Shown: positions 1 through 64,000 of the stretch, in pieces
How the letters are laid out: each line of letters starts with the position of its first letter
How positions within the stretch are numbered: the first letter of the stretch is position 1
DNA from: Anaerolineaceae bacterium
GTDB taxonomy: Bacteria > Chloroflexota > Anaerolineae > Aggregatilineales > Phototrophicaceae
Direction of reading: 5' to 3'
Length of the DNA: 64,000 bases
NCBI GenBank assembly: GCA_007693385.1
Contig: REDR01000042.1
Span: 1-64,000, forward strand
Position numbers and translations under genes: made by a program
The notes under the pieces: generated by a model
Seen by the model: only the letters and a program-made list of their open reading frames with translations
Database searches by the model: none
What the model was told of the DNA's origin: nothing

Positions 1-9
1 ACCCACCAC

Positions 10-36
10 AAAACAAAAAACCGACTTGCGTCGGCT
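10..36 (-). terminator. Intrinsic terminator of tRNA-Val
   Basis: On the minus strand a CCGAC-GCAA-GTCGG hairpin (21-34) is followed by a run of T residues (complement of 10-20). It lies about 40 bases downstream of the tRNA-Val gene on the same strand and is the obvious transcription stop for it. Confidence 0.8.
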
Positions 37-75
37 CTCTGTTGGGTTGGGCTGTATGTTGTTAATATACAGTCT

Positions 76-149
<74 letters not shown>

Positions 150-250
150 TTGTTGTCATCATGTAGCGCAATATATCATGTCAGGGCTATGCAAGTCAAG
201 AGCGTGAATGGCGAGTAAATCCCGCCCACGCGATAGGAGATATACATAAT

Positions 251-1132
251 TTGATAAAACGAATCGGTATGCTTGCGATTCTCGTGTTGACCGGCTGTTC
301 GATGGCGCAGACGCCACCCCCCACACCCCCCGCGCCGGAGATCGAATCCGCGACGGCGGTCAATACGCTGTCACCGGCGGATATATCGCCTGATGATCCC
401 GCGCCCGATGTCGTACCATCCCCCGACGGTTCATCGTCCGACCCTCTGTGGTCGGCTGACCCTCTGTGGTCGGCCATTGCCCCCGGCATGGAGCAACGGC
501 TTTATGTGCCGGACGGCAACGAATTGGGCGCGGTGCTGGTCGTGCGCGTTGACCCTTCACGCTATGAATTCCGCGTTCATTACCGTGCGGAACAGCCGTT
601 GAATCTGCGCGGCTGGCGCGATCTTCTGCCGACAGCGGCGCTATTCATCAACGCCAATTTCTTTGATGAGAATTACCGCATCGTCGGCCTATTGATTCAA
701 GATGGGGCGGTTTTCGGCTGGCCGTATACCGAGCGCGGCGGGCTGTTCGGCGTGCGCGATGATGGCGCGGTGGTGTTGCGCTCCAACCGCGAAGCGCCGT
801 ATCAAGCCGGCGAGCCATTGCGACAGGCGGTGCAAGCCTTCCCGATGCTGGTCATCGACGGCCAGCCCGCGCCGATCTTCGATGAAGGGCGCGTCAGCCG
901 TCGCACCGCTATCGGCGTTGATGCGGAGGGGCGCGTCCTGCTGATGGTGACGCCTCTGCTCGGTCTATCGCTGGGCGATCTGGCCGCGTATCTACCGCGC
1001 ACCGATCTAGGGCTGGTCACTGCTTTCGCGCTGGATGGCGGACGCTCCACCATGATGAGCGCCGCGGCGGGCGACATCAACGTGCCATCAGTCAGCTTGA
1101 TTCCGGCGGTGCTGGCCGTTTATCCGCGCTGA
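251..1132 (+). CDS. NAGPA-type phosphodiester glycosidase lipoprotein
   Basis: Predicted lipoprotein of 293 residues starting at TTG, 10 bases after a GGAGA ribosome-binding site. The N-terminus is a short signal peptide ending in the lipobox LTGC (Cys about residue 16). A Pro/Ser/Asp-rich linker follows, with a duplicated DPLWSA element (about residues 64-75). The folded part matches the NAGPA family (phosphodiester alpha-N-acetylglucosaminidase, formerly DUF2233), with INANFFD and the late LDGGRSTMM, which resembles the family's DGGGS(S)T active-site motif. Family members cleave sugar phosphodiesters or related exopolysaccharide bonds, and here the protein would act on the outer face of the membrane. 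The exact substrate is unknown. Its 3' end overlaps the convergent glycosyltransferase by 45 bases. Confidence 0.75.
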   Translation: MIKRIGMLAILVLTGCSMAQTPPPTPPAPEIESATAVNTLSPADISPDDPAPDVVPSPDGSSSDPLWSADPLWSAIAPGMEQRLYVPDGNELGAVLVVRVDPSRYEFRVHYRAEQPLNLRGWRDLLPTAALFINANFFDENYRIVGLLIQDGAVFGWPYTERGGLFGVRDDGAVVLRSNREAPYQAGEPLRQAVQAFPMLVIDGQPAPIFDEGRVSRRTAIGVDAEGRVLLMVTPLLGLSLGDLAAYLPRTDLGLVTAFALDGGRSTMMSAAAGDINVPSVSLIPAVLAVYPR

Positions 1133-2236
1133 GTCAGCGCGATGAATTCGCGGCGATGAATTCGCGGCGATGAATTCGCGCAATTGCTCGATGAAGATGG
1201 CGCGGTCAAAGCGGGCGGCATGGGCGCGGAGCGCGTCCGGCGCGTAACTTCCCGCGTCGAAACCGGCCATCACATCGGCCAGACTATCCACCGTCAAATC
1301 GTTGAAATGTTCGCCGGTGACGCCGGGCACGACGGTATCCAACGCGCCGCCGCCGCCATACGCGATCACCGGACGCCCCGCCGCCTGTGCTTGCACCGGC
1401 GTGATGCCGAAATCTTCAAGTCCGGGGAACAGGAAAGCGCGGCATCCGGCCATCAGGCGCGGCAGATCGTCGTCGGCCACATAGCCGAGAAATTCCACCG
1501 TCGGCCCGGCCATCGCTCGCAGGCGCTCCAGATCGCGCCCTGTGCCGCCGATCTTCAACGGGACGTTGAGGCGGTTGGCGGCCTGCACCGCGAGATCAAT
1601 GCGCTTGTACGGGATCAAGCGCGAGACGACCAGAAAATAATCCCCGACTTCGACTTCGCCAACGTTGAAGCGTTCGGTATCTACCGGCGGGTAGATGATG
1701 ACCGAATCGCGGTCATAATAATGGCGGATGCGCTCCTGTATCTCGGTGGAGATGGCGATGAAATCGTCCACACGCTGAGCCGCCGCATAATCCCACCGTT
1801 TCAGCCAGCCCATCATCGGGCGCAAGGCCATGTTCGCCAGCCGTCCCATGCCTTCGCGTTGCAGGTAAGCGTCCAGTTGCCACACGTAGCGCGTCGGCGC
1901 TAGACAGTAGCAGATGTGGCGCGTGTTTTCGCCTTTCTGGAAGCCATGACAGAAGCCGCTTTTATTGCTGAGGACGACATCGTATTCACTCAGATCAAGC
2001 CCGCCCCACGCCATCGGATAGAACGGCAGATACGGCTGATGGTGGCGATGGATGCCGGGCAATTTGTCGATCCATAGCGTGCGGATGTCACATTCGCGGT
2101 AATGCGCGGGCATCATGTCCGGCGCGTAGATGCTGGTATACGTCGGCGCTGACGGGAACATCGCGTTCAATTCGTCCAGCACATCCTCCGCGCCGCCGTT
2201 CTGGTTCAGCCAATCGTGGACGATTGCGATATTCAA
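1088..2236 (-). CDS. Glycosyltransferase family 4
   Basis: 382-residue retaining glycosyltransferase of the GT4 (GT-B) type. The N-terminal half begins with MNIAIVHDWL. The C-terminal half carries the donor-binding region VSRLIPYKRIDLAV and the sequence EDFGITPVQAQAAGRPVIAY, where the second Glu of the usual E-x7-E motif is Gln. It probably adds a sugar to a lipid-linked polysaccharide intermediate at the cytoplasmic face. The start is TTG, overlapping the rnhB stop by four bases behind GGAAGGG, so the two genes are translationally coupled. The last 30 or so residues are encoded by a 14-bp triplicated repeat plus sequence shared with the convergent gene and look non-native. Family assignment is firm; donor and acceptor are unknown. 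Confidence 0.88.
   Translation of the reverse strand: MNIAIVHDWLNQNGGAEDVLDELNAMFPSAPTYTSIYAPDMMPAHYRECDIRTLWIDKLPGIHRHHQPYLPFYPMAWGGLDLSEYDVVLSNKSGFCHGFQKGENTRHICYCLAPTRYVWQLDAYLQREGMGRLANMALRPMMGWLKRWDYAAAQRVDDFIAISTEIQERIRHYYDRDSVIIYPPVDTERFNVGEVEVGDYFLVVSRLIPYKRIDLAVQAANRLNVPLKIGGTGRDLERLRAMAGPTVEFLGYVADDDLPRLMAGCRAFLFPGLEDFGITPVQAQAAGRPVIAYGGGGALDTVVPGVTGEHFNDLTVDSLADVMAGFDAGSYAPDALRAHAARFDRAIFIEQLREFIAANSSPRIHRADSARINGQHRRNQAD
1139..1180. repeat. 14-bp tandem repeat, three copies
   Basis: Three perfect head-to-tail copies of GCGATGAATTCGCG at 1139-1152, 1153-1166 and 1167-1180. The unit is not a multiple of three and sits in the 3' coding end of the minus-strand glycosyltransferase, so copy number sets the reading frame at its C-terminus. 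Confidence 0.95.
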
Positions 2237-2934
2237 GTGTCAGCCCTTCCTGATGTTGTGGCTTCGAGACATTCGCGGATCGGGCGATAACTGCGCCGGT
2301 GAATCGCGCAGACGCCCAATTTATTCAGCGCGGCACGGTGCGCCGGTGTGCCGTAGCCTTTATGTTGCGCGAAGCCGTAATCCGGCCAGTGCTCATGTAG
2401 TTCGCGCATGTGATCGTCGCGCCATACCTTCGCCAGCACGCTGGCTGATGCTATCGTCAGCGATAGGCGATCCCCGTATTTGATCGGCAGATGCTCGCTG
2501 GTGTGAATCGGCGCGGTGACGCCCAGCCCATCCAGAAACAGACAATCCGGCTGTAGATCGGGACGCCGCGCCAGCGCATCATTCAGCGCGTTCTGCATGG
2601 CGACCCGCGCCGCGCCGCGAATCCCGATGGAATCGACCATCTCGTGCGACGCATGGCCGACGCCCCACGTCAGCGCCGTCTCGCGGATGATGTCGCTCAG
2701 TCGTTCGCGCTGGCGGGCGGTCATCAGCTTGCTATCGCGCACGCCGGTTAGCGCTTCCTGCAGATCATCATCTACCGGCGGCAAGCACACCGCACCGGCT
2801 ACCACCGGCCCGGCCCACGCGCCATAACCGGCTTCATCAATGCCGATGATCGTCCGCAGGCCGCGCTGATAGGCGATGATTTCGTAATCTACGCCCGCCG
2901 TTTTGGGCGGCGTCTTCTTAGTCGTTGGGGGCAT
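2233..2934 (-). CDS. rnhB: Ribonuclease HII
   Basis: Ribonuclease HII, 233 residues, which nicks the RNA strand of RNA-DNA hybrids and removes single ribonucleotides from DNA. Motifs in order: IGIDEAGYG (the DEG catalytic start), GVRDSK, FLDG, and the C-terminal RRSYRPI region. The start chosen is ATG at 2934, because GGAGGGG lies five bases upstream; the frame is open further upstream but only inside the preceding gene. The start overlaps the end of the upstream glycosyltransferase by 17 bases, and the stop overlaps the downstream glycosyltransferase by four. It is therefore a housekeeping gene embedded in a sugar-transferase operon. Confidence 0.95.
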   Translation of the reverse strand: MPPTTKKTPPKTAGVDYEIIAYQRGLRTIIGIDEAGYGAWAGPVVAGAVCLPPVDDDLQEALTGVRDSKLMTARQRERLSDIIRETALTWGVGHASHEMVDSIGIRGAARVAMQNALNDALARRPDLQPDCLFLDGLGVTAPIHTSEHLPIKYGDRLSLTIASASVLAKVWRDDHMRELHEHWPDYGFAQHKGYGTPAHRAALNKLGVCAIHRRSYRPIRECLEATTSGRADT

Positions 2935-3700
2935 ATTGTCCCCTCCACCCGTTGCGGCGAATGCGGATCGTCTCAATCAGCATCTTGACCGAATCGGTCA
3001 AAGGCTTGATCTTGGAATGTGCCTTGTAGTACCACGTGATCGGCACTTCGATAATGCGCATGTCGCGCTGTTGCGCGATGAACAGCAGTTCCACGTCGAA
3101 CGCCCAACCGTCAATCGTCTGAAGCGGGAACAGCGTCAGCGCGACGTCGCGGCGGAAGCACTTGAAGCCGCATTGCGTATCTTGCAGGCCGCGCACCGCG
3201 ATCACACGCACGATGAAGTTAAAGACGCGCCCCATGATGTGGCGCATCTCCGGCTCGCCGATGCGCTTACTGCCCGGCGCTTCTCTGCTGGCGATGGCGA
3301 TGTCGTAGTCGTTGAGGCTGGGCGGCAAGAATTTGTTGACTTCTTCAATCGGCATGGATAAATCCGCGTCGCAGATGAACAGATAATCGCCCTGCGCCGC
3401 CATCATGCCGGAGCGCACCGCCGCGCCTTTGCCCTGCGTTAGCTCGGTCATCACGCGGATATAAGGGTAGCTGGCCGCCGCTTCTTCGGCGATGGCTAGC
3501 GTGTTGTCGGTGCTGTTGTTGTTCACGATGATGACTTCGATGCTGTACGCCTGTTGCTCGACAAACGCGACGATCTGCCGGAGGCTTTGCGGCAGGCGGT
3601 CTTCGTCGCCTTCGTTATATGCCGGAATAATCAACGAAAGTAGCGGCCTTGTGCCTTCATTCAAGTTGTCGTCCCCTTCATGCGGTTCTGTCTGCGCCAT
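2918..3700 (-). CDS. Dolichyl-phosphate glucosyltransferase-like GT2
   Basis: 260-residue family 2 glycosyltransferase resembling the Alg5/DPG-synthase branch. It has LSLIIPAYNEG near residue 20, VNNNSTDNT, the GKGAAVRSGM loop, the metal-binding CDADLSMP, and TQCGFKCFRRD typical of polyprenyl-phosphate glycosyltransferases. No C-terminal membrane domain is visible, so it is probably peripheral. It likely charges a polyprenyl phosphate with a sugar from a nucleotide donor, supplying building blocks for extracytoplasmic glycosylation. ATG start with GGGGGA four to five bases upstream. It is 12 bases downstream of another GT2 gene and overlaps rnhB, so it is part of a four-gene operon. Confidence 0.88.
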   Translation of the reverse strand: MAQTEPHEGDDNLNEGTRPLLSLIIPAYNEGDEDRLPQSLRQIVAFVEQQAYSIEVIIVNNNSTDNTLAIAEEAAASYPYIRVMTELTQGKGAAVRSGMMAAQGDYLFICDADLSMPIEEVNKFLPPSLNDYDIAIASREAPGSKRIGEPEMRHIMGRVFNFIVRVIAVRGLQDTQCGFKCFRRDVALTLFPLQTIDGWAFDVELLFIAQQRDMRIIEVPITWYYKAHSKIKPLTDSVKMLIETIRIRRNGWRGQYAPND

Positions 3701-3712
3701 CGTTTCCCCCGT

Positions 3713-4717
3713 TCATTTGTCTGGCGCGGCCAACCCGTCAGGCTGATCTAGCCCTGCGGGGCGGGTCAATATCGCGTCGATTGACTCGACTGACGCGACA
3801 CGCTCCGGCTGAATTCGCCGCCGCTTGCGTAACGCGCCCGGCAGACCGCGTAGGCCAGCCAGCACCCCGCGCAGACGCGCCCGCGCCGCCGCCCCGCGCC
3901 ACGCTTTCAGCGCGTCCGCGACGATGCGCCATTGCCGCCGCAGGATTTGCCAGCGATATTTGCGCCATAGCTCAATCGGCAGATTTTTGACCAGCACGAA
4001 TATCAGGTTGCGCCCGTTGTAATAGCTGGCCGTCTCGCCGCCGCCAGTCGCCGAAAGGTGATGGTACACGATGGCATGGGGTGTGTAAAGGCAACGCCAG
4101 CCGAGTAACTGGCCGCGCCACGCAAGGTCTATATCTTCCAGCAGGAAGAAGAAATCGTCGTCGAGTAGGCCGGTCTGGTCGAGCATCTGGCGGCGATAGG
4201 CCGATGAGCCGCCGCACGCCCCGAACACGTATTCTTCGCGGTCATATTGGCCGCTGTCTTTCTCCCACACGCCGCGATTGCCGGCCTGTCCGTCGGTGGT
4301 GAAGAAGTCGCCGGCGGTGTGGATGTGGTCGCGTTTATCGAATAGCATCATCTTGCTGGCGATGCTTCCGGCGTGCGGATGACGCTCGAACGCCTCGATG
4401 ATGGCTGTCGCCCAGTTCGCATCGACGGCGGTATCGTTATTCAGCAGGCACACGAATTCGCCCCGCGCCGCCTGCATACCGGCATTGCACGCGCCGGTGA
4501 ATCCGGAGTTGTAGCCCTGTTCGATCAAGCGCACGTCCGGGTGATTTTCGCGGATGTAGTCCTGCGAACCATCCGTCGAGCCGTTGTCCACGACGATCAC
4601 CTCGATGTGCGGGTAAGTCTGCGCGGCTAGCGCGTGCAGGCAATCCGGCAGGAAGTCTTTCGCGTTCCAGTGTGGGATGATGACGGACAATAGCCCGTCT
4701 TGCGGCGTGTCGATCAT
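3713..4717 (-). CDS. Rhamnosyltransferase-like GT2
   Basis: 334-residue family 2 glycosyltransferase of the WbbL/rhamnosyltransferase-like group. It has LSVIIPHWNAKDFL, VVDNGSTDGS, QGYNSGFTGACNAGM, the metal-binding LLNNDTAVD and the catalytic-region FFLLEDIDLAWRG. The basic C-terminal tail (about residues 255-300) could associate with membrane. ATG at 4717 is preferred over the TTG two codons upstream because AAAGG is correctly spaced from it. First gene of a minus-strand operon (GT2-GT2-rnhB-GT4). The presence of rml genes elsewhere in the window makes dTDP-rhamnose a possible donor, but this is inference. Confidence 0.88.
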   Translation of the reverse strand: MIDTPQDGLLSVIIPHWNAKDFLPDCLHALAAQTYPHIEVIVVDNGSTDGSQDYIRENHPDVRLIEQGYNSGFTGACNAGMQAARGEFVCLLNNDTAVDANWATAIIEAFERHPHAGSIASKMMLFDKRDHIHTAGDFFTTDGQAGNRGVWEKDSGQYDREEYVFGACGGSSAYRRQMLDQTGLLDDDFFFLLEDIDLAWRGQLLGWRCLYTPHAIVYHHLSATGGGETASYYNGRNLIFVLVKNLPIELWRKYRWQILRRQWRIVADALKAWRGAAARARLRGVLAGLRGLPGALRKRRRIQPERVASVESIDAILTRPAGLDQPDGLAAPDK

Positions 4718-4822
4718 GCTCAACCTTTCGCTGTGGCGTGCGATGAATTAGCGCGGCGGCATCTTGAGATGATTTTCTTTTCCGCGCTGGAATCAGTGTA
4801 GGCGAAAAGCCCGCCGTGCGCT

Positions 4823-5956
4823 ATGCTATACCGCATGTTGACGTTACTTTTAACCCTGATTTTGACATGGTTCGCGTCGGTTTCGCCCGCGCCAATCAAT
4901 GACGTTTGTACCGGCAGGACATTGCAACCACGCCCGCCGGATTTCTCGCCGCAAGGCATCATCATCTCCGCATGGAATCGAGAGGCGATGTGGGCGTATG
5001 ATGTCGCCCGTAACGCCCGCTATCCCATCGACAACACCGCCCCCTGCGGCACCAATTGTCATCTTTCGCCGGATGCGCTATCCATCACCTACCGCGATAT
5101 TGAGGCGGGCGCGTTCGGCGCGATGTGGTTGAATGGCGCGAATCGCCGCGTTTTCATCCGCGATGTGACGGAGGTGCAATGGTGGAGCGATGACCGTTTG
5201 CTGGTCTGGTCGGAGCGCAACCGCCCGTTCTTATTCGATCCGCGTGACGACTCCCGCGAGCCGTTCGCGGTTAACGGGCTGGTCAATATCCAGCCGGGCG
5301 GCTATTGGGGCATGACCATCACGCTTGATGACGATGGCCTGTTCGCCCGCCGTCTGGTGGATGGGCGCGGCGACGGCGACGGCAACGGCGTTGATCTCGG
5401 CGCGGACGAGCCGTATTTCAGCGCGGCGGTCTGGTCACCGGATGGCGCGTATCTGGCATTCGTCGCCCGCGCTGAACACGATGACGCCTTCCGGCGCGGC
5501 GCGGAGGTGTATCTGATCGCGCCGGAGGATAGCACCGCCACCCGCGCCACGCATTTCACCGGCGCGTATGGCGCGGTACGCATCGGCGGGCGGGCGCATA
5601 ACGGCCTGAGCTGGTCGCCGGATAGCCGCCGTCTGGCTTTCTGGGTGATCCCGCGTACCGGCCCGGACATCGCCGCCGATTTAGGCGCGGCGCAATTGCA
5701 CATCTTACACATCGGCACCGGCCAGATTGATGTGTACTGCGACTACGCCACCACCGACCACACGCCGAACCCGCCGCGTCTGGTCTGGTCGCCGGATGGC
5801 TCGAAGGTGGCCTTCGCGGGGGAGAACACCGCACGCGGTTCCGGCACCGCGTTGATCGCGCTGGACGTGGAAAGCGGCGATTTTTACACCCTGAGTCTGG
5901 ATGTCATCGCCGCGATGGGTAGGCCGGATGTCATCGCGTGGGGGCGTTCGCCGTAA
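4823..5956 (+). CDS. Secreted WD40-like beta-propeller protein
   Basis: 377-residue predicted exported protein. An N-terminal hydrophobic segment (about residues 4-22, ending near SVSPA) acts as a signal peptide, with no lipobox cysteine. The rest contains repeats of the PD40/TolB type, recognisable as SPDGAYLAF, SPDSRRLAF and SPDGSKVAF. These form a beta-propeller usually involved in protein or ligand binding. A GDGDGNGVDLGADE stretch (about residues 188-201) looks like a calcium-binding loop. No enzyme domain is attached. ATG at 4823 is used; a second ATG four codons later is possible. It stands alone between a divergent glycosyltransferase operon and lipA. Confidence 0.7.
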   Translation: MLYRMLTLLLTLILTWFASVSPAPINDVCTGRTLQPRPPDFSPQGIIISAWNREAMWAYDVARNARYPIDNTAPCGTNCHLSPDALSITYRDIEAGAFGAMWLNGANRRVFIRDVTEVQWWSDDRLLVWSERNRPFLFDPRDDSREPFAVNGLVNIQPGGYWGMTITLDDDGLFARRLVDGRGDGDGNGVDLGADEPYFSAAVWSPDGAYLAFVARAEHDDAFRRGAEVYLIAPEDSTATRATHFTGAYGAVRIGGRAHNGLSWSPDSRRLAFWVIPRTGPDIAADLGAAQLHILHIGTGQIDVYCDYATTDHTPNPPRLVWSPDGSKVAFAGENTARGSGTALIALDVESGDFYTLSLDVIAAMGRPDVIAWGRSP

Positions 5957-6021
5957 CCGCCCGCCCGAATATCGAAAGGCATCCGGTGTTACGCGGTGTG
6001 TAGACCGCCCGCGCCTTTGAT

Positions 6022-6030
6022 TGCTATAAT
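6022..6030 (+). promoter_or_regulatory. Extended -10 promoter element for lipA
   Basis: TGCTATAAT at 6022-6030 is a perfect TGnTATAAT extended -10 element 38 bases upstream of the lipA start. No good -35 hexamer is seen, as is common with extended -10 promoters. Confidence 0.6.
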
Positions 6031-6067
6031 GGACACACGGACGATATAACGTTTGGAGACATCTATT

Positions 6068-7045
6068 GTGACTGATTTAATCGATATTAACGACATCGGC
6101 GTAGAAGGGGCGGAGGGCTGGCAACCAGACCCGCTTCACCCGCGCCGCCGCCCGCCGTGGATCCGCGTTAAAGCGCCCAGTGGCGAGACTTACGAAGAGG
6201 TGCGCCGACTGATGCGGAGCAAGACTCTGCACACCGTCTGCGAAGAAGCGCAATGCCCCAACATTGGCGAATGCTGGGGACGCGGCACCGCCACCTTCTT
6301 GATGATGGGCGATACCTGCACGCGCTCCTGTGGCTTCTGCGACATCAAGACCGGACGCCCATCCCCGCTTGACTGGGCTGAGCCGAACCGCGTCGCCGAA
6401 TCCGTGCGGGCGATGAACCTGCGCCATGTGGTGATTACCAGCGTCAACCGTGACGAACGCGCCGACGGCGGCGCGCCGATCTTCGCTATGGTGATTAAGC
6501 GCATCCGCCAGCTACAGCCCGGATGCAGTATCGAAGTGTTGATCCCCGATTTCAAAGGCGACGCCGACGCGCTGAAGATCGTCATGGACGCCCAGCCGGA
6601 AATCCTCAACCATAACGTGGAGACCGTGCCGCGCCTGTTCAAGAAAGTTCAGCCGCAGGATCAATACGAGTGGGCGCTGGCGACGCTGGGCAATGCTAAG
6701 CGCATGGATCCGCTGGTGCTGACCAAAAGCGGCATCATGGTCGGATTGGGCGAGACGTTCGATGAAGTGGTCGAAGTCATGCGCGATCTGGCCGCGCTCG
6801 GCGTGGACATCCTCACCATCGGTCAGTATCTCCAGCCCAGCAAGAAGCATTTGCCCGTCGAGCGCTTCTACACGCCTGACGAATTCGACAAATTCCGCGA
6901 GATCGGGCTAGAGATGGGTTACAAATGGGTGGAAAGCGGGCCACTCGTCCGCAGTAGCTACCGCGCCGACCAGCAAGTGCGCGAGCTATCCAAGCTGAAT
7001 CATATCCACATGCACCACGAACGCGCCGCGCTTACCGGCGATTAA
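6068..7045 (+). CDS. lipA: Lipoyl synthase
   Basis: Radical-SAM lipoyl synthase, 325 residues. It inserts two sulfur atoms into protein-bound octanoyl chains to make the lipoyl cofactor of 2-oxoacid dehydrogenases and the glycine cleavage system. Both iron-sulfur cluster signatures are present: the auxiliary cluster [12 protein letters not shown] and the radical-SAM cluster CTRSCGFC. Other family hallmarks are [28 protein letters not shown] and LVRSSYRA with its cluster-ligating C-terminal Ser. The chosen start is GTG at 6068, nine bases after GGAG; the in-frame TTG at 6053 overlaps that ribosome-binding site. No lipB octanoyltransferase lies beside it. Confidence 0.97.
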
Positions 7046-7055
7046 ACGGCGCACG

Positions 7056-7089
7056 CGGGGATTCGGGCGCGTGCCCGCGTCCCCGTCTT
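7056..7089 (+). terminator. Probable terminator after lipA
   Basis: A two-part stem just after the lipA stop: an outer CGGGGA/TCCCCG pair (7056-7061, 7080-7085) enclosing a perfect CGGGC-GCGT-GCCCG hairpin (7064-7077), followed by TCTTT. The T-run is weak. Confidence 0.45.
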
Positions 7090-7485
7090 TATCCCATCCG
7101 CTAAGAATCGAATCCCATGAACGAACCCGCTCGCCAAAAATTGGTACACTATGCACAATTCCTTAAAACTGATTTTTTCATGTATTCTATTAAAAGCATA
7201 TGAGCGTTGTTATGTGTGTAGCGGCCTGAATTCGGTGTATTGTGGCGAGAAACATCACCGATACGCGATAAAATAAACGCGCCATTAATCGGCTGTTAAG
7301 AAACGTGATTTTTCGTTTTATGGTAGACTGAAAGCACTTTCTTAATGAGCAACCGGCCACCTAAAGGGGGAAGTAGGGGCAAATGCGCGATCATAATTGC
7401 ATAAAAGTTTATATGGGTTTCGGCATACAGCCGACTAAATAAGTCAACTGTTCGGTTATGTACATAGATTGACAGAGGGGCATCC
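7090..7485 (+). promoter_or_regulatory. Gene-free leader upstream of the sigma factor gene
   Basis: This 396-base AT-rich stretch holds no convincing gene. A candidate promoter is TTGGTA (7141-7146), a 17-base spacer, and TAAAAC (7164-7169). Further down is a long inverted repeat, TTAAGAAACGTG (7296-7307) against CACTTTCTTAA (7335-7345), with one unpaired base. If the promoter is real, the sigma factor mRNA has a leader of about 310 bases. No known riboswitch was recognised. Confidence 0.35.
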
Positions 7486-8658
7486 GTGATCCAAGAACTC
7501 ATAAATCGGGCTGACCAGCGCGGTTATATCACTTTTGACGATGTGCTTGAATTAATGGACGAAGAGATTGAACCGCCACAGAAAATAGAAAATATACTTT
7601 ACGAATTAGATGAATTAGGCATAGAAGTTAGACAAGACGCCGCTTTTCCGGCTGATCTCCCCGAAGATAATGATAGCGATTTTGAACCCGAAGAAATCCT
7701 GAGAGACCCCAACATAGGCGATATAGCCGCCGTCTCCTCCGATGATCCCGTCGGCCTATATTTCCGGCAGATGGCACAAGAAGCCCTGCTGACCGCCGAT
7801 GAAGAAGTTCGCCTCGCCCGCCGCATCGAACTCGGCAAGAAAGCCGCCGAACGCCTGCAACTCCCCAGCACACACCGCAACGCCACAGCCACCGATGAAT
7901 GGGTACGGATGTGCCGCCGTGTCATGCTGGACGGTCAACGGGCGCGTGAGCATCTGGGGCGGGCGAATACCCGTCTGGTGGTCAGCATCGCCAAGCGCTA
8001 CATGGGGCAGGGCTTGCCGTTTCCTGATCTGATACAGGAGGGCAACGTCGGCTTGATGCGTGCGGTGGATAAATACGACTACACACGCGGCAATCGCTTT
8101 AGCACGTATGCGACATGGTGGATTCGGCAGGCGATCACCCGCGCCCTCGCGCAAAAGACGCGCACCATCCGCATTCCGCTACACATGACCGAGCGCATCC
8201 GCCAGATGTACCGCGTCGCGCAATCGCTGGAGCAATCGCTCGGACGGCGGGCGACCCCGGATGAAATCGGCGAAAAGATGGACTTACCCGCCGATGCAGT
8301 CCGCGCCATGATGGACGCCAGCCAGCACGCTATCGCGCTAGAGCGTCCGGTGGGTGAGGACGGCGACAGCGAATTCGGCGACTTCCTCGAAGATCAGGAC
8401 ACGCCAAGCCCGGTTGAATCCGTCACACAGCATCTGCTCGAAGAGACGATTGAAGAAGTGCTGACCGAGTTAACGCCGCGTCAGGGTCATATCTTGCGCT
8501 TGCGCTTCGGGCTAGGCGGTGGCGAGCCGCACACGCTAGAGGAGATCGCCAACCGTTTCGGCCTTAGCAGAGAACGCATCCGTCAGCTAGAAAAAGAAGC
8601 CCTGCGCCGCCTACGGCATCCGCGTCTGGCGCAGACATTACGCGATTATCTGGTATGA
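7486..8658 (+). CDS. rpoD: RNA polymerase sigma-70 factor (RpoD/SigA type)
   Basis: 390-residue group 1 or group 2 sigma factor that directs RNA polymerase to -35/-10 promoters. A short region 1.1-like segment (residues 1-50, YITFDDVLELMDE) precedes region 1.2 (DPVGLYFRQM, about 87-125). The complete region 2 includes LVVSIAKRYMGQGLPFPDLI, GNRFSTYATWWIRQAI (-10 recognition) and TRTIRIPLHM. Region 3 begins near QMYRVAQSLEQ. Region 4 has LTPRQGHILRLRFGLGGG, EEIANRFGLSRERIRQLE (-35 recognition helix) and ALRRLRHP. Start is GTG with GAGGGG four bases upstream. A Chloroflexota genome may carry several such genes, so whether this is the main housekeeping sigma is uncertain. A hairpin follows the stop. 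Confidence 0.92.
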   Translation: MIQELINRADQRGYITFDDVLELMDEEIEPPQKIENILYELDELGIEVRQDAAFPADLPEDNDSDFEPEEILRDPNIGDIAAVSSDDPVGLYFRQMAQEALLTADEEVRLARRIELGKKAAERLQLPSTHRNATATDEWVRMCRRVMLDGQRAREHLGRANTRLVVSIAKRYMGQGLPFPDLIQEGNVGLMRAVDKYDYTRGNRFSTYATWWIRQAITRALAQKTRTIRIPLHMTERIRQMYRVAQSLEQSLGRRATPDEIGEKMDLPADAVRAMMDASQHAIALERPVGEDGDSEFGDFLEDQDTPSPVESVTQHLLEETIEEVLTELTPRQGHILRLRFGLGGGEPHTLEEIANRFGLSRERIRQLEKEALRRLRHPRLAQTLRDYLV

Positions 8659-8666
8659 TACAGCCC

Positions 8667-8699
8667 GCCCCGCAGATGATTAACCACCGTCTGCGGGGC
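8667..8699 (+). terminator. Hairpin terminator after the sigma factor gene
   Basis: A perfect 9-bp stem, GCCCCGCAG (8667-8675) with CTGCGGGGC (8691-8699), begins eight bases after the stop codon. It is followed by TGATCTTTG, a weak T tract. Confidence 0.6.
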
Positions 8700-8734
8700 T
8701 GATCTTTGCCCGTCATGATGCACGTAAATTCCCG

Positions 8735-8926
8735 ATGACAGACGACCACCCCCCACACGACAAACCGCCACGCCAGCCGCGCATCATCTACGGCGCGGTG
8801 AAGCCGCCGATTCCCAACTATACGCTATCCACCGTCTGCCCCAACTGCGAAGCGCCCACCGTGCGCCGCGCCTGCAAAGTGCGCTGTGAGCGCTGTGGCT
8901 TCATGTGGGATTGTAGCGAGTTGTGA
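8735..8926 (+). CDS. Small zinc-ribbon protein
   Basis: 63-residue protein with a proline-rich N-terminus and a compact C-terminal zinc ribbon: CPNC (about residues 35-38) paired with CERC (about 51-54), plus extra cysteines nearby. Such small zinc-binding proteins often bind nucleic acid or partner proteins, but no specific role can be read here. ATG start, no strong ribosome-binding site. It sits in a 287-base gap between the sigma factor gene and a convergent oxidoreductase. The four regularly spaced cysteines are the main evidence that it is real. Confidence 0.6.
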   Translation: MTDDHPPHDKPPRQPRIIYGAVKPPIPNYTLSTVCPNCEAPTVRRACKVRCERCGFMWDCSEL

Positions 8927-8945
8927 TCGTCCGTCGCGCCGCGAT

Positions 8946-10268
8946 CTACTCCGCCATGATCTGACCGGCCACGCGCCGCCCCATCTCCACCGCGAAATTC
9001 GTCCCGCGATCCCACGGATAAACCTGACTCATGCTCGCCCAATACACGCCGGGCATCGGCGTCTTTAACGGCGGGATGTTCTTGCTGTGGTTGACGCCGG
9101 GCACCGGCTGGGCATACGGCGCACGGAACACCCACGAGCGCTTGATCCAGCTTGGCCGGAAATCGGCGTTGAAGTGGTGCAACACATCAACGAAGCGCCG
9201 CGTCAATTCATCTTCGCTCAGCGTGAAGTATTCATGATCGGCGGGCACATAGTCGCCGCAATACACGATCACGTCATCGCCGTAGTGCTGGCGTGGTAGC
9301 CAGTTGGTATGCTCCACCAGCGCCAGAAACGGAAAACGGTTACTGCGCTTGTCGGCGCTGGTCGCCGGTAGATTCAGCCAGTACGTGCCGTCGGTCAGTA
9401 GCGATTGATCCAGCGCCAGCACCACACACACCGCGCCGATGCTCTGCAACGCGCCGACCTGTTGCCCGTACAGCGAATCGGCCAGCGCGTCGCCGGTCAT
9501 CTTCAGCAGTAGATTCGGTGATGTGGTCGATAGCACGCGGTCATAACGCTGAGCGCCGCCGCCGGTTTCTAGCACCGGCTGGCCGTCCGCCCAGTTGATG
9601 CGCTCCACGCGGGTATTCAAATGGATGGTGACATCGCCCGCCGATTGCACCCGCGCCGCCATCGCGTTCAACGCCGCCTGAAAGCCGCCTTTGTAGATGC
9701 CCAGCCGCAGGCTACGCGCCCGAATCCGCGCCCACATCCACGCCATGTTAACCTGCTGGTAATGATCGCCGAATTTGCCGATCAGCAACGGGCGGAAAAA
9801 CTTGTCGTAAGCCGCCTTCCCCATGTGGCTCAACATCCATTCGTGCGCGGTGTACTGCTCCAGATCGAGACCATCCGCTTTCAGCTTGAGGAAAGCCCCC
9901 CACGCGCCCATGCGGGCTGTCGCCAACGGGCCAATCGGCAGGAACACGGCGCTGGGCGAAATCTCCGAACGGTAAATCTTGCCGTCGATCCAATAGCTGG
10001 TCTTGGGGCGCGGGAAGATCACGTTATCCCACAGGTTCATCTCCTGCAAAATGGCTTTGATGTCGGTGTCAGTCTCGAACCAGTGATGATAGAACTTTTC
10101 CAGATGCCAGTCCCAGCCGGGCGCCTTGAAGCCCGCCGCCAGCCCGCCGATCTCCGCGCCCGCTTCGTAGATCGTCACGCGATGTCCGGCGTTCGCTAAA
10201 TCCCACGCGGCGGCGATGCCGGTCGCGCCCGCGCCGATGATCCCCACAGATAGCGGTTGTTGCGTCAT
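8946..10268 (-). CDS. FAD-dependent amine oxidase/protoporphyrinogen-oxidase-like oxidoreductase
   Basis: 440-residue flavoprotein. The N-terminal Rossmann motif VGIIGAGATGIAAAWDLANAG is followed by the second FAD-binding stretch TIYEAGAEIGGLAAGF. The C-terminal GVYWASMSQVYPWDRGTNFAVEMG is the usual closing FAD contact. The overall pattern matches the amine-oxidase/phytoene-desaturase superfamily, and similar proteins are often annotated as protoporphyrinogen oxidase-like or UDP-galactopyranose mutase-like. The substrate cannot be deduced. The start is ATG at 10268, where the Rossmann motif begins close to the N-terminus; the open frame continues 58 codons upstream into repeat-like intergenic DNA. 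It is divergent from the polysaccharide cluster and may modify a cell-envelope precursor. Confidence 0.82.
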   Translation of the reverse strand: MTQQPLSVGIIGAGATGIAAAWDLANAGHRVTIYEAGAEIGGLAAGFKAPGWDWHLEKFYHHWFETDTDIKAILQEMNLWDNVIFPRPKTSYWIDGKIYRSEISPSAVFLPIGPLATARMGAWGAFLKLKADGLDLEQYTAHEWMLSHMGKAAYDKFFRPLLIGKFGDHYQQVNMAWMWARIRARSLRLGIYKGGFQAALNAMAARVQSAGDVTIHLNTRVERINWADGQPVLETGGGAQRYDRVLSTTSPNLLLKMTGDALADSLYGQQVGALQSIGAVCVVLALDQSLLTDGTYWLNLPATSADKRSNRFPFLALVEHTNWLPRQHYGDDVIVYCGDYVPADHEYFTLSEDELTRRFVDVLHHFNADFRPSWIKRSWVFRAPYAQPVPGVNHSKNIPPLKTPMPGVYWASMSQVYPWDRGTNFAVEMGRRVAGQIMAE

Positions 10269-10347
10269 GTGTCGTCTGCCTTTCGTGCTTGCCATTCGCC
10301 CGTCAGGGGCGCGTATACCGGCTATTTTACATCGCCCGTCCACAATC

Positions 10348-10377
10348 CGCCCGCGTGAATCACGCCCGCATGAATCA
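10348..10377. repeat. 15-bp tandem duplication
   Basis: Two adjacent copies of CGCCCGCRTGAATCA (10348-10362 and 10363-10377, one mismatch) in the divergent intergenic space upstream of the oxidoreductase. Only two copies, so this is a local duplication. Confidence 0.8.
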
Positions 10378-10464
10378 CGCGCAATTGCGGATAGCCCTAG
10401 AACAAAAACAAGAGTCAGGTAAAATGACGGGCGTTGAAACACTTGTCACGCGGAGGGAACGCTT

Positions 10465-11124
10465 TTGAATCTCAGTGAATATTTTCGTCTGGTCACGCGG
10501 CGCGGCTGGATACTGCTAGCGCTGGCGCTCATCATCGGGGCGACGGCCTTCTTCATCAGCAGACAGCAGACGCCGGTTTATCGAGCGACGCAGAAAGTCG
10601 TCATCCAGCCATCCCGCGCCGACCTTGGGCTAGCAGAGGCCAGCGTCCGGTTGATTAATTCGCTGGTTGTCATCGCGGATAGTCAGGAAGTCGCCGCCGA
10701 GATTATCGAGCGACTTCAGCTTGATATTACGCCGGGAGAACTGATGAGTAACGTCACCATCGCGCCCGACCAGTTGCGCCTGACGATCCAGATTGACGTT
10801 GATAATATCAACCCGGGAGTAGCGCAAGACCTCGCCCGCGCCTGGGGGCAGTGGTTACAAGATTACCGTATCGAACAAAACCAGCAAGCCCAGCGCGAAG
10901 ACCGCGTAGACGCCGTTCTGCCAGATTTACCCAGCGTTGGGCAGTCCGCCCCGCGCCCGCTATTCAATGCGATTGCTGGCGCGTTGCTCGGCTTGATCGT
11001 CGGCGGCGCTATCGTGTTCACGCTGGAATATCTGGAAAGCGCGATGGTTCGTCGCCGTGAAGATATTGAGCGCACCATCGACTTGAACGTACTGGCGGCC
11101 ATACCGCCCACTGAAGGCCAATAA
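10465..11124 (+). CDS. Wzz-type polysaccharide chain-length/copolymerase protein
   Basis: 219-residue inner-membrane protein of the Wzz/polysaccharide copolymerase type. One membrane helix lies at about residues 13-32 (RRGWILLALALIIGATAFFI) and a second near the C-terminus (about 165-190, LFNAIAGALLGLIVGGAIVF). Between them is an extracytoplasmic domain with helical segments, and a cytoplasmic tail contains the typical REDIERTIDLNVLAAIP. Partners of this kind control polymer length and work with a BY-kinase, which is encoded 16 bases downstream. TTG start behind GGAGG. First gene of the wzz-kinase-esterase-rmlA-HAD-rmlB cluster. Confidence 0.85.
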   Translation: MNLSEYFRLVTRRGWILLALALIIGATAFFISRQQTPVYRATQKVVIQPSRADLGLAEASVRLINSLVVIADSQEVAAEIIERLQLDITPGELMSNVTIAPDQLRLTIQIDVDNINPGVAQDLARAWGQWLQDYRIEQNQQAQREDRVDAVLPDLPSVGQSAPRPLFNAIAGALLGLIVGGAIVFTLEYLESAMVRRREDIERTIDLNVLAAIPPTEGQ

Positions 11125-11140
11125 AGGGGAGATATGCCCG

Positions 11141-11800
11141 ATGACCGCTAATCTCATCACACTGACCGCGCCGCGCTCGGCGGCGGCGGAAGCGTACCGC
11201 ACGCTCCGCACCAATTTGATGTTCAGCAAGCTGAAATCCGACGCGCCCCTGCATACCATCATGTTGACATCCGCCGCCGATAGCGAAGACAAGAGCGCCG
11301 CCTGCGCGAATCTGGCGGTTGCTTTCGCACAGGCTGGTAATAAGGTCATCCTTGTGGATGCCGATTTGCGCCGTCCGCTACAGCATGACATCTGGGGGAT
11401 CGCCAACCAGCGCGGCCTGATGACGTTGATGCAGGACGACGCCGCCCTCGCCGAGCCGCCTCTGGTCGCTACCGGCGTTGACGGCCTATCGGTTTTGCCC
11501 ACCGGCGACCTGCCACCGATTCCGGCGGATGTGCTGAGTAACCCGCGTCTGCGCGAGGTGATCGGCGTGCTGAAAGCGCGGGCGGATTATATCATCTTCG
11601 ATACCGCGCCGGTGCTGGCCGCCACCGATGCCGCCTTGCTCAGCAGTTGCGTTGATGGCGTTCTGCTGGTGGTACGCGCCGCCCATACCCGCCGCGACCA
11701 TGTGGCGCAGGCCAAGCAGACGCTAGAGCGCGTCAACGCGCATTTGATCGGCTCGGTGCTGACCAATGCGCCCGATGATGGCATGAAGGGGTATAATTAG
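11141..11800 (+). CDS. BY-kinase/CpsD-like ATPase with degenerate P-loop
   Basis: 219-residue CpsD/CapB-family protein, the cytoplasmic partner of the Wzz-like protein encoded just upstream. It has the family's N-terminal SAAAEAYRTLRTNL, Walker A' VILVDADLRRP and Walker B IIFDTAPVLAATDA. The Walker A loop, however, reads SAADSEDKSA where active members have a glycine-rich GxGKS/T loop: Lys and Ser remain but the flanking glycines are gone. The usual C-terminal tyrosine cluster is also absent; only one Tyr sits near the end (KGYN). It may bind nucleotide weakly, act as a scaffold, or be a lineage-specific variant. Family membership is clear; kinase activity is doubtful. Confidence 0.85.
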   Translation: MTANLITLTAPRSAAAEAYRTLRTNLMFSKLKSDAPLHTIMLTSAADSEDKSAACANLAVAFAQAGNKVILVDADLRRPLQHDIWGIANQRGLMTLMQDDAALAEPPLVATGVDGLSVLPTGDLPPIPADVLSNPRLREVIGVLKARADYIIFDTAPVLAATDAALLSSCVDGVLLVVRAAHTRRDHVAQAKQTLERVNAHLIGSVLTNAPDDGMKGYN

Positions 11801-11805
11801 GCTTG

Positions 11806-12474
11806 ATGATGGACGAAAAAACGTTTACCGCACGCATCCGGCGCGACACCGATTGGCCGTATCTGCTGTATCTGCCGTCCGACTACGACGCCGACGGCCA
11901 ACCCGCCCCGTTGATCCTGTTCTTGCATGGGGCGGGCGAGCGTGGCGAAGATGGCGACATCGTGCGGACGCAAGGGCTACCGGCTTATATCGAATCCGGC
12001 CATGATCTACCGTTCATCGTAGTTGCGCCGGTCTGCCCGCCCGATCAACGCTGGGAATATTACCGCGATGACCTCATCCAGCTACTCGACCACATCACCG
12101 CCGAGCATAACGTCGATGCGACGCGGGTCTATCTGACCGGCTTGAGCATGGGCGGCTTCGGCACATGGGATTTAGCGCGGTTGTATCCGCAACGCTTCGC
12201 CGCTATCGCGCCGATTTGCGGCGGCCTATCGTGGGAGATTGACCTGCACGCCGCCGCCCGCGTCCTCAAGCACATGCCGACATGGGCGTTTCATGGTGAA
12301 CGCGACGATGTCGTCCTGCCGGAACAGACGACGCGCATCATCGACGCCATCCGCGAGCAGGGCGGCCAGCCGGAATTGACGCTATACCCCGACGCCCGCC
12401 ATGATTCATGGACGGCCACCTATCGGGATTCGCACCTATACGAGTGGTTTCTGGCGCACAGCCTGACACGCTGA
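11806..12474 (+). CDS. Alpha/beta-hydrolase esterase (Esterase D/phospholipase-like)
   Basis: 222-residue serine hydrolase of the prolyl-oligopeptidase/carboxylesterase-like alpha/beta fold. It has the oxyanion-side LILFLHGAGERG, the nucleophile elbow GLSMGG (Ser), the acid-loop HGERDDVV and the C-terminal histidine in YPDARHDSW. No signal peptide, so cytoplasmic. Such enzymes remove acyl groups from sugars or small esters, and its position inside the polysaccharide cluster suggests deacylation of a glycan precursor, which is inference. Two adjacent ATG codons (11806, 11809) and an upstream TTG are possible starts. A TATAAT sequence lies within the end of the preceding gene (11792-11797) and might give separate transcription. 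Confidence 0.8.
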   Translation: MMDEKTFTARIRRDTDWPYLLYLPSDYDADGQPAPLILFLHGAGERGEDGDIVRTQGLPAYIESGHDLPFIVVAPVCPPDQRWEYYRDDLIQLLDHITAEHNVDATRVYLTGLSMGGFGTWDLARLYPQRFAAIAPICGGLSWEIDLHAAARVLKHMPTWAFHGERDDVVLPEQTTRIIDAIREQGGQPELTLYPDARHDSWTATYRDSHLYEWFLAHSLTR

Positions 12475-12507
12475 CCGCCTATCGCAATTCAGGAGGGAAC
12501 GCAACTT

Positions 12508-13584
12508 ATGAAAGGCTTAATCCTCAGTGGCGGCAAGGGTACGCGCCTGTATCCGTTGACCTACACCCGCGCCAAACAGTTGATTCCGGTGGCGAATAAG
12601 CCGGTGCTGGTGCGCGTCATCGAAGCGATCCGCGAGGCGGGCGTGACCGACATCGGCATCATCGTCGGCGATACCGCGCCGGAGATCGAAGAAGCGCTGA
12701 ACGCCCGCGACGATCTGGGCGTGAACATCACCTACATTCCGCAGGACGCGCCGAAAGGTCTGGCGCACGCGGTACAGATCGCGGCGGATTTCATCGGTGA
12801 TGATCGCTTCGTGATGTTTCTGGGCGATAACGTGATCGAGGGCGGCATTACCGACCTCATCCGCGATTTTTCCGCCAACGACTGGAACAGCCAGATCGTG
12901 CTGAAGCGCGTGCCGCACAAAGACGCCTCATCGTATGGCGTGGCCGTGCTCAGGCCGGATGGCACCGTCGAGCGTCTGGTGGAAAAGCCGCCCGACCCGC
13001 CGAGCGATCTGGCGCTGGTCGGCATTTATATGTTCGATCATCACGTATTCGAGGCGGTACGCAACATCAAACCATCCGCACGCGGCGAACTGGAAATCAC
13101 CGACGCGATCCAATGGCTGATCGACAACGGTTATCGCGTCTACCCGCATGTGCATGAAGGCTGGTGGATCGACACCGGCAAGGCGAAAGACATGCTAGCC
13201 GCTAACGATCAAGTCTTGATGGAGATCGCGCCCCACATCGACGCGACGGCGGTCATCGAAGATAGCCGCATCGACTCCCGCGTGACCATTGAGGCGGGCG
13301 CTCGCGTCATCCGTAGCGTGGTACGCGGCCCGGCTATCATCGGCGCGGGCACCACCATCACCGATAGCTACATCGGCCCGTTCACCAGCATCGCGCATGA
13401 TGTGAAAGTCGAATCGTGCGAAATCGAGCATTGCATCGTGCTAGAGCATAGCGCCCTGCGGAATCTGCCCGCCCGCCTGCAAGATAGCCTGATCGGGCGT
13501 CATGCGGAGGTCGGCGGCGACGAACGTAAGCCGCGCTCACTCAAGATGAAGCTGGGCGACTACAGCAAAGTATGGATACCGTGA
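12508..13584 (+). CDS. rmlA: Glucose-1-phosphate thymidylyltransferase (long RmlA type)
   Basis: 358-residue nucleotidyltransferase that couples glucose-1-phosphate to dTTP, giving dTDP-glucose, the first step toward dTDP-rhamnose and other deoxysugars. The N-terminal signature is GLILSGGKGTRLYPLT. Other family motifs are LGDNVIEGG, VEKPPDPPSDLALVGIY and GWWIDTGKAKDML. The C-terminal hundred residues form a left-handed beta-helix with hexapeptide-like repeats, characteristic of the long RmlA/StrD branch rather than the 290-residue enterobacterial form. ATG with AGGAGGGA upstream. It lies two genes before rmlB, supporting the dTDP-sugar assignment over UDP- or CDP-glucose. Confidence 0.9.
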   Translation: MKGLILSGGKGTRLYPLTYTRAKQLIPVANKPVLVRVIEAIREAGVTDIGIIVGDTAPEIEEALNARDDLGVNITYIPQDAPKGLAHAVQIAADFIGDDRFVMFLGDNVIEGGITDLIRDFSANDWNSQIVLKRVPHKDASSYGVAVLRPDGTVERLVEKPPDPPSDLALVGIYMFDHHVFEAVRNIKPSARGELEITDAIQWLIDNGYRVYPHVHEGWWIDTGKAKDMLAANDQVLMEIAPHIDATAVIEDSRIDSRVTIEAGARVIRSVVRGPAIIGAGTTITDSYIGPFTSIAHDVKVESCEIEHCIVLEHSALRNLPARLQDSLIGRHAEVGGDERKPRSLKMKLGDYSKVWIP

Positions 13585-13598
13585 AGGACGACGACTCT

Positions 13599-14489
13599 AT
13601 GAGCCAACAACCGAAGATCGAAATGGTCGCCATCGACGTAGACGATACGCTGATGAACAGCCGTCAGCAGTTATCCGAGCGCAACGAGCAGGCGATCAAA
13701 GCGGCGATTGCGTCCGGCGTGCGCGTCTCGCTGGCGACGGGCAAAACATGGTCGAGTACCCGCGACATCATCCAGCGCACCGGCATCAACGCGCCCGGCG
13801 TATACATTCAAGGGCTGGCGGTGTATGAGCCGGACGGCAAGCTACTGCAACAGCAAACCCTGCCGCCGCACGTCTGCCGCCAGATCATCACATTCGCGGA
13901 AGATCGCGGTTTTAAGGTGGTCGCCTATTGCGGGGATCGCCTGCTGACGCGGGCTTCATCGCCCGATGTGGACTGGCTCAGCGAGAAGTACAGCGAACCG
14001 GCGCTAGAGCCGGTCGGCGCGTTGCAGAACATCCTTGATGAAATACCGGTCAATAAATTGCTGGTCATCAAGAAAGACGATGTGCCCCGCGTGCGGGCGA
14101 TACGCTGGCAACTGGAGCGCCAGCTAGACGGGCGGGCGCGTATCGTCGATGTGATGATCCCCGATATGATCGAGATATTGCCGCCGAACGTCTCCAAAGG
14201 CGGCACCGTCCGCGCTTTGCTCAAATCGCTGAACATCCAGCCGGAGAATCTGCTGGCGATTGGTGACGGCAAAAACGATATTGAGATGATCCAGATGGCC
14301 GGAATCGGCGTCGCCGTCGCCAACGCGAACGACGCGCTGAAAGCGGTGGCCGATCATGTGGTCGCCAGCCATGACGAAAGCGGCGTGGCCGAAGCGATTG
14401 ACCGCTTCGTGCTGGGTGGCGCGTTGGCGGCGGCGGAAAAAGCGGCGCAGGCCGCATCAGACGACGACACCACGACGGAGGACGCCTAA
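13599..14489 (+). CDS. Cof-type HAD-superfamily phosphatase
   Basis: 296-residue HAD hydrolase of the Cof/IIB type. The four motifs are VAIDVDDTLMNS (nucleophile Asp), SLATGKTWSS, the Lys of VSKGGTVRALL, and GDGKNDIEMIQMAGIGVAVANA. These enzymes dephosphorylate sugar phosphates or small phosphorylated metabolites. The start ATG at 13599 follows AAGGA by ten bases; a frame from 13572 overlaps the rmlA stop and is less likely. The alanine-rich, acidic C-terminal 30 residues look disordered. Between rmlA and rmlB, it may act on a sugar phosphate in the same pathway, though many Cof enzymes are promiscuous. Confidence 0.88.
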   Translation: MSQQPKIEMVAIDVDDTLMNSRQQLSERNEQAIKAAIASGVRVSLATGKTWSSTRDIIQRTGINAPGVYIQGLAVYEPDGKLLQQQTLPPHVCRQIITFAEDRGFKVVAYCGDRLLTRASSPDVDWLSEKYSEPALEPVGALQNILDEIPVNKLLVIKKDDVPRVRAIRWQLERQLDGRARIVDVMIPDMIEILPPNVSKGGTVRALLKSLNIQPENLLAIGDGKNDIEMIQMAGIGVAVANANDALKAVADHVVASHDESGVAEAIDRFVLGGALAAAEKAAQAASDDDTTTEDA

Positions 14490-14491
14490 TC

Positions 14492-15517
14492 ATGAAGAAT
14501 ATTTTAGTCACCGGCGCGGCGGGGTTCATCGGGAGCGCGTTCGCCCGTTACATGGTCAACACCTACCCGCATTACAACATCATCGTATTCGACAAGCTGA
14601 CGTATGCTGGCAATCTCAACAACCTGACGCCGATTGACGACGAGCCGAACTATCGCTTCGTGCGTGGCGACATCGCCGACCGTGACGCGGTGCGCCGGAC
14701 GCTGGCCGAATATCAGATTGATACGGTGGTCAACTTCGCGGCGGAAAGCCACGTTGACCGCAGTATCTTACAGCCGGATGCGTTCATCCATACCGATGTC
14801 GTCGGCGTGTATATCATGCTGGACGAGAGCAAAAAGCACGGCGTCGGGCGCTTCCTGCAAGTCTCCACTGATGAAGTCTATGGCGATGTCGAAAGCGGCT
14901 ACTCCGTCGAGACCGATACATTCCTGCCGAATAGCCCCTACGCGGCGAGCAAAGCGGGCGGCGAGTTGATGGTGCGGGCGTATCATGTGACGCACGGCAT
15001 GGACACCGTGATTACACGCGGCAGTAACACCTTCGGCCCGTACCAGTATCCAGAGAAACTGTTGCCGCTTTTCATCACCGAAGCGCTGGACGATAAGCCG
15101 CTACCGCTTTATGGTGATGGCCTACAGGTGCGCGATTGGCTGTATGTCGAAGATCACGTCACCGGCGTTGACGCGGTATTGCATCGCGGCGAGTCCGGCG
15201 AAGCGTATAATGTGGCTGGCGAGAACGAACTGCACAATATCGACGTGGTGAAGCAGATGCTGGCGCTGGTCGGCAAGCCGGAATCGCTGATTAAGCATGT
15301 ACCAGACCGTGAAGGCCATGACCGCCGCTACGCGATGAATTGCGATAAACTGCGGGCGATAGGCTGGGAGCGCCGCTACAACTTCCCCGACGCGCTGGCG
15401 GAGACGGTGCGCTGGTATCATGATAACGAATGGTGGTGGCGCGAGATCAAGACCGGCGATTATCTGGATTATTTCAAACAGCAATACGCCGCCCGGTTAT
15501 CAGCAGACGCCGATTAA
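14492..15517 (+). CDS. rmlB: dTDP-glucose 4,6-dehydratase
   Basis: 341-residue extended SDR enzyme converting dTDP-glucose to dTDP-4-keto-6-deoxyglucose. It has the NAD-binding VTGAAGFIGSAFARY, the NFAAESHVDRS signature, STDEVYGDVE, the catalytic YAASKAGGE (YxxxK), TRGSNTFGPYQYPEKLLP, and GDGLQVRDWLYVEDH; all are diagnostic of RmlB. It starts two bases after the HAD gene, so the pair is probably cotranscribed. With rmlA nearby and rmlD at 48650, three of the four dTDP-rhamnose enzymes are in the window; rmlC is not seen. Confidence 0.96.
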   Translation: MKNILVTGAAGFIGSAFARYMVNTYPHYNIIVFDKLTYAGNLNNLTPIDDEPNYRFVRGDIADRDAVRRTLAEYQIDTVVNFAAESHVDRSILQPDAFIHTDVVGVYIMLDESKKHGVGRFLQVSTDEVYGDVESGYSVETDTFLPNSPYAASKAGGELMVRAYHVTHGMDTVITRGSNTFGPYQYPEKLLPLFITEALDDKPLPLYGDGLQVRDWLYVEDHVTGVDAVLHRGESGEAYNVAGENELHNIDVVKQMLALVGKPESLIKHVPDREGHDRRYAMNCDKLRAIGWERRYNFPDALAETVRWYHDNEWWWREIKTGDYLDYFKQQYAARLSADAD

Positions 15518-15529
15518 CCGCGCCGCCGA

Positions 15530-15955
15530 CTATGGATCGCTCGGCGGCGTTCGCGCCAGTATCACCAATCCCGCACCCACGCCCAGCAAGCCACCGGCCA
15601 CCATCCACACCGGCGCAAGCGACAACATCGCCCCCATCAGCGCGTTGGGATAGTCGGGGACGATGTGGGCGTGGCGCACGTTCTTCAGGAGCATCAACGC
15701 CGTCGCGCTGACCGCCCCGCCGAATCCGGCCACGATTCCGGCCAGCGCCCCCCATAGCGGCACGGCGCGGGGCGGGATGGTCTGCCCGCCGTAGCGGTTC
15801 AGCGTCCACGTCAACAGCCACACGCCCGCCGTCAACGCGCCGAGCGTCGCCACCGGCCACACGTGATCGTCTTCGCGCCCCAGCCAGACGAAAACCGCCA
15901 GCCCCCACGCGATCACCAGCCAGCGCGACCAGCCCGACGGACGTGGTAGCGTCAT
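15530..15955 (-). CDS. Four-helix membrane protein of unknown function
   Basis: 141-residue hydrophobic protein with about four predicted membrane segments (near residues 10-25, 35-50, 63-88 and 108-132) and a short proline-rich C-terminus. No family was recognised. Its start overlaps the stop of the upstream GH13 gene by four bases, so the two are translationally coupled, and a role alongside that glycosidase is possible. It is convergent with rmlB, 12 bases from its stop. Confidence 0.65.
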   Translation of the reverse strand: MTLPRPSGWSRWLVIAWGLAVFVWLGREDDHVWPVATLGALTAGVWLLTWTLNRYGGQTIPPRAVPLWGALAGIVAGFGGAVSATALMLLKNVRHAHIVPDYPNALMGAMLSLAPVWMVAGGLLGVGAGLVILARTPPSDP

Positions 15956-17445
15956 TTGCGCTCGAAGCGGAACACGTGCGACTGGTACGCCTCTAATTCG
16001 ACGTACAAGCCCTCATCCGCGATCTGATCGCCGTGTCCGTGCGTATCCAGTCCGGATAGCACATCGACCAGCCGCCAATCGTGGCCGCGTATCTGCTCCC
16101 AGCCGTACATCCGCACGAAGCCCTGTGACCAGCGATGCGTCGGGTTGGTGACGATCAGCCGGAAGTCGGTGCCGTGCGCCCAGCCGTAAGCCAGCAGATG
16201 CAGATTAGTGTAATTGCCCGGATACGATTCATAGACCTCAAACAGCCGCCACGATCCAAGCTGATACACCGGATGCCGCGTTTCGGCTAGTAGCTTGCGG
16301 TAGAAGCCATCCAGCGCCCAGTTTTCCGGCTCGTGCGGGCGGCGGTTGATCTGCATCGGAATTTTGATCGTCCGTCCGGTGAATTGCCCGTCGTGGAGCA
16401 AGACCGCGCCCGGCAATGTGGCGATCAGCACCGCGCCCGGCCTCTGCCGTTCGATGCCCAGCGATGCGGCGGCGCGTTGCTCGTCGTGGTTCTCGATGAA
16501 GCGCACCTGTCGCTCTTGATAGCGCGACGCCGCCTGTAGATGCTCGCGGATCAGATGCACGAAGCCGTCCTGAATGCGATCATACAGCCGCTTGTCATAC
16601 GTGTAATCGAAGCCCTGCTGAAGCATCTCGTATTCCATGTCCCAGTAGACTTCGGCCATGAACAGGCAGTCGGGGTGATCTTCTTTGACCGCCGGGATGA
16701 TGTCCTCCCAGAATTCGGTATCCGGTGCGCCGTCCGACAGGAAATAGCCCCATGTGCGCTCGAATACGTCGTTGGTCATCAGCATCGCCATATCACAGCG
16801 GATGCCGTCGCATTGGCTGGCGATGTCGCACAGCACATCCACCGCCGCCCGCCGATATTCCAGCGAGAAGGCGTTGACCTGCGCGGTATCAATCCAGCCC
16901 GGGAAGTACGGGTCGCGCCCATGCGCGAAGATCATCTCCTGTCCTTTGTCGTTCTTGGTACGGAAGAACAAATCCGGCGCTTCTTCCAGATTGCTCGCCG
17001 TGCCGCGAATCAGATAGTGCGGCTTCTCGTTGATCCAGTGGTGATCGGTGGCGACATGGTTCGGCACGTAGTCCAGAATCAGCTTGAGGCCGAGACCGGC
17101 CAGCCGTTCGCGCACCTTCGCCAATGCCGCCCGCCCGCCGAAGCGCTCATCGACGGTATACGCGCCGATGGCATACGCCGAGCCGACCACATCTTCATCG
17201 GTCAGGTCAGACAGTACCGGACGGTACTCGTGCTTGTAGTTCAACGCGCTTTCGCGTCCGGCGGGATTGCGTTGCCACACGCCCATCAGCCAGATGGCGT
17301 CTACGTTGAGCGCGTCTAATTCCCGAAAAACGTCGTCGGGGATGTTGTCCAGCGTGATCGGGCGGTCATAGCGCTCACTCAACGCGGTTAGCCATACCCA
17401 TGTATTGATTTGAAAAATGAACGGTTTATTCGGCCAGCTTGCCAT
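15952..17445 (-). CDS. GH13 alpha-amylase-family glycoside hydrolase
   Basis: 497-residue cytoplasmic GH13 enzyme with a (beta/alpha)8 barrel. Catalytic motifs are DYVPNH (residues 125-130), the nucleophile Asp218 in GIRCDMAM, the acid/base Glu265 in FMAEVYW, and the transition-state pair His320-Asp321 in FIENHDEQR. A C-terminal beta-domain follows from about residue 400. There is no signal peptide. Such proteins act on alpha-glucans, maltooligosaccharides or related glycosides; exact specificity is not evident. It begins with ATG at 17445 and is coupled to a membrane protein downstream. Confidence 0.88.
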   Translation of the reverse strand: MASWPNKPFIFQINTWVWLTALSERYDRPITLDNIPDDVFRELDALNVDAIWLMGVWQRNPAGRESALNYKHEYRPVLSDLTDEDVVGSAYAIGAYTVDERFGGRAALAKVRERLAGLGLKLILDYVPNHVATDHHWINEKPHYLIRGTASNLEEAPDLFFRTKNDKGQEMIFAHGRDPYFPGWIDTAQVNAFSLEYRRAAVDVLCDIASQCDGIRCDMAMLMTNDVFERTWGYFLSDGAPDTEFWEDIIPAVKEDHPDCLFMAEVYWDMEYEMLQQGFDYTYDKRLYDRIQDGFVHLIREHLQAASRYQERQVRFIENHDEQRAAASLGIERQRPGAVLIATLPGAVLLHDGQFTGRTIKIPMQINRRPHEPENWALDGFYRKLLAETRHPVYQLGSWRLFEVYESYPGNYTNLHLLAYGWAHGTDFRLIVTNPTHRWSQGFVRMYGWEQIRGHDWRLVDVLSGLDTHGHGDQIADEGLYVELEAYQSHVFRFERK

Positions 17446-17557
17446 TACAACCTCTCGGGGTTTTCGTTAGATGCAGAGCATTATACAGAAAGATTGGTTC
17501 TGCGGGGTGACTGGACAAGATCGCCGCGTATAGTGATAATCTAATTTTAATGTTGGC

Positions 17558-17563
17558 TATAAT
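17558..17563 (+). promoter_or_regulatory. Candidate -10 element for the cupin gene
   Basis: TATAAT at 17558-17563, 17 bases before the cupin start. No recognisable -35 hexamer at the proper distance. The 130-base gap up to the divergent GH13 gene contains nothing else notable. Confidence 0.4.
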
Positions 17564-17580
17564 CTTTTAAGGATAGCGTG

Positions 17581-17925
17581 ATGGGCGATGGCTACTTCGT
17601 GAAACCGGCAAATGCACCCCAGCAACAGATGATTGATCGCGTTCAGCGGCGCACGATGGGCACGACTGACGAAGCGATGTTGTGCGAGTTCTTTCTGGAG
17701 CGTGGGGCGGTGGTGCCGGAACACGCGCATCAGAACGATCAAGTTGGGTATGTTGTGTACGGCGAGATTCAAATTACAATAGGGGGAGAGACGCGCACCT
17801 GTCACGCTGGCGATAGTTACGCCATCCCGGGCGGCATCGCCCACAGTGCGCGAGCGACCAAAGACACCCTTTTGATCGACGTATTCTCGCCACCCCGAAA
17901 GGACTTTCGCACCGAAGCCCGTTAG
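17581..17925 (+). CDS. Single-domain cupin protein
   Basis: 114-residue small beta-barrel protein of the cupin superfamily. Cupin motif 1 is EHAHQNDQVGYVVYGEI, supplying His residues and a Gln for metal binding. Motif 2 is AGDSYAIPGGIAHSARA with the second His. Such single-domain cupins bind a metal and may be enzymes or sensors of small ligands. It is too short and lacks the signature of RmlC epimerase, so it does not complete the dTDP-rhamnose pathway. ATG at 17581 lies seven bases after AAGGA; a GTG just upstream is too close. Confidence 0.8.
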   Translation: MGDGYFVKPANAPQQQMIDRVQRRTMGTTDEAMLCEFFLERGAVVPEHAHQNDQVGYVVYGEIQITIGGETRTCHAGDSYAIPGGIAHSARATKDTLLIDVFSPPRKDFRTEAR

Positions 17926-17947
17926 TTGATGTGGATGAGGTTCTAGC

Positions 17948-19726
17948 ATGATTGACCGTTCCGAGCGTTCCCAATCTCGCAAACGCACGAATCGCGCCCG
18001 TGCGCGTTATGAATCCCGTCGCAGGCGGCCACAGTCGCACGTCGAGCGCGTAGACCGCGACGACTCCGCCGCCGATGCTAGCGATAATGACCATTCTGCG
18101 GCGCGACGCTGGCCGGATCGTGAGGCGCTGGCCGCCGGTACGACGCGCACTATCGCTGATGCGTGGTGGTATTTGCGCCGTAACCCGATGGTGTGGCGTA
18201 GCGCGGCGGGCGCGTTCGTCCTGCTGATCGTGGTCTATCTGCTCAGTTCGCTGTTCTCGGCGGCCATCCCGCGCCGCGTGGATGTGACCGGCATCACCGG
18301 CGTCGGCGGGTTGTCGGTAGCGGCGGCGGCGGATCGTCTGGAAGCGGTGTGGCGTGACGACATCACGCTGGAACTCATCATCGATTCCGGACACACCATC
18401 ACCGTGCATCCCGACGCGCTCGGTATTCAATTGGATGCGCCCGCCACCGCGCAGGCGGCCAAAGATTTAGGCTTCAGCGCGTTGCCGTTCGGCGGGGCGG
18501 TTGAGCCGGTGCTGTCGTTGGATTTCATCGTCGCGCAGAGCTATCTACTCACCATCGCTGATGAAGTCAACACGCGCCCCAACGACGCCCGCTATGAAAT
18601 AGTCGATGGCCGCGTGGTCGGCTTGCCCGGCGAGGCGGGGCGGCGGCTGGATACCACCACCACACTGGATTATCTCTCGGAGAATCTGCCGCTTGTCATC
18701 CAGCGCGGGCGCTTTGAACTGCGTATGACGCCATTGCAGGCCGATTTCAACGATCCTCTGCCGTACATCGAGGCGGCGCAAGCGCTGGCCGAACGCCCCT
18801 TCGAGTTACAGGGGTACGATCCGGTGACGAACCAGTTCTTCACATGGTCGGTGCCGTCGCATATCGCGCTAGGCTGGGTGCGGGCGGGCGCGGGGTCGCT
18901 GGTACTGGATGAGGCCGCGTTCATGCCATACATTGACCGCCTGAATGAGATGTTGCAGGCGGAGGACGACGGGCGCGATCGCTATCTACAGCCGGATGGC
19001 ACGATGCAGATGATCGACACCGCGATCCGCGCCGGTGCATCGCGGGCTGATCTGCGCGTGCGCCATCGCTCCTATACGTATGAGATCGCACGCGGCGATA
19101 GCGGCTTCGGCGTGGCGCGGCGAACCGGCCTGCCGTATTACCTGATCGAGCAGGCCAACAGTGGCCGCGATTTGAACGTGTTGTCGATTGGCGATGTCTT
19201 GAACGTGCCGTCACCGGATTCTGTGATGCCGCATGTACCGGTGCCGCACAAGCGCATCATCGTTGATTTGACCGGCCAATATCTGACCGCCTTCGAGCAT
19301 GGCGAAGTCGTGTTTGAATGGTCGATTTCGTCCGGCGTCCGTAACGCGCCCACGTCGCCCGGCGTCTTTCAAATCCTCAGCCATTCGGAGAAAGCATTCG
19401 GCAGTAGTAACACGCTATGCGACTCCGCCGGTCTGGTCTGCGGCCAGTGGGAGATGAACTGGTTCATGGGCATCTATGAGGTCATCCCCGGTCTGGAAAA
19501 TGGCTTTCATGGGAGCGTGCTATTGCCCAATGGCGGCCTGCTGGGGGATGGGGCGATTGGCACGCCGGTCACGTTCGGCTGTGTGATGTCGCCCGATGAA
19601 CAGGCGCGGATGTTGTATGAATGGGCTGACATTGGCACGACGGTAGAAATTATCTCGCATGAATACCCGCCGACCAGCGATCTAGGCCGCTACGCTCAAC
19701 AACGCCTGCGCGGGGGAGATGTGTAA
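17948..19726 (+). CDS. Membrane-anchored L,D-transpeptidase with LysM-like domain
   Basis: 592-residue envelope protein. An Arg-rich, disordered cytoplasmic N-terminus (1-80) precedes one membrane helix (about 84-106). The extracytoplasmic part has VanW-associated peptidoglycan-binding-4-type segments (about 110-330), a LysM-like domain (about 375-420, RHRSYTYEIARGD to LNVPS) and a C-terminal YkuD catalytic domain. In YkuD the nucleophile is Cys545 within TFGCVM, with the upstream His-Gly in NGFHGS; the common SHGC motif is changed so that the residue before Gly-Cys is Phe. Homologues make 3-3 peptide cross-links in peptidoglycan or attach proteins to it. The same architecture occurs in other Gram-positive-type envelopes. 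Confidence 0.85.
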   Translation: MIDRSERSQSRKRTNRARARYESRRRRPQSHVERVDRDDSAADASDNDHSAARRWPDREALAAGTTRTIADAWWYLRRNPMVWRSAAGAFVLLIVVYLLSSLFSAAIPRRVDVTGITGVGGLSVAAAADRLEAVWRDDITLELIIDSGHTITVHPDALGIQLDAPATAQAAKDLGFSALPFGGAVEPVLSLDFIVAQSYLLTIADEVNTRPNDARYEIVDGRVVGLPGEAGRRLDTTTTLDYLSENLPLVIQRGRFELRMTPLQADFNDPLPYIEAAQALAERPFELQGYDPVTNQFFTWSVPSHIALGWVRAGAGSLVLDEAAFMPYIDRLNEMLQAEDDGRDRYLQPDGTMQMIDTAIRAGASRADLRVRHRSYTYEIARGDSGFGVARRTGLPYYLIEQANSGRDLNVLSIGDVLNVPSPDSVMPHVPVPHKRIIVDLTGQYLTAFEHGEVVFEWSISSGVRNAPTSPGVFQILSHSEKAFGSSNTLCDSAGLVCGQWEMNWFMGIYEVIPGLENGFHGSVLLPNGGLLGDGAIGTPVTFGCVMSPDEQARMLYEWADIGTTVEIISHEYPPTSDLGRYAQQRLRGGDV

Positions 19727-19958
19727 TCTCATTTGTGCATGTTGTACGAACTTTGCTTGAGGGCATTGTCGGGGTGGATTCGCGCTTAATCCGTCGTTAT
19801 CGTGCGCTTATTGAACCGAAACGATTGGGGCGATATTTAAAATATGTGTAAACCGTTTAACTATCTTCTAATGATCTATCGCCCTGTTTGTGAAATAAAT
19901 CATTATCGATTGCGCGTTAGTCCGCAACGAAATACGCCTTTTTTAGCCCGAAAATGTT
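19727..19958. other. AT-rich gene-free stretch
   Basis: No open frame or RNA family recognised. It contains one 7-bp inverted repeat, GGGCGAT (19828-19834) against ATCGCCC (19878-19884), with a 43-base AT-rich loop, and precedes the small RNA promoter. Confidence 0.5.
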
Positions 19959-19987
19959 TTGACTCCGCCCCTTGCATCGGTTATGAT
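19959..19987 (+). promoter_or_regulatory. Sigma-70 promoter of a small RNA candidate
   Basis: TTGACT (19959-19964), a spacer of exactly 17 bases and TATGAT (19982-19987). This is the best spaced and most consensus-like promoter seen in a gene-free region of the window, and no coding frame begins behind it before the terminator at 20075. Confidence 0.7.
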
Positions 19988-19993
19988 TAGGGC

Positions 19994-20097
19994 AGGTTAG
20001 GGGTGTGGCGCGAAACCCCAAATAAAATTTTCTTAAAAAAACTTTTATGCCCCCCACACCATCTTATGTCAAAGACGCCCCGCACAGGGGCGTTTTT
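19994..20097 (+). ncRNA. Candidate small non-coding RNA of about 104 nt
   Basis: A predicted transcript runs from about seven bases after a strong promoter to a canonical intrinsic terminator, with no credible reading frame. GGTGTGG (20002-20008) can pair with CCACACC (20054-20060), enclosing an inner ATAAAA/TTTTAT stem (20022-20027, 20043-20048). The same 5' bases can instead pair locally as GGGGT (20000-20004) with ACCCC (20015-20019). These two folds exclude each other. No match to 6S, SRP, tmRNA or RNase P motifs was found. It could also be a terminated leader for the S9 peptidase gene downstream. Confidence 0.55.
20075..20097 (+). terminator. Intrinsic terminator of the small RNA candidate
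   Basis: ACGCCCC (20075-20081), loop GCACA, GGGGCGT (20087-20093), then TTTTT. A textbook Rho-independent terminator located 350 bases after the L,D-transpeptidase stop and 79 bases before the S9 peptidase start. Confidence 0.9.
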
Positions 20098-20104
20098 GAT
20101 TCGC

Positions 20105-20136
20105 TATAATAGTGTTACGTGTTCGCACCGGAACAC
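20105..20136 (+). promoter_or_regulatory. -10 element plus inverted repeat upstream of the S9 peptidase gene
   Basis: TATAAT at 20105-20110 is followed eight bases later by GTGTTCGCACCGGAACAC (20119-20136), a perfect 6-bp inverted repeat with a 6-base centre. Located where transcription would begin, the repeat could be a repressor operator or a 5' hairpin. No good -35 is seen. Confidence 0.45.
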
Positions 20137-20175
20137 TGCAATTTGCACAAATTAAAATCAAGGAGCGATAGAGCT

Positions 20176-22032
20176 TTGACCGCACAAAACGCACTATATG
20201 GCACATGGCCTTCGCCGGTCTCGGCGGAGATGATGGCGGGGAAACACAGCCTGTATGATGTCGCGTGGGATGGCGCGACGCTGGTCTGGCTGGAAGGCCG
20301 CGCCGGAGAGCATTTTTTGATGGCGCAGGACGGCATCGACGCGCCGCGTAACCTGATCGCGGAGGGCGTAAAAGTGCGCGGGCGCGTCGGCTATGGCGGC
20401 GGCGCGTTCACGGTGGCCGATGGTGTCGTCTACTTCGTCGGCGACGGTGGCCGACTGTTCCGCCTGCCGTTGACCGGCGGCGCACCGCGCCCGATCACCC
20501 CGCCGTTTGGCGGATGCGCCGCGCCCGTCGTCCGCGGTGATCGTGTCGTGTACGTCCACACCGACGGCGGGCGCGATTGTCTGGCGATGGTTGACCGGCA
20601 CGGCGAACGCTGGCCGCGACAGGTCGCACAGGGCGCGGATTTTTACATGCAACCGGCGCTCAGTCCAGATGGCGACTGGCTGGCGTACATCACGTGGGAT
20701 CACCCGCAGATGCCGTGGGATGGCACGCGCTTGATGCTGGCCGATCTGCGCGAGAACCAGCAGAAGACCGCCGCGCATGAAGTCATCGTCGGCGACGCGC
20801 AGACCGCCATCTCTCAGCCGGAATTTTCGCCGGATGGCCGCTACATCGCCTACATCAGCGATGCGTCCGGCTTCGGGCAGATTGTGCTGTATGACCGTGA
20901 CACGCGGACGCACACCGCCATCACCGACGCGCCCGCCGAACACAGCACGCCGGGCTGGATTCAAGGCTTGCGGATGTTCGCGTGGGCGGACGCTTCACGG
21001 CTGTATTACCTGCGGAATACGGCGGGATTCTTCTCCCTGCATCGCTACGAGGTCGAATCCGCGACGCATACACAAATCCCCACCGGCTACACCGCGCTAG
21101 AGCAGATCACGGCCGCGGCGGATGGCCGCGTCGCGTTGATCGCCTCATCCGATAATCAGCCGCCGCAGGTGGTCGCACTGGCTGAAGACCGTCCGGCGCG
21201 TATCCACAGCCGCACCGCCTCCGCCCGCATCACGCCGGATGATCTGGCGCGATGTGAGGCGATCTCGTGGGCGGGCGATGACGGCGAGACGGTTCACGGC
21301 TTGTTCTACGCGCCGCACCATCCGCGCTATACTGGAGAGGGCGCACCGCCGCTTATCGTCATCGTGCATGGCGGGCCGACCACACAAAAGACCGCCGCCT
21401 ATTCAGCCGAAGCGCAATTCTTCGCCACGCGGGGCTATGCGGTGCTGTACGTCAACCATCGCGGCAGTACCGGCTACGGGCGCGACTACATGCGCCGCTT
21501 GCTGGGGAACTGGGGGCGCTATGATGTGGCTGATGCCGCCAGTGGCGCGGACTATCTGGCCGGTCAGGGGCGCGTAGATCGCGGGCGCATGGTCATCATG
21601 GGCGGAAGCGCGGGCGGCTATACCGTCCTGCAATCGCTGGTCAGCAAGCCGAATTTCTACGCGGCGGGCATCTGCCGTTATGGTATCTCCAACCTGTTCA
21701 TGCTGACCGCCGACACGCACAAATTCGAGGCGCGTTATACTGATGGGCTGGTCGGCACGTTGCCGGAGGCGACGGCGCTCTACCGTGAGCGCTCGCCGCT
21801 TTTCCACGCGGACCGCATCGCCGACCCTCTGCTGATCTTTCAGGGGAGCGAAGATCGTGTCGTGCCGCAGAATCAATCCGATGTGATGGTGGCGCGGTTG
21901 CGGGCGCGGGGTGTGCCACATGAATACCACATCTATGACGGCGAAGGGCACGGCTTCGGCCAGCCGGAAAACGTGCGCCACTATCACGAGTCGATTTTGC
22001 GCTTTCTGTCGGAATATGTCATCTATCGTTAG
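20176..22032 (+). CDS. S9-family prolyl oligopeptidase-like serine peptidase
   Basis: 618-residue two-domain enzyme. The N-terminal part (to about 360) is a beta-propeller with PD40-type repeats such as SPDGDWLAYI and SPDGRYIAYI. The C-terminal alpha/beta-hydrolase domain contains VHGGPTTQ, NHRGSTGYGRDY, the nucleophile elbow GGSAGGYT (Ser), the acid in FQGSEDRVVP and the histidine in DGEGHGFG. This is the dipeptidyl-/acylaminoacyl-peptidase layout, cleaving short peptides or acyl-amino acids; no signal peptide is apparent. The start chosen is TTG at 20176, ten bases after AAGGAG. An in-frame GTG at 20119 lies inside the inverted repeat and lacks a ribosome-binding site. Confidence 0.88.
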   Translation: MTAQNALYGTWPSPVSAEMMAGKHSLYDVAWDGATLVWLEGRAGEHFLMAQDGIDAPRNLIAEGVKVRGRVGYGGGAFTVADGVVYFVGDGGRLFRLPLTGGAPRPITPPFGGCAAPVVRGDRVVYVHTDGGRDCLAMVDRHGERWPRQVAQGADFYMQPALSPDGDWLAYITWDHPQMPWDGTRLMLADLRENQQKTAAHEVIVGDAQTAISQPEFSPDGRYIAYISDASGFGQIVLYDRDTRTHTAITDAPAEHSTPGWIQGLRMFAWADASRLYYLRNTAGFFSLHRYEVESATHTQIPTGYTALEQITAAADGRVALIASSDNQPPQVVALAEDRPARIHSRTASARITPDDLARCEAISWAGDDGETVHGLFYAPHHPRYTGEGAPPLIVIVHGGPTTQKTAAYSAEAQFFATRGYAVLYVNHRGSTGYGRDYMRRLLGNWGRYDVADAASGADYLAGQGRVDRGRMVIMGGSAGGYTVLQSLVSKPNFYAAGICRYGISNLFMLTADTHKFEARYTDGLVGTLPEATALYRERSPLFHADRIADPLLIFQGSEDRVVPQNQSDVMVARLRARGVPHEYHIYDGEGHGFGQPENVRHYHESILRFLSEYVIYR

Positions 22033-22065
22033 ATCGTCGGTGCGGCGATGTGAGGAGCGCGGCTT

Positions 22066-22371
22066 ATGCCATTATTGGGGATGATGCTGGGGTCAATCGG
22101 CTGGTCGCTGACGCTGGTGCTGGCGTCGGCGACGTATCTCGGCGCGGTGTCCGCGCTCGGTGAAGACATCGAGGCGGCACACTGGTCATTGCACCTGCTG
22201 TATGCGTCCAATCTGCTTCATATTCCGGTGGTATTGCTGGGCATCTTCGGCGGCTGGCTGACGTATCTCGGCGGGCGTCTGCGGGCGGCGGCTATCTTCA
22301 TGCTGTTGCCCACCGCCTCCATGACTGCCGTCATCATCGCGCTGATTTTGTTCCAATGGCTGGGCATTTAA
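22066..22371 (+). CDS. Small three-helix membrane protein
   Basis: 101-residue hydrophobic protein with about three membrane segments (residues 5-28, 48-66 and 74-98). ATG with GGAG about ten bases upstream, 33 bases after the S9 peptidase stop and probably cotranscribed with it. Its stop codon overlaps that of the convergent downstream gene within TTAA. No family recognised. Confidence 0.6.
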   Translation: MPLLGMMLGSIGWSLTLVLASATYLGAVSALGEDIEAAHWSLHLLYASNLLHIPVVLLGIFGGWLTYLGGRLRAAAIFMLLPTASMTAVIIALILFQWLGI

Positions 22372-23546
22372 TCGCGGTTTAGCCAGCCGCGCCGGTAAGC
22401 GTCCCATGCGTCGTCATCCATGCCGCGCTCGGTGTAGATGGCGACGCCGCGAATCACTTCGCCCGCTTCGCCGGAGGCGGCCAGACCGCGCCGCACGCCT
22501 TCTAGCGCGTTGCTGATGTCTTCGATGAATTCATCGTGCGCCGGTAGGTCGGACGGGTAGGCCGGAATGCCGATCAAGACGCGGGTACTCAACCCTAGCT
22601 CACCGATAGCGCGGGCGTAGGACTCTACCTGATAAGCCATCCATGCCGCGTAATCGTCAGCGCGGTTGAGATAGCTGTTATACGCCTGCACCACGATCTC
22701 ATCGACGCCGACCAGCGCCAGCCGTTGCTTGAAGCCCTCATCTAGCACCGTGCCCGCCGCGATCAGGCCGGTCTGCGGCACGTTGACATCTTCCGGCGTC
22801 CAGTCCGGCGGCACCGCGACGGCCAGCGACGCACTCGCGCCGATGCGCTCGCGTACCAGCCGCAACAGATCAAGCATGTCGGGACTGCTTTCGTTCCATA
22901 GTGGCTCGACCACCAGCAACACGCCATCGAAGCCCAGATCGTTGACTACTTCAGCCGAGAAATCAGCGACCAGCGCTTGAATGCTGGGGTTATCCAGCCG
23001 ATAGCCGTCATCCTGCCCGATGTCCACGCGGAAGAATACCGTCCCGTATAGGCGCGTCTGTGGCGCGAGCGTCTTGAATTGCGACGTGAACGCGGTCAGC
23101 GCTGACTCCACTTCGGTGAAGCGGTTGAGGCCGTCGGCGCGGCCTGTCCACGTGCCATCATAATTCAATTCGCTGACGCGGGCGTATACCGTGCCGATGC
23201 GGTTACGATTCAGCGTGTCGATCAAATCGCCGACCTGCTCATCGGTGTGGACTTCATACGTCCAATCCGCGCCGAGCCAGATGGCGTTATGCGGCGTGCG
23301 GGCTTCATCGTCGTCGAAGAATAGGCCAACCGCCCACACGATCACCGCCATGAACAACACGCCCGCGATCACCGACGCGCCGATCTGCACATAGCGCCAG
23401 CCGTTCCAGTCGGCCATCTGCCCCGCGCCGATTCCGGCTGTACCGCGCCGCCGTAAATTGTCCGCCGCCTGTGCCATCGACTGCCGCTTGCGCTTGCGCC
23501 GCTGATGGCGTTCGCGGGCTTTGTTGATGCGTGTCTCTTCGCTCAT
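22368..23546 (-). CDS. Membrane-anchored TIM-barrel (GH18-like) protein
   Basis: 392-residue protein with a highly basic cytoplasmic N-terminus, one membrane helix (about residues 52-76, YVQIGASVIAGVLFMAVIVWAV) and a large extracellular domain. Successive segments such as NAIWLGADWTYE, GTVYARVSELNYDG, LGFDGVLLVVEPLW, DEIVVQAYNSYL and STRVLIGIPAY have the look of a glycoside hydrolase 18-like barrel. A clear DxxDxDxE catalytic motif is not visible, so it may bind rather than cut glycans. It heads a minus-strand group followed by two lipid-kinase genes. Function is inferred only at the fold level. Confidence 0.6.
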   Translation of the reverse strand: MSEETRINKARERHQRRKRKRQSMAQAADNLRRRGTAGIGAGQMADWNGWRYVQIGASVIAGVLFMAVIVWAVGLFFDDDEARTPHNAIWLGADWTYEVHTDEQVGDLIDTLNRNRIGTVYARVSELNYDGTWTGRADGLNRFTEVESALTAFTSQFKTLAPQTRLYGTVFFRVDIGQDDGYRLDNPSIQALVADFSAEVVNDLGFDGVLLVVEPLWNESSPDMLDLLRLVRERIGASASLAVAVPPDWTPEDVNVPQTGLIAAGTVLDEGFKQRLALVGVDEIVVQAYNSYLNRADDYAAWMAYQVESYARAIGELGLSTRVLIGIPAYPSDLPAHDEFIEDISNALEGVRRGLAASGEAGEVIRGVAIYTERGMDDDAWDAYRRGWLNRD

Positions 23547-23560
23547 GTCGTTCTATCGCT

Positions 23561-24028
23561 TCATAACAATAGCCGTTCGATCAACGGCACGCCGACCAGC
23601 GCCACCGAGATGATGACCGCCGTCACGGAGGCGACAAACGTCGCGGAGGCGGCCACATCTTTCGCCACTTTCGCCATCGGGTGATATTCCTGCGTGAACA
23701 TATCGACCACCGCTTCTACTGCGGAATTCAGCGTCTCCACCGTCCACAGCAGGCTGAATGTCAGCCCCAATATCACCATTTCCACGCCATGCACGCCCAG
23801 CCATGCCGCCAGCCCGAACACCACAACGCCGCTTAATAGCACATTGCGGATGCTCCGTTCGCGCCGGATCATATACAGCAGTCCGGCGACGGCGTACTTG
23901 GTGCGGTCAAAAAACGTGGTGTTCCAGTTCGCCTTGTACGGCTTGGGATCAACGCGCATCGCGCTGAATACCGAGTTATCCGGCGAGTTGAATTTCGGTT
24001 GTTGCCTATCGTCTTTTCGTTGAGTCAT
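23561..24028 (-). CDS. dgkA: Diacylglycerol/undecaprenol kinase, paralogue 1
   Basis: 155-residue integral-membrane kinase of the DgkA family, phosphorylating diacylglycerol or, in Gram-positive-type bacteria, undecaprenol to regenerate the lipid carrier. The family signature is intact as ETLNSAVEAVVD, followed by HPMAKVAKDVAASA; three membrane helices are seen (about 61-80, 83-100 and 130-152). A polar N-terminal extension of roughly 45 residues precedes the core. It lies nine bases downstream of a second paralogue and shares an operon with ybeY and pgpH, an arrangement known from Firmicutes. Confidence 0.9.
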   Translation of the reverse strand: MTQRKDDRQQPKFNSPDNSVFSAMRVDPKPYKANWNTTFFDRTKYAVAGLLYMIRRERSIRNVLLSGVVVFGLAAWLGVHGVEMVILGLTFSLLWTVETLNSAVEAVVDMFTQEYHPMAKVAKDVAASATFVASVTAVIISVALVGVPLIERLLL

Positions 24029-24037
24029 AATGTCGGC

Positions 24038-24478
24038 CTACCAGCCTAATTTATCAATGAGGGGCGGGCCTAAGATCAACAAGCCCACCAGTACGGATGC
24101 TACCACGCCCAGCAAGACCGCCGCCGATGCGACATCTTTGCCGACCTGTGCCATCGGATGCCGTTCCGCCGATGCCAGATTGATCGCCGCTTCTACCGCC
24201 GCGTTCATGAATTCCGCCATCCATACCATCGTAATCGTTAAAACCAAGATCGCCCAGCGTAGCGCGTCGATGCCCAGCCACAGCCCCAGCGCCACCACCG
24301 CCACCGATGCCACCGCTTGAAGCCATGTGTTCCTTTGCCGCCGCAACATATACAGCCAGCCGGCCAGCGCGTACCCCAGACTAACAACGCGATTGCGGCT
24401 GGTGATCGGGCTGTATTCGTCAGGGTTGATGCGGGCAGTGCCGGTCAATGCCTCTAACCATTTCGGGCGCTTAGTCAT
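24038..24478 (-). CDS. Diacylglycerol/undecaprenol kinase, paralogue 2
   Basis: 146-residue DgkA-family membrane protein, a tandem paralogue of the next gene. The signature reads EFMNAAVEAAIN: the Glu, Asn and second Glu needed for ATP and metal binding remain, but the usual final Asp is Asn and the Ser/Thr after Asn is Ala. HPMAQVGKDVASAAVL follows. Three membrane helices are predicted. Its start overlaps the end of ybeY by eight bases. It may phosphorylate a different lipid alcohol than its neighbour, or be regulatory. Confidence 0.85.
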   Translation of the reverse strand: MTKRPKWLEALTGTARINPDEYSPITSRNRVVSLGYALAGWLYMLRRQRNTWLQAVASVAVVALGLWLGIDALRWAILVLTITMVWMAEFMNAAVEAAINLASAERHPMAQVGKDVASAAVLLGVVASVLVGLLILGPPLIDKLGW

Positions 24479-24965
24479 CGTCCAGCCCTTCCAGCGTCGG
24501 GATGATCGCCTCCGCCACGCCGAGCGCGGCGCAGATGTCGCGCTGATGTCGCCACATCACCGCGCGGTTGGCGTCGGTGTCGTGGTCGAAGCCGAGCAGA
24601 TGAAGCGTACCATGCACCGTCAGCAAGGTTAACGTCCCCGCGATGTCGTGTCCGGCGCGTTGTGCCGCCGCCGCCGTGTACGGATACGCGATGATGATGT
24701 CGCCCACATAGCGCGGCGAATCCGGCACGTCGTCCGGCGCGGGCGGCATGTCGTCCGCCGGAAAAGATAGCACGTCCGTCGGCGCGTCCACCCCGCGAAA
24801 TTGCCGGTTCAAGTCCTGCACCGTCGCAGAATCGCTGATGACCAGCGTCAGGCTACAGCCCGCCGCGTTGTGCTGTGCTAGCGTCGCCCGCGCCGCGTCG
24901 ATCAGCGCGTCGGCAGACACCGGATAACCCCCGTCGTTCTGTATTTCTATCGCCTCATTCGTCAT
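24471..24965 (-). CDS. ybeY: Endoribonuclease YbeY (rRNA maturation factor)
   Basis: 164-residue metal-dependent endoribonuclease needed for 16S rRNA 3'-end processing and ribosome quality control. The diagnostic zinc-binding motif HGTLHLLGFDHD is present near residue 118, and the upstream DVLSFPAD stretch is typical of the family. Start ATG overlaps the pgpH stop by four bases, and the end overlaps the lipid-kinase gene, so the block is translationally coupled. Confidence 0.95.
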   Translation of the reverse strand: MTNEAIEIQNDGGYPVSADALIDAARATLAQHNAAGCSLTLVISDSATVQDLNRQFRGVDAPTDVLSFPADDMPPAPDDVPDSPRYVGDIIIAYPYTAAAAQRAGHDIAGTLTLLTVHGTLHLLGFDHDTDANRAVMWRHQRDICAALGVAEAIIPTLEGLDDD

Positions 24966-27427
24966 GATTTATCGTCGCTCTGCTCATCATCCTGACCGCT
25001 ATCTTCGGGCGCATCGTCCGCCGTTTCGTCGGCTTCCGCGTCCGGTTTAGGCGATTTGTCGTCGGCTTTCCGCAGGCGCGGCACTTCGGCCAGTGGCGCG
25101 GAGTCCGCGTCGGCGTCGTCATCGCGGACGGGGCGCATCGGCGCGGGCGGAGTCGGCGCGGTGGATTTCACCGGCGGCTTGCTCGTCGTCGGGCGTGGCT
25201 CCGGCGATTCATCGACGGCGGGCGCGTCGTTGACCGCCGCCGGAAGGCTGTCGGCTCTGGCCGCTTCTTCTCTGGCGGCGTTGGCGGCGTTGACCTGTCC
25301 GCGCACGCGGGCGACGGCTTCGCTGTAGTCGATGCGCGGGTGATAGATCGCCTGTAGGATTTCAAGGAATATCGCCTCGATGCGGTTCAGGTCGCCCAGT
25401 GTCAGGCCGCTATCGTTCAATTCGCCGGTCTTGCGCCGCCCGTCGATCACCTGATGCAGTGTCTCCTGTATGTCGGCTTTGCTCTTCGGCTGGCGGGCGC
25501 GGATGGCGGCCTCGCATCCATCGGCCAATAGCATGATGCCGGTCTCGCGGCTACGCGGGCGCGGCCCGGGATACGTGAATTCGGCGATGTCTACTTCGTT
25601 CTCGTCCTCCCCGGCCATGATGATCGCTTGTTGATAGAACACGTACACCTGCGATGTGCCGTGATGCTCGCGGATGAAATCGCGGATGCGCTGGGGTAGG
25701 CGATACTGCCGCGCTAGCTCGTCGCCTTCGGTCACATGGCCGATGATGATGTCGGCGCTACGATACGGATCATTGAGCGTGTCGTGCGGGTTACTGCCTT
25801 CGGTCTGGTTCTCGGTGAAAAAGACCGGATTCAACATCTTGCCGATGTCGTGATACAGCGCCGCCACGCGCACCAGTTCGGCATTCGCGCCGATGGCGTT
25901 GGCCGCCTGCTCGCACAGGTTCGACACCTGTAGCGAATGCTGGTAACTGCCCGGCGCTTCGCGCAATAGGCGCTGTAATAGCGGCTGATTCGGCTGGCTG
26001 AGTTCGACCAATTTGAGCGCCGTCGGCAGATTGAACGCCATCGTGATGACATACAGCGCGGCGACGGCTGTCGCGGCGGTCAGGATGCCGTTCATCACCC
26101 CGAACACGACCAGAAGCGGCAGTTCGTTGGCTTGTCCGGCTTCGGCGGGGTTGAAGTTGAAGAGCGACACCACCGCCACATTGCCCACCGCCACCACCAG
26201 ACCGGCGATGAAAAAGCTGTTCAGGCGTTCCGGGTGGCGCAGGTTCAAGATGCCCATGATGCCGCCCACCGCCACGAAAACGATCATTTCCAGATCGCCG
26301 CCGACCATAATCCCGATCAAGAACGCCAGCCCGATCATGCCGATCATGGCGATTTCCGCGCCGACGACGGCCACATACAGCAAGCCCAGCGCGGCGGCGG
26401 GATACAGGTACATCTCGCCGGACATACCCAGCCGCGCCCCGGCCAGCGTCACCATGAACAGCCCGACCAGCAACGCCAACAATGCCGGTTCATCGCGGAG
26501 CAGACCGGGACGGAAACGCGCCACGTACAGCCCCATGATGACCAGCGCGATGACGCTGGCTAACAAGGCGCGGATGATCGCTTGCGTCTGGCGCTCTTCG
26601 GTGCGTAGCAGGCCGATTTGTTCCAGCACTTCATAGTCGGCCTGACTAATGCGCGATCCACTGGCGATGATGAGTTGTCCGGCCTCGAAACTGCGCGTCT
26701 CCTCACTGACGGCGGCCAGCGCCTCCTGCCGCGCCTGCTCGGTGGCCTCGACGTTTTCCGTCGTATTCGCCCGCAGTAGATCGCTAACCACCGACACCAC
26801 CACGTCAATCTCTCGCGGGTCATTAAAGCGCACGCTGACCTGTGTCGGGAGTTGGGAACGGATGCGCGACAGGTCGGCGGATTTGATCTCATCGCGCATG
26901 ACGCGCTCTAAAATCGCCAGAATCTCGGAGTCGATGTCCTGCCATGTGCTGTCGTCGATCTCGAATAGTTGCACCAGCGTCACCGGCGGCAGATTCAGCG
27001 TGGTGATTTGCTCCGCGTCGCTGATTTTGCGCTCCTGCGTGCTGTACGGGTCGGCGCGAATGTTGCCGATGAAATCCAGAATACGCCGCGCCTGCTCGAT
27101 CTGCTGGCGGGCGACGGATGGATCAGGCGTGTTGAAGATCGGGCGCACATCCTCCACCGCTTGCTGGCGGCGCTGTTCGGTCAGTACCGCGCTGGTGAAA
27201 GAGACCGACTCCGGCGCGAATACATCCTGCTGGATGATGCGCCCCACCTGAAAGCCGTCGGCCTCCTCTTGCCCGAAGAAGATCGGCTCGAATGCGAGAA
27301 TAGCGGTGCCGACCAGCACGAATCCCAGCGCCGACAAAGTTGCCACCACCCGCCACAGCAGGCGCGTCGCCCGTTCTTCTGTCAGGTCAAGGTAACGCGC
27401 GATCTGTCGCGCCGCCCAGCCGATCAT
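24962..27427 (-). CDS. pgpH: 7TM-HD cyclic-di-AMP phosphodiesterase (PgpH-like)
   Basis: 821-residue membrane protein of the 7TMR-HD family. After an N-terminal helix (about 25-48) comes the extracytoplasmic 7TMR-HDED domain (about 50-285), then roughly seven membrane helices (290-480), then a cytoplasmic HD domain (about 500-690) with EAPGSYQHSLQVSNL, ALYHDIGK and FIREHHGTS. PgpH proteins hydrolyse c-di-AMP, a signal tied to cell-wall and osmotic control. A disordered Pro/Asp/Glu-rich tail of about 110 residues is unusual compared with the Listeria protein. ATG at 27427 used, with GTG one codon earlier also possible. Cotranscribed with yqeY upstream and ybeY downstream. Confidence 0.9.
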   Translation of the reverse strand: MIGWAARQIARYLDLTEERATRLLWRVVATLSALGFVLVGTAILAFEPIFFGQEEADGFQVGRIIQQDVFAPESVSFTSAVLTEQRRQQAVEDVRPIFNTPDPSVARQQIEQARRILDFIGNIRADPYSTQERKISDAEQITTLNLPPVTLVQLFEIDDSTWQDIDSEILAILERVMRDEIKSADLSRIRSQLPTQVSVRFNDPREIDVVVSVVSDLLRANTTENVEATEQARQEALAAVSEETRSFEAGQLIIASGSRISQADYEVLEQIGLLRTEERQTQAIIRALLASVIALVIMGLYVARFRPGLLRDEPALLALLVGLFMVTLAGARLGMSGEMYLYPAAALGLLYVAVVGAEIAMIGMIGLAFLIGIMVGGDLEMIVFVAVGGIMGILNLRHPERLNSFFIAGLVVAVGNVAVVSLFNFNPAEAGQANELPLLVVFGVMNGILTAATAVAALYVITMAFNLPTALKLVELSQPNQPLLQRLLREAPGSYQHSLQVSNLCEQAANAIGANAELVRVAALYHDIGKMLNPVFFTENQTEGSNPHDTLNDPYRSADIIIGHVTEGDELARQYRLPQRIRDFIREHHGTSQVYVFYQQAIIMAGEDENEVDIAEFTYPGPRPRSRETGIMLLADGCEAAIRARQPKSKADIQETLHQVIDGRRKTGELNDSGLTLGDLNRIEAIFLEILQAIYHPRIDYSEAVARVRGQVNAANAAREEAARADSLPAAVNDAPAVDESPEPRPTTSKPPVKSTAPTPPAPMRPVRDDDADADSAPLAEVPRLRKADDKSPKPDAEADETADDAPEDSGQDDEQSDDKS

Positions 27428-27431
27428 CACG

Positions 27432-27878
27432 TTAGCCTAACTGTTCTTTCACGATCCGGTTAACCATCTTGCCATCGGCCACGCCTTTGACTTGCGCCAT
27501 GACCGGCCCCATCACCTTGCCCATATCCGCCGGAGAGGTCGCGCCGACTTCGGCGATGACCGCCTGCACGATGGCGATCACTTGCGCTTCGTCCATTTGT
27601 TGCGGCAAAAATTCCTCGATGATGACCAGTTCGGCCTGTTCGCCCGCGACCAGATCATCACGCCCCGCTTTGCCGTATTCGTCGATGCTCTCGCGCCGCT
27701 TCTTGGCTTCTTTTTGCAAAATGGCGACGACATCTTCCGCGCTCAGTTCATGCTGGCCGTCGATTTCCGCCTGTTTGATGGCGCCGTTCAGGTTGCGGAT
27801 GACATCGCGGCGGGCAGAGTCTTTGTTCTTCATGGCCGCCTTCAGCGCATCCGCTAGCGCCGGTCTGGGGTCTTGCAT
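27432..27878 (-). CDS. GatB/YqeY domain protein
   Basis: 148-residue YqeY-family protein related to the tail domain of the amidotransferase subunit GatB, thought to bind tRNA. Motifs include LKAAMKNKDSARRDVIRNL, EAKKRRESIDEYGKAGRDDL, EEFLPQQM and the C-terminal GADMGKVM-like segment ADMGKVMGPVMAQVKG. Single-domain YqeY occurs widely, often in translation operons. Here it is first in the yqeY-pgpH-ybeY-dgkA operon, two to four bases upstream of pgpH, where phoH sits in other phyla. Confidence 0.93.
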   Translation of the reverse strand: MQDPRPALADALKAAMKNKDSARRDVIRNLNGAIKQAEIDGQHELSAEDVVAILQKEAKKRRESIDEYGKAGRDDLVAGEQAELVIIEEFLPQQMDEAQVIAIVQAVIAEVGATSPADMGKVMGPVMAQVKGVADGKMVNRIVKEQLG

Positions 27879-27954
27879 GGTTGCTCTCTCCTGATATAGA
27901 TAGGTCGTAATGGCTGTTTATGATGCTGTTTGCCGATTGATTTTACCGCCTTTT

Positions 27955-28074
27955 GCCCTCATCCCCCGCCCCTTTCTCCCAAACGCTACGCTGGGAGAAG
28001 GGGAGAAAACCATGCCTTGAAGTCCTTCTTCCAGCCGCGAAGCGGTGATTGGGAGAGGGATTTAGGATGAGGGC
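27955..28074. repeat. 120-bp palindromic intergenic element
   Basis: Bounded by inverted ends GCCCTCATCC (27955-27964) and GGATGAGGGC (28065-28074). Inside, CCCCTTTCTCCCA (27969-27981) pairs with TGGGAGAAGGGG (27992-28003) with one bulge, and further GGGAGAGGG-type segments follow. This is the look of a non-coding MITE/REP-like element. It abuts the mtaB stop codon. Confidence 0.75.
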
Positions 28075-29370
28075 TTAATCCTCAATCCGTACATCGACGA
28101 TGAGCTGGCCGTTCTCGGCGTCATAATGCAAGCCGTGACCGCCGGTGATGTGATTGGTCAACGGGCGCGGATGCGTCCCGCGCACGCGGATATAGTTATC
28201 AGTATACCCGACATTCACAAAACCGTCCGGCGTCGCCGCGCTGACTTGCTCCCACAGCACGCGCACACCGCGCCCGATCTGCGCCTCCGCGAAGCGGGCG
28301 GCCATGCTATCAGCCAGCGCCAGCAAGCGCTGACTGCGGGCTTTCTTCACCGTGTTGGGCAGATGATCGCGCATCCGGGCGGCGGGCGTGCCCGGACGCC
28401 GACTATAGCGGAAAACGTGCAATCCGGCGAAGTCCATCGCTTCGATGAACGCCAGACTAGCCGCGAATTCATCGTCCGTCTCGCCCGGAAAGCCGACGAT
28501 CACATCGGACGTGATGCCGACATCGGGGATGCGCTCGCGGGCGGCGGCCATCAACGCGCTGAATTCCGCCTGTGTGGTGTTGCGCCGCATCCGCTTCAGC
28601 GTGGCGTCGCATCCGCTTTGTAATGGCAGGTGCAAATGACGACACAGGCGCGGGTTCTGCCACAGGTCGAAGAAGCCTTCGGCTAAGTCCCACGGCTCCA
28701 GCGATGACAATCGCAGGCGCGGGATGTCGGTATCGGCTAGGATGGCGTCTACCAGTTGCTTGAGGCCGTCCGCCTGCCCGTGATCGTGGCCGTAACTGCC
28801 CAGATGCACGCCGGTCAGTACCGCCTCTTGATAGCCGCTAGCGTGCAGATAGCGTATTTCGTCCACCACTTCGGTCAACGGGCGGCTACGGCCTGCGCCG
28901 CGTGCGACGGTGGTGATGCAAAATGTACAGGCGTTGTCGCATCCGTCCTGCACCTTGACGAATGCTCGTGTGCGCCCCGCCGCGCCCGGCAATGCCGCGT
29001 CACGGGTGATCGGCTCGTCGTCGAAGGGCTGGACGGCGACGCCGGTTATCGCCGTCACGATCTGATCTTTGCCGGTGTTGTCGATCACCCGACTGACGCC
29101 GGGCAGAACCGCGATGTCGTCCGGCGCGATCTGAGCATAGCATCCGGTGACGGTGGTCTGCGCGTCGGCGTTGGCGCGGTGCAACTCGCGGATGAGCTTG
29201 CGGCTGGCTTTGCCCGCGTCTGTCGTCACCGCGCAGGTATTGACGATGTAATGATCGGCTTCGGCGGGATCGTCCACCACTTCATGCCCACCGGCCAGCA
29301 ATTGCCGCGCCATCGCGTCGATTTCCGCTTGATTCAAGCGACAGCCCAGCATCCTCAAATGTACTTTCAT
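28075..29370 (-). CDS. mtaB: tRNA t6A37 methylthiotransferase MtaB
   Basis: 431-residue radical-SAM methylthiotransferase converting t6A to ms2t6A at position 37 of ANN-decoding tRNAs. N-terminal UPF0004 domain with LGCRLNQAEID, NTCAVT and TGCYAQ supplying the first cluster cysteines. Radical-SAM motif CDNACTFC. SGYQEAVLTGVHLGSYG is MtaB-specific and separates it from MiaB and RimO. LHLPLQSG and GFPGETDDEF follow, then a C-terminal TRAM-like domain. Its start overlaps the stop-side end of the upstream secreted-protein gene by four bases. Confidence 0.95.
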   Translation of the reverse strand: MKVHLRMLGCRLNQAEIDAMARQLLAGGHEVVDDPAEADHYIVNTCAVTTDAGKASRKLIRELHRANADAQTTVTGCYAQIAPDDIAVLPGVSRVIDNTGKDQIVTAITGVAVQPFDDEPITRDAALPGAAGRTRAFVKVQDGCDNACTFCITTVARGAGRSRPLTEVVDEIRYLHASGYQEAVLTGVHLGSYGHDHGQADGLKQLVDAILADTDIPRLRLSSLEPWDLAEGFFDLWQNPRLCRHLHLPLQSGCDATLKRMRRNTTQAEFSALMAAARERIPDVGITSDVIVGFPGETDDEFAASLAFIEAMDFAGLHVFRYSRRPGTPAARMRDHLPNTVKKARSQRLLALADSMAARFAEAQIGRGVRVLWEQVSAATPDGFVNVGYTDNYIRVRGTHPRPLTNHITGGHGLHYDAENGQLIVDVRIED

Positions 29371-30155
29371 GGTGTGTCTTCCGTAAAATCGCTAGCGCCG
29401 GTGATGATGGCGTTATCGAACTCGACGATCACCGGCTGGCCTCCCGGCGGGCGTCCGGCAGAATCCGCCGAAACCACGACTCCCAGTTGGCCGCTCGGGT
29501 GATGCGCGTCGGTCAGCGTCTCCTGCCACGTCCCGGCCACGCATTCGCCGGTGAAACTATTGATGGTACTCGCGCCGTCGGGATCATCGGGGATGCACAG
29601 CGGTAGGCGCGTGTCGTTGACGTAGAACGCGAAGCGATCCGCCACGCCGACCACGCGCAGATGATTGACCGCGCCCGCCTCCTGCCGGATGGCGTCCGAC
29701 GGATGCCATGTACTGATCTCGCGTGATGTGCCGTCCGCTTCGCGCAGGACGCGATAGTACCCGTCGCCGCTTATCAGCAAAACGTAATAATCACGCGGGG
29801 ACGCCCGCCGGAAGATGATGCCGAAAGCGTTGTTGTTGCCCCCCGCGAAGTCACCTTCGATGATTTGCGCCTGTACGGAGAAGTCGAAGCGGTCAAAGTG
29901 TGGCTGTACCACCGAATACGGGGCGACGCCGCCGACGTTGGCGATGATACGCAATACGCCATCATCGACAATATGGCTGAATGTCCCGCGTTCATCCTGT
30001 AGCCAGTCATCCGCCGCGCCATCAAATGACGTGGCGTATAACAGTTCGTCATCTTCTGCCGGGACGACATAATGCCAGCTCTGCGCCATCTGATTCAGGT
30101 GAATCATGCCCAGCAAAGCCAGCGTTAAAGTCAAAAAAATGATAATCCGGCGCAA
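29367..30155 (-). CDS. Secreted concanavalin-like (LamG/DUF1080-type) protein
   Basis: 262-residue exported protein. Residues 3-25 are a hydrophobic signal or anchor without a lipobox. The remainder is beta-rich, with LLYATSFDGAADDWL, GVLRIIANVGG, NAFGIIFRRASPRDYYVLLI, GAVNHLRVVGVADRFAFYVN and VIVEFDNAIITG. This pattern is typical of the jelly-roll fold of DUF1080 (3-keto-disaccharide hydrolase) and LamG-like modules. Probably a carbohydrate-binding protein at the cell surface; no catalytic residues were identified. Coupled to mtaB by a four-base overlap, without an obvious functional link. Confidence 0.65.
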   Translation of the reverse strand: MRRIIIFLTLTLALLGMIHLNQMAQSWHYVVPAEDDELLYATSFDGAADDWLQDERGTFSHIVDDGVLRIIANVGGVAPYSVVQPHFDRFDFSVQAQIIEGDFAGGNNNAFGIIFRRASPRDYYVLLISGDGYYRVLREADGTSREISTWHPSDAIRQEAGAVNHLRVVGVADRFAFYVNDTRLPLCIPDDPDGASTINSFTGECVAGTWQETLTDAHHPSGQLGVVVSADSAGRPPGGQPVIVEFDNAIITGASDFTEDTP

Positions 30156-30224
30156 TACGTTAGCCCTCTATCCACGAATAGCCTATGATTTTAGCATAGC
30201 ATGATGAATAGCGTAAACGGTGTA

Positions 30225-30246
30225 GGGGCGCGATGGATTGCGCCCC
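30225..30246. repeat. GGGGCGC hairpin, member of a dispersed palindrome family
   Basis: GGGGCGC (30225-30231) and GCGCCCC (30240-30246) around an 8-base loop, preceded by TGTA. Related hairpins occur at 37886, 54564 and 55251. It lies 31 bases beyond the ABC exporter stop and may help terminate that transcript. Confidence 0.65.
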
Positions 30247-30277
30247 CGTTTCCGTGTTGGGTTGTCCGTTGGGGTGG

Positions 30278-32095
30278 TTATTGCGCGGCGAGCGTGGTGA
30301 CGGGCGCTTGATATTGCTCCTGCCGTTGCGCCTTGAATTGCTGGGTGTATAGCTCGTAGTAGTGACCACGCTGGCGCAGTAGTTCGGCGTGTGTGCCGAT
30401 CTCCGCGATTTTGCCGTGCTGAATCACGATGATGCGATCCGCCCGCTTGATGGTACTCAGCCGGTGCGCGATGACGAAGCTGGTGCGCCCGTCCATCAGA
30501 TGATCCATGCCTTGCTGAATCAGCGCTTCGGTCAATGTATCGACGGAGCTTGTCGCCTCGTCCATGATGAACAGTTCCGGCTGTGATAGCACCGCCCGCG
30601 CCAGACTAATCAACTGCTTCTGCCCGACGGAGAGCAAGACGCCGCCTTCGCCTACCGGCTCATCGTAGCCGTTTTCTAGCTCGCTGATGAACGGGTGTGC
30701 GCCAGCCAACTTCGCCGCCTCGACCACTTCTTCGTCGGTGGCGTCCAGCCGCCCGTAGCGGATGTTCTCGCGGATGTTGCCGGAGAACAGATGCGGCGTC
30801 TGTAGCACCATGCCGATGCGCGAATGGATGGCGTGTAGCGGCATCGTCGTGTAGTCCTGCCCGTTGAACTTGATCGCGCCTTCACGCGGTTCATAGAAGC
30901 GGCAGATCAAATTGACGATGGTGCTTTTGCCGTGTCCGGTAGGGCCGACCAGCGCGATTGTCTCGCCCTGTTTCACCGTCAGGTTGAAATCGGTCAGCAC
31001 CGCTTTTTCCGGCTCGTAGTAGAACGTCACGCCGTCGAATTCGATGTCGCCGACGATGGTGCCCGGATCAGTCGCGTTCGGACGGTCGGTGATGTCCGGC
31101 TGTTCGTCCAGCAGAGAGAACACGCGCTCCGCCGACGCTACCGATTGTTGCATACTGGCATATACCCGCGACATATCCTCAATCGGCCACATCATGAACG
31201 TGATGTAAGACACGAACGCCTGTATACCGCCGATGGTGATGCCGTCACCGACCTGCAACCCGCCGAACCACACCACCGCCATCACGCCGCCCGCGCTGAT
31301 GATCTGCACCACCGGCAGGAACAGCGCCGACAGCCACGCCGCCTTAAACGACGAGCGATACATCGGCGCGGTCAGGCCGTCGAAGTCGCGCAGGTTGGCC
31401 GCCTCGCGGCGGTTGGCCTTCGTGATCCGCACGCCGCTGATGCTCTCGTTGTACGTGCCGGTGATCTTGGAATTCAGCTTGCGCGATTCGCGGAACTCGA
31501 CCAGAATCCGCTTTTTGAACCAGATCGCCACGTACAGCAACACCGGCAACATCAGCATGACCAGAATCGTCAACTGCCAGTTAATCATCGACATGAAGAT
31601 CAACGCGGTGGTGATGTTAAGCGTCGCCCACGTCACATCCAGCAAGCCCCACGTCACCAGATCAGCCATGCGCGACGAGTCCGAAGTCACCCGCGACATC
31701 AGCCAGCCTACCGGCGTGCGGTCAAAGTACGAGAACGATAACTTCTGCATGTGTTCAAACATCTGCTTACGCAGGTCATACATCACGCGCTGGCCGAGTA
31801 TGCCGCATAGCGCGATGAACACGAAGACGCTGATGACGAAAACCACATGCAAGACCGCGTACAGGACGATCAATTCCAGCAGACGCTCCGTGTCTCGCGG
31901 GATTAGCGCCTCGTCGATGATCCGCATACTGACGATATTGAAGTATGCCTCGATGAACGACACGATGCTGATCGCCACCAGAAAGCCGACAGCCCATTTC
32001 CAATGCGGGCGGATGCTGGCGAGAATGCGAACCAGCGTGCCGCTATTATTCTGTGATACGTATTCCGCTTCTTCAAAGCGAATCTCATTCGACAT
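30278..32095 (-). CDS. ABC exporter subunit with LSVGQ signature
   Basis: 605-residue ABC exporter half-transporter with an N-terminal six-helix membrane domain (about residues 25-310) and a C-terminal nucleotide-binding domain. It has Walker A GPTGHGKST, the signature LSVGQKQ (Gly replaced by Val), Walker B FIMDEATSSVD with catalytic Glu, and the switch His in FVIAHRLST. The start ATG at 32095 begins MSNEIRFEE and overlaps the partner gene's end by 11 bases. Together with the partner it should form a heterodimeric multidrug/lipid exporter with one degenerate ATP site. Substrate unknown. Confidence 0.92.
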   Translation of the reverse strand: MSNEIRFEEAEYVSQNNSGTLVRILASIRPHWKWAVGFLVAISIVSFIEAYFNIVSMRIIDEALIPRDTERLLELIVLYAVLHVVFVISVFVFIALCGILGQRVMYDLRKQMFEHMQKLSFSYFDRTPVGWLMSRVTSDSSRMADLVTWGLLDVTWATLNITTALIFMSMINWQLTILVMLMLPVLLYVAIWFKKRILVEFRESRKLNSKITGTYNESISGVRITKANRREAANLRDFDGLTAPMYRSSFKAAWLSALFLPVVQIISAGGVMAVVWFGGLQVGDGITIGGIQAFVSYITFMMWPIEDMSRVYASMQQSVASAERVFSLLDEQPDITDRPNATDPGTIVGDIEFDGVTFYYEPEKAVLTDFNLTVKQGETIALVGPTGHGKSTIVNLICRFYEPREGAIKFNGQDYTTMPLHAIHSRIGMVLQTPHLFSGNIRENIRYGRLDATDEEVVEAAKLAGAHPFISELENGYDEPVGEGGVLLSVGQKQLISLARAVLSQPELFIMDEATSSVDTLTEALIQQGMDHLMDGRTSFVIAHRLSTIKRADRIIVIQHGKIAEIGTHAELLRQRGHYYELYTQQFKAQRQEQYQAPVTTLAAQ

Positions 32096-33974
32096 CCGCC
32101 ATTTCCCTTTCCAACTCTTCGTCAATCCGTGATTGCATCCGGTACGTTTGCCGATAGATGCCATCCTGCGCGATCAATTCTTCATGCGTGCCGCTTTGCA
32201 CGATGCGCCCATCAGCCATCACAAGGATGATGTCGGCGTGCATCAGCGTCGTCACGCGATGCGCGATCAAGAACGTCGTCACCGCTTCGCCCCGCGCCCG
32301 CAACGCATCGCGGATGCTGGCCTCCGTCTCGGTATCTACCGAGCTTGTCGCGTCGTCCAGAATCAGGATGCGCGGATTCTTCAGCAAGGTTCGCGCTAGC
32401 GCGATGCGTTGTTTCTGCCCGCCGGATAGCGTCACGCCGCGCTCGCCGACCATCGTCTGATAGCCCTGCGGAAAGTCGCGGATGACATCATGCACCGCCG
32501 CCATCCGCGCCGCCTCGAATACTTCTTCGTCGCTGACATCGCGCCCGACGCCATACGTGATGTTTTCCCGTATGGAGCGCGAGAACAGGAACGGCTCTTG
32601 CTCTACCAGACCGATGATCTCACGCAGGAACGCACGCGGATAATCTTCTAGCGGGACGCCATCCAGCCGGATGACGCCTGACGTGTAATCGTAGAAGCGC
32701 GGGAGCAGGCCGACTAGCGATGTCTTGCCCGCGCCCGTTCCGCCCAGTATGGCGATGACCTGTCCCGGGCGAACCCGAAAGCTGACGTCGTGCAAGACCG
32801 GCGTCGCCGAGTCGTAGCGAAAGCTGACGCGCTCGAATTCGACCTCGCCGACCACATCGCGCACCGGCGGGGCAGTCTCTTCGTGCAGTTCTTCGCGCTC
32901 CTGCGTCACGATTTCCATGACGCGCTTGTAAGAGCCGAGTCCCTGCGCGGCCTGCACCACCAGCCGCCCGATCTGCCGCAACGGGCCGATCAACGCGCCG
33001 ACCAGTCCGACGTAGGCGACGAAATCACCGACGCTGATCGTGCCGTCGATCACCATGTAACCGGCCAGCAAAACGCCCAGCACAAGTTGGACACTGGTAA
33101 TCAGGTCCGTCATCGGCCAATACAATGCGTTGAGCATCAATAGCTCTTTGCCGCGCTCGAATTGCCGCCAGTTGTCGCCTTCAAAGCGCTCGATCTCGTG
33201 TTCCTGACGGGCGAACGCCCGCACCACGCGCACCCCGCTGAGATGTTCCTGCAATGTCGCGGAGACTTTCGCCTCTTGATCTTGCAGTTCCTCATACTTG
33301 CGGGCGATCTTGCCGAACATATACCACGACACCGCGATCAAGAACGGCGCGGCCAGAATCGAGAACAGCGCTAGCGGCGTTGACAACATCATGATTCCGG
33401 CGAAACTGACGACGAACATCACCAGAATTCGCCCGATGCCGACGCCCTGTTCCACGTAAAAGCGGCGGATGGCGTCCACGTCGGATGTCGCCCGTTGCAA
33501 TAGCTCGCCGGTCTGCATCCGGTCATGGTAGCTGAACGATAGCCGTTGTAGATGGTCGAACAGATAGTTGCGCGTGCGCCATGCGATGCGCTCCGCCGTG
33601 TACGCCGCCCACCGTCCGCTAAAGTAGCTGAAGCCACCCTGTACCAGCGATAGCAACAGGAAGGCCAGCGCCGCCAACGGCAACAGCGACGGCAAATCTG
33701 GCCGCAGGGTGTTCACCGTCTGCGGGAGGATGTGGCCGAGTCCGGCGGTCATGTCAATCAGCGTGGCCTGTGGCGACAGCAGATCGTCCACCACCCAGCC
33801 GATCAACAGCAGGCCAGCCGTCCGCGCAATGCTGGAAATCGCCAGCGCGCTGATCGCGCCCGCGTAGTGCAGACGGAAGCCGTCCATCAGGCGGATGATG
33901 CCCGCCAGACCGCGTGCGGATTGCGCCCGCTTCATGTCAAAATTGTATGGTTGTGTCTCTATCAATGACGCCAA
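32085..33974 (-). CDS. ABC exporter subunit with Asp-substituted Walker B
   Basis: 629-residue ABC exporter half-transporter, first gene of the pair. Membrane domain about residues 35-340. The nucleotide-binding domain has Walker A GGTGAGKTS, signature LSGGQKQR, Walker B ILILDDATSSVD where the catalytic Glu is Asp, and switch His in FLIAHRVTT. The start is taken as TTG at 33974, eight bases after GGAGGG; the ATG at 33935 has no ribosome-binding site and the upstream ATG at 34019 is before it. The Asp here and the altered signature in the partner subunit together define the degenerate site of heterodimeric exporters. Confidence 0.9.
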   Translation of the reverse strand: MASLIETQPYNFDMKRAQSARGLAGIIRLMDGFRLHYAGAISALAISSIARTAGLLLIGWVVDDLLSPQATLIDMTAGLGHILPQTVNTLRPDLPSLLPLAALAFLLLSLVQGGFSYFSGRWAAYTAERIAWRTRNYLFDHLQRLSFSYHDRMQTGELLQRATSDVDAIRRFYVEQGVGIGRILVMFVVSFAGIMMLSTPLALFSILAAPFLIAVSWYMFGKIARKYEELQDQEAKVSATLQEHLSGVRVVRAFARQEHEIERFEGDNWRQFERGKELLMLNALYWPMTDLITSVQLVLGVLLAGYMVIDGTISVGDFVAYVGLVGALIGPLRQIGRLVVQAAQGLGSYKRVMEIVTQEREELHEETAPPVRDVVGEVEFERVSFRYDSATPVLHDVSFRVRPGQVIAILGGTGAGKTSLVGLLPRFYDYTSGVIRLDGVPLEDYPRAFLREIIGLVEQEPFLFSRSIRENITYGVGRDVSDEEVFEAARMAAVHDVIRDFPQGYQTMVGERGVTLSGGQKQRIALARTLLKNPRILILDDATSSVDTETEASIRDALRARGEAVTTFLIAHRVTTLMHADIILVMADGRIVQSGTHEELIAQDGIYRQTYRMQSRIDEELEREMADVE

Positions 33975-34113
33975 TGCTTTGTCCCTCCGTGTGATTGTAT
34001 CGGCGGCGCAACAAAGCATAGCATAGCAGGGTCGGCCTGTAAAGGTCTTAAAGGGTCAAAAGCGGTCTTTCAGGATTCGGGTTTGACTATCATCAGGCTT
34101 TAATCTCAGAAAT

Positions 34114-34144
34114 GTGTGGCACACTTCGTCCGATCTGGTAAAAT
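34114..34144 (+). promoter_or_regulatory. fadN promoter with overlapping palindrome
   Basis: GTGGCA (34116-34121, -35), 17-base spacer, and TGGTAAAAT (34136-34144, extended -10). The -35 lies inside the perfect palindrome GTGTGGCACAC (34114-34124), a plausible operator for a fatty-acid regulator. Confidence 0.55.
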
Positions 34145-34202
34145 CAAATCATCGTTTAATTAAATCAGATGCCTAAAAACATTTTTTGAAGAAAGGTAAA
34201 AA

Positions 34203-36587
34203 ATGAGCTACGCGATCAATAAAGCTGTCGTCATTGGTTCCGGCACGATGGGCGGTGGCATTGCGACGTTGTTGGCTGGCGTCGGTGTCGATGTCTTGCT
34301 ACTGGACATCCCCGCCAAAGATACGCAACCCGGCGACTCGCCGCGCAAGCGTAACGCCATCGTGGAGGGCAACCTCAAGAGCCTGAAGAAGATGCGCCCG
34401 CCGCAACTATTCGAGGACGCGGTGCTAGACCGCGTGAGCATTGGCAACATCGACGACGATCTCGGCAAGACCGCCGATGCCGACTGGATCATCGAAGTCG
34501 TGGTCGAACGTCTGGACATCAAACAGAGCTTGATGGCGAAATTGGCCGAAGTCGCCAACCCCAACGCCATCATCACCACCAACACATCCGGCCTGCCCAT
34601 CCACAAGATCGCCGAAGGACTCGGCGCGGATTTCAAGCGGCGCTTCATGGGCACGCACTTCTTCAACCCGCCGCGTTACCTGCGCCTGCTGGAAATCATC
34701 CCGCTAGCGGAGACTGATCCGGCCATCGTCGAATTCATACAAGAGTTCGCCACCGTCAATCTGGGTAAAGGCGTGGTCATCGCCAAGGACGAGCCGAACT
34801 TCATCGGCAATCGCTTCATGTCGATGGTCGGGATGCAGGCGATGAATTACGCGCTGGATCATGGCTACACCGTCGAAGAAGTGGACGCGATCACCGGGCC
34901 GCTAATCGGACGCCCCAAGACGGCGACATTCAACCTGAATGATCTGGTCGGCTTCGATGTGGCGGTGTACGTGTCGCGCAACCTGTATGATGCCATCCCC
35001 GACGATCCCCAGCGCGACGTGCTGGCGCATCCCGCCGCCGCCGAACTCAGCCAGTACATGCTGGATAACGGGATGCTGGGGCGCAAGTCCGGCAAAGGCT
35101 TCTATCAGATGCGGCGTGGCGATGATGGCGGTAAGGCGCTATGGGCGCTTGACCTGCAAACCAAAGAATATCAGCCGCCGACCAAGCCGCGTTTCGAGAG
35201 CGTCGGCCAGCATCGCAAGGTCGAGCCGGTGGGCGAGCGCATCCGCTTGATGATGAACGCCGATGACCGCGCCGGTCAATTCCTGTGGCATCACCACGCT
35301 TTCTATCTGGCGTATGCGTCAAATCGCGTGCCGGAAATCACCGATAACATCGTCAACATCGACAACGCGCAGAAGTGGGGCTTCGGCCATCAACTCGGCC
35401 CGTTCGAAATCTGGGACGCCATCGGCATCGCGGAGACCGTGCCCGCGTTTGAGGAAGCCGGTTATCCGGTGGCCGATTGGGTCAAGCAGATGGTCGATAA
35501 AGGCTACACCGCGTTCTATCAGCGCGACGCGAACGGCAAAGTCGTCGGCTACTTCGACGTGAACGCGATGGATTACGTCCCGCTAGAGCGCGATCCGATG
35601 GAAATCACGATTGCCGACCTCCGCGCCGACGGTAAGCAGTTGGACGCCAACGAAGACGGCGCAGTATACGACATGGGCGACGGCGTTCTGCTGTGGGAAT
35701 TCACCAGCAAGCAAAACACCATCACCGCGAAATTCATTGATATGGGCTGGCGGGCGCTGGAGTTGCTGGACGATCCGGCTTATGTCGCGCTGGTCATCAG
35801 CAACGACGCCGAGCGCTTCTCCATCGGCGCGAATCTGGCCGATAGCATGGCCGGTGGCGTCGAAGGCATCCAGCAAATGATTAAGCGCCTGCAAGACCTG
35901 ACGCAAGCGCTCCGCTACGCGCCGAAGCCGGTCATCACCGCGCCGTTTAATATGGCGCTGGGCGGTGGCGCGGAGATGATGATGGCGGGCACGGCCACCG
36001 TCGCCCACATCGAGCTATACGCCGGACTGGTCGAAGTCGGCGTCGGGCTGATACCGGCGGGCGCGGGCTGTAAAGAGTTGGTGCGGCGCGTGGTCAATCC
36101 GTTGGCGGTCACCGGCGCGTATGTCCTGCCAGCCATGCAGAAGATTTTCGAGGCGATAGCGACGGCGAAGGTCAGCGAGAGCGCCAAGCAAGCTCGCAAC
36201 ATGGGCTTATTGGGGCCGAATGACAAGATCGTGATGAACCGCGCCCGCTTGCTGGGCGAAGCCAAACAATACGCGCTGGCACTCTCCAAGACATACGAGC
36301 CACGCCAGCCGGAAAAAGTCTACGCGGCGGGGGCGGAAGTCTATGCCGCGATGCTGTTGGGGTTGGAGCAATTCCGCGAAGCCGGTTACGCCTCCGATTA
36401 TGACGTGTTCATCGGTAAGCGGCTGGCCTACATCCTGACCGGCGGCGCGTTGAGCGAGCCGCAATGGGTCGATCAACAATTGATCCTTGATCTGGAGCGT
36501 CAGGTCTTTGTCGAGTTGATGATGCAGGAGAAGACGCAACAGCGCGTCATGCACATGCTACAGACCAATAAGCCGCTACGCAACTAG
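34203..36587 (+). CDS. fadN: FadN-type 3-hydroxyacyl-CoA dehydrogenase/enoyl-CoA hydratase
   Basis: 794-residue bifunctional beta-oxidation enzyme. The dehydrogenase comes first: NAD-binding VVIGSGTMGGGIATLLAG, the EVVVERLDIK region, NTSGLPI, and the catalytic His in GTHFFNPP, then two C-terminal dehydrogenase domains to about residue 450. The crotonase domain follows (about 480-690), with ALGGGAEMMMAG and the Glu-containing LVEVGVGLIPAGAG. This order is the reverse of FadB/FadJ and matches Bacillus FadN in length. It oxidises 3-hydroxyacyl-CoA and hydrates enoyl-CoA in the cytoplasm. ATG behind AAAGG. The thiolase partner is 91 bases downstream; no acyl-CoA dehydrogenase is in the window. 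Confidence 0.93.
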   Translation: MSYAINKAVVIGSGTMGGGIATLLAGVGVDVLLLDIPAKDTQPGDSPRKRNAIVEGNLKSLKKMRPPQLFEDAVLDRVSIGNIDDDLGKTADADWIIEVVVERLDIKQSLMAKLAEVANPNAIITTNTSGLPIHKIAEGLGADFKRRFMGTHFFNPPRYLRLLEIIPLAETDPAIVEFIQEFATVNLGKGVVIAKDEPNFIGNRFMSMVGMQAMNYALDHGYTVEEVDAITGPLIGRPKTATFNLNDLVGFDVAVYVSRNLYDAIPDDPQRDVLAHPAAAELSQYMLDNGMLGRKSGKGFYQMRRGDDGGKALWALDLQTKEYQPPTKPRFESVGQHRKVEPVGERIRLMMNADDRAGQFLWHHHAFYLAYASNRVPEITDNIVNIDNAQKWGFGHQLGPFEIWDAIGIAETVPAFEEAGYPVADWVKQMVDKGYTAFYQRDANGKVVGYFDVNAMDYVPLERDPMEITIADLRADGKQLDANEDGAVYDMGDGVLLWEFTSKQNTITAKFIDMGWRALELLDDPAYVALVISNDAERFSIGANLADSMAGGVEGIQQMIKRLQDLTQALRYAPKPVITAPFNMALGGGAEMMMAGTATVAHIELYAGLVEVGVGLIPAGAGCKELVRRVVNPLAVTGAYVLPAMQKIFEAIATAKVSESAKQARNMGLLGPNDKIVMNRARLLGEAKQYALALSKTYEPRQPEKVYAAGAEVYAAMLLGLEQFREAGYASDYDVFIGKRLAYILTGGALSEPQWVDQQLILDLERQVFVELMMQEKTQQRVMHMLQTNKPLRN

Positions 36588-36678
36588 GCGGCGCGGAATG
36601 TACGGCGGGGGCGTGCGGCGTCCCCGCCGTAAAAATATAATTCTGACCAAAAATTTAGTGAATAAGGGCGAAGAGATC

Positions 36679-37863
36679 ATGAGAGAAGCAGTAATTGTAG
36701 CAGGCGCACGGACGGCTGTCGGCAAAGCGGTGCGCGGCATCACCAAAAACGTGCGTTCAGAAGACATGGCGGCGGCAGTCATTCAAGATTTACTGCGCCA
36801 GACCGAAGGCAAACTTGACCCGTCGGAGATCGACGACGTGATTATCGGCTGTGCCATGACCGAAGGTTCGCAGGGCATGAACTTCGGGCGCATCGTCTCC
36901 ATACGGGCGGGCTTGCCGGTGGATGTCCCCGCGCAGACCGTCAACCGCTTTTGCTCTAGCGGCCTGCAAACTATCGCCATCGCCGCCGAGCGCATCATCG
37001 CTAACGGCGCGGATGTGGTCATCGCGGGCGGCGCGGAAACGATGTCGCTGGTGCCGATGACCGGCCATCACCTCAGCCCGAATCCGTATCTGGCGGAGAA
37101 CGATCCGAACGTGTACATGGGCATGGGACACACCGCCGAACGGGTGGCCGACGAATACAACATCAACCGCGAAGACATGGACGAATTCGCGTATCAGAGC
37201 CACCAGAAAGCGGCGTCGGCGATTGACGGCGGGCGCTTCAAAGACGAGATCGTGCCGTTTGAGTGGGAAGAGACGGTCATCGGTGAGGACGGCTTGCCGT
37301 CTGTGGTCAAGATGCGTCTGGACGAAGACGAGCATCTGCGCCGCGAGACAACCGTCGAAGGCTTGAATCAACTGCGTCCGGTGTTCCGGCAGAATGGGCG
37401 CGTCACGGCGGGTAATTCCAGCCCGTTGAGTGATGGCGCGGCGGGTGTCGTGGTGATGGAGCGCAAGAAAGCGGAAGAACTCGGCTTAACGCCGTTAGTG
37501 CGTTTCGTCGGCTTCAATGTCGGCGGCGTGCGTCCGGAAGTGATGGGCGTCGGGCCGATTGTGGCGATCCCCAAACTGCTCAAGCGCACCGGCCTCAAGC
37601 TGGACGACATCGGCCTGATCGAACTCAATGAGGCGTTCGCCGCGCAATCGCTGGCAATCGTCCGCGAACTGGACATCGACACCGAGCGCCTGAACGTCAA
37701 CGGCGGCGCGATTGCGCTGGGGCATCCGCTAGGCGCGACGGGATCGAAGTTGACCGTCACGCTGATGAATGAGATGAAACGCCGCAATACGCAATACGGC
37801 ATGGTGACCATGTGCATCGGCGGCGGCATGGGCGCGGCGGGTATCTTCGAGAACCTGAGCTAA
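36679..37863 (+). CDS. fadA: Acetyl-CoA acyltransferase (thiolase)
   Basis: 394-residue thiolase catalysing the last beta-oxidation step, cleaving 3-ketoacyl-CoA with CoA. Catalytic residues are Cys92 in NRFCSSGLQ, the His in NVNGGAIALGHPLGATG, and the second Cys in MCIGGGMGAAG. The start is ATG at 36679, where the canonical MREAVIVAGARTAVGK begins; an upstream in-frame ATG adds 27 unrelated residues. Preceded by AAGGGCGAAGAG. Part of the fadN-fadA operon, so a degradative thiolase is favoured over a biosynthetic acetoacetyl-CoA thiolase. Confidence 0.94.
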   Translation: MREAVIVAGARTAVGKAVRGITKNVRSEDMAAAVIQDLLRQTEGKLDPSEIDDVIIGCAMTEGSQGMNFGRIVSIRAGLPVDVPAQTVNRFCSSGLQTIAIAAERIIANGADVVIAGGAETMSLVPMTGHHLSPNPYLAENDPNVYMGMGHTAERVADEYNINREDMDEFAYQSHQKAASAIDGGRFKDEIVPFEWEETVIGEDGLPSVVKMRLDEDEHLRRETTVEGLNQLRPVFRQNGRVTAGNSSPLSDGAAGVVVMERKKAEELGLTPLVRFVGFNVGGVRPEVMGVGPIVAIPKLLKRTGLKLDDIGLIELNEAFAAQSLAIVRELDIDTERLNVNGGAIALGHPLGATGSKLTVTLMNEMKRRNTQYGMVTMCIGGGMGAAGIFENLS

Positions 37864-37885
37864 TCGCGGGGATCAAAACTTGTCG

Positions 37886-37914
37886 GGGCGCAATGCACCA
37901 TTGCGCCCGATTTT
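37886..37914 (+). terminator. Hairpin terminator after fadA
   Basis: GGGCGCAAT (37886-37894), loop GCACC, ATTGCGCCC (37900-37908), then GATTTT. A 9-bp perfect stem with a short T tract, also one of the dispersed GGGGCGC-type palindromes of this window. It sits between convergent fadA and M16 genes. Confidence 0.65.
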
Positions 37915-37919
37915 GCGCG

Positions 37920-39203
37920 TCATGATCCGGCGATGGCGATCTTGATCGCTTCCGGTTGGAAATAGCGCTGTGCCGTCTTGAGGATGTCGTCGGCGCTGAT
38001 GCTGTAGATGATCTCGCGGTAGTCGGCCAGATAGTTCAAGCCGAGTCCGTAGCTTTCCATATTGTGTAGCGCGTTGGCGATGCCGTCATTGTGTTCCAGT
38101 TGTAGCGGCTGTGAGCCGACGAAATACGATTGACTATCGGCCAATTCTTCCGGCGTGACCGGCTCGCTGACGAAGCGTTCAATCTCCGCACGACATAGCG
38201 CGATGGCGCGTTCAACATCCGCCGGATCAACGCCCGCGCTGATGCGCCATGCGCCCGGCCCGAAGCCGCCATTCACGCGGCTACCGGCATAGTACGCCAG
38301 TCCTTCGCGCTCGCGCACCGACGCGCCAACCCTGCCCATCATCCCGAACACGCCCAGCACGCTATTCCCCAGCATGGCCGCGTGATAATCCGGCGCGGTG
38401 CGTGGCGGCCCGGCCACGCCGATCAAAATATCCGCTTGATTTTTGCCGGATACCGGCACGAAGCGCTGTTCGCTTCCGGTTGGCGCGGGCAATGGCCGGA
38501 GCGCGGGCGGTTGTGGCTGGTGCGGCGTCTGCCAGTCGGCCAGATGCTCGCCGACGATGGCTGAAACCTGCGCGACATCTACCGCGCCGACCACACACAG
38601 GATCATGCCGCGCCCGCCATAATGCGCGGCGTGGAATGCCGCCAGATCGTCGCGGGTCATGCGCTCGATGGTGTGCGGTCGGCCGCGTGTGCCGCGATGA
38701 TACAGGTGATCGGGCGGATACAACATTTGCCGGAAGGCTTGCGCGGCGCGGTAGCCGGTATCCTGCGCTAGATAATTGAGCGCGGTCAGCCGCTCGCCCA
38801 TCACCCGCGATACTTCCTCCGGCGGGAAGGATGGGCGGCGCAACACGTCGGCTAGAATTTCGATCAGCGTCGGCAGGTCTTCGGCCAATGCCTTGCCGCT
38901 AAAGCCGACTTTGTGCAGGCCGGAGATAAAGCCCAGATCAGCGCCGATGTCTTCTAGCTCGGCGTGCAAGGTGTTGAAGTCGCGGCTTTGTGTGCCGTGT
39001 AGCAGGGCGACGGCGGTCATGCTCGCCAGCCCGTGATCGATGTCGCCTTGCTCGAAGGTCGCGCCCGCGTCCAGCGATCCAGCGATGACGACGGACTGCG
39101 TGTGCGGCGTCGGGTAGAACAGCAGTGTCAGCCCGTTGTCGAAGCGAACGCGGTGGATGCTATCCGCATCCGGCAGGCGGAATCCGGCGGGTCTGGCGCT
39201 CAT
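37920..39203 (-). CDS. M16-family peptidase, catalytically inactive partner
   Basis: 427-residue M16 (insulinase-like) protein with the usual two beta/alpha domains. Where active members have HxxEH, this protein reads DHGLASMTAVAL, so zinc cannot be bound. The C-terminal half keeps substrate-binding features such as SYFVGSQPLQLEHNDGIA. Bacterial M16B enzymes often work as heterodimers of an active and an inactive subunit, and the active one is encoded directly upstream with a four-base overlap. Cytoplasmic, with no signal peptide. Likely role: degrading short peptides. Confidence 0.88.
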   Translation of the reverse strand: MSARPAGFRLPDADSIHRVRFDNGLTLLFYPTPHTQSVVIAGSLDAGATFEQGDIDHGLASMTAVALLHGTQSRDFNTLHAELEDIGADLGFISGLHKVGFSGKALAEDLPTLIEILADVLRRPSFPPEEVSRVMGERLTALNYLAQDTGYRAAQAFRQMLYPPDHLYHRGTRGRPHTIERMTRDDLAAFHAAHYGGRGMILCVVGAVDVAQVSAIVGEHLADWQTPHQPQPPALRPLPAPTGSEQRFVPVSGKNQADILIGVAGPPRTAPDYHAAMLGNSVLGVFGMMGRVGASVREREGLAYYAGSRVNGGFGPGAWRISAGVDPADVERAIALCRAEIERFVSEPVTPEELADSQSYFVGSQPLQLEHNDGIANALHNMESYGLGLNYLADYREIIYSISADDILKTAQRYFQPEAIKIAIAGS

Positions 39204-40471
39204 TCATCAGCCTCCGTGTCGGCTAATCCGGTAGGGATCAGCCAGCCGACCACGCGATTTTGCCGTTGTAGATAGGTCTGCGCGACGACCTGTATATCAT
39301 CGGGCGTGATGGCGTCCAGCCGTTCCAGATAGCGCTCGTACCAGTCTAAATCGCCCAGCATCGCGGATTGTGCGATCCAATACGCTTGATTGGTGACGCT
39401 CTCCGTCTCGTAGGCGAACACGGCGCGGGCTTGCTTGCGGGCGCGGGCTAATTCCGCCGCGCTGACGCCTTCCTGCTGGATGCGTTCGATCTCGCGCAGA
39501 ATGGCGGCCTCCGCTTCGGCGTGCGTGCGCCCGTCGCGTAGCGTGACGGAGATGCTGTGCAGATACGGGTCGATGCTCTCCGACAGGCCGCCGCCGACAT
39601 TGACCGCGATTTCATCTTTGACTAACGCGCTATATAGTCGGCTGGTCTTGTTATCCAGTTCGCCGCCCGGCCCGGTCAGGATGCTATCCAGCATATCCAG
39701 CGCGAACCAGTCGGGATGCGTGGCCGGTGGGGCGCGATGGGCGATCACCGCGAAGGCTGTCGTGCCCGGGCGCTCGACGTGGGCGCGGCGTTCGCCTTGC
39801 TGGGGTGGCTCGGCGCGGCAGAAGCAAAGCGGCGGTGTGCCCGCCGGAATCGCGCCGAAGGTCGCTTCGACTTTCTTCAGCATCCCGGCGCTATCGAACG
39901 CGCCGACCAGTACCAGCACCGCATTTGATGGCGCGTAATAGCGTTTATAGTGGCTGTACAGATCATCGCGGCTGATGGTGTGCAGGTCGGCCATGTCGCC
40001 TAAGATCGTGTGATGATAGCCATGCACGCGGAAGGCGGCGGCGCGTAATTCCTCGCGCAACCAGAACACCGGCGAATTCTCCGCGCCCTGTCGCTCGCTG
40101 ATGATGACGGTGCGCTCGTGTTCCACTTCTTCGGGATCAAATAGCGCGTTGACCATGCGATCCGCCTCCGCCGACAGCGCGAGGTCGATATGCTCGGCGG
40201 GCAGAGTCTCGTAGTACATGGTGAAGTCGCTATCGGTATAGGCGTTCCACTGGCCGCCCACGCGGTCAATCAGCCGATCCAGTACCCCGACGGGATACTG
40301 TGCCGTGCCTTTGAATAGCATGTGTTCAACCCAATGGGAAATGCCAGTTTGTCCGGTCTGTTCGTTGCGACTGCCGACGCGGTACGCCGTCCACATGCTG
40401 ATGACCGGTGCGCTGTGGACTTCTTTCAAGATGACCGTCAGGCCATTTTGTAATGTGTGCTGGCTTATCAT
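39200..40471 (-). CDS. M16-family zinc peptidase, active subunit
   Basis: 423-residue M16B metallopeptidase. The zinc-binding inverted motif is His46-Trp-Val-Glu49-His50 (HWVEH), followed by the downstream acidic residues in VIISERQGAEN. The clamshell C-terminal half has the AVFAYETESVTNQAYW region. It forms a presumed heterodimer with the inactive subunit encoded next. ATG start, with a candidate promoter (TTAAGC-N17-TACAAT, extended by TG) 60 bases upstream. Confidence 0.92.
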   Translation of the reverse strand: MISQHTLQNGLTVILKEVHSAPVISMWTAYRVGSRNEQTGQTGISHWVEHMLFKGTAQYPVGVLDRLIDRVGGQWNAYTDSDFTMYYETLPAEHIDLALSAEADRMVNALFDPEEVEHERTVIISERQGAENSPVFWLREELRAAAFRVHGYHHTILGDMADLHTISRDDLYSHYKRYYAPSNAVLVLVGAFDSAGMLKKVEATFGAIPAGTPPLCFCRAEPPQQGERRAHVERPGTTAFAVIAHRAPPATHPDWFALDMLDSILTGPGGELDNKTSRLYSALVKDEIAVNVGGGLSESIDPYLHSISVTLRDGRTHAEAEAAILREIERIQQEGVSAAELARARKQARAVFAYETESVTNQAYWIAQSAMLGDLDWYERYLERLDAITPDDIQVVAQTYLQRQNRVVGWLIPTGLADTEADE

Positions 40472-40530
40472 ATCAAGCGCGTTTCCCCCGCTTTGATCTT
40501 CTGCGGCATCTTACGGTGTTAACGCGCCCG

Positions 40531-40559
40531 ATTGTAACACAAATGCGGGGCGGGCTTAA
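40531..40559 (-). promoter_or_regulatory. Candidate promoter of the M16 pair
   Basis: On the minus strand, TTAAGC (complement of 40554-40559), a 17-base spacer and TGTTACAAT (extended -10, hexamer at 40531-40536). It lies 60 bases before the start of the active M16 gene. Confidence 0.45.
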
Positions 40560-40608
40560 CACTGATTTCGCCCACCCCTACATGATTAATTTCTATAATG
40601 CCGGAGAC

Positions 40609-43374
40609 TTAATCGCCAGTTGAGGTCACGGTGAGGCCGTTGCCGTCGTAGCCGCGCCCGACGCCGCGATAGGTGAACCCCATCTCTAGCATTTTTTCCG
40701 GCTCGTAGATGTTGCGCCCGTCCAGCAATACCGGCGTCTTGAGCGCGTTCTTGATGCGCTCCATGTCCAACTGCTTGAACTCGTTCCATGGCGTGGCGAT
40801 GACCAGCGCATCCGCGCCCTGTGCCGCGTCGTAGGGATCATCGCAGGCGGTGATCGCCGGAATCTCGGCGCAGGCGTTTTCCATCGCCACCGGATCATAA
40901 CCGCGCACGCTCGCCCCTTGCTCCAGCAAGTGGCGGATGATCGCCAGCGACGGTGATTCGCGGATGTCGTCGGTATTCTCTTTGAAGGCCAGCCCCAACA
41001 CCGCGATCGTCTTGCCTTTCAGATCGCCTTCCAGCAGATCATCCAGCTTGAGCGCGACGTGGCGGCGTTGAAATTCGTTGATCTCCATGACGGCTTGCAG
41101 AAGTTGCGGGTGCATCCCGTGTGTTTGCGCCATATAAGCCAGCGCCGATACGTCCTTCGGGAAGCAGTTATGGTTACACAGCGCACCGGAGCCGATGAAC
41201 GTGTGGAGCGAAGTCTCCAGACTGTACACGTCGATCGCCACCGGACTAGCTTCAACGGTCTTGACGGTCAGCACGTCGAAGCTACCGTAATCTTCAAAGC
41301 CGTGTTGTTTGATGACGCGCTGATAGCGGCCTAGCTGTGCTTCGATCTGCGCTTGCCGCGTCTCGCCAAAAAGCGACCTGGCGAAGTCGATTTGACGGTA
41401 GCCGCTAATGCGGATGATATACGCTGGCATGGTGGACTTGTTCATCATCCGCGCCCGCACGGACGGCGTGATGCCGACGCTCTGCAACAGAAGCAGGGTA
41501 GCGTCCGCTAACTTCTTGCTGACCGTCGCGTATTCCAGCATCAGGTTATTTTGTTGCACAGTCGTCACCGCGCCATCGCCGCTAAACATCCCGCGTAACA
41601 GCGCATAGCGCAAGCTCTCATCCACGTTGAACGCGATGTTGGGCAATTGCTTATCTTCGGAGCGCGTGCCGCACCCTAACACATCGCGGATGAACCACGC
41701 GAACACGCGGGATGATACCAGCGTTGTTGTCGCGTTGGTGGCGTGGCGTTCCGTATATTTCAGGCCGTAGTTGCTTAAAATGCGCTGAACATCCGCGATG
41801 TATTCGCGTTCGTCCTCATGGAAGCAGAAGCCGATTCGCTGACGCTGTGCGCCCGCCCGTCCGGTATCGGACGAGATGAAGCCTTCCGCGATGTAATAGC
41901 CCAACAGCCGCATGAGGTCAGCATCGACCGGAATCACGGCGTTGATCTTCGTCGCCGCGCCCTTCGCCGTGTACAGTCCCAGTTTTTCCGCCGGAACGTC
42001 GATCACGCCCAGATTATCCAGATAGCGGAACAGCTTTAGCGGCATCCGGTTGTAGCGTTTGATGTCGTGCGGGTACTTGAGCATATCCGGCGTGATGTGG
42101 GCTTTGTAGCGCTCATATTGGGCGCTGAAGCTGTCATCGGTGGGTGAAACGTACACATCAGCCTCAAGCGCCGTGCCGTCTAACGCCGCGATGAGGTCAA
42201 TGGCTTCCGGCGCGGGCGGCAGTGGCGGCATCTGCTTCAATGTCACGATGCGGTCTCCGGCCTGCACCCTGCCCGCCTCCACCACGTCAAAGCCGGTTTC
42301 GCTAAAACGGATGACCGGATGATCTTCCGTCACACGGAGCGAACGCCCCATCGTTGCCTTGATGTCGATCATCTGTCCGGTGTATTTACGCCGCGTCGCC
42401 GTCAGCACATCGGCGATTTCGGGGCATCCGGTCTGCATGTCGAACGCCATCACGCGGACGCCCGACGTAGAGACAATATCGACGTTCGCATGGGTGGTCA
42501 TGCCGTCTTGCGCGTCGAATAATTCCTGCAAGGTGCGCGTGGTCACGCTTCCGTCGTCGTTGACGGTGAAGATGCTCTCGTCGCCTTCAAAGCAACTGCC
42601 CCCGTATCCGACTCCGGCCTGCAAGAAGTGATGGCCGATGCGCTTATCAAAGCCCATGCCCTGCGCGACTTCGGTCACGTCCGCGCCGAGTTTCTCGCAG
42701 ATGATGCTGATTTCGTTGATGAAGCTGATGCGCGTGGCTAAAAAGGCATTGGACGCATACTTAATCATTTCGGCGGTGCGGAGGTCGGTCATCACGATGG
42801 GAGCGCGTAACGGCAGATAAAGCTGGGCGACGGCCTCCGATGCTCGCGGGTCTAGCGAGCCGAGAACGGTGCGATCCGGGTGCATGAAGTCGGCCACCGC
42901 CGCGCCTTCGCGCAGGAATTCCGGGCAACTGACCACCGAGAAATCAATCGGCTTGGGCTGGGTATTACGCACGATGTCGGCCACCCAGTCGCCTGTCCCT
43001 ACCGGCACCGTCGATTTGTTGATGATGATGAGTGAGCGCGTCATGGTACGCGCAATAGTCTCCGCCGCCGCTCGCACATAACGCAGATCGGCTTCGCCGT
43101 CCACGCCTTCCGGCGTCCCCACGCAGATGAAGACGAATTGCGCGTCGCGCAAGCCTTCTTCATACGATGTAGTGAAGTGCAGACGCCCCGCTTTGACGTT
43201 GCGCTCGACCATCTCCTTAAGTCCCGGCTCGTAGATCGGCATATGGCCGGCTTTGAGCATCTCGACTTTGCGCTCGTCAATATCGACTGTGACCACTTTA
43301 TTTCCCAGATCGGCGAATCCGGTGGCGTTGACGATGCCGACGTAGCCGGTGCCGATCACACAGATATTCTTCAT
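40609..43374 (-). CDS. ugd: UDP-glucose 6-dehydrogenase with an in-frame intein
   Basis: 921-residue precursor. Residues 1-260 and 737-921 together make a 445-residue Ugd of normal length that oxidises UDP-glucose to UDP-glucuronate with two NAD+. N-extein: GTGYVG Rossmann motif (8-13), [15 protein letters not shown], and the catalytic-region Lys205 in EMIKYASNA. The host motif [12 protein letters not shown] is split exactly before its catalytic Cys, which is residue 737. The C-extein carries [16 protein letters not shown] and the terminal UDP-binding domain. Residues 261-736 are the intein. ATG start with GGGGGAG six bases upstream. UDP-glucuronate feeds capsule or exopolysaccharide synthesis, in keeping with the surrounding genes. 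Confidence 0.96.
41167..42594 (-). mobile_element. LAGLIDADG intein in UDP-glucose 6-dehydrogenase
   Basis: 476-residue intein (precursor residues 261-736) bounded by GGS|CFEGDE and [10 protein letters not shown]. Splicing residues are complete: Cys261 at position 1, the block B TEDHP (Thr349, His352), and a C-terminal His-Asn followed by Cys+1. A homing-endonuclease domain of the two-motif LAGLIDADG class is present as LLGYYIAEG (490-498) and [10 protein letters not shown] (592-601), both with the acidic residue required for cleavage. The element therefore appears able to splice and possibly to home. The intein's first residues Cys-Phe repeat the Cys-Phe of the downstream extein. Confidence 0.95.
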
Positions 43375-43585
43375 TGGGTTCTCCCCCTTGCTGTCTGTTG
43401 AATTTGTTATCTATACACGCATAATTGCCCGATGTCGTAATACAGGCCATTATACCGCGCCATTTTCGTTAATAGCAGGGGCGCAGGGCACGGGCGAAAC
43501 TGTCGGCGCGTTGGCGTTTGCGGTGCGGGTTGGTCTATAATCATAGCGTAGACCTATCGCCATCTTTCAGGAAGGCCAATCATTT

Positions 43586-44263
43586 ATGGAAATATCATTT
43601 CAGCTTAAAACGCTAGAGCCGCTTAAAGGCGCGTGGGACATCCTGCGCATGTTCGGCAACACGGACTCTGACCGCCTGCCCGCCGACCAGATCATGCAGA
43701 CGCTCGACCTCAGCGAGCGCGTGTTCAACAAGGCGATGCGCCGTCTGGTCACCAAAGGCTACGTGCAGATGGACGGCAGTCTGATCTACCGCGTGACCGA
43801 AAACGGCGGGCGCGTCATCGCCGAATTGCTGGCCTATGATGAGGCCACCGGCGGCCAGCCGACTAAAACCAGCAGTCGGCGCTCGTCCGTCTCGCGGCGG
43901 ATGATGTGCGCCGTGCCCGTCAGCGCCACCGCCAACCAGCCCGCGCCGCTATTCGTCGGCTTTCATCCCGGCGACGTGCCCGACGATGGCGCGGAAGTGG
44001 TGGTGCGCGTCACCGTGTTGAACGGCCAGCCGGACGCGCCCGAAGATATGATCTTCGCGCTGGACGGGGCGCAAGCCTACCAGATCATGACCATCGTGCC
44101 CGGCCTATTCGATCAGGTGCGCTTGCGGTTAGAGGCGTATCAACTGGGCGAGATGGGCGATGTGCAACCGGCGGGCGGCATGTACGTTGATCTGCCGGTG
44201 ACTCTGCGCGACGGCGACTCGCGCCTGACCGCATACGGCGCGGATATTCAATTATTGGATTGA
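43586..44263 (+). CDS. Winged-helix N-domain plus beta-rich C-domain protein
   Basis: 225-residue cytoplasmic protein, family not recognised. Residues 1-85 have the pattern of a winged helix-turn-helix: PLKGAWDILRMFGN, ADQIMQTLDLSERVFNKAMRRLVTKGYVQ and the wing-like DGSLIYRVTENG. A Ser/Arg-rich linker (about 93-108) leads to a beta-strand-rich domain of about 110 residues that could bind a ligand or form a sandwich. This layout would suit a transcriptional regulator. Candidate -10 TATAAT at 43536-43541 within a GGTCTA/TAGACC inverted repeat lies 45 bases upstream. The gene is divergent from ugd. Confidence 0.6.
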   Translation: MEISFQLKTLEPLKGAWDILRMFGNTDSDRLPADQIMQTLDLSERVFNKAMRRLVTKGYVQMDGSLIYRVTENGGRVIAELLAYDEATGGQPTKTSSRRSSVSRRMMCAVPVSATANQPAPLFVGFHPGDVPDDGAEVVVRVTVLNGQPDAPEDMIFALDGAQAYQIMTIVPGLFDQVRLRLEAYQLGEMGDVQPAGGMYVDLPVTLRDGDSRLTAYGADIQLLD

Positions 44264-44293
44264 TGCTGTTGGATTGATGCGCCGGTGTCGCGC

Positions 44294-45136
44294 TCAATCG
44301 CGGTCATCGGGTGGCGTCCAACCGAACGGCGCGTCTTCGTCCATAAAATCGAGCGGGCTACGGCGCGGCGCGATAGCCGGTGTCTGGTCGTCGGCGGATG
44401 GCGCTGTGTCGGGTGCGGGCGGCGGTGGCGGGCCGGATGGCGTCTCGATCAGGTCGCGGGATAGCTCGTCCGGCGTGTTCAGCCGCCGTAAGTCTCGCGC
44501 ATAGTAGATGCGTTTGTCGCGGTTATTGTGCAGGGCAACCCGCGCCACGCCCCGCGCTAGTACATCCACCGGCATCGGCGCGATGCGCCCCATGAAGCTC
44601 CACGAAAGCGGCGGCACACTGCCCAGCAACGTCATCAACGCGAAGAACGGGGCGCGGCGCTGGCGGCGCACATACGTTAACGGGGCGCGGATGATCGTCC
44701 CGCGCACGCCAACGCGGACGATGTAGCGCTCGGCTTCGCGTTTGGATTGGATGTATGAACGGCTGAGCCATGGCGCGTAGGCGCTACTCAACAAGATCAT
44801 CTCCGGCACGCCGTCGCTGATGCACATGGCGGCGATATTGCGTGCGCTGAAGAAGTTGAGGCGATTGTGCGTCAACCCCTTGCTGGGATCAGCCACCAGA
44901 CTGCCCACCGTATTGATGACCAGCTCGTGGCCGCGTGCGCGTCCCTTCAGGCTGGCGCTATCCCATACATCCGCCGACCACCAGCGCACCCGCCGCGCCA
45001 GCACCCCCAGCCGATCCTCCGTGCCCGGACGCACCAGCAAGGTCACGTCCGCGCCTTCGGCAATCAATGCGGCGGCGATGTTGTCACCCAGAAATGTCCC
45101 GCCACCTGTCACCAGCACCCGTTTTTTGTCTGCCAT
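44294..45136 (-). CDS. NAD(P)-binding Rossmann (atypical SDR) protein
   Basis: 280-residue protein with N-terminal Rossmann motif VLVTGGGTFLGDNIAAAL (GxxGxxG form) and the atypical-SDR sequence VINTVGSL. The region MILLSSAYAPWLSRSYIQSKREAERY, with YIQSK in the place of YxxxK, is typical of NDUFA9/NAD(P)H-binding proteins of the atypical SDR group. A proline-rich, acidic C-terminal tail of about 55 residues appears unstructured. Such proteins bind nicotinamide cofactor and may be sugar-nucleotide or quinone-linked enzymes, or regulators; nothing here decides. ATG start; 30 bases from the convergent neighbour. Confidence 0.75.
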   Translation of the reverse strand: MADKKRVLVTGGGTFLGDNIAAALIAEGADVTLLVRPGTEDRLGVLARRVRWWSADVWDSASLKGRARGHELVINTVGSLVADPSKGLTHNRLNFFSARNIAAMCISDGVPEMILLSSAYAPWLSRSYIQSKREAERYIVRVGVRGTIIRAPLTYVRRQRRAPFFALMTLLGSVPPLSWSFMGRIAPMPVDVLARGVARVALHNNRDKRIYYARDLRRLNTPDELSRDLIETPSGPPPPPAPDTAPSADDQTPAIAPRRSPLDFMDEDAPFGWTPPDDRD

Positions 45137-45239
45137 AAATCCCGTTCGATGATTTCATCAGTCTGTTCGTTCGTGACGCCTATTCTAAACCGCGCCCTGA
45201 TGCACGACAACGGCGGGGGACTTGATAAATCTGTCATTT

Positions 45240-45269
45240 TTGATTAAAGTTATGCATAAGTCCTATAAA
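45240..45269 (+). promoter_or_regulatory. Candidate promoter of the recX leader
   Basis: TTGATT (45240-45245), an 18-base spacer and TATAAA (45264-45269). Together with the terminator at 45507-45536 it could define a roughly 255-base leader or small RNA upstream of recX. The rest of 45137-45506 contains no gene; it has a CTGCCC-GATACG-GGGCAG hairpin at 45292-45309. Confidence 0.45.
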
Positions 45270-45506
45270 GCGGCTGTAGGTTTTAGAATCCCTGCCCGAT
45301 ACGGGGCAGATGATGTGTGCCAACAAAAATACACGAATGTTTTCAGAATTCGTTCAGGAGCTATCGTTACGGCAGGTTATCTTTTAGGTATGTCAAAAGT
45401 CTAGTTTGTAGGCATCGTCTTTTTTAGACTCGTCTTTTCGCAGACAATATCTTGTCCTATCCGCCGTAATGGCACAACGTCATAGGTGTTGATTCCGACC
45501 ACACAG

Positions 45507-45536
45507 CCGTAATCGTGATGTCGATTGCGGTTTTTT
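45507..45536 (+). terminator. Intrinsic terminator (attenuator?) just before recX
   Basis: CCGTAATCG (45507-45515), loop TGATGT, CGATTGCGG (45522-45530), then six T. The 9-bp stem has one G-U pair. It ends 20 bases before the recX start and points the same way, so it would stop any transcript entering recX from upstream unless relieved. Confidence 0.8.
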
Positions 45537-45556
45537 GTGTTTTGCGGGGGTGTGGC

Positions 45557-46210
45557 TTGAATGTTATCACGGCTTTAGAAGTGCAGAAGCGTGATAAAAA
45601 ACGGGTGAATGTCTATCTGGATGATCGCTATGCGTTCAGCCTGACGTTGATCGAAGCCGCCAAGCTTCGCAAAGGGCAACAACTAAGCGATGAGCAAATC
45701 GCCGAATTGCGCGGTCAGGACGCGGTGCAACGCGCCGTTGACCATGCCGCCCGCTTCCTGTCCTATCGCCCGCGCAGTGTGCGCGAAGTGCGCGATAACC
45801 TCAGCAAGCGTTATGAACCTCCCACAATCGACGCCGCAATTGAGAAATTAGAATATCTAGGCTATCTGGATGACCACGCCTTCGCCCGCTATTGGGTGGA
45901 CAACCGCGACACGTTCAAGCCGCGTGGCCGCGCCGCGCTCCGCTACGAGCTACGCGGTAAAGGTCTGGCTGATGCCGTCATCGAGGCGGCGCTGGACGAC
46001 CACGACGAGCGCGACGCCGCGTACCGTGCCGCCAGCGACAAAGCGCGACGCCTGCGCGGGCTGACCGCGCCGGTCTTCCAGAACAAAATGAGCAGTTATC
46101 TGCAACGTCGCGGCTTTAGTTTTGATGTGATACGCGACGTTATCAGGCAGTTGAAAGATGAATTGGCCGCGCCGGATAGCGACTTCTTCGCGCCGGATGA
46201 CGACGAATGA
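45557..46210 (+). CDS. recX: Regulatory protein RecX
   Basis: 217-residue RecX, a helical-repeat protein that binds RecA filaments and modulates recombination. Recognisable features: VNVYLDDRYAFSL near the N-terminus, then three-helix repeats with AARFLSYRPRSVREVRDNL, LEYLGYLDDHAFARYWVDNR, RAALRYELRGKG and MSSYLQRRGFSFDVIRDVI. The start is placed at TTG 45557, six bases after GGGGG; the open frame continues 14 codons upstream through the terminator. No recA is adjacent; rny follows 56 bases later. Confidence 0.92.
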   Translation: MNVITALEVQKRDKKRVNVYLDDRYAFSLTLIEAAKLRKGQQLSDEQIAELRGQDAVQRAVDHAARFLSYRPRSVREVRDNLSKRYEPPTIDAAIEKLEYLGYLDDHAFARYWVDNRDTFKPRGRAALRYELRGKGLADAVIEAALDDHDERDAAYRAASDKARRLRGLTAPVFQNKMSSYLQRRGFSFDVIRDVIRQLKDELAAPDSDFFAPDDDE

Positions 46211-46266
46211 GGCGGCCATTAAACCGGATCGTTACCATGATAAACAAGAAAGGAGGTTGACGGGGT

Positions 46267-47847
46267 GTGCCATCGTGCCACGCCGTTAACGGTATGGGAG
46301 TAGAAACCATCTTAATCGCATTGATAGCGCTGGGTGCAGGTGTCGCGCTTGGCGTGTTTGGCCTACGCATCCGGCAGGATCGGCAAGGCCGCAACAGCCG
46401 CCAAATGGCGGAAGAAGAAGCGCGGAGTATCCGCGAGGCCGCCAAAGAGCAGTCAGCGCAGGTCGTCCGCGATGGTGAGGAGAAAGTCCGCCATCTGCAA
46501 GCCGAAACGGAGGAGACGATCAAGCGGCGGCGGCGCGACCTCGACCATGAGGAGGAGCGCTTGCAACGTCGCCGCGATGACCTCGACGCCCGCGTTGAAC
46601 GGCTGGAGCGCCGCGAGCAGACGCTCAACAAGCGCCAGAGTGCGCTTGACCGCCGCGAGAACGATGTCCGCAAGGTGGAGCAAGAGCGCCTCGCTGAACT
46701 GGACAGCAAGCTAGAAGTCATCGCGCAGATGACCCGCGACGAAGCCCGCGCCGAATTGCTACAGGCCGCCGAAAACGAGGCGCGTAACGACATCGCCCGC
46801 ATCATCCGGCAAGTGGAAGCCGAAGCCCGCGAACAGGCCGACTCCCGTGCCCGCGACATCATCGCGCTGGCCGTGCAACGGCTGGCTTCGGAGCATGTCA
46901 GCGAGATCGCGGTCAGCGTCGTGTCGCTACCCAGCGACGAGATGAAAGGGCGCATCATCGGGCGTAACGGGCGCAACATTCGCGCCTTCGAGCTAGCGAC
47001 GGGCGTCGATGTCATCGTCGATGATACGCCGGAAGCGATCACCGTCAGCAGTTTTGACCCGGTGCGCCGTGAAGTCGCCAAGCAAGCGATGACCAAACTG
47101 GTCGTTGATGGCCGCATCCATCCGGCACGCATCGAAAAGCTGGTTGATGATGCCCGCGCTGATGTCGAGCAGGTCATCAAAGAGGAGGGCGAACGCGCCG
47201 CCTATGAAGCCGGTGTGCATGGCCTGCATCCGGAAATCATGCGCTTACTCGGCGTGATGCGCTTCCGCACCAGCTACGGCCAGAACCAGCACGCGCACGC
47301 CATTGAAACCGCGCATCTGGCCGGCATGATCGCCACCGAACTCGGCGCGGATGTCACCGTCTGCAAGACCGCCGGCCTGTTGCACGATCTGGGCAAGGCG
47401 ATAGACCACGAGATCGAAGGCACGCACGCGCTGATCGGCGCGGATTTCGCGAGGCGGCACGGCGTCAAAGACGAGCGCATCATCAACGCTATCGCCGCGC
47501 ATCATCACGAAGTCCCGCATGAGTGCGTCGAGGCGCTGATCGTCGAGGCGGCGGATGCCATCTCCGGCGCGAGGCCGGGCGCACGGCGCGAGAGTCTGGA
47601 CGCTTACATCAAGCGCGTCAAGATGCTGGAAGACATCGCCAACAGCTTTGACGGCGTGGAATACAGCTACGCGCTACAGGCCGGACGCGAAGTGCGAATC
47701 ATCGTGCGCCCCGATACCGTCGATGATCTATCCGCGATCCGGCTAGCCCGCGACATCGCCCGCCAGATCGAGGAGACGATGCAGTATCCCGGCCAGATCA
47801 AAGTGCATATCATCCGCGAGACTCGCGCCGTCGATTACGCTAAATAA
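46267..47847 (+). CDS. rny: Ribonuclease Y
   Basis: 526-residue membrane-anchored endoribonuclease that initiates mRNA decay. A membrane helix lies at about residues 13-34. A long charged coiled coil (about 45-200, rich in Arg/Glu/Gln) follows. The KH domain is near 215-280 (MKGRIIGRNGRNIRAFE), and the HD domain is 335-430 with HAIETAHLAGMIA and LLHDLGKAIDHEIEGTH. Start GTG at 46267 lies ten bases after a perfect AGGAGG; ATG at 46294 is the alternative and begins right at the membrane helix. The stop codon overlaps the next gene's ATG in TAATG, indicating coupling. Confidence 0.96.
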   Translation: MPSCHAVNGMGVETILIALIALGAGVALGVFGLRIRQDRQGRNSRQMAEEEARSIREAAKEQSAQVVRDGEEKVRHLQAETEETIKRRRRDLDHEEERLQRRRDDLDARVERLERREQTLNKRQSALDRRENDVRKVEQERLAELDSKLEVIAQMTRDEARAELLQAAENEARNDIARIIRQVEAEAREQADSRARDIIALAVQRLASEHVSEIAVSVVSLPSDEMKGRIIGRNGRNIRAFELATGVDVIVDDTPEAITVSSFDPVRREVAKQAMTKLVVDGRIHPARIEKLVDDARADVEQVIKEEGERAAYEAGVHGLHPEIMRLLGVMRFRTSYGQNQHAHAIETAHLAGMIATELGADVTVCKTAGLLHDLGKAIDHEIEGTHALIGADFARRHGVKDERIINAIAAHHHEVPHECVEALIVEAADAISGARPGARRESLDAYIKRVKMLEDIANSFDGVEYSYALQAGREVRIIVRPDTVDDLSAIRLARDIARQIEETMQYPGQIKVHIIRETRAVDYAK

Positions 47848-48623
47848 TGTCGCGCCATATTCACCGCTATGATTCATCATCACGATCAGCACGCCGCCCG
47901 AACAGAGGTCTGTTCGGGTTTGGCTGTGTGTTCATCACCGGCCTGCTGAGCATCACCGCGTTTCTTCTGCTGTATGTGTCCGGCGTGCTGGTGCCGCTGG
48001 TCTTTGGCGTGCTGGGCGTGGAGCGCGTCGGCGATACCCGCGACCTGTTCGACGCCCGCGCCATCCGGCCAACGCTGGCCGTCGTCGATCCGGTCACGCC
48101 ACCGCGTCAGGTGGTGGTTGATCTGGGGCGGCTCGGTCAGCAGACGGTCAACATCGAATCGCGAGAATATCAGATCGTGACCGGCGCGGGCGCTCAGACC
48201 GCCACCGCCACATTCAGCGAGTCCGCACTGATGGCGATCTGCCGTGAGCGCTCGCCGTTGTGCCGTAGCGGGGACGGGCAATTCCGCAACATCGACATTG
48301 ACCTGCGGGCGGGTGGGGCGGTGGTCTACGCGGACGCCTTCACCGGCTTCGGCTGGCAACGGGCGGGAATCGTGCTACAGGTCGAGCCGACCACCGGCAC
48401 ATCGTTCACCGTGACCGGCGTGGACGTGCTGGGCACGACGTACAGCCCGCGCAGTCTGCCGTTCGGTCTGGGCGATACGCTGGGCGATCTGGTCGTCGAG
48501 ATCGAGCGTGAAGGCAACGCCATCCTGCGCGATCTGGCGATTCAGGCGGGCGGGGATCGTTACCGCCTGCATAGTATCTCGGTGGACGACAACTATCTGA
48601 CGCTGAATTTACGCGGGCGTTGA
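47847..48623 (+). CDS. Membrane-anchored protein of unknown function (LmeA-like?)
   Basis: 258-residue protein with a basic N-terminus, one membrane helix (about residues 24-50, FGCVFITGLLSITAFLLLYVSGVLV) and an extracytoplasmic beta-rich domain. The alternation of strands in VNIESREYQIVTGAG, ATATFSESALMAIC, RNIDIDLRAGGAVVYADA and RLHSISVDDNYLTLNLRGR recalls LmeA/DUF2993-type lipid-binding proteins, but this is only a resemblance. It is translationally coupled to rny through a one-base stop/start overlap. Confidence 0.6.
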   Translation: MSRHIHRYDSSSRSARRPNRGLFGFGCVFITGLLSITAFLLLYVSGVLVPLVFGVLGVERVGDTRDLFDARAIRPTLAVVDPVTPPRQVVVDLGRLGQQTVNIESREYQIVTGAGAQTATATFSESALMAICRERSPLCRSGDGQFRNIDIDLRAGGAVVYADAFTGFGWQRAGIVLQVEPTTGTSFTVTGVDVLGTTYSPRSLPFGLGDTLGDLVVEIEREGNAILRDLAIQAGGDRYRLHSISVDDNYLTLNLRGR

Positions 48624-48649
48624 TCGCCTGCAAAAGGGGAGAATCGGCC

Positions 48650-49498
48650 ATGAAAAAGGCTATAGTGACCGGCGCGGATGGCCTGCTGGGGCGGCGTGTC
48701 GTCGCCGCGCTACGCGCCGCAGATTATGATGTGACCGGCGTTGATCTCGATACGCTGGACATCACCGACTTCGCGGCGGTGCGCCGGATGTTTGCCGACA
48801 TCGCGCCCGACATCGCGATCAATTGCGCGGCGTGGACGGATGTAGACGGGTGCGCCCGCGATCCAGAACGCGCCTTGCGCGTCAACGGTTACGGCGCTCA
48901 GAATGTCGCTGTCGCCTCCGCGCTGGTATCCTCCGCCGTCGTGCAGATCAGCTCCAATGAGGTATTTGACGGCCAGCAGACCGCCCCGTACCGCGAATAT
49001 GACGACACCCGCGCCGCCAATCCCTACGGCTATAGCAAGCTGACCGCCGAGCGCGGCGTGGTCGCGGTCAACCCGCGTCATTTCATCGTGCGGACGGCGT
49101 GGCTATTCGACGAGAACGGGCGCAATTTCATCCACGCGATCCTCAACGCCGCCCAAAGCGGCAAGCCTTTGCGCGTCGTCACCGATGAGGTCGCCACGCC
49201 GACATATAATGTCGATCTGGCGACGGCGCTGGTCGCGCTGGTCGATAGCGGGCGGTATGGCGTCTATCACCTGACCAACGGCGGCGCGTGTTCGCGCTAT
49301 GATTTTGCGCGGCATGTGCTGGATTGCGCCGGATGGCACGACACGCCGATCACGCCGATCACGTTGGCTGATTGGCCGCGAGATAGCACGCCGCCACCCC
49401 ATGCGGTCTTAGCCAATACCAGCGCCGCCGCCATCGGCATCACCCTGCGCGATTGGCAATCCGCCGTCGCTGATTTTGTGCGCCAGCACGCGCCCTAG
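48650..49498 (+). CDS. rmlD: dTDP-4-dehydrorhamnose reductase
   Basis: 282-residue SDR enzyme that reduces dTDP-4-keto-rhamnose to dTDP-rhamnose with NAD(P)H. It has the N-terminal VTGADGLLGRRVVAALR, NCAAWTDVDGCARDPERALRVN, ISSNEVFDGQQTAPYREYD (STDYVFDG-like), the catalytic YGYSK and RTAWLFDENGRNF; this is the RmlD pattern. ATG at 48650 follows AAGGGGAG by eight bases; the open frame runs ten codons upstream into the previous gene. It is far from rmlA and rmlB at 12.5-15.5 kb. Its stop overlaps the convergent gene's stop within CTAG. Confidence 0.92.
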   Translation: MKKAIVTGADGLLGRRVVAALRAADYDVTGVDLDTLDITDFAAVRRMFADIAPDIAINCAAWTDVDGCARDPERALRVNGYGAQNVAVASALVSSAVVQISSNEVFDGQQTAPYREYDDTRAANPYGYSKLTAERGVVAVNPRHFIVRTAWLFDENGRNFIHAILNAAQSGKPLRVVTDEVATPTYNVDLATALVALVDSGRYGVYHLTNGGACSRYDFARHVLDCAGWHDTPITPITLADWPRDSTPPPHAVLANTSAAAIGITLRDWQSAVADFVRQHAP

Positions 49499-49938
49499 TC
49501 ATCATCGCCCGCGCCCAACAACATGACCGGCGCTTGCGGGGTGATGAAATTCGCCGGAATCTGAATCTCGCCGTTCAGGTTGGCGATGTGCAGGTCGCAC
49601 GCCTCTAGCTTGAGGATGGTGTGCGCGTCGTAGGGCAAGCGCACCTCAAATATCGCGCTGGATAGCGTGCCGATGACGGCGCGGCGTTTGGCGGCCACGT
49701 ACACGCCGACCTCATCGTGTTCGGCCAGCACGCGCCAGCCGAACGCGCCATTCAAGCGCGTGGTCACTTCGATCAACGGCTTAACCCACCGGATAATCTG
49801 CACGGTGGCGCTCTCCGTCCGCAGATAAAATGTGGTGGCGGGCGCGGCGGCGAAGTGATAGGTGCGCGTGTGGCGGGCGATGTCGCGCACCGTGCCCGCC
49901 GCGTTCAGCAGTTGCCACATGCGGTTAACTTGATGCAT
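49495..49938 (-). CDS. Beta-rich protein of unknown function
   Basis: 147-residue protein without signal peptide. The sequence alternates short strands (TRTYHFAAAPATTFYLRTESATVQI, WRVLAEHDEVGVYVAAK, AIFEVRLP, LEACDLHIANLNGEIQIP). This is reminiscent of DUF4097-type right-handed beta structures, but no family can be named. The start overlaps the end of the alpha/beta-hydrolase gene by 14 bases, so it is its operon partner. Confidence 0.6.
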   Translation of the reverse strand: MHQVNRMWQLLNAAGTVRDIARHTRTYHFAAAPATTFYLRTESATVQIIRWVKPLIEVTTRLNGAFGWRVLAEHDEVGVYVAAKRRAVIGTLSSAIFEVRLPYDAHTILKLEACDLHIANLNGEIQIPANFITPQAPVMLLGAGDDD

Positions 49939-50719
49939 CAGTCGTCCCCCGTATCACCGCGCTATCCAGCCATTGACCGACGACGCTCGCCACCTTTTGC
50001 GGCTGTTCCAGCGCCATCATGTGGCCGCCGTTGCTGATCGTGACCAGTTGCGCGTGCGGGATGTTTTGCGCCAGATATTCGCCGAATTTGTGCGGCGTCA
50101 TCAGGTCGGCGCTTCCGGCGAAGATCAGCGCGGGGGCGCGGATGCCGCCCAACTGCTCGCGGATGTCGAACGAATCGCACGCCAGATAATCGCCGTAGAT
50201 CACATCGGCGGGCGTGTTCATCAGGCCGTGATAGGCGTTCTCTTTGGCGTCCGGCGGCGCGGGATCAGCCCAAATCCAATCCTGCAACAGCGTGACGACA
50301 TCCGCCTTTTGCTCGCGCACGCGGTTGAGGATGTCGGGATGTACGCGCAACTTCGCGCCGGTGCCGATCAAGATGATGCCGCGTGTGCGCTCCGGCGCGA
50401 TCAACGCGACGGTCTGCGCGATGCCGCCGCCCATGCTATGCCCGCAGATGATCGCCTCTTTGATTTCCAGCGCATCCATCAGCGCCAGCACCACCCGCGC
50501 ATAATCGAGGATGTCGCTTCTGCCGGGCGACGGGCTGTTACCGTGTCCCGGCAGGTCGAGCGCAATCGCGTTGGCGGCGGGCAAGCGGCGCAATTCCGGC
50601 GGCCAATCCAGCCGCGAGCCGCCCGCCCCGTGTACGAAGATGACCGGCGTCCGCGTGGAATCCGCTTTGCGGTGATCGGCGTAATAGAGCTGACCTTCGT
50701 TTGTCGCAATATATGGCAT
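49925..50719 (-). CDS. Alpha/beta-fold hydrolase
   Basis: 264-residue alpha/beta-hydrolase. It has VIFVHGAGGSRLDW (oxyanion hole), ALDLPGHGNS, the nucleophile elbow CGHSMGGGIAQ (Ser), the acid in FAGSADLMTPHK and the His in ISNGGHMMALEQP. This layout is shared by 3-oxoadipate enol-lactonase, haloperoxidase-like and esterase enzymes, so the reaction cannot be fixed. Cytoplasmic. Cotranscribed with a small beta-rich protein. About 140 bases separate it from the divergent PopT gene. Confidence 0.85.
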   Translation of the reverse strand: MPYIATNEGQLYYADHRKADSTRTPVIFVHGAGGSRLDWPPELRRLPAANAIALDLPGHGNSPSPGRSDILDYARVVLALMDALEIKEAIICGHSMGGGIAQTVALIAPERTRGIILIGTGAKLRVHPDILNRVREQKADVVTLLQDWIWADPAPPDAKENAYHGLMNTPADVIYGDYLACDSFDIREQLGGIRAPALIFAGSADLMTPHKFGEYLAQNIPHAQLVTISNGGHMMALEQPQKVASVVGQWLDSAVIRGTTDASS

Positions 50720-50860
50720 GAGCTTTTTGCCTCATAACAATCATCTGCCATTGATTTTAACGCACTTCGCGTAACCATTCGAATGACCATTGACGCTTAG
50801 CCCGCACTCGTGCAAGATTCGCGCATTATACATATACCGCGATGGAGTGGTTATCTCATT

Positions 50861-52030
50861 ATGAGCGATCAGACGCACCAGATTCAAGAAGATTTATCCA
50901 AACCGCAAAGCATCCGCGAGTATCTGCGGCTGTATTTTAGCGGCTTTGTGATGGGCGCCGCCGATGTCGTGCCCGGTGTTTCCGGCGGGACGATGGCCTT
51001 TATTCTGGGCGTTTACGCCACGCTGATTAACGCCATTAAATCAGTCAATCTCGATTCAATCCGCGCCGCCCTGCGCTTTGACATCCGGCGCGTGCTGGAA
51101 ATCGTGCCGTATCGGTTCATACTGGCGCTTCTGCTGGGCATCGCTAGCGCGGTCATCCTGCTGGCGAATTTGTTACACACCCTGCTAGAAGAACAGCCGA
51201 CATTCATATTCGCCTTTTTCGGCGGGTTGATCGTCGCGTCGATTGTGGCGATTGGCGTCAAGGTGCGCTGGTCGCCGGTGGCGATGGCCGCCCTGCTGGT
51301 CGCGGCTGTTTTCGCCTTTGTGCTGACCGGCTTCAGCGCGGGCGGCGCTGATCCGGTGGGCGAGATGATCGACGCGGTGCGCTTCGGCACTGAGGAAGAC
51401 ATCACGCGGGCGGAAGCCGGACTCATCACCGCGCTGACTCAAGCCGAGTACCCGTCGCCATCCGACGAAGTGGCCGCATTTCAGGCCGCCATCCAATCCG
51501 GCGAAGGGCAGAAGCTATTCAAAGATGCGTTCGACGAAGCGCTGTATGTACCATCCGGGACGCTGATGCTGTTCTTCAGTGGCGCGATTGCCATTTGCGC
51601 CATGATCTTGCCCGGCATCTCCGGCTCGTTCATCCTGCTGATTTTAGGGCAGTACACGGTGGCGATTGGCGCGGTCAAGACGTTTGATCTGGTGACGATT
51701 GGCACGCTAGGCGCGGGCGCGGTGATCGGGTTGGTCCTGTTCTCCCGCGTGCTGAGCTGGCTATTGAAGCACTACGAAAACGTGACGATTGCCGCGCTGG
51801 TCGGCTTCATGCTCGGCTCGATGCGCTTGATCGTGTCCGAAGCGAACGCCGGTGTGCGCGTGGTCAGCGATAGCGGCCAACTGGCGGGCGGCCAATGGCT
51901 GATGGTGGTCGGGCTGGTCGCGTTCGGCTTCTTGCTGGTCAGCTTTTTGGATCATCTGCAATCGCGGGCGAATCCGGTTTTCGCGTGGGTGTGGAAGCCG
52001 CGCCCCGCCGAAAACACAAGCGGAGACTAA
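50861..52030 (+). CDS. DUF368 polyprenyl-phosphate transporter (PopT-like)
   Basis: 389-residue polytopic membrane protein of the DUF368 family, some members of which have been reported to flip undecaprenyl phosphate back across the membrane for reuse in cell-wall and polysaccharide synthesis. The hallmark is FVMGAADVVPGVSGGTMAFILG near residue 30, and a second copy-like motif, MILPGISGSFILLILGQY, lies in the second half. An insertion of about 75 mostly polar residues (roughly 165-235) separates the two halves. ATG at 50861 with GGAGTGG upstream. The Wzz-like gene starts eight bases after the stop, suggesting a shared role in polymer export. Confidence 0.85.
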   Translation: MSDQTHQIQEDLSKPQSIREYLRLYFSGFVMGAADVVPGVSGGTMAFILGVYATLINAIKSVNLDSIRAALRFDIRRVLEIVPYRFILALLLGIASAVILLANLLHTLLEEQPTFIFAFFGGLIVASIVAIGVKVRWSPVAMAALLVAAVFAFVLTGFSAGGADPVGEMIDAVRFGTEEDITRAEAGLITALTQAEYPSPSDEVAAFQAAIQSGEGQKLFKDAFDEALYVPSGTLMLFFSGAIAICAMILPGISGSFILLILGQYTVAIGAVKTFDLVTIGTLGAGAVIGLVLFSRVLSWLLKHYENVTIAALVGFMLGSMRLIVSEANAGVRVVSDSGQLAGGQWLMVVGLVAFGFLLVSFLDHLQSRANPVFAWVWKPRPAENTSGD

Positions 52031-52037
52031 GCGACGC

Positions 52038-52712
52038 ATGGAATTAAAGCTCCTGTTGAAATTGGTCAGGCGGCGGTGGTGGCTGGTCGCTGTGCCGTTG
52101 GCGCTGGTGGCGGCTTTCGTCGCCCCGGATTTACTGCCGGATGGCACCGCGACGACGGGCGGCCATACCGTGACGTTCCGCTACACGGCGGGGCAAGAGC
52201 GCGGCGCGTTCGATGGGCTGGAAGGCGATTTGCAGGACGTGTGGGAGGCGTCGTTCAAGCTGGTGGAGGCCATCGCCGCGTGGACGCGCACCGGCACATT
52301 CCGCGCTGAAATCGCGGGCACGCTCGACTCTCCCGACGACATCGGCGGGCTAGCCATCGTCTCGGATAGCGCCCGCGCCATCGGCCAGATCACGCTCGGC
52401 TGGCCGGGCACGGCGGACGAACTCAACGACATCACGCGGGCGGTGATCGCCGCTTTGCAGGCCGGTCATGCTGATTATTTCGCGCCGCAACTGGGCGGCC
52501 AGCCCGCACAGATCATCCTGCTGGACGATCCGCACATCGTCGCCGCGCCGCCCCCGTTGACCAACCGCTTCGCGCCGTTTTTGCGGCTGGGGGTGGCGCT
52601 GTTTCTCGGTCTGGCGCTGGTCTTCTTCGCCGATTACATGGATTCGTCGGTGCGCGAGCGCGAAGACCTGCGGCGGTTGGGCGTGCCGGTGGTCGGCGAC
52701 ATCCCGCGTTAG
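52038..52712 (+). CDS. Wzz-like polysaccharide chain-length protein
   Basis: 224-residue protein with two membrane helices (about residues 14-32 and 180-205) around an extracytoplasmic domain, in the topology of Wzz-type copolymerases. The N-terminus MELKLLLKLVRRRWWLVAVP and the C-terminal VREREDLRRLGVPVVGDIP, which resembles the region just before the kinase in fused Wzc proteins, support this. No BY-kinase gene is adjacent here. Overlap or spacing with the PopT-like gene (eight bases) suggests cotranscription. A second Wzz-like protein is encoded at 10465. Confidence 0.75.
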   Translation: MELKLLLKLVRRRWWLVAVPLALVAAFVAPDLLPDGTATTGGHTVTFRYTAGQERGAFDGLEGDLQDVWEASFKLVEAIAAWTRTGTFRAEIAGTLDSPDDIGGLAIVSDSARAIGQITLGWPGTADELNDITRAVIAALQAGHADYFAPQLGGQPAQIILLDDPHIVAAPPPLTNRFAPFLRLGVALFLGLALVFFADYMDSSVREREDLRRLGVPVVGDIPR

Positions 52713-52727
52713 CGCGATAGGCGGGGA

Positions 52728-52988
52728 TTATGCCTGCTCGCGCTCCTGCGTGTGGAAGTACCACGCGACGGCTAGCGTCGCAATCGCCATCACCGCGCCG
52801 ATAATCAGCCCGAAGATGACGCCCTGCAAGGCGACATCTACCCGTTGCAACAGGAATAAAATCATCGTGATGCTACACGCCATAATGCCGAATCCGGCCA
52901 CCATGCCCACCGGCGCTAGTTCACGCCGCACCCCGAGATAGATGCCGACGATGCTCACCGCGAATAGCAGAAAAAAAATGATGTCCAT
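52728..52988 (-). CDS. Small three-helix membrane protein
   Basis: 86-residue hydrophobic protein with about three membrane segments (residues 2-19, 27-46 and 53-77) and a short charged tail HTQEREQA. No family recognised. Convergent with the Wzz-like gene, 15 bases from its stop. A long even hydrophobic pattern with a clear ATG supports coding. Confidence 0.55.
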   Translation of the reverse strand: MDIIFFLLFAVSIVGIYLGVRRELAPVGMVAGFGIMACSITMILFLLQRVDVALQGVIFGLIIGAVMAIATLAVAWYFHTQEREQA

Positions 52989-53064
52989 ATTTTTTAACCC
53001 TTAAAAACCGTCGTTTGTTATGGCGATTGACGGCCAATGATACATAACCGTAACCACCAATCGC

Positions 53065-53092
53065 TTGACGTTTTCTTATGCGCTGTTAAAAT
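53065..53092 (+). promoter_or_regulatory. Strong promoter upstream of the 53245 gene
   Basis: TTGACG (53065-53070), a 16-base spacer and TGTTAAAAT (extended -10; hexamer 53087-53092). The transcript would carry a leader of roughly 145 bases before the start codon. Within it, ATCGCA/TGCGAT and CCTCA/TGAGG pairings are possible. Confidence 0.65.
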
Positions 53093-53244
53093 ACCGTTTG
53101 TAGTCGCGGAATCGACGCCTCAATGTAGCCTGTTCCCCCGCGCTATCGCACAGTGATTTCTCTGCGATTGTATCTGAGGGGGGTAAAACATACAAGCGGG
53201 GCGATTTTTTCATCAGCGCTATAACTAACAAAAGGATTTTTAGC

Positions 53245-53784
53245 ATGTCAGTAGAATTTACAGCACCCGACCCCAACGCAGAAGTGATCGGCACAGCTAT
53301 TCGTACCGTCACGCTGGCGCTAGGAGAGGCCGGGCAACCGATCCTCGCCAAGCACGATATTGAAGAAGTAGACCCCGAAGCATGGTACCCGATGCAGAAA
53401 TATCTCGATTTCTTCCGCGATCTGGCCGAGCCGGACACGATCAACGCGATGTTTGATCTGGTCAGCATCGGCCAAAAGATACCGGAAACCATCCTGCTAC
53501 CGCCCGACATCCAGACCATTCACGATATTATGTCGATGTATGACGCGGCGTATCAGATGAATCATCGCGGCAATGCCGGTAACTGGCATTATACGCGGCT
53601 GGGAGATCGTGAGATCAAGATGGTGGCCGAAAAGCCGTATCCGGATGATTTCGACTACGGCGCGATGTTCAGCTTTTGCCGTAAATACAAGCCAGAAGAT
53701 GCGCGGCTAACTGTCCGCATTGATGAATCACAACCTGTCCGTAAGTTAGGTGGTGCAACGACCACCTTCATGATTAAATGGTGA
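53245..53784 (+). CDS. Conserved-looking protein of unknown function
   Basis: 179-residue cytoplasmic protein. It opens with short strand-like residues, then VDPEAWYPMQKYLDFFRDLAEP, an alpha-helical pattern, and TINAMFDLVSIGQKIP. The C-terminal 60 residues alternate beta-strands with charged turns (NWHYTRLGDREIKMVAEKPYPDD, DARLTVRIDES). The arrangement recalls small-molecule or heme-NO-binding-like (V4R/HNOB or DUF2378) domains, but only weakly. ATG behind AAAGGA. Strong promoter upstream and a short-chain dehydrogenase eight bases downstream, so probably the first gene of a two-gene operon. Confidence 0.7.
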   Translation: MSVEFTAPDPNAEVIGTAIRTVTLALGEAGQPILAKHDIEEVDPEAWYPMQKYLDFFRDLAEPDTINAMFDLVSIGQKIPETILLPPDIQTIHDIMSMYDAAYQMNHRGNAGNWHYTRLGDREIKMVAEKPYPDDFDYGAMFSFCRKYKPEDARLTVRIDESQPVRKLGGATTTFMIKW

Positions 53785-53792
53785 GTGCATAA

Positions 53793-54554
53793 ATGGGTTT
53801 AGCAGATAAAGTAGCAATCATTACCGGCGGCGGCGAAGGCATCGGCTACGCTATCGCCGAAGGTCTGGTCAATGCGGGCGCACGGGTGGTCGTCTGTGGG
53901 CGGCGCGAAGCCGTCTTGCAAGAGGCCGTCAAGAAGCTCGGATCGCAGGCGGATTATGTCGTCGGTGATGTCTCCGACGCCGACCAATCCCGCGAGATCA
54001 TCGAGCAGACCGTTAGCCGTTATGGTGCGTTGCACTATCTGGTGAATAATGCCGCCGTCCGTCTGGCGGGCGCTATCGGCCAGATGCCAATTGAGCAGAT
54101 CGACGCTTCGCTGGCCGTCAACCTGCGCGGGCCGATCCTCATGGCGCATTGGGCGGTGCCGCATCTGGCACAGGCCGAAGGCAGTAGTATCTTGAACGTG
54201 TCGTCGGCGTCCGGGCGCAGTCCGGCGCTGGGCACCGGCGTCTATGGCGCGACCAAAAGCGCGTTAATCCACCTAACCCGCGTCTGGGCGGCGGAACTCG
54301 CGCCGCAGGGCATCCGCGTCAACTGCATCAGCCCGGGACCGACGCTAACCCCCGCATTCAAGTTCATTCAAGACAACTTCGTGCCTAATCTGGACGACAT
54401 CGCCGCCGCCGAGACGGTGATCGGGCGCGTGGCCGATAGCCGCGAGATGATGCCGCCCGCGCTGATGTTGCTCGACGATGAGCAGTCGTCTTACGTCACC
54501 GGCGCGGTGCTGGACATCGACGGCGGCTATCACATGCTGGCGCGTCGGCTGTAG
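53793..54554 (+). CDS. Short-chain dehydrogenase/reductase
   Basis: 253-residue classical SDR. Cofactor motif TGGGEGIGYAIAEGL near residue 12, NNAAV, the catalytic Ser in LNVSSASG, the Tyr-Lys pair in YGATKSALIHL, and ISPGPTLTPAF; the C-terminal VLDIDGGYHM is common in the family. It oxidises or reduces an alcohol/ketone with NAD(P)H. The substrate cannot be predicted. Located eight bases after an uncharacterised gene, with which it is likely cotranscribed. Confidence 0.88.
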   Translation: MGLADKVAIITGGGEGIGYAIAEGLVNAGARVVVCGRREAVLQEAVKKLGSQADYVVGDVSDADQSREIIEQTVSRYGALHYLVNNAAVRLAGAIGQMPIEQIDASLAVNLRGPILMAHWAVPHLAQAEGSSILNVSSASGRSPALGTGVYGATKSALIHLTRVWAAELAPQGIRVNCISPGPTLTPAFKFIQDNFVPNLDDIAAAETVIGRVADSREMMPPALMLLDDEQSSYVTGAVLDIDGGYHMLARRL

Positions 54555-54563
54555 GCGCATCAC

Positions 54564-54588
54564 AGGGGCGCAGTTCCATTGCGCCCCT
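54564..54588. repeat. AGGGGCGCA hairpin, dispersed palindrome
   Basis: AGGGGCGCA (54564-54572), loop GTTCCAT, TGCGCCCCT (54580-54588): a perfect 9-bp stem. It is a sequence relative of the hairpins at 30225, 37886 and 55251 and begins nine bases after the SDR stop. Confidence 0.75.
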
Positions 54589-54647
54589 ACAATCCCCCGA
54601 TGATCTCGTCATAAAACCTAGCCTGCCTCAAGGAGCTAGCGCCGCAG

Positions 54648-55004
54648 ATGGCAAAACTACCAAACGGTGATCGGGCAGTTGTGCCTGTGGAAAAGCTGGT
54701 CGGTTACTCGTTGAATCCGGAACACGAGACGGGTAAACACAAGGCACGAGTTTTTAAGGCCGCACTCGGTTTGACGCACGAGGACGCTTTGTTTTTACGA
54801 TCAAAATTATTGAGCGTTGTCCGCACGCATCCTGCTATCCCACAAGAATCAACTCCCTACGGGCATCGCTATGTGATAGACTTTGAGTTAAAGACATCAT
54901 TAGGTAGTGCCATTGTCCGTAGTGCGTGGATAGTGCGTAATGGCGAAGATTTTCCGCGTTTGACGAGTTGCTATGTGAAAGATAATCCGCATGAAAATAC
55001 ATGA
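54648..55004 (+). CDS. DUF6883-like protein
   Basis: 118-residue protein. The sequence LPNGDRAVVPVEKLVGYSLNPEHETGKHKARVFKAALGL, then PYGHRYVIDFELKTSLGSAIVRSAWIV, matches my recollection of the DUF6883 family; this was not verified by search. The function is unknown, though members occur next to small partner genes and in toxin-like contexts. Base composition is about 47% G+C over this gene and the next (171 of 360 bases at 54661-55020), well below neighbouring genes (about 67% in a sample at 53821-53880), suggesting transfer. It overlaps the next gene by 14 bases. Confidence 0.7.
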   Translation: MAKLPNGDRAVVPVEKLVGYSLNPEHETGKHKARVFKAALGLTHEDALFLRSKLLSVVRTHPAIPQESTPYGHRYVIDFELKTSLGSAIVRSAWIVRNGEDFPRLTSCYVKDNPHENT

Positions 55005-55200
55005 TGTGGTCGCATTGCTAGAAGACGTGCCGGAATACGGCTTGAAACGCGGTCAGGTCGGCGCGATTGTAGAAGAGTGGGATGCTGGCGTTTATGAAGT
55101 GGAATTTGCCGACACAAACGGCGTCGCCTATGCGATGGTTGCCTTACGCGCCACACAGATGATGTTATTGCGCTGGCAACCGGCAGAAGAGAGCGCCTAA
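54991..55200 (+). CDS. DUF4926-like small protein
   Basis: 69-residue protein beginning MKIHDVVALLEDVPEYGLKRGQVGAIVEEW and ending with a short beta-rich part. The DVVALLEDVPEYGLKRGQVG segment is characteristic of DUF4926, from memory; function unknown. It overlaps the upstream DUF6883-like gene by 14 bases, an arrangement typical of coupled partner genes such as toxin-antitoxin or toxin-immunity pairs. Its low G+C content matches that gene. Confidence 0.7.
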   Translation: MKIHDVVALLEDVPEYGLKRGQVGAIVEEWDAGVYEVEFADTNGVAYAMVALRATQMMLLRWQPAEESA

Positions 55201-55250
55201 CGTCCTCAGCGCGGATCATAGACAAAATCCAACAAGCGATGACACTGTAG

Positions 55251-55275
55251 GGGCGTAGCGTGCTACGCCCTTTTT
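55251..55275 (+). terminator. Terminator after the two-gene cassette
   Basis: GGGCGTAG (55251-55258), loop CGTG, CTACGCCC (55263-55270), then TTTTT. A perfect 8-bp stem with a T-run; its first part, TGTAGGGGCG, matches the dispersed palindromes at 30225 and 54564. Confidence 0.85.
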
Positions 55276-55365
55276 GTCGTGTAATCCATCCGGCGCTTTG
55301 CATACCGTCCCGATTTGCGGTTTAATGGGATGATCTTAAAAATGACCAAAAAAGGAACTTTTGAT

Positions 55366-56136
55366 ATGGATAATCTGTTTGATCTAAATGGCAAAGTCGC
55401 CATCGTCACCGGCTCATCACGCGGCATCGGGCTAGCCATCGCGGAGCGCTACGCCCAGCACGGCGCGAAGGTGGTGCTATCCAGCCGCAAGCAAGAATCG
55501 CTGGATGCCGTCGCCGCCGATATGCGCGATAAAGGCTACGACGTGCTACCCGTCGCCGCGCACAATGGCGATAAAGAGGCGCTAGCGCGGCTGGTTGATG
55601 CCACCATTCAGCATTACGGCGGTCTGGATATTGTGGTCAACAACGCCGCCACCAACCCGCATTTTGGCAATCTGATCGATAGCGAAGATAGCATGTGGCA
55701 AAAGACGTTCGATGTGAATATCATGGGGAACTTCTGGTTGTGTCAGGCGGCGGTGCCCGCGATGCGGCGGCGCAAAGGCGGCAAGATCGTCAACATCGCC
55801 AGCATTAACGGCCTGCGTCCGGGCACGTTTCAGGGCATTTATAGCATGACGAAGGCCGCCGTCATCAGCCTGACTAAAACGCTGGCGATGGAACTGGCGG
55901 GCGATAACATTCAGGTGAACGCCATCGCGCCCGGCCTCATCAAGACCTATTTCGCGCAGGCGATATGGGATAATGAAACCGTCGCGCAGTCCATCATCGA
56001 GCGCACGCCACAGCGTCGCATCGGTGAACCGGATGAAATCGCGGGGATGGCGGTCTATCTGGCGTCGGCGGCGTCTAACTTCGCCACCGGCCAACTATAC
56101 GTCATTGACGGCGGCGTGACGCTCCCCATGCTGTAA
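55366..56136 (+). CDS. Short-chain dehydrogenase/reductase
   Basis: 256-residue classical SDR with VAIVTGSSRGIGLAIAE near the N-terminus, NNAATNPHF, the catalytic Ser in NIASINGLRP, the Tyr-Lys pair in YSMTKAAVISL, and the C-terminal LYVIDGGVTLPML. The sequence is close to 3-oxoacyl-ACP reductase-like and gluconate-dehydrogenase-like SDRs, and fabG-type activity is possible but not specific. ATG at 55366 lies nine bases after AAAGGA; the open frame from 55315 has no such site. recF follows 41 bases downstream. Confidence 0.88.
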   Translation: MDNLFDLNGKVAIVTGSSRGIGLAIAERYAQHGAKVVLSSRKQESLDAVAADMRDKGYDVLPVAAHNGDKEALARLVDATIQHYGGLDIVVNNAATNPHFGNLIDSEDSMWQKTFDVNIMGNFWLCQAAVPAMRRRKGGKIVNIASINGLRPGTFQGIYSMTKAAVISLTKTLAMELAGDNIQVNAIAPGLIKTYFAQAIWDNETVAQSIIERTPQRRIGEPDEIAGMAVYLASAASNFATGQLYVIDGGVTLPML

Positions 56137-56177
56137 TGCTTTAAGGCGTCCGCCAGCGAGGATAGAGACAAAACAGG

Positions 56178-57386
56178 ATGCAAATTGAACACCTATCGCT
56201 GACCAATTTCCGCAACTATGCGCGGCTGGAGATGCCATTGCCCTCTGCGCCGCTTGTGCTGTGTGGTGATAACGCGCAGGGCAAGACCAGCCTGTTAGAG
56301 GCGGTCTACTATCTGGCGACATCTAAATCGCCGTATACCACCAGTGACCGCCAGTTGATCCACTGGCGCACCGAAGACCATCCGATGCCCCATGCGCGGC
56401 TGGTGGCGGAGATGGTCAGCGACGGGCGCTTTCATCGGCTGGAAACCACCATCCTGCTCAATGGCGCGGGCGGCGGCGGGCGCTTCAAGAAGGTGGTCAA
56501 GCATAACGGCGTCGAGAAGCGCGTGATGGATGTGGCCGGTCTGCTGAAAGTGGTGTTCTTCATGCCGCAGGATTTAGCGCTGGTACATGGTGCGCCATCG
56601 GATCGCCGCCACTTCATGAACGTCACGCTGTCACAGGTTGACCGCGATTATCTGGCCGCGCTGGATAAATACGAGCGCCTCATCCCGCAACGTAACGCGC
56701 TACTGAAGCGCATCGCGGAGCGCCGCGCATCGCCGAATGAGTTGTCGCTGTGGGATGAGCAGATCGCGGTGGCGGGGGCGGTCATCATCGCGGCGCGTCA
56801 GCGCTTTCTGCGCGAACTAGAAGTCGCCGCCCAGCGCACCCACCATCAGCTAACCGGCGATAAAGAGACGCTCAGCCTGCAATATCAACCGAGCTTCACG
56901 CCGACTGCGGACGGCGGCCAGCAGTTATCATTCGGCGTGATCGGGCTGGACTTGCACCGCGAGATCGACGCCGACACCATCGCCCCGCAATTCGCCGCCC
57001 GCCTCGAAGCGGAACGGATGGAATCTATTCATCGCGGCGTGACGTTGAGCGGGCCGCACCGTGACGAGTTGCGCCTGATGATTAACCAGCGCGACGCCGG
57101 TCTGTATGGCAGTCGTGGGCAGGCGCGGACGGCGGTCATGTCGTTGAAGCTGGCCGAACTCGCGTGGATGACCGAGCGTAGCGGCGATCCGCCGGTGTTG
57201 TTGCTGGATGAAGTGGTCGCGGAGTTGGACGCTTCGCGCCGCGCTTTCCTGCTGGATCGCATCGACGGCGGCGTGCAAACCCTGTTGACGACCACCGAGC
57301 TAGACATCTTCACGCCGTCATTTCTGGAACGGGCGGCGGTGTGGCATGTGGCGGACGGCCAGATCAGCACATCCGCCACACCCTGA
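56178..57386 (+). CDS. recF: DNA replication and repair protein RecF
   Basis: 402-residue SMC-like ATPase that loads RecA at single-strand gaps together with RecO and RecR. N-terminal LTNFRNYARLEM (typical RecF opening), Walker A GDNAQGKTSLLEA, signature LSGPHRDEL, Walker B VLLLDEVVAELDASRR, and the region QARTAVMSLKLAEL. No dnaA, dnaN or gyrB is adjacent, unlike the common replication-origin cluster. Stop codon is eight bases from the convergent serS stop. Confidence 0.95.
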   Translation: MQIEHLSLTNFRNYARLEMPLPSAPLVLCGDNAQGKTSLLEAVYYLATSKSPYTTSDRQLIHWRTEDHPMPHARLVAEMVSDGRFHRLETTILLNGAGGGGRFKKVVKHNGVEKRVMDVAGLLKVVFFMPQDLALVHGAPSDRRHFMNVTLSQVDRDYLAALDKYERLIPQRNALLKRIAERRASPNELSLWDEQIAVAGAVIIAARQRFLRELEVAAQRTHHQLTGDKETLSLQYQPSFTPTADGGQQLSFGVIGLDLHREIDADTIAPQFAARLEAERMESIHRGVTLSGPHRDELRLMINQRDAGLYGSRGQARTAVMSLKLAELAWMTERSGDPPVLLLDEVVAELDASRRAFLLDRIDGGVQTLLTTTELDIFTPSFLERAAVWHVADGQISTSATP

Positions 57387-57394
57387 CGCATCCG

Positions 57395-58807
57395 CTAGCG
57401 GATGACATCCGTGCCCAGATACGGCTGTAACGCCGCCGGAATGCGGATGCTCCCGTCCGCCTGCTGGAAGTTCTCGATGATGGCGATCATCACACGCGGC
57501 GTCGCCAGCCCGCTACCGTTCAGCGTATGGACGAAATCCGGCTTCTTCTGGTCTTTACGGCGAAAGCGGATGTTGGCGCGGCGTGCCTGAAACGCCTCCG
57601 TGTTGCTACACGAGCTGACCTCTAGCCATTCGTCACTGCCCGCCGCGTAGATTTCCACGTCGTATTTCTTCGTCGCGCTGAATCCCAGATCGCCGGTGAC
57701 GATCTCAAGGCGGCGATGCGGCAATTCCAACCGGCGGCAGATGTCGCAGGCCGCCGCCACCAGCGACTCCAGTTCGTCATAGCTGGTGTCGGGGTGGGTG
57801 AATTTGTACATCTCCACCTTCTGGAATTGATGCACGCGCTTGATGCCGCGTGTGTCGCGTCCGGCGCTGGTCTTTTCCCGCCGGAAGCACGGCGTATCCG
57901 CCACGAAATAAAGCGGCAGGTCGTCCGCGTCCAGAATCTCGTCGCGGTACATATTGGTGATGGCGACCTCCGCCGTCGGGAGCATGTAGATGTCGGCCTC
58001 TGGATCGTGATAGACGACATCGGTGAACTTGGGAAATTGCCCCGCGCCGATCATCATGTCCTCTTTGACGAAGAACGGCACGTACACTTCCTCGAAGCCG
58101 TTTTCGCGGGCGACATCCAGAAAGAACGCCTCAAGCGCCCGTTGCAGACGCGCCCCCCAACCGCGCAGGATGTAAGCTCGCGTCCCGGCCAGCTTCACGC
58201 CGCGCTCGAAGTCGATCATGCCCAGCGCCGGGCCGATCTCCCAGTGGGGCAACGGCTGAAAGTCGAAGCTGTGGAACGGGCCTTCCGGCTCCCACGCTTT
58301 GTTATCTTCGTCCGATGCGCCGACCAGCGTGCTATCGTGCGGCATATTGGGCAACCAGAGCATGTGCGTTTGTAGCTGTTCTTCGACGGGGCGCAGATCA
58401 TCATTGATGCGATTCACGCGATCCCCCAGCCCGCGCAGGGCGGCGGTCAGCGCGTCGAAGGCCGCACCCAGCGCCACGTCATCCGCCGCCGGTGCGGTGT
58501 CGGCGCTCCCGTCCAGTATCGCCACCGCGTCGAGGATGCGCCCTTCGTTTAGCGCGGCGGTGGCGGCGCTGGCGCGGCCTATCTTGGCGGCCTCGTCCAT
58601 GTTTTTATCGCCACGCAGACGCCCGACCGCTTTATTCAGCTTGTTGCGGTTGGCCTGTATCGCCTCGCTCTCGGTCAGCATGGCGCGGCGCGTCTGATCG
58701 AGTTCCAATATCGCATCCACGCGGTAGCATTCATCTTCCGCGCCCAGCTTGTGCAGTTGTTCCTTCACCCAGTCCGGCTGTTGCCGGATCATCGTTATAT
58801 CGAGCAT
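57395..58807 (-). CDS. serS: Seryl-tRNA synthetase
   Basis: 470-residue class II synthetase charging tRNA-Ser with serine. An N-terminal long antiparallel coiled coil (about residues 28-150) binds the tRNA variable arm; here it carries an Ala/Asp-rich insertion of about 35 residues (75-110), making the protein longer than the usual 420-430. The catalytic domain has motif 2 as FRREKTSAGRDTRGIKRVHQ, the serine-binding NTEAFQARRANIRFRR, and motif 3 as NGSGLATPRVMIAIIENFQ. ATG start. Convergent with recF. Confidence 0.96.
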   Translation of the reverse strand: MLDITMIRQQPDWVKEQLHKLGAEDECYRVDAILELDQTRRAMLTESEAIQANRNKLNKAVGRLRGDKNMDEAAKIGRASAATAALNEGRILDAVAILDGSADTAPAADDVALGAAFDALTAALRGLGDRVNRINDDLRPVEEQLQTHMLWLPNMPHDSTLVGASDEDNKAWEPEGPFHSFDFQPLPHWEIGPALGMIDFERGVKLAGTRAYILRGWGARLQRALEAFFLDVARENGFEEVYVPFFVKEDMMIGAGQFPKFTDVVYHDPEADIYMLPTAEVAITNMYRDEILDADDLPLYFVADTPCFRREKTSAGRDTRGIKRVHQFQKVEMYKFTHPDTSYDELESLVAAACDICRRLELPHRRLEIVTGDLGFSATKKYDVEIYAAGSDEWLEVSSCSNTEAFQARRANIRFRRKDQKKPDFVHTLNGSGLATPRVMIAIIENFQQADGSIRIPAALQPYLGTDVIR

Positions 58808-58857
58808 GTGTTTTATTCTCCTAGAAATCCGCTGATGTTGTCATGCCGCACAGCGCA

Positions 58858-59043
58858 TCATGTGCGCGTTGGCCGTGTATCTTCTTCGGTGTCCGCGTCG
58901 TCATATTCGGCGTGATAATCATCGTCATCCGGCGGTAGCGGGCGCGTGAAGTCCTGCCGCAGACGCCGCACCGCCAGCAACCCGCCGACCACGATCACCA
59001 CGATGATGAGCCAGTCGAATAATTCGCGGCTTAAAAAGTCCAT
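58858..59043 (-). CDS. Small single-helix membrane protein
   Basis: 61-residue protein: a short N-terminus MDFLSRELF, one membrane helix (about residues 10-26, LIIVVIVVGGLLAV), then an acidic cytoplasmic tail rich in Asp/Glu. No family recognised. It lies upstream of serS on the same strand after an intrinsic terminator. The helix-plus-acidic-tail design supports a real small protein, but evidence is modest. Confidence 0.5.
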   Translation of the reverse strand: MDFLSRELFDWLIIVVIVVGGLLAVRRLRQDFTRPLPPDDDDYHAEYDDADTEEDTRPTRT

Positions 59044-59071
59044 TGATCTTTCGCTCCGTTTCCGGCTGATG

Positions 59072-59105
59072 AAAACAAAAACGCCCCGACCTGACCATCA
59101 GGGCG
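59072..59105 (-). terminator. Intrinsic terminator after the sensor kinase-like gene
   Basis: On the minus strand, CGCCC (complement of 59101-59105) pairs with GGGCG (complement of 59082-59086) and is followed by TTTTTGTTTT. It ends the kinase-like transcript 38 bases after its stop. Confidence 0.75.
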
Positions 59106-59143
59106 AGACGTTCGCATTATCAGCGCTCGGTGGTGGTCTGGCT

Positions 59144-60301
59144 TTAAGCGGTAGTGGTCGGCTCGGAATCAGAAGAGGCGGACGCTTCAGCTTCGCGCCA
59201 CGCGGGGAGCGTCATGCTGAATGTTGTGCCGATGTTCTCTTCACTGGTGAACCACAATCTACCGTTCATCACCTCGACCTCATGTTTGCACAGATACAGG
59301 CTTAAACCATAGCCGAATTCGCTGAAGACCTGCGGCTGACGCGCCCGCTGGAACGCCTCGAACACGCGCTCCTGTTCACGCTCACGGATGCCGTAGCCCT
59401 CGTCGATCACGTCGATCTGCACCGCATAATCGCTCTGGCTGATGTTGATCTTGATCGGCGTGGCCTTCATGCTGTACATGATAGCATTGCGTAATATGTC
59501 CTGCAAGATGCGGGTGAGATGCGTCGGCGCGGCGTCTACCGCCACATCCGCCGCGACGTTCAATGTGATGCGCGAACGATGGTCGATGGCTTCCGTCTCC
59601 GGATCGACCAGCACCACCTCATCCAAATCTTCCAGAAAATCCTCGAAGAAGTCCTCCAACACCACGCGCCGCCGCGTCTCTTTGACGATCTGACGGGCTT
59701 TGCCGGTGCGGATTTGCTCCATGCGTTCCAGCATCTCCATCAAGCGCCCGACTCGCGTCATGTGTACCGATACCAGCCGTGTTAAGCCGGTGATGCGTCT
59801 GGCGAGTTGATCGACGTTCTTGCGCTCCGATTTGCTGAAGTGCTGGATGTCCTTCTCGATGATGTCGATGTGGCCGCGTGTCGAGCTGATGGCGTCGATC
59901 AATTCGGCGCGGAACGTGGTCATCAACGCGCTCATCGCTGACCAGTCCGGCGCGTCCAGCGTAATCATCGTACACACTTCGCCATCTTCGCCCAGCACCG
60001 CCGACGCCCAGCACGGGATATGCTCCCCACTGCGGAAGATGTAAAAGCGGATGGGGCGCTCTGATGTCAGCGCCTTCTCGCGGTGACTATCCAGCATCTT
60101 GTCCGGGTCGCTCTGGCGGGCATTGAGCAACGCCGCCGCCGCGTCCCAGCCGTTCTCGCGGATGTGGTGGATGTCCGTCCCTAAAAATGTACGCGATGCC
60201 AGATTGTCCAGAATCAAGCGTCCGTCATCCCCGAAGATCAGCACGCCCTGACCCAGCCCATCCAGCACGGTTTGCAGGTCAAGTTGGTTTGTTGTCGTCA
60301 T
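59144..60301 (-). CDS. PAS-HATPase sensor protein lacking the phospho-acceptor His
   Basis: 385-residue soluble sensor-kinase-like protein. A PAS-like N-terminal domain (about 8-120) precedes a dimerisation helix pair. The latter aligns with the HisKA H-box as RAELIDAISSTRGHID, but Ala132 replaces the phosphorylated His (compare SHELRTPLTSIRGYVD). The ATPase domain looks complete: N-box ILQDILRNAIMYS (Asn272), G1 DEGYG (300-304), G2 EFGYGLSLYL. It may therefore bind ATP but not autophosphorylate by the usual route, acting as a pseudokinase or through another residue. No response regulator is adjacent. A second histidine kinase gene lies about 1.7 kb away and has a normal H-box. Confidence 0.85.
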   Translation of the reverse strand: MTTTNQLDLQTVLDGLGQGVLIFGDDGRLILDNLASRTFLGTDIHHIRENGWDAAAALLNARQSDPDKMLDSHREKALTSERPIRFYIFRSGEHIPCWASAVLGEDGEVCTMITLDAPDWSAMSALMTTFRAELIDAISSTRGHIDIIEKDIQHFSKSERKNVDQLARRITGLTRLVSVHMTRVGRLMEMLERMEQIRTGKARQIVKETRRRVVLEDFFEDFLEDLDEVVLVDPETEAIDHRSRITLNVAADVAVDAAPTHLTRILQDILRNAIMYSMKATPIKINISQSDYAVQIDVIDEGYGIREREQERVFEAFQRARQPQVFSEFGYGLSLYLCKHEVEVMNGRLWFTSEENIGTTFSMTLPAWREAEASASSDSEPTTTA

Positions 60302-60444
60302 GCGATAATTTCCATAATTTGATAATAAGCGAATGATACGAACCCACCGCGAACTCGATCATAGATGGCTGTGCGGTTCGGGTGCGTACAGCCGACACTA
60401 TCGGCGGGTTACACGCCTATTGTATGTGTTTTTGCGCCTCAGCG

Positions 60445-61983
60445 CTATTTTTGATCGCGCATGTGTGGATACAACAACACATCACGGATTGACGTTTGGC
60501 CGGTCAATAGCATCACCAGCCGGTCAACGCCCATGCCAAACCCGCCATTGGGCGGCATCCCGTAGCGCATCGCCCGCAGATAATCCTCGTCCATCGGCGC
60601 GGCCTCGTCATCGTCGGCGGCGTACAGTTGCGCCATGTCGATGAAGCGCGACTCTTGATCGCGGGGGTCGTTCAACTCGGTGAAGGCGTTGCCCAATTCC
60701 ATACCGGCGATGAACATCTCGAAGCGCTCCACATGAAAATCATCGTAATCGACGCGCTTGGCAAACGGCGAAATATCACGCGGGTAGTCGATCAAGAATG
60801 TCGGCTGGATCAAGTTCGGCTCGACAAAACGACTGAGCAAGATGTCGATCATCCGTCCCCATGTGGTGTCGGGCGGTAGCGGCTTCTCGCTGATCGCGTT
60901 GATCGCTTCCGCCAGCGCGGGCGCGTCGGGGTGCGCCATGTAGTCGATGCCGCTCGCCTCGCGGATCGCATCACGCAGGCGTACCCGCCGCCACGGTGGG
61001 GCGAGTTCGATGTCGTGCCCGTCGTAATGTACCCGCGTCGTACCGTTCACCTTCTGCGCCACATAAGCCACCATGCGCTCGGCAATGTCCATCACGTCGT
61101 TATAGTCGGCATACGCTTTGTAGAACTCGATTTGTGTGAATTCTGGATTGTGCTTGTAGCTGACGCCTTCGTTGCGGAAGTCGCGCCCGATTTCGTACAC
61201 CGCATCATAGCCGCCCACCAGCAACCGCTTGAGATATAGCTCGAAGCTGATCCGCAGATATAGCATCTGGTCAAGCTGGTTATGATGCGTGGTGAACGGT
61301 CTGGCCGCCGCGCCGCCGTAGATCGGTTGTAGGATCGGCGTCTCGACTTCCAGCATATCCTCCTCGTCATCCAGAAAAGCGCGGATGGCGTTAATCGTCC
61401 GGCTACGCTTGCGGAATACTTCGCGTACGCCATGATTCACCGCGAGATCGGCGTAGCGCTGGCGATAACGCGCCTCGATGTCGGTGAATTCACCATATTC
61501 AACCACCGTGCCATCATCCAGCGTTTTCTGCTTGATGACCGGTAGCGGACTCAGCGATTTACTCAGCAGGACGATCTCCTGCACCGCGACGCTGACTTCG
61601 CCGGTCTTGGTTCGCATCATGTGGCCGGTGGCCTGCACGAAGTCGTCCAGCTCGATCAACTTCTCTTTGATGATCTCATACGTCGCTTCGCCCACGTCGT
61701 TCACGCGGATGAAAAGCTGAACGCGCCCGCTATCGTCCTCAATGTGCATGAACGCCACGCGCCCGCGAATGTTCATCCGGCGGATGCGCCCGCACACCGT
61801 CACCGTGACCGGCGCGGCGTCTTCTCCGGCGGCATCGAACGCGGCGATAGCCTGTGCGGTGGTGTGCGTGCGCTGGACGCGGCGCGGGTATAGCTCTATG
61901 CCGCGTTCGGCCAGTTTCTCCGCTTTCTCCAGCCGATCTTTTTCAACGTTACTGCCCGGTTGCCAACTGTTCGGTTGCGACAT
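60445..61983 (-). CDS. lysS: Lysyl-tRNA synthetase (class II)
   Basis: 512-residue class II synthetase charging tRNA-Lys. The N-terminal OB-fold anticodon-binding domain (about residues 55-180) includes VCGRIRRMNIRGRVAFMHIED. The catalytic domain has IYGGAAARPFTTHHN, motif 2 GRDFRNEGVSYKHNPEFTQIE, and the C-terminal motif 3 GGFGMGVDRLVMLLTG. ATG start. It has its own transcript, since a terminator lies between it and the kinase gene upstream. Confidence 0.96.
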   Translation of the reverse strand: MSQPNSWQPGSNVEKDRLEKAEKLAERGIELYPRRVQRTHTTAQAIAAFDAAGEDAAPVTVTVCGRIRRMNIRGRVAFMHIEDDSGRVQLFIRVNDVGEATYEIIKEKLIELDDFVQATGHMMRTKTGEVSVAVQEIVLLSKSLSPLPVIKQKTLDDGTVVEYGEFTDIEARYRQRYADLAVNHGVREVFRKRSRTINAIRAFLDDEEDMLEVETPILQPIYGGAAARPFTTHHNQLDQMLYLRISFELYLKRLLVGGYDAVYEIGRDFRNEGVSYKHNPEFTQIEFYKAYADYNDVMDIAERMVAYVAQKVNGTTRVHYDGHDIELAPPWRRVRLRDAIREASGIDYMAHPDAPALAEAINAISEKPLPPDTTWGRMIDILLSRFVEPNLIQPTFLIDYPRDISPFAKRVDYDDFHVERFEMFIAGMELGNAFTELNDPRDQESRFIDMAQLYAADDDEAAPMDEDYLRAMRYGMPPNGGFGMGVDRLVMLLTGQTSIRDVLLYPHMRDQK

Positions 61984-62019
61984 CGTTTACACTTTCGTCA
62001 ATTCGCTCTCAAAACCGCC

Positions 62020-62051
62020 AAAAAATACGCCGCCCGCCTTGCACCGGCGGC
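62020..62051 (-). terminator. Intrinsic terminator after the histidine kinase
   Basis: On the minus strand GCCGCC (complement of 62046-62051) pairs with GGCGGC (complement of 62029-62034), followed by GTATTTTTT. It begins at the kinase stop codon and separates it from lysS. Confidence 0.75.
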
Positions 62052-62939
62052 TTAGGTCATGCCGCTAAAGACGATGGTGAACGTCGTGCCCGCGCCTAAT
62101 TCGCTCTCAACGCTGATTTGCCCGTCCAGACCTTCGATCAGGCCGTAGGCGATGGGAATGCCCAGCCCGCTACCCTTGTAGGCGCGGACGGCTTCATCAT
62201 CAGCGCGGAAGAACATCTCGCCCAGCCGGTTTAGCGTCGCTTCGCTCATGCCGATGCCGTTATCGCTCACCTGAATCACCACGTTATTCCCGTCGGCGTG
62301 GGCGCTGATCGTCACCTTGCCGGTATCTTCCGGTGAATAACGCAGGCCGTTTTCGATCAGCTTGACCAGCGCTTCGGCCAGCCACGCGCCGTCAATCTCC
62401 ATGATCGGCAAGCCCTGCGGGATGTCGAAGGCCAGTTCGCGCCCTAGCTCTTTGACGAGCGGCTGTGCGGATTTTTCCGCAAGTCCGGCGATGTTCTTGA
62501 ACATATCAATTTTTGGCTGGATGTTCAAGACGCCCGCCCGTATCTTGTTGATCGTGCTGACATCGGATAGCAGGCTCTCCATGCGGTGCGTATTGCTACG
62601 GATGACCTTCAGCAGTTGCTTTTGCATGTCGGTCAGTTCGCCGCCCATCGCCGGATTGTTCAGCAGGTCGCCATAGCCCTTGATTGACGCTAGCGGATTT
62701 TTCAGGTCATGCACCGCCACGCGCACGAACTCAACCATGTCTTCTACGATGTCGCCCGCGTCGCCGCCCGGACGGTTCTTTAGCGCCCGGATTTCTTCGT
62801 CGTGCGCTTCCTCCGCTTCTTCGACCAGCGCTTGAATCGCTTCGATCTGCGCGGGCAGGCGAATCGGGATGATGTTGCCGGTTTTGGCGTCGGCCAGCAG
62901 TTGCGCGATGGCGTCTTTCGCCGCTTGTAAATTGGACAT
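62052..62939 (-). CDS. Cytoplasmic sensor histidine kinase
   Basis: 295-residue soluble histidine kinase. N-terminal helical region (1-68) without a recognisable sensor domain, then the HisKA H-box VRVAVHDLKNPLASIKGYGD with the phospho-acceptor His77. The HATPase domain has N-box KLIENGLRYS, G1 VSDNGIGMS and G2 KGSGLGIPIAYGL. It autophosphorylates on His77 and would pass the phosphate to a response regulator not encoded in the window. No membrane segment is present. Neighbours are lysS downstream, after a terminator, and a PIG-L deacetylase 26 bases upstream. Confidence 0.92.
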   Translation of the reverse strand: MSNLQAAKDAIAQLLADAKTGNIIPIRLPAQIEAIQALVEEAEEAHDEEIRALKNRPGGDAGDIVEDMVEFVRVAVHDLKNPLASIKGYGDLLNNPAMGGELTDMQKQLLKVIRSNTHRMESLLSDVSTINKIRAGVLNIQPKIDMFKNIAGLAEKSAQPLVKELGRELAFDIPQGLPIMEIDGAWLAEALVKLIENGLRYSPEDTGKVTISAHADGNNVVIQVSDNGIGMSEATLNRLGEMFFRADDEAVRAYKGSGLGIPIAYGLIEGLDGQISVESELGAGTTFTIVFSGMT

Positions 62940-62965
62940 GCGTCTCTCTCTAATTCGTTAGAATA

Positions 62966-63715
62966 TCAATCATCGGTCGTGCCGGACACAACCCAATAGC
63001 GTTCGGCCAGTTGACCGCCGCCGACGACGGTCATATAGTCGCGCAGATCGCGCCGCATGTGGGCGATGTCGCGCCAGAACGTGCTGATCTGCGAAGCATA
63101 ACAGGCGATGGCGGCGCATTTGATCTCGAATTCGCGTTCCCCCACATAGCGCAGGCGCGGCGCGACATCGTGCGATGGGATGCTGACCGCGTGCTGATGC
63201 GCCGCGTAGGGATAATCCTCATAGAAGATCAATTTGCTGGCGGGCAGATGGCGCAACGCCCAATCACGGGTCAGGCAGTGGTCAACGTGCCCGCCGACGC
63301 CCGCCGGTACGTACACGCGCTCCGCGTCCGGCGGCGCGGTAGCCTTCAGTATTTCGCCCGCCGGATCGTCGGGATGCACCGCGCCGAACAGGTGCGCGTC
63401 GCCCGCCGTGTATAACGCCGCGCCGCCCGCCGTGCGGTAGATGGCGTCCGGTATATCCATGAAAATCACCTCCGCGCCGAGCAAGGCATTAGCGCGGGCT
63501 TCTTCGGCGCGGCGTATCGTGATTGGCTGTGCCCCCGCGCCCCAGCGCTGATGTAATTCGCGCACAAGCGGCGAATCCGGCAGAGGGTCGGGCGGATGAC
63601 CGGCCATCACATTGACCACGCGCACCGCTACGCCCGCCGCCTGCAATTGCGCGATGCCCGCGCCACAGCTCAGCGTGGTGTCGTCCATGTGGGGGGATAG
63701 GAAAATCTGCGACAT
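62966..63715 (-). CDS. PIG-L/LmbE-family deacetylase
   Basis: 249-residue zinc-dependent N-deacetylase of the PIG-L/LmbE superfamily, which removes acetyl groups from N-acetylglucosamine-containing lipids, mycothiol or bacillithiol precursors and similar compounds. Diagnostic zinc-site motifs are FLSPHMDDTTLSCG near residue 6 (PHxDD) and GVGGHVDHCLTRDWA near residue 140. The ATG directly follows the stop codon of the upstream kinase gene (TAA then ATG), so the three-gene unit is tightly coupled. Which substrate it acts on is not evident; no bshA/bshC or mycothiol genes are seen here. Confidence 0.9.
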   Translation of the reverse strand: MSQIFLSPHMDDTTLSCGAGIAQLQAAGVAVRVVNVMAGHPPDPLPDSPLVRELHQRWGAGAQPITIRRAEEARANALLGAEVIFMDIPDAIYRTAGGAALYTAGDAHLFGAVHPDDPAGEILKATAPPDAERVYVPAGVGGHVDHCLTRDWALRHLPASKLIFYEDYPYAAHQHAVSIPSHDVAPRLRYVGEREFEIKCAAIACYASQISTFWRDIAHMRRDLRDYMTVVGGGQLAERYWVVSGTTDD

Positions 63716-64000
63716 TTAACGCCTCTCGTCGTCCGCGTCCGGCGCGGCTTTGATCGGAATGCCGAACGTGAACGTACTGCCCGCGCCCGCTTCGCTGTGT
63801 ATCGTGATGTGATCGCCCATCTGCTCGACCAGACTGCGCGTGATCGCAAAACCGAGTCCACTGCCCGGCTGTGAGCGCGTGTATTCGTCGTCCGCCCGCC
63901 AGAACTTGGTGCCCAGCTTGGCGATCTGTTCCGGCGTCAGGCCGATGCCGGTATCGGCCACGCTGAAGCGGACGCGCCCGCCCTCCGCACGGATGTTCAA
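63716..64000 (-). CDS. Histidine kinase, C-terminal part (gene continues beyond window)
   Basis: Last 94 codons of a histidine kinase whose 5' end lies outside the window. The visible part is the ATPase domain after the N-box: ADTGIGLTPEQI (G1), LGTKFWRADDE, PGSGLGFAITRSLVEQM (G2) and a C-terminal GAGSTFTFGIP. It resembles the C-terminus of the other kinase at 62052 (ending GAGTTFTIVF). Its stop is immediately followed by the PIG-L start. Confidence 0.9.
   Translation of the reverse strand: MNIRAEGGRVRFSVADTGIGLTPEQIAKLGTKFWRADDEYTRSQPGSGLGFAITRSLVEQMGDHITIHSEAGAGSTFTFGIPIKAAPDADDERR

Follow-up and report, generated by a model that had tools for sequence, protein, structure and literature searches.

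A candidate small noncoding RNA family with a conserved helix-loop, promoter and intrinsic terminator in one family of Anaerolineae

The window analysed here, i.e. the whole stretch of 64,000 nucleotides, belongs to the 3.59-Mb draft genome (G000) of an Anaerolineaceae bacterium, in which the RNA locus lies on contig C33. The intergenic region between an L,D-transpeptidase gene and the gene of an S9 prolyl-oligopeptidase-family peptidase, whose TTG start was inferred from AAGGAG, contains a promoter, a helix closing a long loop and an intrinsic terminator, all on the same strand (Table 1).

Table 1. Features of the RNA locus and its flanking genes (window positions)
Feature	Position	Strand	Support or remark
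L,D-transpeptidase (YkuD, PG_binding_4), upstream neighbour	17948..19726	+	Syntenic in 31/51 loci
-35 hexamer TTGACT	19959..19964	+	TTGAC(A/T/G) kept in nearly all relatives
-10 hexamer TATGAT	19982..19987	+	17-nt spacer; family consensus TATACT
Predicted RNA, ~104 nt	19994..20097	+	Inferred from promoter and terminator positions
Helix 1, 5' strand GGTGTGG	20002..20008	+	Covariation; pairing probability
A/U-rich loop	20009..20053	+	51-member loop alignment; mostly unstructured
Helix 1, 3' strand CCACACC	20054..20060	+	Covariation; pairing probability
Intrinsic terminator ACGCCCC-GCACA-GGGGCGT and T tract	20075..20097	+	Compensatory changes across relatives
S9 prolyl-oligopeptidase-family peptidase, downstream neighbour	20176..22032	+	Syntenic in 39/51 loci

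The TTGACT-N17-TATGAT site has 10 of 12 matches and is the top promoter-like site within 4.5 kb. The start of the predicted RNA was placed 7 nt past the -10 box, and its end was taken as the T tract. The initial annotation had reported this promoter followed by a terminator with no reading frame between them, and the locus is as it described: no ORF of at least 60 aa lies between the two in the window, and a closed ORF of at least 12 codons is found in just 14 of the 51 family members introduced below. The terminator was missed by a consensus scan, apparently because base pairing of its stem can continue into the T tract, and it is clear in RNA folding; the whole RNA is 4.3 SD more stable than shuffled sequences. 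Shortly 3' of the terminator there is a TATAAT box (20105-20110) that lacks a -35 partner. Several relatives also have -10-like boxes after the terminator, which may be used by the S9 gene. Promoter-like and terminator-like sites, each taken alone, occur at chance level in this region, so that a single sequence proves little. It is conservation across relatives, rather than the match in any one sequence, that argues against a chance origin of the locus.

When 61 relatives were searched at the DNA level, one partial match lay upstream of an S9 gene (G025) and one beside an L,D-transpeptidase gene (G014). Both share the order promoter, GTGTGG, A/U-rich loop, CCACAC and terminator. A strict pattern search added a further case (G077), while the reversed control pattern gave no matches. 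Covariance models built from 4 (R1) and then 29 (R2) sequences were searched against the family and the order, and each weak match was read individually before being counted. The resulting RNA family has one member per genome in 51 of 98 same-family genomes of the class Anaerolineae and is represented in 18 of 24 genera, with per-genome best matches at E values of 1e-16 to 1e-6; the carriers among the relatives include metagenome-assembled genomes of Anaerolineae/Chloroflexi. In one genome a second, identical copy lies on a different contig and probably reflects duplication in the assembly. Many of the genomes searched are fragmentary. Outside genus g17, only about 80% of the family genomes yielded a member, and the helix form is absent in the 34 genomes of that genus.

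Matches in five genomes (G140, G151, G065, G013 and G028) were rejected as false positives. Those with E values up to 0.01 outside the family (i.e. in the order, class and phylum) looked on reading like chance matches, among them ordinary terminators that follow coding sequence, and three pattern matches in Clostridia and Pseudoglutamicibacter were likewise attributed to chance. A 38-bit match in a genome of another family of the same phylum (G812, L160), which is AT-rich with a 5-bp stem and a terminator, is either a distant relative or a chance match. Terminators of near-identical sequence (CGCCCCGCACAGGGGCGTTTTTG and similar) were encountered in the family at loci that are unrelated to one another (L003 and L005), and homology therefore cannot be read from the terminator alone.

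Expression signals are conserved along with the RNA. A TTGAC(A/T/G)-16 to 18-TATACT-like promoter with at least 9 of 12 matches was found in 46 of the 50 loci scored, compared with 5% of control windows, and the distance from its end to the helix is 12-23 nt in almost every case; the promoter was not recognised in G030 and G075. The terminator forms with a probability above 0.8 in 50 of the 51 members. Four features expected of a stand-alone small RNA gene, namely its own promoter, its own intrinsic terminator, a conserved secondary structure and no fixed flanking gene, are found in this family.

Helix 1 lies near the 5' end of the RNA and is 8-9 bp long across the family. The A/U-rich loop that it closes measures 31-49 nt (median 36) and is mostly unpaired. 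The helix sequence differs among relatives (e.g. GTGTGGAGC/GCTCCACAC, GACACAGAG/CTCTGTGTC, GGCTGAGG/CCTCAGCC and GCGCAGAGA/TCTCTGCGC). In an alignment of 49 members that had been fitted to the structure, both sides change at 9/9 pairs of helix 1 and at 7/9 pairs of helix 2 (the terminator), paired cells make up 95.7% against 80.8% in shuffled and 36-61% in slid controls, and 148 doubly changed cells were observed against 34 in shuffles. An earlier MAFFT alignment, which was not fitted to the structure, gives the same signal at 8/9 pairs. Judged by this covariation, the helix sequence changes freely with compensation and the stem is real. The covariance check in related genomes that the initial annotation had proposed thus found compensatory changes at all helix 1 pairs, and the conservation of promoter, stem and terminator supports the proposed small RNA gene with signals of its own for start and termination. 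The two mutually exclusive folds that had been suggested are not supported: the local GGGGT/ACCCC pairing has a probability of about 0 and is 3-4 kcal/mol worse, and the ACCCC partner is absent in relatives. The window member is among the weaker folders of the family, and its 7-bp helix GGTGTGG/CCACACC forms with a probability of about 0.55.

The loop is conserved as sequence. Its core reads A-rich/YUUHUUNAADARA/U-rich-CC (AAATAAAATTTTCTTAAAAAAACTTTTATGCC in the window), with core positions 80-98% conserved in the alignment of 51 loops. A possible inner A-U helix within the loop was discarded, because RNAalifold found none and the mean z against loop shuffles is only -0.64. In 12 of the 34 g17 genomes we observed a shorter RNA candidate without helix 1 (L135-L140, L148, L152, L154 and L157), consisting of a promoter, mostly of the TTGACA type, a AGATTTATTNNAAGCARATTTATT-like core, CATCCCCC and a ACGCCCCG terminator; in some of these genomes it lies 5' of a gene that by eye resembles an M20-type amidohydrolase gene. 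This shorter RNA may be a helix-less relative that has retained the loop core.

We then compared the RNA with known RNAs. No Rfam 15 family reaches its gathering score at the window locus or at the loci of 20 relatives, in line with the earlier view that it matches none of the standard housekeeping RNAs checked. The literature searched on small RNAs in Chloroflexi, Chloroflexota and Anaerolineae contained almost nothing beyond a single passing mention and a 2010 motif survey (PMC2864571). That survey describes the Chloroflexi-1 motif (RF01698), a candidate RNA of the same phylum reported from Chloroflexus aggregans, to which the window locus has no match even at E values up to 10. The 6S RNA (RF00013) resembles the present RNA in being a stand-alone gene with one copy per genome and in having a stem with a large unpaired region; however, the present RNA is half as long and has a terminal loop instead of the 6S internal bulge. 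RF00013 has no match at the locus, and a separate 6S RNA is found in the same genome (G000:C5, 86.5 bits). The Y RNAs of the bacterial Ro system also have a stem closing a large pyrimidine-rich loop and a 3' U run, but a Y RNA is unlikely here, because the TROVE protein is absent in the source genome and in most tested carriers; nor does the locus lie beside such a gene. TROVE (Ro-type) proteins were found in 6 of 26 searched relatives, including the genomes of L162 (G002) and L163 (G005), so that the order does contain a bacterial Ro system.

Base-pairing small RNAs that act without Hfq and expose C-rich or U-rich loops are found in Gram-positive bacteria. The present RNA shares with such RNAs a short stand-alone intergenic gene with its own promoter and intrinsic terminator, a stem, an exposed unpaired stretch and a genome without Hfq; it differs in having no sequence or Rfam relation to them and in its A/U-rich loop with a specific core. 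The RNA matches no catalogued family and is new as a family, though familiar in kind.

On the basis of its computed conservation, helix, promoter, terminator, single copy and independence from S9, we consider the locus, with somewhat better than even confidence, to be a stand-alone gene for a noncoding RNA of ~85-105 nt with its own promoter and terminator and a conserved helix-loop, the loop of which would act in trans without Hfq. The RNA would be transcribed from its own sigma-70-type promoter and end at its own intrinsic terminator, and helix 1 would present the A/U-rich loop as the putative working part. A helix that covaries freely, together with an open loop conserved in sequence, points to the loop as the active part. 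Hfq was absent in all 26 genomes searched, while five control genomes were positive. Pairing of the loop with ribosome-binding regions of mRNAs appears to be the likelier mode, because its U-rich-CC part can base-pair with A-rich sequence of the Shine-Dalgarno type; protein binding is the alternative. C-rich triplets near the 3' end of the loop are found in 27 of 51 members, compared with 15.7 +/- 3.2 in shuffles. For complementarity of the loop to GGAAAAAAAA the mean z is -1.24, a weak signal that is overstated because the members share ancestry. Together these values give a hint of Shine-Dalgarno pairing.

An alternative is that the RNA is a cis-acting terminated leader (attenuator) of the S9 gene. 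In this reading the promoter would be that of S9, with read-through decided by a ligand or protein bound to the helix-loop. Promoter, structured RNA, terminator and gene follow one another here as in attenuating leaders and riboswitches generally, and S9 lies directly 3' and co-directionally in 39 of the 51 loci, a count made after one false motif match (L055) had been dropped. The earlier suggestion of a terminated S9 leader is consistent with this synteny but does not hold as a general account. The other 12 loci do not agree with it: S9 is absent downstream, and the next gene encodes, for example, a lipoprotein (G014), an FHA-response regulator or similar (G082-G084), an SSB (G088) or a Vut_1 vitamin transporter (G030). 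In at least three loci the next gene is convergent (an isocitrate dehydrogenase gene in G031, a cyclophilin gene in G074 and a nitroreductase gene in G075). The RNA retains all its parts at loci with a non-S9 or convergent next gene, and we conclude from these 12 loci and the convergent neighbours that it is not simply an S9 leader.

Pairing analyses also speak against attenuation. In contrast to attenuating leaders and riboswitches, the RNA has neither a constant downstream gene nor a conserved antiterminator: none was found among the members, in which pairing of a domain with its own terminator arm is no stronger than its pairing with the arms of other genomes. The loop likewise pairs with its own S9 start region no better (-8.55 kcal/mol) than with those of other genomes (-8.58 kcal/mol). 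Several loci also have a separate -10-like box (TATAAT, TACAAT or CATAAT) between the terminator and S9. In 11 loci, by contrast, the S9 start codon lies only 19-36 nt past the terminator, which leaves no space for a separate promoter; transcription from the RNA promoter through the terminator is the simplest source of S9 mRNA there and probably contributes to it. The position of S9 after the RNA in 39 of 51 loci and its closeness in 11 suggest some cis link. Taken as a full explanation, the S9 leader appears unlikely; the stand-alone RNA that we prefer is compatible with its promoter probably also driving S9 through terminator read-through in a subset of genomes.

Another possibility, which we regard as quite unlikely, is that the RNA binds a protein or serves as a scaffold, with the YUUHUUNAADARA loop as the site of contact; it could be, for example, a second RNA that binds RNA polymerase, or a sponge for an RNA-binding protein. 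A loop core conserved as sequence and not as pairing, on a helix that changes freely with compensation, is what would be expected of a stem presenting a recognition loop; against this, 6S RNA is present separately and the Ro-type protein is missing from most tested carriers. A non-functional origin, i.e. a chance combination of promoter, terminator and stem or a conserved DNA site, could appeal to the chance-level frequency of the single sites but is highly improbable given the covariation at every helix 1 pair relative to shuffled and slid controls and the promoter-helix-terminator order fixed in 18 genera.

The stand-alone small RNA favoured here belongs to a family defined by covariance alignment, promoter and synteny and can be probed directly. 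It offers an entry point to post-transcriptional control in Chloroflexota, none of which is described in the literature searched. It also illustrates how features picked out visually in a single raw sequence, here a promoter, a stem and a terminator, can be confirmed when covariation is examined in 18 genera. A more speculative extension, to which we give little credence, is that it has a core regulatory role in this one Anaerolineae family and that its conserved loop would work neither by Hfq-style seed pairing nor by 6S mimicry (e.g. through recognition by an RNA-binding protein specific to the lineage); g17 would then have kept the same loop without the helix.

Elsewhere in the window, the minus strand carries a tandem pair of prokaryotic diacylglycerol kinase-family genes (DAGK_prokar) at 23561-24028 and 24038-24478, adjoined by YbeY at 24471-24965.
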